From: Pyramidobacter sp.
GTDB taxonomy: Bacteria > Synergistota > Synergistia > Synergistales > Dethiosulfovibrionaceae
NCBI GenBank assembly: GCA_017940445.1
Contig: JAGAYQ010000338.1
Span: 1 to 10,663, forward strand
Length of the DNA stretch: 10,663 nucleotides
Direction: 5' to 3'
Of the stretch, positions 1 to 10,663 are shown one piece after another. Positions within the stretch are counted from its first letter, which is position 1. Each line of letters begins with the position of its first letter. The translations under genes and the position numbers were made by a program. The notes under the pieces are model-generated. The model was not told the origin of the DNA. It ran no database searches and saw only the letters and a list, made by a program, of their open reading frames with translations.

Positions 1-961
1 GACGCTCGTCGACGCAGTGCTGCCAGCTGACGGGCATGGACTTGGCCACGATCTCGGCCGTGGGGATGGCGTCGAACGGCGCCTGGGGCGCGTCCTTGCG
101 CACGGAGTGCATCCACGCCTTGACGATGTGCTTCTGACCTTCGGGCGAAAGGAACCAGTCGGTCAGCTCCTCGCAGATCTTCGCGTTGCCGTGGGCGCTC
201 CACTCGTCCTTGACGGTCATGATCGGCGAGGGCACGCAGATCGTGCCGTCGTCGGGATAGATCACGGTGATGGCGCTGCCCTCTTCCTCGCGCTTTTTCA
301 GAACGGACTCTTCAAGGATCATGATCACCTTGCACTCGCCCGTCTCCAGCTTGGTGAGGGCGACAGAGCCGCTCTCGACCATGACGCGGTTGGCAGCCAG
401 CTTGTCGTAATACTCATATCCGTACTTGTCCTTCAGCGCCGAGATCGTGTCGAGCGCCGTTCCCGAGGTGAGCGGGTTGGACATGGAGATGAGGCCGGCC
501 AGGCTCGCATCGTAGGCAAAATCCTTGAACGTGTGCGGCACTTCTTCGGCCTTGTATTTTTCGGGGTTGTAGGCGAGGATCATATTGGAGACGCGCACGG
601 GGTACCAGTAGCCTTCGGGATCGTATTCAAAGGCTATGTTCGCGCTCTCCTTCGAGACGTAGGGATGGAGCAGGCCTGCCGCCTTCAGCTCAAGCGCGTA
701 GGAAGGATCGGCCACCATCAGCATGTCGCAGCCCAGCTTTTTCGATTCGCGCTCGGCGGCGATCTTCGACTGGAGCGTGCCCGTGCCGCCGTAGAAGAAC
801 TCGATATCGTACTGCGGGAATTTTTCCTGGAGCACTCCCGTCATCGCTTCGATGATGTCTTCATACATCGAAGTGTAGATCGTCACCTGGGGCTTGTCAG
901 CCGCCAGCGCCGCACACGAAAGAGAAAGAACTGTCACCAGAACCGCCGCAATTTTTTTCAT
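1..961 (-). CDS. ABC transporter substrate-binding protein, AfuA/FbpA (iron) type, partial at the C-terminus
   Basis: I translated the minus strand from the ATG at 961; the frame stays open for 320 codons and leaves the window, so probably only a short C-terminal tail is missing. Residues 1-20 form a signal peptide (MKKIAAV..., then CAALA before ADKP) with no convincing lipobox. The mature part has the look of the COG1840 group of extracellular solute-binding proteins: TIYTSMYEDI at 28-37, GGTGTLQSKIAAE at 58-70, a YWYPVR segment near 118-123 and WFLSPEGQKHIV at 269-280. Such proteins bind ferric iron or small anionic ligands outside the membrane and deliver them to an ABC permease. A strong AGGAGG at 973-978, 11 bases upstream, supports the start. 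Permease and ATPase genes would be expected beyond the left edge. Family is fairly sure; the ligand (Fe3+, phosphonate or other) is not. Confidence 0.85.
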   Translation of the reverse strand, partial: MKKIAAVLVTVLSLSCAALAADKPQVTIYTSMYEDIIEAMTGVLQEKFPQYDIEFFYGGTGTLQSKIAAERESKKLGCDMLMVADPSYALELKAAGLLHPYVSKESANIAFEYDPEGYWYPVRVSNMILAYNPEKYKAEEVPHTFKDFAYDASLAGLISMSNPLTSGTALDTISALKDKYGYEYYDKLAANRVMVESGSVALTKLETGECKVIMILEESVLKKREEEGSAITVIYPDDGTICVPSPIMTVKDEWSAHGNAKICEELTDWFLSPEGQKHIVKAWMHSVRKDAPQAPFDAIPTAEIVAKSMPVSWQHCVDER

Positions 962-990
962 CGCAGAAATTGCCTCCTGACATGAAAGTT

Positions 991-1063
991 CGCACGCCTC
1001 GTGCGATAAGTTAAGTTTATCATACCGATGCGAAAAAATCATTCTTTTTCCTTATAAATGATT
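991..1063. promoter_or_regulatory. A+T-rich control region with three inverted repeats upstream of the binding-protein gene
   Basis: Three inverted repeats lie in this short stretch. CGCACG at 991-996 pairs with CGTGCG at 1000-1005. GATAA at 1005-1009 pairs with TTATC at 1017-1021. AATCATT at 1037-1043 pairs with AATGATT at 1057-1063. The stretch sits just upstream of the minus-strand binding-protein gene and is clearly richer in A+T than its surroundings. On the minus strand TATGAT at 1019-1024 could be a -10 box, but the -35 position is poor. The GATAA...TTATC element only loosely recalls a Fur-type operator. The repeats are visible; their use as operators is inference. Confidence 0.4.
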
Positions 1064-1123
1064 AAATACGCCTCTGACCGCACTTTGCGGGCAGGCCTAA
1101 GGGGCTCGTCCCAATCATCCTGT

Positions 1124-1153
1124 TTGACGCCGGTCTGTTTTTCGTGATACACT
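1124..1153 (+). promoter_or_regulatory. Sigma-70-type promoter of the metal-binding operon
   Basis: TTGACG at 1124-1129 and TACACT at 1148-1153 are separated by 18 bases, and the -10 box is preceded by TGA, giving an extended -10 (TGn). Transcription would start near 1160 and read into the genes at 1221-3083. No other good promoter is visible before the gene at 1576. Confidence 0.6.
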
Positions 1154-1157
1154 CAAA

Positions 1158-1192
1158 TCGTCCGCCGGGCCTGTTTCCCGCGCGGCGGACGA
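1158..1192 (+). promoter_or_regulatory. 10-bp perfect inverted repeat in the 5' leader (operator or leader hairpin)
   Basis: TCGTCCGCCG at 1158-1167 and CGGCGGACGA at 1183-1192 are perfect complements around a 15-base loop. The repeat begins 5 bases after the predicted -10 box, at the expected transcription start. It could be a repressor operator blocking initiation or an RNA hairpin at the very 5' end of the message. There is no T-tract after it, so it is not a normal terminator. In a metal-uptake operon a metal-responsive repressor is the natural guess, but the sequence does not resemble a Zur box I know. Confidence 0.5.
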
Positions 1193-1220
1193 GATCCTGA
1201 CGAAAGGGAGGAGAATGGAT

Positions 1221-1499
1221 ATGCACAAACGTTTTCCGCGTCTGTGCGCGATCCTGCTGCTGGCGCTCGTGCTTGCCGCTGCGCTTGAGTTTGCCGCTGC
1301 GGCAGATCACGACTGTTCCGGCGACGACTGCCCCGTGTGCGCGCTCCTGAGCCGCTGCGAGCAGGTGCTCAGGCAGTGCTGTCCAGCCGCTTCCGTTTCA
1401 GTCAAAAACGTCCGGCCCGATGCGCTCCCCGCGCCGCTCACAGTGCTCCTGACAGCAGCGCTCACGCCCGTCGTCCGGCGGACGAGGATGAACAACTAA
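1221..1499 (+). CDS. Small Cys-rich membrane or secreted protein of the metal-uptake operon
   Basis: Starting at 1221 this encodes 92 residues. An ATG six bases earlier (1215) is in frame, but GGGAGGAG at 1206-1213 touches that codon, whereas it stands about 7-9 bases before 1221, so I prefer 1221. A basic start and a long hydrophobic segment (about residues 7-27) form a signal peptide or anchor. Then comes a short polar core with HDCSGDDCPVC (about 29-39) and further Cys at SRC and QCC, making a likely metal or disulfide site. A second mildly hydrophobic segment (LPAPLTVLLTAALTPVV) is followed by VRRTRMNN. I recall similar small proteins with a DC..EDCP.C pattern beside zinc-transport genes in Clostridia, but no function is established to my knowledge. 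It is first in the operon, 76 bases before the ZnuA-like gene. Confidence 0.7.
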   Translation: MHKRFPRLCAILLLALVLAAALEFAAAADHDCSGDDCPVCALLSRCEQVLRQCCPAASVSVKNVRPDALPAPLTVLLTAALTPVVRRTRMNN

Positions 1500-1575
1500 A
1501 CGCGGCCTCCATCGCGCTTTTTTCATGAGCGAACGCGATTTGCTCCCGGAATTATGACATGGAGGTCACTTAACG

Positions 1576-2670
1576 ATGAAAATAAAGCTAAAAACCGTCC
1601 TGGCCGTGTGTGCGGCCATCGTCCTCGCCGTCCCCGCTGCTGCAAAGCCGCGCGTCGTGACGACGCTGTTTCCTATTTATGACTGGACCCGGAATATCAT
1701 CGGCGAGCGGAAGGACGCCGTCGAACTGCTGCCGCCGCTCAACACCGGCGTCGACCTGCACAGCTATCAGCCCAGCGTCGACGACATCCTGCGCATCTCC
1801 ACGAGCGACCTGTTCATCTACACCGGCGGGCTGTCGGACGCCTGGGCGGAGCGCGTCCTGCGCGATGCCGTGAACAAAAAACTCGCCGCCGTCAGCCTGA
1901 TCAAAGCCCTCGGCGAGCGCGCCCGTGAGGAGGAGACCGTCGAAGGCATGGAAGCAGGACATCATCACCACGGCCATGATGAGCACGAGAAAGATCATGA
2001 CCGCCACGAGCATGAAAAAGATCATGACCATCACGAGCACGAAAAAGATCACGGACATCACGAGCACGAAAATGACCACGGCCATCACGAGCACGAGAAA
2101 GATCATGACCATCATGAGCACGACGAAGGTCCCGAGTACGACGAGCACGTCTGGCTCTCGCTCGTCAACGCGCGTCTGCTCTGCGGCCGCATCGCCCAGG
2201 CGCTGAGCGAAGTCGATCCGCAGGGAGCCGACGCCTATCGCGCCAACGCCGCCGCCTACAGCGCCAAGCTCGACGCGCTCGACGCCAAATACCGCGCGGG
2301 CGTTGCCAGCGCGAAGCACACGACGCTGCTATTCGCCGACCGCTTCCCGTTCCGCTACCTCGTCGACGACTACGGGCTGAGCTACTTTGCCGCCTTCCAG
2401 GGCTGCTCCGCCGAATCGGAAGCCAGCTTCAAGACCATCCTTTTCCTGGCAGACAAGCTCGACGCTCTGGGACTGCCCTGCGTGCTCACCATCGAAGGCT
2501 CGTCAAAAAAGATCGCCGAGACGGTCGTGCGCACCGCCAAGCGCGGCCCCGTCCCTATCCTCACGCTCGATTCGATGCAGTCGGTACGGGCTGACGGTAT
2601 CGCCAGCGCCCCCGATTACCTGACCGTGATGGAGCGCAACCTGGCGATCCTCCAGGAGGCGCTGAAATGA
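1576..2670 (+). CDS. znuA: ZnuA-like zinc/metal ABC transporter substrate-binding protein with His-rich loop
   Basis: 364 residues, starting after GGAGGT at 1561-1566. Residues 1-23 are a signal peptide (ends PAAAK). The rest matches the cluster A-I metal-binding proteins: VVTTLFPIYDWTRNI at 27-41, a ligand region with His62 (DLHSYQPS), and DEHVWLS with His191, the second ligand. Residues 128-182 are a loop with about 25 histidines among Asp, Glu and Lys, typical in kind of ZnuA and AdcA proteins and thought to collect or sense zinc. The usual third ligand His (HDAFGY) is replaced by ADRFPFRYL at 254-262. Asp332 (LTLDS) may be the last ligand. I recall the DRFPFRYLVDDYGL and GCSAE motifs from a clostridial-type subfamily. 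It should bind zinc outside the membrane. The downstream gene overlaps it by 4 bases (ATGA). No permease or ATPase gene is adjacent. Confidence 0.9.
   Translation: MKIKLKTVLAVCAAIVLAVPAAAKPRVVTTLFPIYDWTRNIIGERKDAVELLPPLNTGVDLHSYQPSVDDILRISTSDLFIYTGGLSDAWAERVLRDAVNKKLAAVSLIKALGERAREEETVEGMEAGHHHHGHDEHEKDHDRHEHEKDHDHHEHEKDHGHHEHENDHGHHEHEKDHDHHEHDEGPEYDEHVWLSLVNARLLCGRIAQALSEVDPQGADAYRANAAAYSAKLDALDAKYRAGVASAKHTTLLFADRFPFRYLVDDYGLSYFAAFQGCSAESEASFKTILFLADKLDALGLPCVLTIEGSSKKIAETVVRTAKRGPVPILTLDSMQSVRADGIASAPDYLTVMERNLAILQEALK
1981..2124 (+). repeat. Five 27-bp tandem repeats encoding the His-rich loop
   Basis: Five imperfect 27-base units run from 1981 to 2115 and a sixth begins at 2116 (GAGCACGAC). 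Each encodes a nine-residue unit of the form EHEKDHDHH (residues 136-180), with variants such as EHEKDHDRH and EHENDHGHH. The unit length is a multiple of three, so gain or loss of copies keeps the frame. Silent changes between units show the array is not freshly expanded. Confidence 0.92.
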
Positions 2671-3083
2671 CGCGCTCGCTCTGCGTCCTCCCTGCGGCAC
2701 TGATGCTCGCCCTGGCGTGCGCCTTCTCCGCCCCGGCCGCCGACAAAGGCCCCCTCGATCTGCGCTCAATGAGCCGCACCATGGCTTTTGCCGCTGTCTA
2801 CGACATGCAGGTCAATCCCGGCACCTACGTCGGACGTTTGGTGCGCATGAACGGCTCGTTTGCCACGTTTGAAGTCAGGCCCGGCGAGAAAAAAGGCACC
2901 GCCTGCATCATCAAGGACGCTGCCGCCTGCTGCGCCGCCGGACTGGAGTTCAGCCTCGCTGAAAAGCCGAAGAAGCTCCCGCGGGAAGACAGCGCCATCG
3001 CCGTCGAAGGCGTCTTCACCGTAGAGAAGGAAGCCGGCCTGGAGTTCGCCGTCCTCAAAAACGCGCGCTTCCTGCCGCGATGA
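2667..3083 (+). CDS. Small secreted protein of the zinc-uptake operon, function unknown
   Basis: 138 residues, translationally coupled to the ZnuA-like gene through a 4-base overlap. Residues 1-25 are a signal peptide (cut probably after SAPAA); the Cys at 18 lies in LALAC, which is not a proper lipobox. The mature part begins with a helix-like segment (SRTMAFAAVYDMQVNP), then YVGRLVRMNGSFATFEV, CIIKDAAACCAAGLEFSL and AIAVEGVFTVEKEAGLEFAVLKNARF. The alternating beta pattern and short size suggest an OB-like barrel. The ACCAAGLEF motif faintly recalls the CCAAD region of the DUF1980 (YcgQ) family, whose Bacillus member is zinc-controlled; this link is weak. I recall comparable proteins beside zinc transport genes in Clostridia. 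A role in handling metal with the ZnuA-like protein is inference from coupling. Confidence 0.75.
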   Translation: MTRSLCVLPAALMLALACAFSAPAADKGPLDLRSMSRTMAFAAVYDMQVNPGTYVGRLVRMNGSFATFEVRPGEKKGTACIIKDAAACCAAGLEFSLAEKPKKLPREDSAIAVEGVFTVEKEAGLEFAVLKNARFLPR

Positions 3084-3086
3084 CAA

Positions 3087-3119
3087 ACGAACGGCCCCGT
3101 ACCGCGCGGGGCCGTTCGT
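3087..3119. terminator. Perfect 13-bp hairpin after the zinc-uptake operon, no T-tract
   Basis: ACGAACGGCCCCG at 3087-3099 pairs perfectly with CGGGGCCGTTCGT at 3107-3119 around a 7-base loop, only 3 bases after the stop codon at 3083. The position suits a terminator for the 1221-3083 operon, but no run of T follows on the plus strand (GCTATACTG). It could act as a factor-assisted or pausing hairpin, protect the 3' end of the message, or be a protein site, because its right arm abuts the next gene's -10 box. Confidence 0.6.
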
Positions 3120-3127
3120 GCTATACT
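3119..3127 (+). promoter_or_regulatory. Extended -10 promoter of the CMD-family gene
   Basis: TGCTATACT at 3119-3127 is a good extended -10 (TGn plus TATACT). No good -35 box lies 17 bases upstream (GTACCG at 3099-3104, inside the hairpin). The start would be near 3134, about 34 bases before the ATG at 3168. Confidence 0.5.
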
Positions 3128-3167
3128 GAAGACATGCATCATCAAACCGACAAAGGAGCTGTTTTTC

Positions 3168-3899
3168 ATGACCACCACCGCCGAAATCGCCCGGACGGAT
3201 CCCGACTTCGCCCGGATCGAAGCGCGCTTTGCCGCCGAAGTGCGTGCTCACGGCAGCATGGACGACCGCGAACGCGCCCTCTGCGTCCTCTCTGCTCTGA
3301 TCGCCCTCGGCGAAACGGACGAATTCGCTTTGCAGTTGGACGAAGCCCTGAACGGCGCTCTTTCACCCGTTGAGGCGCGAGAGCTCGTCTATCAGTCGGC
3401 TGCTTATCTGGGCTTTGCGCGCGCCCGCGTCTTTCTCGCCGCCGCGAACGGCGTCTTCGCCGCACGCGGCATCTCCCTGCCCCGGGAGCAGGAAGCCCCG
3501 GACGCTGCAGACCGGCTTGAAGCCGGCGCGCGCGTGCAGGCCGCGCTGTTCGGCGAAGAGACCGCCGATTTCTGGCAGTACGGCCCGGAAGAGACGCGCC
3601 ACCTCGGCAGAATGATGGTCGAAAACTGCTTCGGCGACTTCTATTCGCGCGGCATCCTCAGCCTGAAAGACCGCGAACTGGCCGCCTTCTGCACCCTTGC
3701 CGCTCTCGGCGGCGGCGCTCAGCTCAAAGTCCGCGTCGTCGCCGGCTATGCCGCCGGAAACGACCGCGCCGCGCTGATCTCCGCGCTCACGCAGCTTGTG
3801 CCCTTCATCGGCTGGACACGCGTTTTGAACGCCCTCGCCATCCTCACCGAGACCGACAAAGAGCTGAACGACGACGGCTACGACGAAGATACGTTTTAG
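3168..3899 (+). CDS. Carboxymuconolactone decarboxylase (CMD) family protein, two-domain
   Basis: 243 residues, with AAGGAG at 3153-3158 nine bases before the ATG. Two CMD (AhpD-like) helical domains are visible: about 30-105 (MDDRERALCVLSALIALGETDEF, then LSPVEARELVYQSAAYLGFARA) and about 145-228 (RMMVENCFGDFYSRGILSLKDRELAAFCTLAALGG, then GNDRAALISALTQLVPFIGWTRVLNALA). The domain spacing resembles the 240-260-residue cytoplasmic proteins in this family, which are often next to redox or aromatic genes. Cys39, Cys154 and Cys175 are present, but there is no AhpD-type CXXC, so classical peroxidase activity is not supported. No signal peptide. The acidic tail (NDDGYDEDTF) is beyond the fold. It stands alone, with its own promoter and the terminator at 3973 after it. 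The exact reaction is unknown; family assignment is firm. Confidence 0.88.
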   Translation: MTTTAEIARTDPDFARIEARFAAEVRAHGSMDDRERALCVLSALIALGETDEFALQLDEALNGALSPVEARELVYQSAAYLGFARARVFLAAANGVFAARGISLPREQEAPDAADRLEAGARVQAALFGEETADFWQYGPEETRHLGRMMVENCFGDFYSRGILSLKDRELAAFCTLAALGGGAQLKVRVVAGYAAGNDRAALISALTQLVPFIGWTRVLNALAILTETDKELNDDGYDEDTF

Positions 3900-3972
3900 A
3901 GTGAACAAGTTGCCTAGCGCGAAAAGAAACTCGCAGTAAGCAAACCACAATAGAGTTACATATAGGGCAAAA

Positions 3973-4013
3973 AAAACGGCATCCAGGACTACAACATCCT
4001 GCAATGCCGTTTT
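3973..4013. terminator. Bidirectional intrinsic terminator between converging genes
   Basis: AAAACGGCAT at 3973-3982 pairs with ATGCCGTTTT at 4004-4013, and CAGGA at 3984-3988 pairs with TCCTG at 3997-4001 inside it. The minus strand has a run of eight T after the stem and the plus strand has TTTTGTTTG. It ends both the CMD-family gene (stop at 3899) and the minus-strand operon (stop at 4040). Confidence 0.88.
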
Positions 4014-4039
4014 GTTTGATGAATCAGCTTTTCCTTGAC

Positions 4040-5005
4040 TCAGACTCGTATGTACTTCTTGATGCCGATATAATCCTTGTCCATAATGCCGACTTCGCCG
4101 ATATAAACACTGCCCTTGTGATCCACAGCAATGCTGTGTCCGCAATGGTATTTATGGTCGGGGTGGGCCCCGAAGTCATTTTCAAAGCGGGCCAAAAGCT
4201 TGCCCTCCGGCGTGAGGATGCTCAGGCGTGACGGTGCTGCATCGAATACGTCACAGCGCTTGCATTCGCACAGATACAACAGACCATCGTCACCCTTGCG
4301 AAGAGATGAAGGACGGATCAGCCCCGTCCACTCGTCGATAAACGTGCCGTCCAGGTCAAAACGCTGGATACGGTTGTTCTCACGATCGCATACGTGGATG
4401 ACTCCTTCCTCGCTGATATAAATACCATGCGGCAGGAAAAACTGGCCCGGCTTGATTCCGGGTTCGCCCCAGCTGCAAATATATTCCCCGGACGCAGAAT
4501 AACGATGGACCTTGGCATTGCCATACCCGTCTGTGATGTAGAAATCTCCGTTTGGAGCCTCGGCGATTGCTGTACAGCCGCAGAAAGGTCCTGCTGCCTG
4601 ACGGATTGTCCTGTAGTCAGGGTACCCAGCTATCCAGTCTACGTCTGTGCCCGAGTGCTGCTTAGGCGTTCCGAGAGTTTGCAGAATATTACCGTTCATA
4701 TCCATCTTATAAACTGCCGACCAGTAATCATCGACACACCAAAAAGCGCCCTTGCTGTCAAAAAGCATGCCGTGTGCACGGCCAATCTGACTTGCATTGC
4801 CAATCGTACGGATGAAGTTTCCATTTTCTCCGGCAACAATGATTGGTATATCACTGCGCGTGAAAAGATACACTTGATTATCATTATCAACCGCGATTTC
4901 CGACACTTTGGAGAGTCTAAAGCCACCAGTTACGACAGGCGCTAATTCTTTTCCCCAGTTTTCATCGTACTGGAAGCAAAAATCGCCGCTTTTAAACTGA
5001 TCCAT
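4040..5005 (-). CDS. Six-bladed NHL beta-propeller protein, peptidyl-alpha-hydroxyglycine alpha-amidating lyase (PAL)-like
   Basis: 321 residues from the ATG at 5005. An in-frame TTG at 5014 touches the GAGAGG ribosome site, which stands 9 bases before 5005, so 5005 is preferred. No signal peptide, so cytoplasmic. NHL-type blades are plain, for example ITDGYGNAKVHRY at 157-169 and LPHGIYISEEGVIHVCDRENNRIQRF at 191-216. Comparison from memory with the rat lyase domain gives matches for the zinc histidines (His78 in RAHGM, His193 in LPHGI, His290 in CGHSI), Tyr161 in DGYGN, Arg208 in DREN and Arg50 in FTRSD. That domain splits alpha-hydroxyglycine compounds to an amide and glyoxylate. Last gene of the operon, 26 bases after the aldolase. 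A lactonase-like or other hydrolytic role is the alternative. It looks lower in G+C than the plus-strand genes. Confidence 0.78.
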   Translation of the reverse strand: MDQFKSGDFCFQYDENWGKELAPVVTGGFRLSKVSEIAVDNDNQVYLFTRSDIPIIVAGENGNFIRTIGNASQIGRAHGMLFDSKGAFWCVDDYWSAVYKMDMNGNILQTLGTPKQHSGTDVDWIAGYPDYRTIRQAAGPFCGCTAIAEAPNGDFYITDGYGNAKVHRYSASGEYICSWGEPGIKPGQFFLPHGIYISEEGVIHVCDRENNRIQRFDLDGTFIDEWTGLIRPSSLRKGDDGLLYLCECKRCDVFDAAPSRLSILTPEGKLLARFENDFGAHPDHKYHCGHSIAVDHKGSVYIGEVGIMDKDYIGIKKYIRV

Positions 5006-5031
5006 TGTTCGCAACCTCTCTCAGCAGGAAC

Positions 5032-5793
5032 TTATCTCAGATCCTGATATTTCTTTACGAAATCCTTGAAAGCATTTAGCAGAAGTATCTCATCAGGCCC
5101 GACGCTGAAGAACTTTGCCCCCATTGCCATTTTGGATTTCACAAACTCCGGTGAAGCGGCAAGCATCAGAGGAATTTTACCGTGCTGCAGAGCTTTCTTA
5201 ATAAGAAGATCCTCCATAGCAAGAACTTCAGGGTCAGTCAGCTGTCCTGGTTTTCCCATCGACTGAGAGATGTCCCCCTTCCCCGAAGAGACCATATCGA
5301 CCCCCGGAAGAGAAATAATCTGGTCAAGATGAGGAATCGCCTTTTTGTCTTCAATCTGGATATTCAGCGTCACAATATCGTTAGCAATTTGGGCATACTC
5401 CTGGAACGTTGAGCATCCTGCCAGACGAACAAACCGGCCGATCGGGAACTGCCCGCGCTTTCCGAGCGGATACATCTTTGTCGCAGCGACAGCTTCCCTT
5501 GCTCTTTCAACCGTATCAACATCAGGAACAACAATCCCTGTCACGCCCTGATCGATCAGTTTTGTGATGTCTTCGATATTGGAAACCCTGACCTGACAAG
5601 GCATATCCAGCAGTGTAGCCGTTCTGACCAGCTCTTTGAGCTCTTTATAATCGAAGAGAATATGTTCATAATCGACGCGAATGAAGTCAAATCCCGCCAG
5701 TTTTGCCATTTCTACAACAGCAGGATCGGAGAAGTTCATATACAGCCCCAGAACCGGACCTTCCTTTTTAGCAAGCTCCTTAAAAGTTTTCAT
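5032..5793 (-). CDS. HpcH/HpaI (class II, metal-dependent) aldolase family protein
   Basis: 253 residues, the usual length for HpaI-type aldolases. AGGAGG at 5801-5806 precedes the ATG. The TIM-barrel motifs are in order: DYEH at 41-44 with the His that acts in acid-base catalysis, QVRV with Arg69 for the oxo-acid carboxylate, GIVVPDVDTVERAREAV at 86-102, MYPLGKRG at 107-114, QIED with metal ligand Glu148, and SSGKGDISQSMG with metal ligand Asp174. Family members reversibly split 4-hydroxy-2-oxo acids into pyruvate (or a similar oxo-acid) and an aldehyde in the cytoplasm. Here the family loop IGPNDLS is SSGKGDIS, and GKRGQFP replaces the common GxRG-plus-Gly pattern, so the substrate is not a standard one. 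It lies between a carboxylate carrier and the PAL-like gene in one operon. Fold and broad chemistry are firm; the substrate is unknown. Confidence 0.85.
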   Translation of the reverse strand: MKTFKELAKKEGPVLGLYMNFSDPAVVEMAKLAGFDFIRVDYEHILFDYKELKELVRTATLLDMPCQVRVSNIEDITKLIDQGVTGIVVPDVDTVERAREAVAATKMYPLGKRGQFPIGRFVRLAGCSTFQEYAQIANDIVTLNIQIEDKKAIPHLDQIISLPGVDMVSSGKGDISQSMGKPGQLTDPEVLAMEDLLIKKALQHGKIPLMLAASPEFVKSKMAMGAKFFSVGPDEILLLNAFKDFVKKYQDLR

Positions 5794-5825
5794 GATAATA
5801 CCTCCTCATATTATAAATTGCACCG

Positions 5826-5867
5826 CAGCTCCCAGGTGAGTAAACAGGCTCCCGTCTTCCTGAGCTG
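5826..5867. other. Imperfect stem-loop between the carrier and aldolase genes
   Basis: CAGCTC at 5826-5831 and AGG at 5834-5836 can pair with CCT at 5859-5861 and GAGCTG at 5862-5867, with a two-base bulge and a 22-base loop. It lies in the 104-base gap between two genes of the minus-strand operon, the widest gap in that operon. It may be an RNA-processing or stability element; there is no T-tract. Confidence 0.3.
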
Positions 5868-5897
5868 GAGTCTCGAGAGCCCCTACTCGCATGATGC

Positions 5898-7205
5898 CTA
5901 CTTTTTGAAGACAAACAGCAGTACGACTGGCACGAGGAAAATCGCCGCACCAATTCCGATTGCCTGCCACAGATTACCGGCCAAAAGCATCATCGGCCAA
6001 ATTCCGATAAGCAGCGAGAACGGCGCGTATACTGCTGTCGCCACACCGTCTGCGGCACCAACATCGCACTTCGAATCCGGATCGATTGTCCGCACGAGCG
6101 CAAGACCATTTGCCGCAACACCTGTACCACGGCCGAACAGCATGACCATGTTCTCAAACCATTCTTTATCAAAGAACTTGCGGCAGAGGAAATAAAGGAG
6201 GAGCAATGTCGCTCCGATTACGACCACGCAATAGATCATCAGAGGCACGAAATAGGTCTGGAGCAGGCTTAGCTTTATCGTCGCGATCGCCGTCAAGATG
6301 ATCATCTCAAGGACACAGCCGTTAATCGAGCTAATCGTCTTGACATCAATGAACTTTTCCAGCTTCAGCATGCGCAGAACTGTCCAGAGAATTGCCGCGC
6401 CCAGAGAACCCCACAGCATGGAAGGCACGTTCTTAAGAACAGGGAAAATCGGGCGGAGGTTATTGCGAAGCAGTCCCTGGCCGATCCACAGAGCAAAAAG
6501 CAGAGACGCAAAATTCAGGGCAAGCGCGTTGATTCCGTTGCCGCTCACCGTCGTCATGCCAATAGGCTTCTTCTCGTCGGCAGGAAGCGTTCCGTGATAG
6601 AACCATGAAGGCTGCTTCTGCGGTTCCTGCACATAGGTCGCCCAGCCGCGGCGAACGCCGAAGTTGACAACTGTCATGCCGACAACCATCGCAGCGATAA
6701 CTCCCACAGTCGAGAGAAGCATTCCGATATCAAGATTGCCCTCAATTCCTAATCCCTTGAAAACGTTGCCAACGGTGCCGGCTGCGCCATGACCGCCATA
6801 GAAGCTGTAAACGCCCATCAGTCCCCAGCCCTGAGGCATGCCGGGCCACAGTTTGGTCAGGAAATCTCCCATGTATATGCCAAGCGCAGCCTGCATCCCG
6901 AGGAAGGCAAAGTAAATCAGCGTATACGTACGGAACTGTCTGATCCTGGCTGCATTGATCGTCACGCCGAAAAGAAGCGCCGTCATGACAAGATCAATAA
7001 GCGTCCCCGAAAACGAAGAGAACGATTTAGGAAGCTCAACAATTCCGAGCACTTGCGGACCGCATACTAAAGCGATCACTCCGCCAATCACGCTCGCAGG
7101 CAGAAAGAGTTTTTGCAAGGGCGGAAGGAATTCGCGCACAACGAAACCAACCAATAGGAAAATGGCAAAAATCATCAGATCAAATTGGAACGAAGCAAGT
7201 GTCAT
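5898..7205 (-). CDS. ESS (GltS-like) sodium:carboxylate symporter
   Basis: 435 residues, almost entirely membrane segments, with about ten to twelve helices. AAGGAGGA at 7216-7223 precedes the ATG. The two signature re-entrant regions of the glutamate:sodium symporter family are present in altered form: YGGHGAAGTVG at 136-146 (compare GGHGTA in GltS) and GRGTGVAANGLALVRTIDPDS at 358-378. The middle loop (about 186-215) is polar, separating two halves as in GltS. Family members bring in glutamate or related carboxylates with Na+. The altered motifs make glutamate itself doubtful. It is flanked by a kinase pair and an aldolase in the same operon, so the likely cargo is the operon's substrate or an intermediate. 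It is a second, unrelated carrier beside TctAB. Confidence 0.82.
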   Translation of the reverse strand: MTLASFQFDLMIFAIFLLVGFVVREFLPPLQKLFLPASVIGGVIALVCGPQVLGIVELPKSFSSFSGTLIDLVMTALLFGVTINAARIRQFRTYTLIYFAFLGMQAALGIYMGDFLTKLWPGMPQGWGLMGVYSFYGGHGAAGTVGNVFKGLGIEGNLDIGMLLSTVGVIAAMVVGMTVVNFGVRRGWATYVQEPQKQPSWFYHGTLPADEKKPIGMTTVSGNGINALALNFASLLFALWIGQGLLRNNLRPIFPVLKNVPSMLWGSLGAAILWTVLRMLKLEKFIDVKTISSINGCVLEMIILTAIATIKLSLLQTYFVPLMIYCVVVIGATLLLLYFLCRKFFDKEWFENMVMLFGRGTGVAANGLALVRTIDPDSKCDVGAADGVATAVYAPFSLLIGIWPMMLLAGNLWQAIGIGAAIFLVPVVLLFVFKK

Positions 7206-7281
7206 CGGAACTCAGTCCTCCTTAAAAGGTTTTTAACTAAAGAACGCCTGTACAAACAGCGAATCTTCCGGAACTATTGCG

Positions 7282-7899
7282 TTACTCGCACGATTCGGCT
7301 ATCGTCTCAAACACGAGCTTGACGACAACGGAACCACCGTCGAAATGGCCGAGGCTTTTTTCTCCGTAATACGCAGCGCGGCCGTGCGCAGCAACCATCT
7401 GCTTTGTCGCTTCAGAACCGGCACGGGCAGCTTCGGCGGCAGCTTTGAAACCTTCCTCCGCCGTCGCTCCGGCATGAGCTTTCAGCGCTTCACAGGCCGG
7501 CAGATAAGCGTCGATCATCGTTTTCTCACCGGTTTTTGTCCCCGTGCGCTGGACGATTTTGTCGAGGCTCTTACCAAAGGCATCGGCCAGGTCGTCAAAA
7601 GTCGCTTCGGCCTTTCCTTTCAGCGCTGAGGCCAGTCCCATCATCCCCAAGCTGATGATCGTTCCCAGAGACGACGGGGCGGCGCCGTTGAACGCCTTTG
7701 ATCCTGCGAGCAGAAGTTTGCCCAGATCCTGTTCCTGTGACTGCGAGAACGCCTGATCAACCGCCTCAAAGCCATGCACCATGGACACGCCCAAGTCGCC
7801 GTCGCCGAGGGCCTGATCGAGCTCCGTCAGATAATCTTTGTTGGCAGCGATCTTCTCCGAAATTTTATGCCAGACCGTTTTGAGCTTTTGGGAATCCAT
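7282..7899 (-). CDS. DhaL-like (DAK2) ATP-binding kinase subunit
   Basis: 205 residues, the length of free-standing DhaL. A start at 7899 is supported by AGAGG about 8 bases upstream and a 12-base gap after the DhaK-like gene. The Mg-nucleotide aspartates are present: Asp28, Asp33 and Asp35 in LDQALGDGDLG. The other motifs are TGTKTGEKTMIDAYLPA (119-135) and GRAAYYGEKSLGHFDGGS (173-190). Two consensus positions differ: GDxDHG is GDGDLG, and the phosphate loop usually written GGASGPLYG is NGAAPSSLG (71-79). It should supply the nucleotide-binding part of a two-subunit kinase with the DhaK-like protein. No phosphotransferase DhaM is in the window and none is fused, so whether the phosphate comes from ATP or from a DhaM elsewhere is open. 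Confidence 0.9.
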   Translation of the reverse strand: MDSQKLKTVWHKISEKIAANKDYLTELDQALGDGDLGVSMVHGFEAVDQAFSQSQEQDLGKLLLAGSKAFNGAAPSSLGTIISLGMMGLASALKGKAEATFDDLADAFGKSLDKIVQRTGTKTGEKTMIDAYLPACEALKAHAGATAEEGFKAAAEAARAGSEATKQMVAAHGRAAYYGEKSLGHFDGGSVVVKLVFETIAESCE

Positions 7900-7911
7900 T
7901 TCCAGAGCCTC

Positions 7912-8919
7912 TTACTTGTTCAGATTCGTGTAGAAGGGCGTCGCTGCGGGGGCACTCAGGTATTTGTGCATCTGCTCGTCAAGCTTGAACACTGTCACTG
8001 AAAGTCCGGCCATTTCCATCGACGTTGCAAATTCACCAACATGAGGCATATAAATGCTGACGCCTTTTTCCTCGAGGATCGCGGCGACTTTTCTGTAAAC
8101 AATGAAGAGCTCTTCAAGCGGGGTCGCGCCAAGTCCGTTGACCATCACCGACACTTCGTCGCCCTTTGCCAGCGGCATGTCGTCACAGATGCGAGACATC
8201 AGGGCTTCCGCAACTTCGTCGGCTGTCATCATCTTGCGCACTTCAATGCCGGGCTCGCCGTGGATCCCCATGCCGACTTCGATCTCATCATCGTTGATAT
8301 GGAACGAGGGTTTGCCGACCTCGGGCAGGATGCAGGGCGAAACGGCAACGCCCATGCTTCTGATGTTCGCAAGAGCCTTTTCTGCAACAGCGGCAACTTC
8401 GTCAAGCGATTTCATCTCATCAGCAGCCGCGCCGGCAACTTTGAAAGCATAGACCATGCCGGCCACGCCGCGGCGCTTTTCAGCCGTCTCCTTCGGACTC
8501 GAGGCCACGTCGTCCGCCACGAGCACGATACGCGTCTTCACGTCGTCAAACTCGACCGTATCGCAGGCCATCTCAAAGTTCATCTTGTCTCCGCCGTAGT
8601 TGCCGAACAGGCACAGAACGCCGCTGCCGCTGTCGCAGGCTTTGATCATGTCGGCCATATTCTGGGCCGAAGGTGACGCGAAAACGTTGCCCGCGACGCA
8701 GCCGTCGAGCATTCCCTTGCCGACATAGCCGAGGAATACGGGAAGGTGGCCGCTACCGCCGGCCGTAACGATGCCGACCTTGCCCTTGGGGGCAGGAGGA
8801 TTGCGAAGGATGATCCGCTTGTTGCCGTCAAGGCAGGTCAGCTGGTTTTTATAAGCGGAAAGAAGTCCTTCCAGCATTTCATCGACAAAGTTTTCAGGCT
8901 TATTGATGATCTTTTTCAT
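7912..8919 (-). CDS. DhaK-like (DAK1) substrate-binding kinase subunit, atypical pocket
   Basis: 335 residues from the ATG at 8919 (MKKIINKPENFVDEM, the normal DhaK start). An in-frame ATG at 8937 overlaps the AAGGAG at 8929-8934 and is rejected. DAK1 fold motifs are clear: AGGSGHLPVFLGYVGKGMLDG (53-73), SPSAQN, NYGGDKMNFEMA (107-118), and GMGIHGEPGIE (217-227). His58, Asp111 and His220 match the residues that hold the substrate in E. coli DhaK, with His220 being the one that forms the covalent hemiaminal bond to the ketone. But the usual GSGHEPAH is GSGHLPVF and NYTGDVMNF is NYGGDKMNF, both next to the active site. It therefore should bind a short ketone or aldehyde covalently, perhaps not dihydroxyacetone. 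Other members of the family act on erythrulose and related ketoses. Confidence 0.9.
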   Translation of the reverse strand: MKKIINKPENFVDEMLEGLLSAYKNQLTCLDGNKRIILRNPPAPKGKVGIVTAGGSGHLPVFLGYVGKGMLDGCVAGNVFASPSAQNMADMIKACDSGSGVLCLFGNYGGDKMNFEMACDTVEFDDVKTRIVLVADDVASSPKETAEKRRGVAGMVYAFKVAGAAADEMKSLDEVAAVAEKALANIRSMGVAVSPCILPEVGKPSFHINDDEIEVGMGIHGEPGIEVRKMMTADEVAEALMSRICDDMPLAKGDEVSVMVNGLGATPLEELFIVYRKVAAILEEKGVSIYMPHVGEFATSMEMAGLSVTVFKLDEQMHKYLSAPAATPFYTNLNK

Positions 8920-8956
8920 GAAAAACAGCTCCTTCATAGAAATAGTTTTTAGTCCT

Positions 8957-10438
8957 TCAGCGGCGTGCTCTGAGGTAATGAATCAGCTTGCCGCACGGTT
9001 CCCACATCACGACCAGAACGATCAGAGTGACCAGCACGGCGCAGATCGGGTCAAACAGGAAGATCCTGAAATCGCCGCCAGATTTCAGCAGTCCGACGCG
9101 CAGATTGTTTTCCACCATTGGGCCGAGGATCAGCCCCAGGATCAAAGGCGCCTGCGGGATCGAAAGCCGGCGCATCATATAGCCTACACCGGCCATGAAG
9201 AGCATGACGAAAATATCAAAAAAGCTCCTGCGGATCGCGTACGAGCCTGTCAGAGCGAAAATGCCGACAAGGACGAACACGATCTTCGGCGGCATCTTCA
9301 AAATCTGCAGGAACGCCTTGATGCCGATGATCCCCGCAGGGATCAGGATCAGCTGAGACAGAAACGCAATGCTGAAAACGCCGCGGATCATCTGGCTCGA
9401 TTCGGTAAAGATACGCGGACCGGGCGTAATGCCGAACACCAGCATCGCGCCAAGGACAACAGCCGTGATCGAGTCGCCGGGGATGCCGAAGACCAGCGCC
9501 GGAATCCACGCGCCGCAGATCGCGGCGTTGTTGGCACTCGTTGGCGCGACCACGCCTTCCTCCGCGCCGTGTCCGAATTTCTCCGGCTCCTTGGAGGTCT
9601 TTTTCGCCGTCCCGTACGTGACCCAGGCAGCGATGTCCGCACCTGCTCCCGGCAGCGCCCCGATAAACGCGCCAATTAACGCCGAACGCAGGACCAAGAG
9701 CTTAAGACGCCAAATAATCCCGAACGTCGTCGAGAGAGGCGGCATCGGCGCCGTGTCAAAAACAGACACTGACTGAAGGTTTTGTGGCTGCGAAACCTTG
9801 TTGATGACCTCCGACATACCCAGAAGACCGATGATGACCGGCGTAAGCACGATGCCGTCGGCCAAGTTCAGACTGCCGAACGTGAAACGGTAATATCCCG
9901 TGCTCAGGTCCATGCCGACCGTCGAGAGCAACAGCCCCAGACACAACGAGATCGCGCCTTTGATCGGGCTGCTTTGACTGAGGAAGATGCTCATAATCAG
10001 GCCGAAAATGCTGAGCCAGAAGTACTGGAAGTGGGTAAATTTCAGCGCAAACGTCGCCAGATACGGTGCTATAAAGATCAGGCAAAGGACGCCGATCACC
10101 CCGCCCAGTGACGAGCAGAACAGATCGAGCGCCAGCGCCAGGCCGCTCTTTCCCTGCTGCGCCATTTCATAGCCATCGAGGACCGCCGCGGCTGACGCGC
10201 CCGTTCCTGGGACACGAAGATACGTCGCTGGAATATCACCGGAAAAGATCGCCGTACAGCTCACACCTATGACCATCGCCAGTCCGGCAACAGGCGGCAT
10301 GGAGTAGGCAACGGGGATCAGCAGCGAAACGGCGATCGTTGCCGAAAGACCGGGCGTCGCTCCGACGACCAGCCCAAACAGAAGCGACAGGAACCACGGG
10401 ATCAGAATGGAAAGTTGCAGAAGCACTGTTAGGTCCAT
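8957..10438 (-). CDS. tctA: Tripartite tricarboxylate transporter (TTT) large permease, TctA family
   Basis: 493 residues with about twelve membrane helices, the usual TctA length. GGAGGT stands 6 bases before the ATG at 10438. Family motifs are seen in both halves: FGLVVGATPGLSAT at 21-34, RVPGTGASAAAVLDGYEMAQQG at 75-96, LPGAGADIAAWVTYG at 262-276, KFGHGAEEGVVAPTSANNAA at 287-306 and WIPALVFGIPGDSITAVVLGAM at 311-332. It moves organic acids across the membrane by ion gradient, together with the small TctB subunit and an extracellular TctC binding protein. TctC is not in the window and is expected to the right. In the second-half motif the common APEAANNA reads APTSANNA. It lies one base after tctB and 37 bases before the DhaK-like gene, in one operon. 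Confidence 0.93.
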   Translation of the reverse strand: MDLTVLLQLSILIPWFLSLLFGLVVGATPGLSATIAVSLLIPVAYSMPPVAGLAMVIGVSCTAIFSGDIPATYLRVPGTGASAAAVLDGYEMAQQGKSGLALALDLFCSSLGGVIGVLCLIFIAPYLATFALKFTHFQYFWLSIFGLIMSIFLSQSSPIKGAISLCLGLLLSTVGMDLSTGYYRFTFGSLNLADGIVLTPVIIGLLGMSEVINKVSQPQNLQSVSVFDTAPMPPLSTTFGIIWRLKLLVLRSALIGAFIGALPGAGADIAAWVTYGTAKKTSKEPEKFGHGAEEGVVAPTSANNAAICGAWIPALVFGIPGDSITAVVLGAMLVFGITPGPRIFTESSQMIRGVFSIAFLSQLILIPAGIIGIKAFLQILKMPPKIVFVLVGIFALTGSYAIRRSFFDIFVMLFMAGVGYMMRRLSIPQAPLILGLILGPMVENNLRVGLLKSGGDFRIFLFDPICAVLVTLIVLVVMWEPCGKLIHYLRARR

Positions 10439-10439
10439 A

Positions 10440-10663
10440 TCAGTACCTCCAGTTTAGGTATTTCGACGAAAGCTCGCCAGCCGGCAGCGAGACTCTAAAT
10501 GCGAAGTTGAAGAGAAGCAGGACAATGACGACAGCAATCACCGCAGTGAATAAAGCTGTCAGGGGTTTGACATGCAGCCTGAGCATCAGCAGGAAGGCAA
10601 AAAGAAATGTAGAGATCGCGTAGCCAAAGTACGTCAGCATCGGCACGTACAGAAGAATCATCC
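10440..10663 (-). CDS. tctB: TTT small permease, TctB family, partial (C-terminal half)
   Basis: Seventy-odd residues ending at the stop codon at 10440, with the reading frame open to the right edge. The sequence ILLYVPMLTYFGYAISTFLF, then a short basic break (RLHVK), then LTALFTAVIAVVIVLLLFNFAF and VSLPAGELS has the shape of the last two helices of TctB and its ending motif LPxG. TctB is normally about 150 residues, so the front half lies outside; the Met near the edge (10661) is probably internal. Stop and the tctA start are separated by one base (TGATATG), a typical coupled pair. Confidence 0.8.
   Translation of the reverse strand, partial: MILLYVPMLTYFGYAISTFLFAFLLMLRLHVKPLTALFTAVIAVVIVLLLFNFAFRVSLPAGELSSKYLNWRY

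Follow-up and report, generated by a model that had tools for sequence, protein, structure and literature searches.

A PAL-like propeller protein with a conserved putative metal site, encoded beside a 2-oxo acid aldolase gene in a Pyramidobacter operon

The window analysed here, i.e. the whole stretch of 10,663 nt from Pyramidobacter sp., holds an operon ending with a gene for an NHL-type protein that has kept, at aligned positions, all six active-site residues of the alpha-amidating lyase PAL, the enzyme finishing peptide hormones in animals. We put at roughly 55% the probability that this protein is a cytoplasmic PAL-type metallo-lyase acting on a hydroxyglycine-like acid and releasing glyoxylate or another 2-oxo acid for an aldolase, judging from sequence, a structural model and analogy with PAL. 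With its gene in a nutrient-uptake cluster beside an aldolase gene, the protein would probably apply the chemistry of that enzyme to the degradation of a small carboxylic acid. A large bacterial family bears the name of this animal peptide-processing enzyme and, should glyoxylate be made by it in catabolism, this would bear on the origin of peptide amidation and add an uncharacterised degradation step. With no residue of the site lost and with defined partners (HpaI and Tct, joined in sister sets by a D-2-hydroxyacid dehydrogenase), the question of the substrate is testable. A wider and somewhat doubtful proposal, offered tentatively, is that PAL-type propellers are widespread bacterial lyases that split imported hydroxyglycine-like or hemiketal acids and supply the 2-oxo acid to either an aldolase or a 2-hydroxyacid dehydrogenase; the amidation of peptides in animals would then have borrowed this catabolic chemistry late.

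The gene lies at 4040..5005 on the minus strand (5005->4040), where the frame is open from an ATG start and encodes 321 aa, the plus strand having three stops in the same region; the product was assigned as a PAL-like NHL six-bladed propeller by alignment, modelling and Foldseek. The earlier note had pointed to His78, His193 and His290, spaced 115 and 97 residues apart, together with Tyr161, Arg208 and Arg50, all of which we recovered in the translation with the spacings as claimed (minus-strand codons R50 4858-4856, H78 4774-4772, Y161 4525-4523, H193 4429-4427, R208 4384-4382 and H290 4138-4136). It had also named rat PAL histidines about 105 and 96 residues apart along with a Tyr and two Arg, and the alignment agreed, with Arg533, His585 and Tyr654 of rat PAL pairing with Arg50, His78 and Tyr161, and His690, Arg706 and His786 with His193, Arg208 and His290, in all three MAFFT modes. 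These six rat residues we take to be the catalytic set, the histidines binding zinc. The rat PAL sequence used agreed with 3fvz_A at 100% identity across 323 residues. Profile-profile comparison of the protein with rat PAL gave a probability of 99.9% over 266 columns, and the identity to rat PAL (PDB 3fvz, 3fw0) was 28% over 269 residues.

Like rat PAL, the protein is thus a predicted six-bladed propeller with three His, one Tyr and two Arg at aligned positions, but it differs in the blade-5 region and at the position of PAL Met784, which is Cys288 here and was not counted as defining; that position is Ala in 100 of the 120 listed family rows and in 81 of the 102 rows of the locus alignment described below. 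Three of the four rat PAL cysteines, which form disulphides in that enzyme, were not kept, and this loss fits a cytoplasmic protein. In a crude hydropathy scan, no signal-like N-terminus was found in the protein (P0001; highest 13-residue mean 0.67), and a 13-residue value above 1.8 occurred in 1/120 listed family rows. The protein is probably cytoplasmic.

The AlphaFold2 model of the 321-aa protein had a pLDDT of 90.8, and Foldseek gave rat PAL as its top PDB match. In the model, His78 belongs to the first strand of blade 2, His193 to that of blade 4 and His290 to that of blade 6, all three being placed alike (blade numbers assigned by hand from the strands of the model). Such placement on alternate blades is what one metal site would need, so that the structural check proposed in the earlier note came out in favour of a putative metal site as far as it went. 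With regards to fold alone, NHL domains lacking a PAL-type site scored equally high. Virginiamycin B lyase (Vgb), likewise a propeller lyase, was among the Foldseek matches of the model, but the protein scored 19.1 bits with Pfam Vgb_lyase, below the cut-off of 50.

With homologues collected at E <= 1e-20 (491 in total), conservation was counted on the best 120, query included, and all six residues were invariant in 120/120 rows. They were also invariant in 102/102 rows of a locus alignment composed of P0001 and locus-derived proteins, with a few genes present twice; as the 80 further loci taken up below were fetched using patterns with DGYGN and DR[EQ]N, the counts are partly selected for Tyr161 and Arg208, with Arg50 and the three His unaffected. 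Judged from these alignments, the six-residue conservation is in excess of chance. Two other NHL propellers lacked the alternating His set, Thin having one His (PHYIAVS) and TRIM71 none. Arg208 is replaced by Asp in a Mesorhizobium relative, the gene of which (L156, 6995-7906) adjoins an ectoine breakdown cluster.

In a tree of 49 rows chosen by hand, the protein fell in a separate clade, a 19-row group with support of 99/99, and the position of rat PAL was unsafe with its very long branch. The clade has a short blade-5 loop at residues 248-260 (e.g. CKRCDVFDAAPSR), in which residue 250 is Arg or His in 19/19 rows and residue 259 is Ser or Thr, likewise in 19/19, the block 251-260 having a mean pLDDT of 65 in the model. 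The same kind of loop was seen in P0018, P0021, P0023 and P0024, although these were counted outside the clade, being absent from the tree. The basic residues of this loop suggest an anionic substrate.

At strict cut-offs and with the centre genome included in each case, PAL-like genes were found in 2/185 genomes of the phylum, in 2/391 of the class of a Lachnospiraceae bin (G185), in 2/247 of the Chelativorans family (that of G186), in 1/274 of the class of G190 and in 15/245 of the class of G188. This patchy occurrence suggests accessory genes. The relatives carry the name PAL family at NCBI, which means that databases already record the resemblance; those proteins are homologous to the protein studied here, but the label is a name only, and in the open-access literature we found no tested function for the bacterial family bearing it.

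The operon runs on the minus strand in the order TctB-TctA-DhaK-DhaL-GltS-HpcH/HpaI aldolase-PAL-like, followed by a terminator. Its first recognisable gene is the 3' end of a probable TctB (10440..10661) that runs off the contig, with PF07331 at 2.3e-6 and 28.3 bits, just below the cut-off of 29.1. It is followed by the large membrane subunit TctA of a tripartite tricarboxylate transporter (8957..10438; PF01970, 2.5e-133), a DhaK-like (Dak1) subunit of 335 aa (7912..8919; PF02733, 5.1e-122), a DhaL-like (Dak2) subunit of 205 aa (7282..7899; PF02734, 1.1e-39), a GltS-type member of the sodium/glutamate symporter family with 435 aa (5898..7205; PF03616, 3.4e-13) and an HpcH/HpaI 2-oxo acid aldolase of 253 aa (5032..5793; PF03328, 1.4e-17; YfaU, 2vws, 3.7e-31), 26 bp upstream of the PAL-like gene. 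For DhaK a longer frame begins at 8937, 335 aa being the length of most listed homologues. The probable intrinsic terminator ending the operon is a hairpin with a T run, found by folding at 3973..4013 (minus), the 82-nt region giving -26.5 kcal/mol (z -3.47; 0/200 shuffles as low); a simple terminator scan, which permits loops of 3-8 only, did not report this hairpin. The window held no dehydrogenase gene.

Other genes of the window lie outside the operon. A two-repeat carboxymuconolactone decarboxylase (CMD) gene at 3168-3899 (+) faces the operon end, and the product of a partial solute-binding protein gene at 2-967 (-) bears a weak resemblance to 2-aminoethylphosphonate binding proteins, scoring 84 bits where the cut-off is 393. 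A gene for a ZnuA-type zinc-binding protein at 1576-2670 (+) contains a tandem His/Glu/Asp-rich repeat (1969-2149, 27-bp unit); finding part of a zinc importer near a putative zinc enzyme is probably a coincidence.

As enzymes of 2-oxo acids, both HpaI aldolases and D-2-hydroxyacid dehydrogenases would be obvious partners for a PAL-like lyase. By analogy with PAL, His78, His193 and His290 would hold one Zn2+, the arginines would bind the substrate carboxylate and position Tyr161, and Tyr161 would serve as the base helping to remove the proton from the alpha-hydroxyl, whereupon the bond from the hydroxylated alpha carbon to N (or O) would break, yielding glyoxylate or a substituted 2-oxo acid along with an amide, an amine or an alcohol. 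The context suggests that the substrate, probably a polar multi-carboxylate, would enter via Tct and/or the GltS carrier, and that the adjoining HpaI-type aldolase would use the freed 2-oxo acid, a part that a D-2-hydroxyacid dehydrogenase would play in sister cassettes. DhaKL may phosphorylate a triose-like product. PAL itself is described in PMC6529398 as a six-bladed, single-zinc and glyoxylate-releasing enzyme, and PMC10303134 assigns a role in substrate binding to an active-site Arg, numbered 703 there. Animal PAL is, according to the former paper, a secreted domain partnered with PHM, whereas no peptide substrate is apparent for the bacterial protein. A search for PF03712 (PHM) gave no match in the own genome (0/1, an assembly ≈84% complete) and also none in control genomes (0/14); with the controls equally silent, this result lends no support to the claim of the earlier note that a partner hydroxylase is lacking.

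We weighed this PAL-type lyase against several other readings, of which a metal-dependent enzyme using the PAL scaffold for other chemistry on a 2-oxo or 2-hydroxy acid, again feeding the aldolase, deserves the most attention. Such an enzyme might be a hydratase or an isomerase, or might open a hemiketal or lactone. The recurrent neighbours point to 2-oxo/2-hydroxy acid metabolism generally and not to glyoxylate, the blade-5 loop varies within the family as well as from rat PAL, and Met784 is lost, all of which would suit other chemistry, but with every one of the six PAL catalytic residues retained we regard it as rather unlikely. Less probable again is a lactonase resembling SMP-30/gluconolactonase or Drp35, even with a sugar-acid type aldolase next door and a propeller fold common to Drp35 and the lactonase RPA3624. 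The calcium site of SMP-30 lactonases is made of Glu/Asn/Asp, and the protein studied here has three invariant His on alternate blades and scored 19.1 bits with Pfam SGL, below the cut-off of 26.3.

That the protein would be a ureidoglycolate (N-carbamoyl-hydroxyglycine) lyase of purine breakdown, the kind of substrate raised in the earlier note, has chemistry on its side, as ureidoglycolate is by its nature a PAL-type substrate. We nevertheless consider it very improbable, with no purine gene in the operon and the best allantoinase match in the ≈84% complete assembly reaching 215 bits, short of the cut-off of 357.85, and having its frame interrupted by a stop; in control genomes, allantoinase matches occurred in 14/14 and exceeded the cut-off in two. 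The least probable reading is a non-enzymatic NHL scaffold binding protein or nucleic acid, against which stand both the invariance of six residues at PAL catalytic positions and the catabolic context. Of the earlier interpretation as a whole, the PAL-like site, the probably cytoplasmic location and the catabolic-looking operon were upheld and the ureidoglycolate-type substrate was disfavoured, with glyoxylate release being what analogy with PAL would predict.

Returning to the proposed PAL-type lyase, we found two PAL-like and two HpaI genes in the Pyramidobacter assembly, each PAL-like gene adjoining an HpaI gene, and the second set, on contig C41, also contained TctB-TctA-TctC. Another contig of the same assembly (C379) carries a D-2-hydroxyacid dehydrogenase that shares 86% identity with its counterpart in a sister genome, and the edge of this contig matches residues 1-30 of the PAL-like protein of the sister. 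A dehydrogenase, PAL-like, HpaI and TctB were found together in a genome of the same genus, and a Lachnospiraceae metagenome bin (RUG10682) had the order TctC-TctB-TctA-metallohydrolase-dehydrogenase-HpaI-PAL-like with a divergent LysR gene. Chelativorans multitrophicus had TctC-dehydrogenase-HpaI-PAL-like, then a gene pair and then a second PAL-like gene, with HpaI adjoining just one of the two copies, and a Chloroflexi contig held a PAL-like-HpaI pair. Three changes are required on the tree to account for the six HpaI-adjacent rows, and starred branches force two of these. Several findings count against the proposed reading, among them the loss of Met784, the Asp of the Mesorhizobium relative, the fold scores of NHL domains lacking the site and the missing dehydrogenase gene of the window. 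In addition, HpaI and the PAL-like gene are encoded on opposite strands both in the C41 set and in that of G002, so there is no co-transcription of the two there. The window HpaI was 26-33% identical to HpaI of the other cassettes.

Among the 80 further loci, many with short flanks, HpaI was adjacent in only three (L004, L055 and L072), and in a Chloroflexi genome (G188) not one of the five PAL-like genes adjoined any of the six HpaI genes; these results, too, speak against that reading. Ten distinct loci, belonging to nine genomes, had a dehydrogenase no more than 3 kb away (L003, L004, L006, L014, L027, L055, L064, L125, L132 and L156), as counted over 159 loci including duplicates and 15 loci for other genes. 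In a blind count of 125 nearest neighbours, HpaI occurred four times (one from the Pyramidobacter genome itself and one, of L072, added by hand), 2-hydroxyacid dehydrogenase four times and TctC five times. Among far genes TctC was found in 2/90, one belonging to the L004 cassette, and the HpaI and 2-hydroxyacid dehydrogenase families were not among the 25 of 88 listed for the far genes. The enrichment of HpaI, dehydrogenase and TctC was thereby modest. The near set went from 142 to 133 genes once those truncated at contig ends were taken out, a further nine being removed for length or as an antisense frame and the L072 HpaI added, and it omits L001 as well as seven of eight Poribacteria loci sharing neighbours; the far set, reduced from 92 to 90, retains two L004 Tct-cassette genes and the second Chelativorans PAL-like gene. 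These counts are rough, since the greedy ORF caller also called frames on the antisense strand and overlooked HpaI in L003. No bacterial PAL-like enzyme beside HpaI or Tct appeared among the open-access papers listed, as judged from titles and the beginnings of abstracts, and the tie of PAL-like to HpaI, dehydrogenase and Tct genes was absent from the matches listed within that scope.

Other surroundings were also seen. In the Chelativorans locus (L055, 3420-12295), the two PAL-like genes flank a sulfopyruvate/phosphonopyruvate-decarboxylase-like pair, sulfopyruvate decarboxylase-like with scores below the NCBIfam cut-offs, and an aldehyde dehydrogenase gene; genes for a DUF1932 dehydrogenase and PrpF come next. 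An RraA-like aldolase precedes the PAL-like gene in Bradyrhizobium, with a TctC gene nearby. On a Sulfitobacter pontiacus plasmid (L157, 5715-7771), an amidase gene overlaps a PAL-like gene complete in the six residues, after a TRAP transporter; it would be logical for an amidase to act after a lyase that makes amides. A Sinorhizobium fredii plasmid (L159, 4610-7918) has, upstream of its PAL-like gene, genes for a Rieske protein and a VanB-type reductase, possibly an oxygenase that could make a hydroxylated substrate. Three Chloroflexi loci (L063, L069 and L070), finally, have common neighbours, the PAL-like gene probably lying between chlorite-dismutase-like and 2-phosphosulfolactate-phosphatase-like genes, with three members of each matched to the loci by hand.
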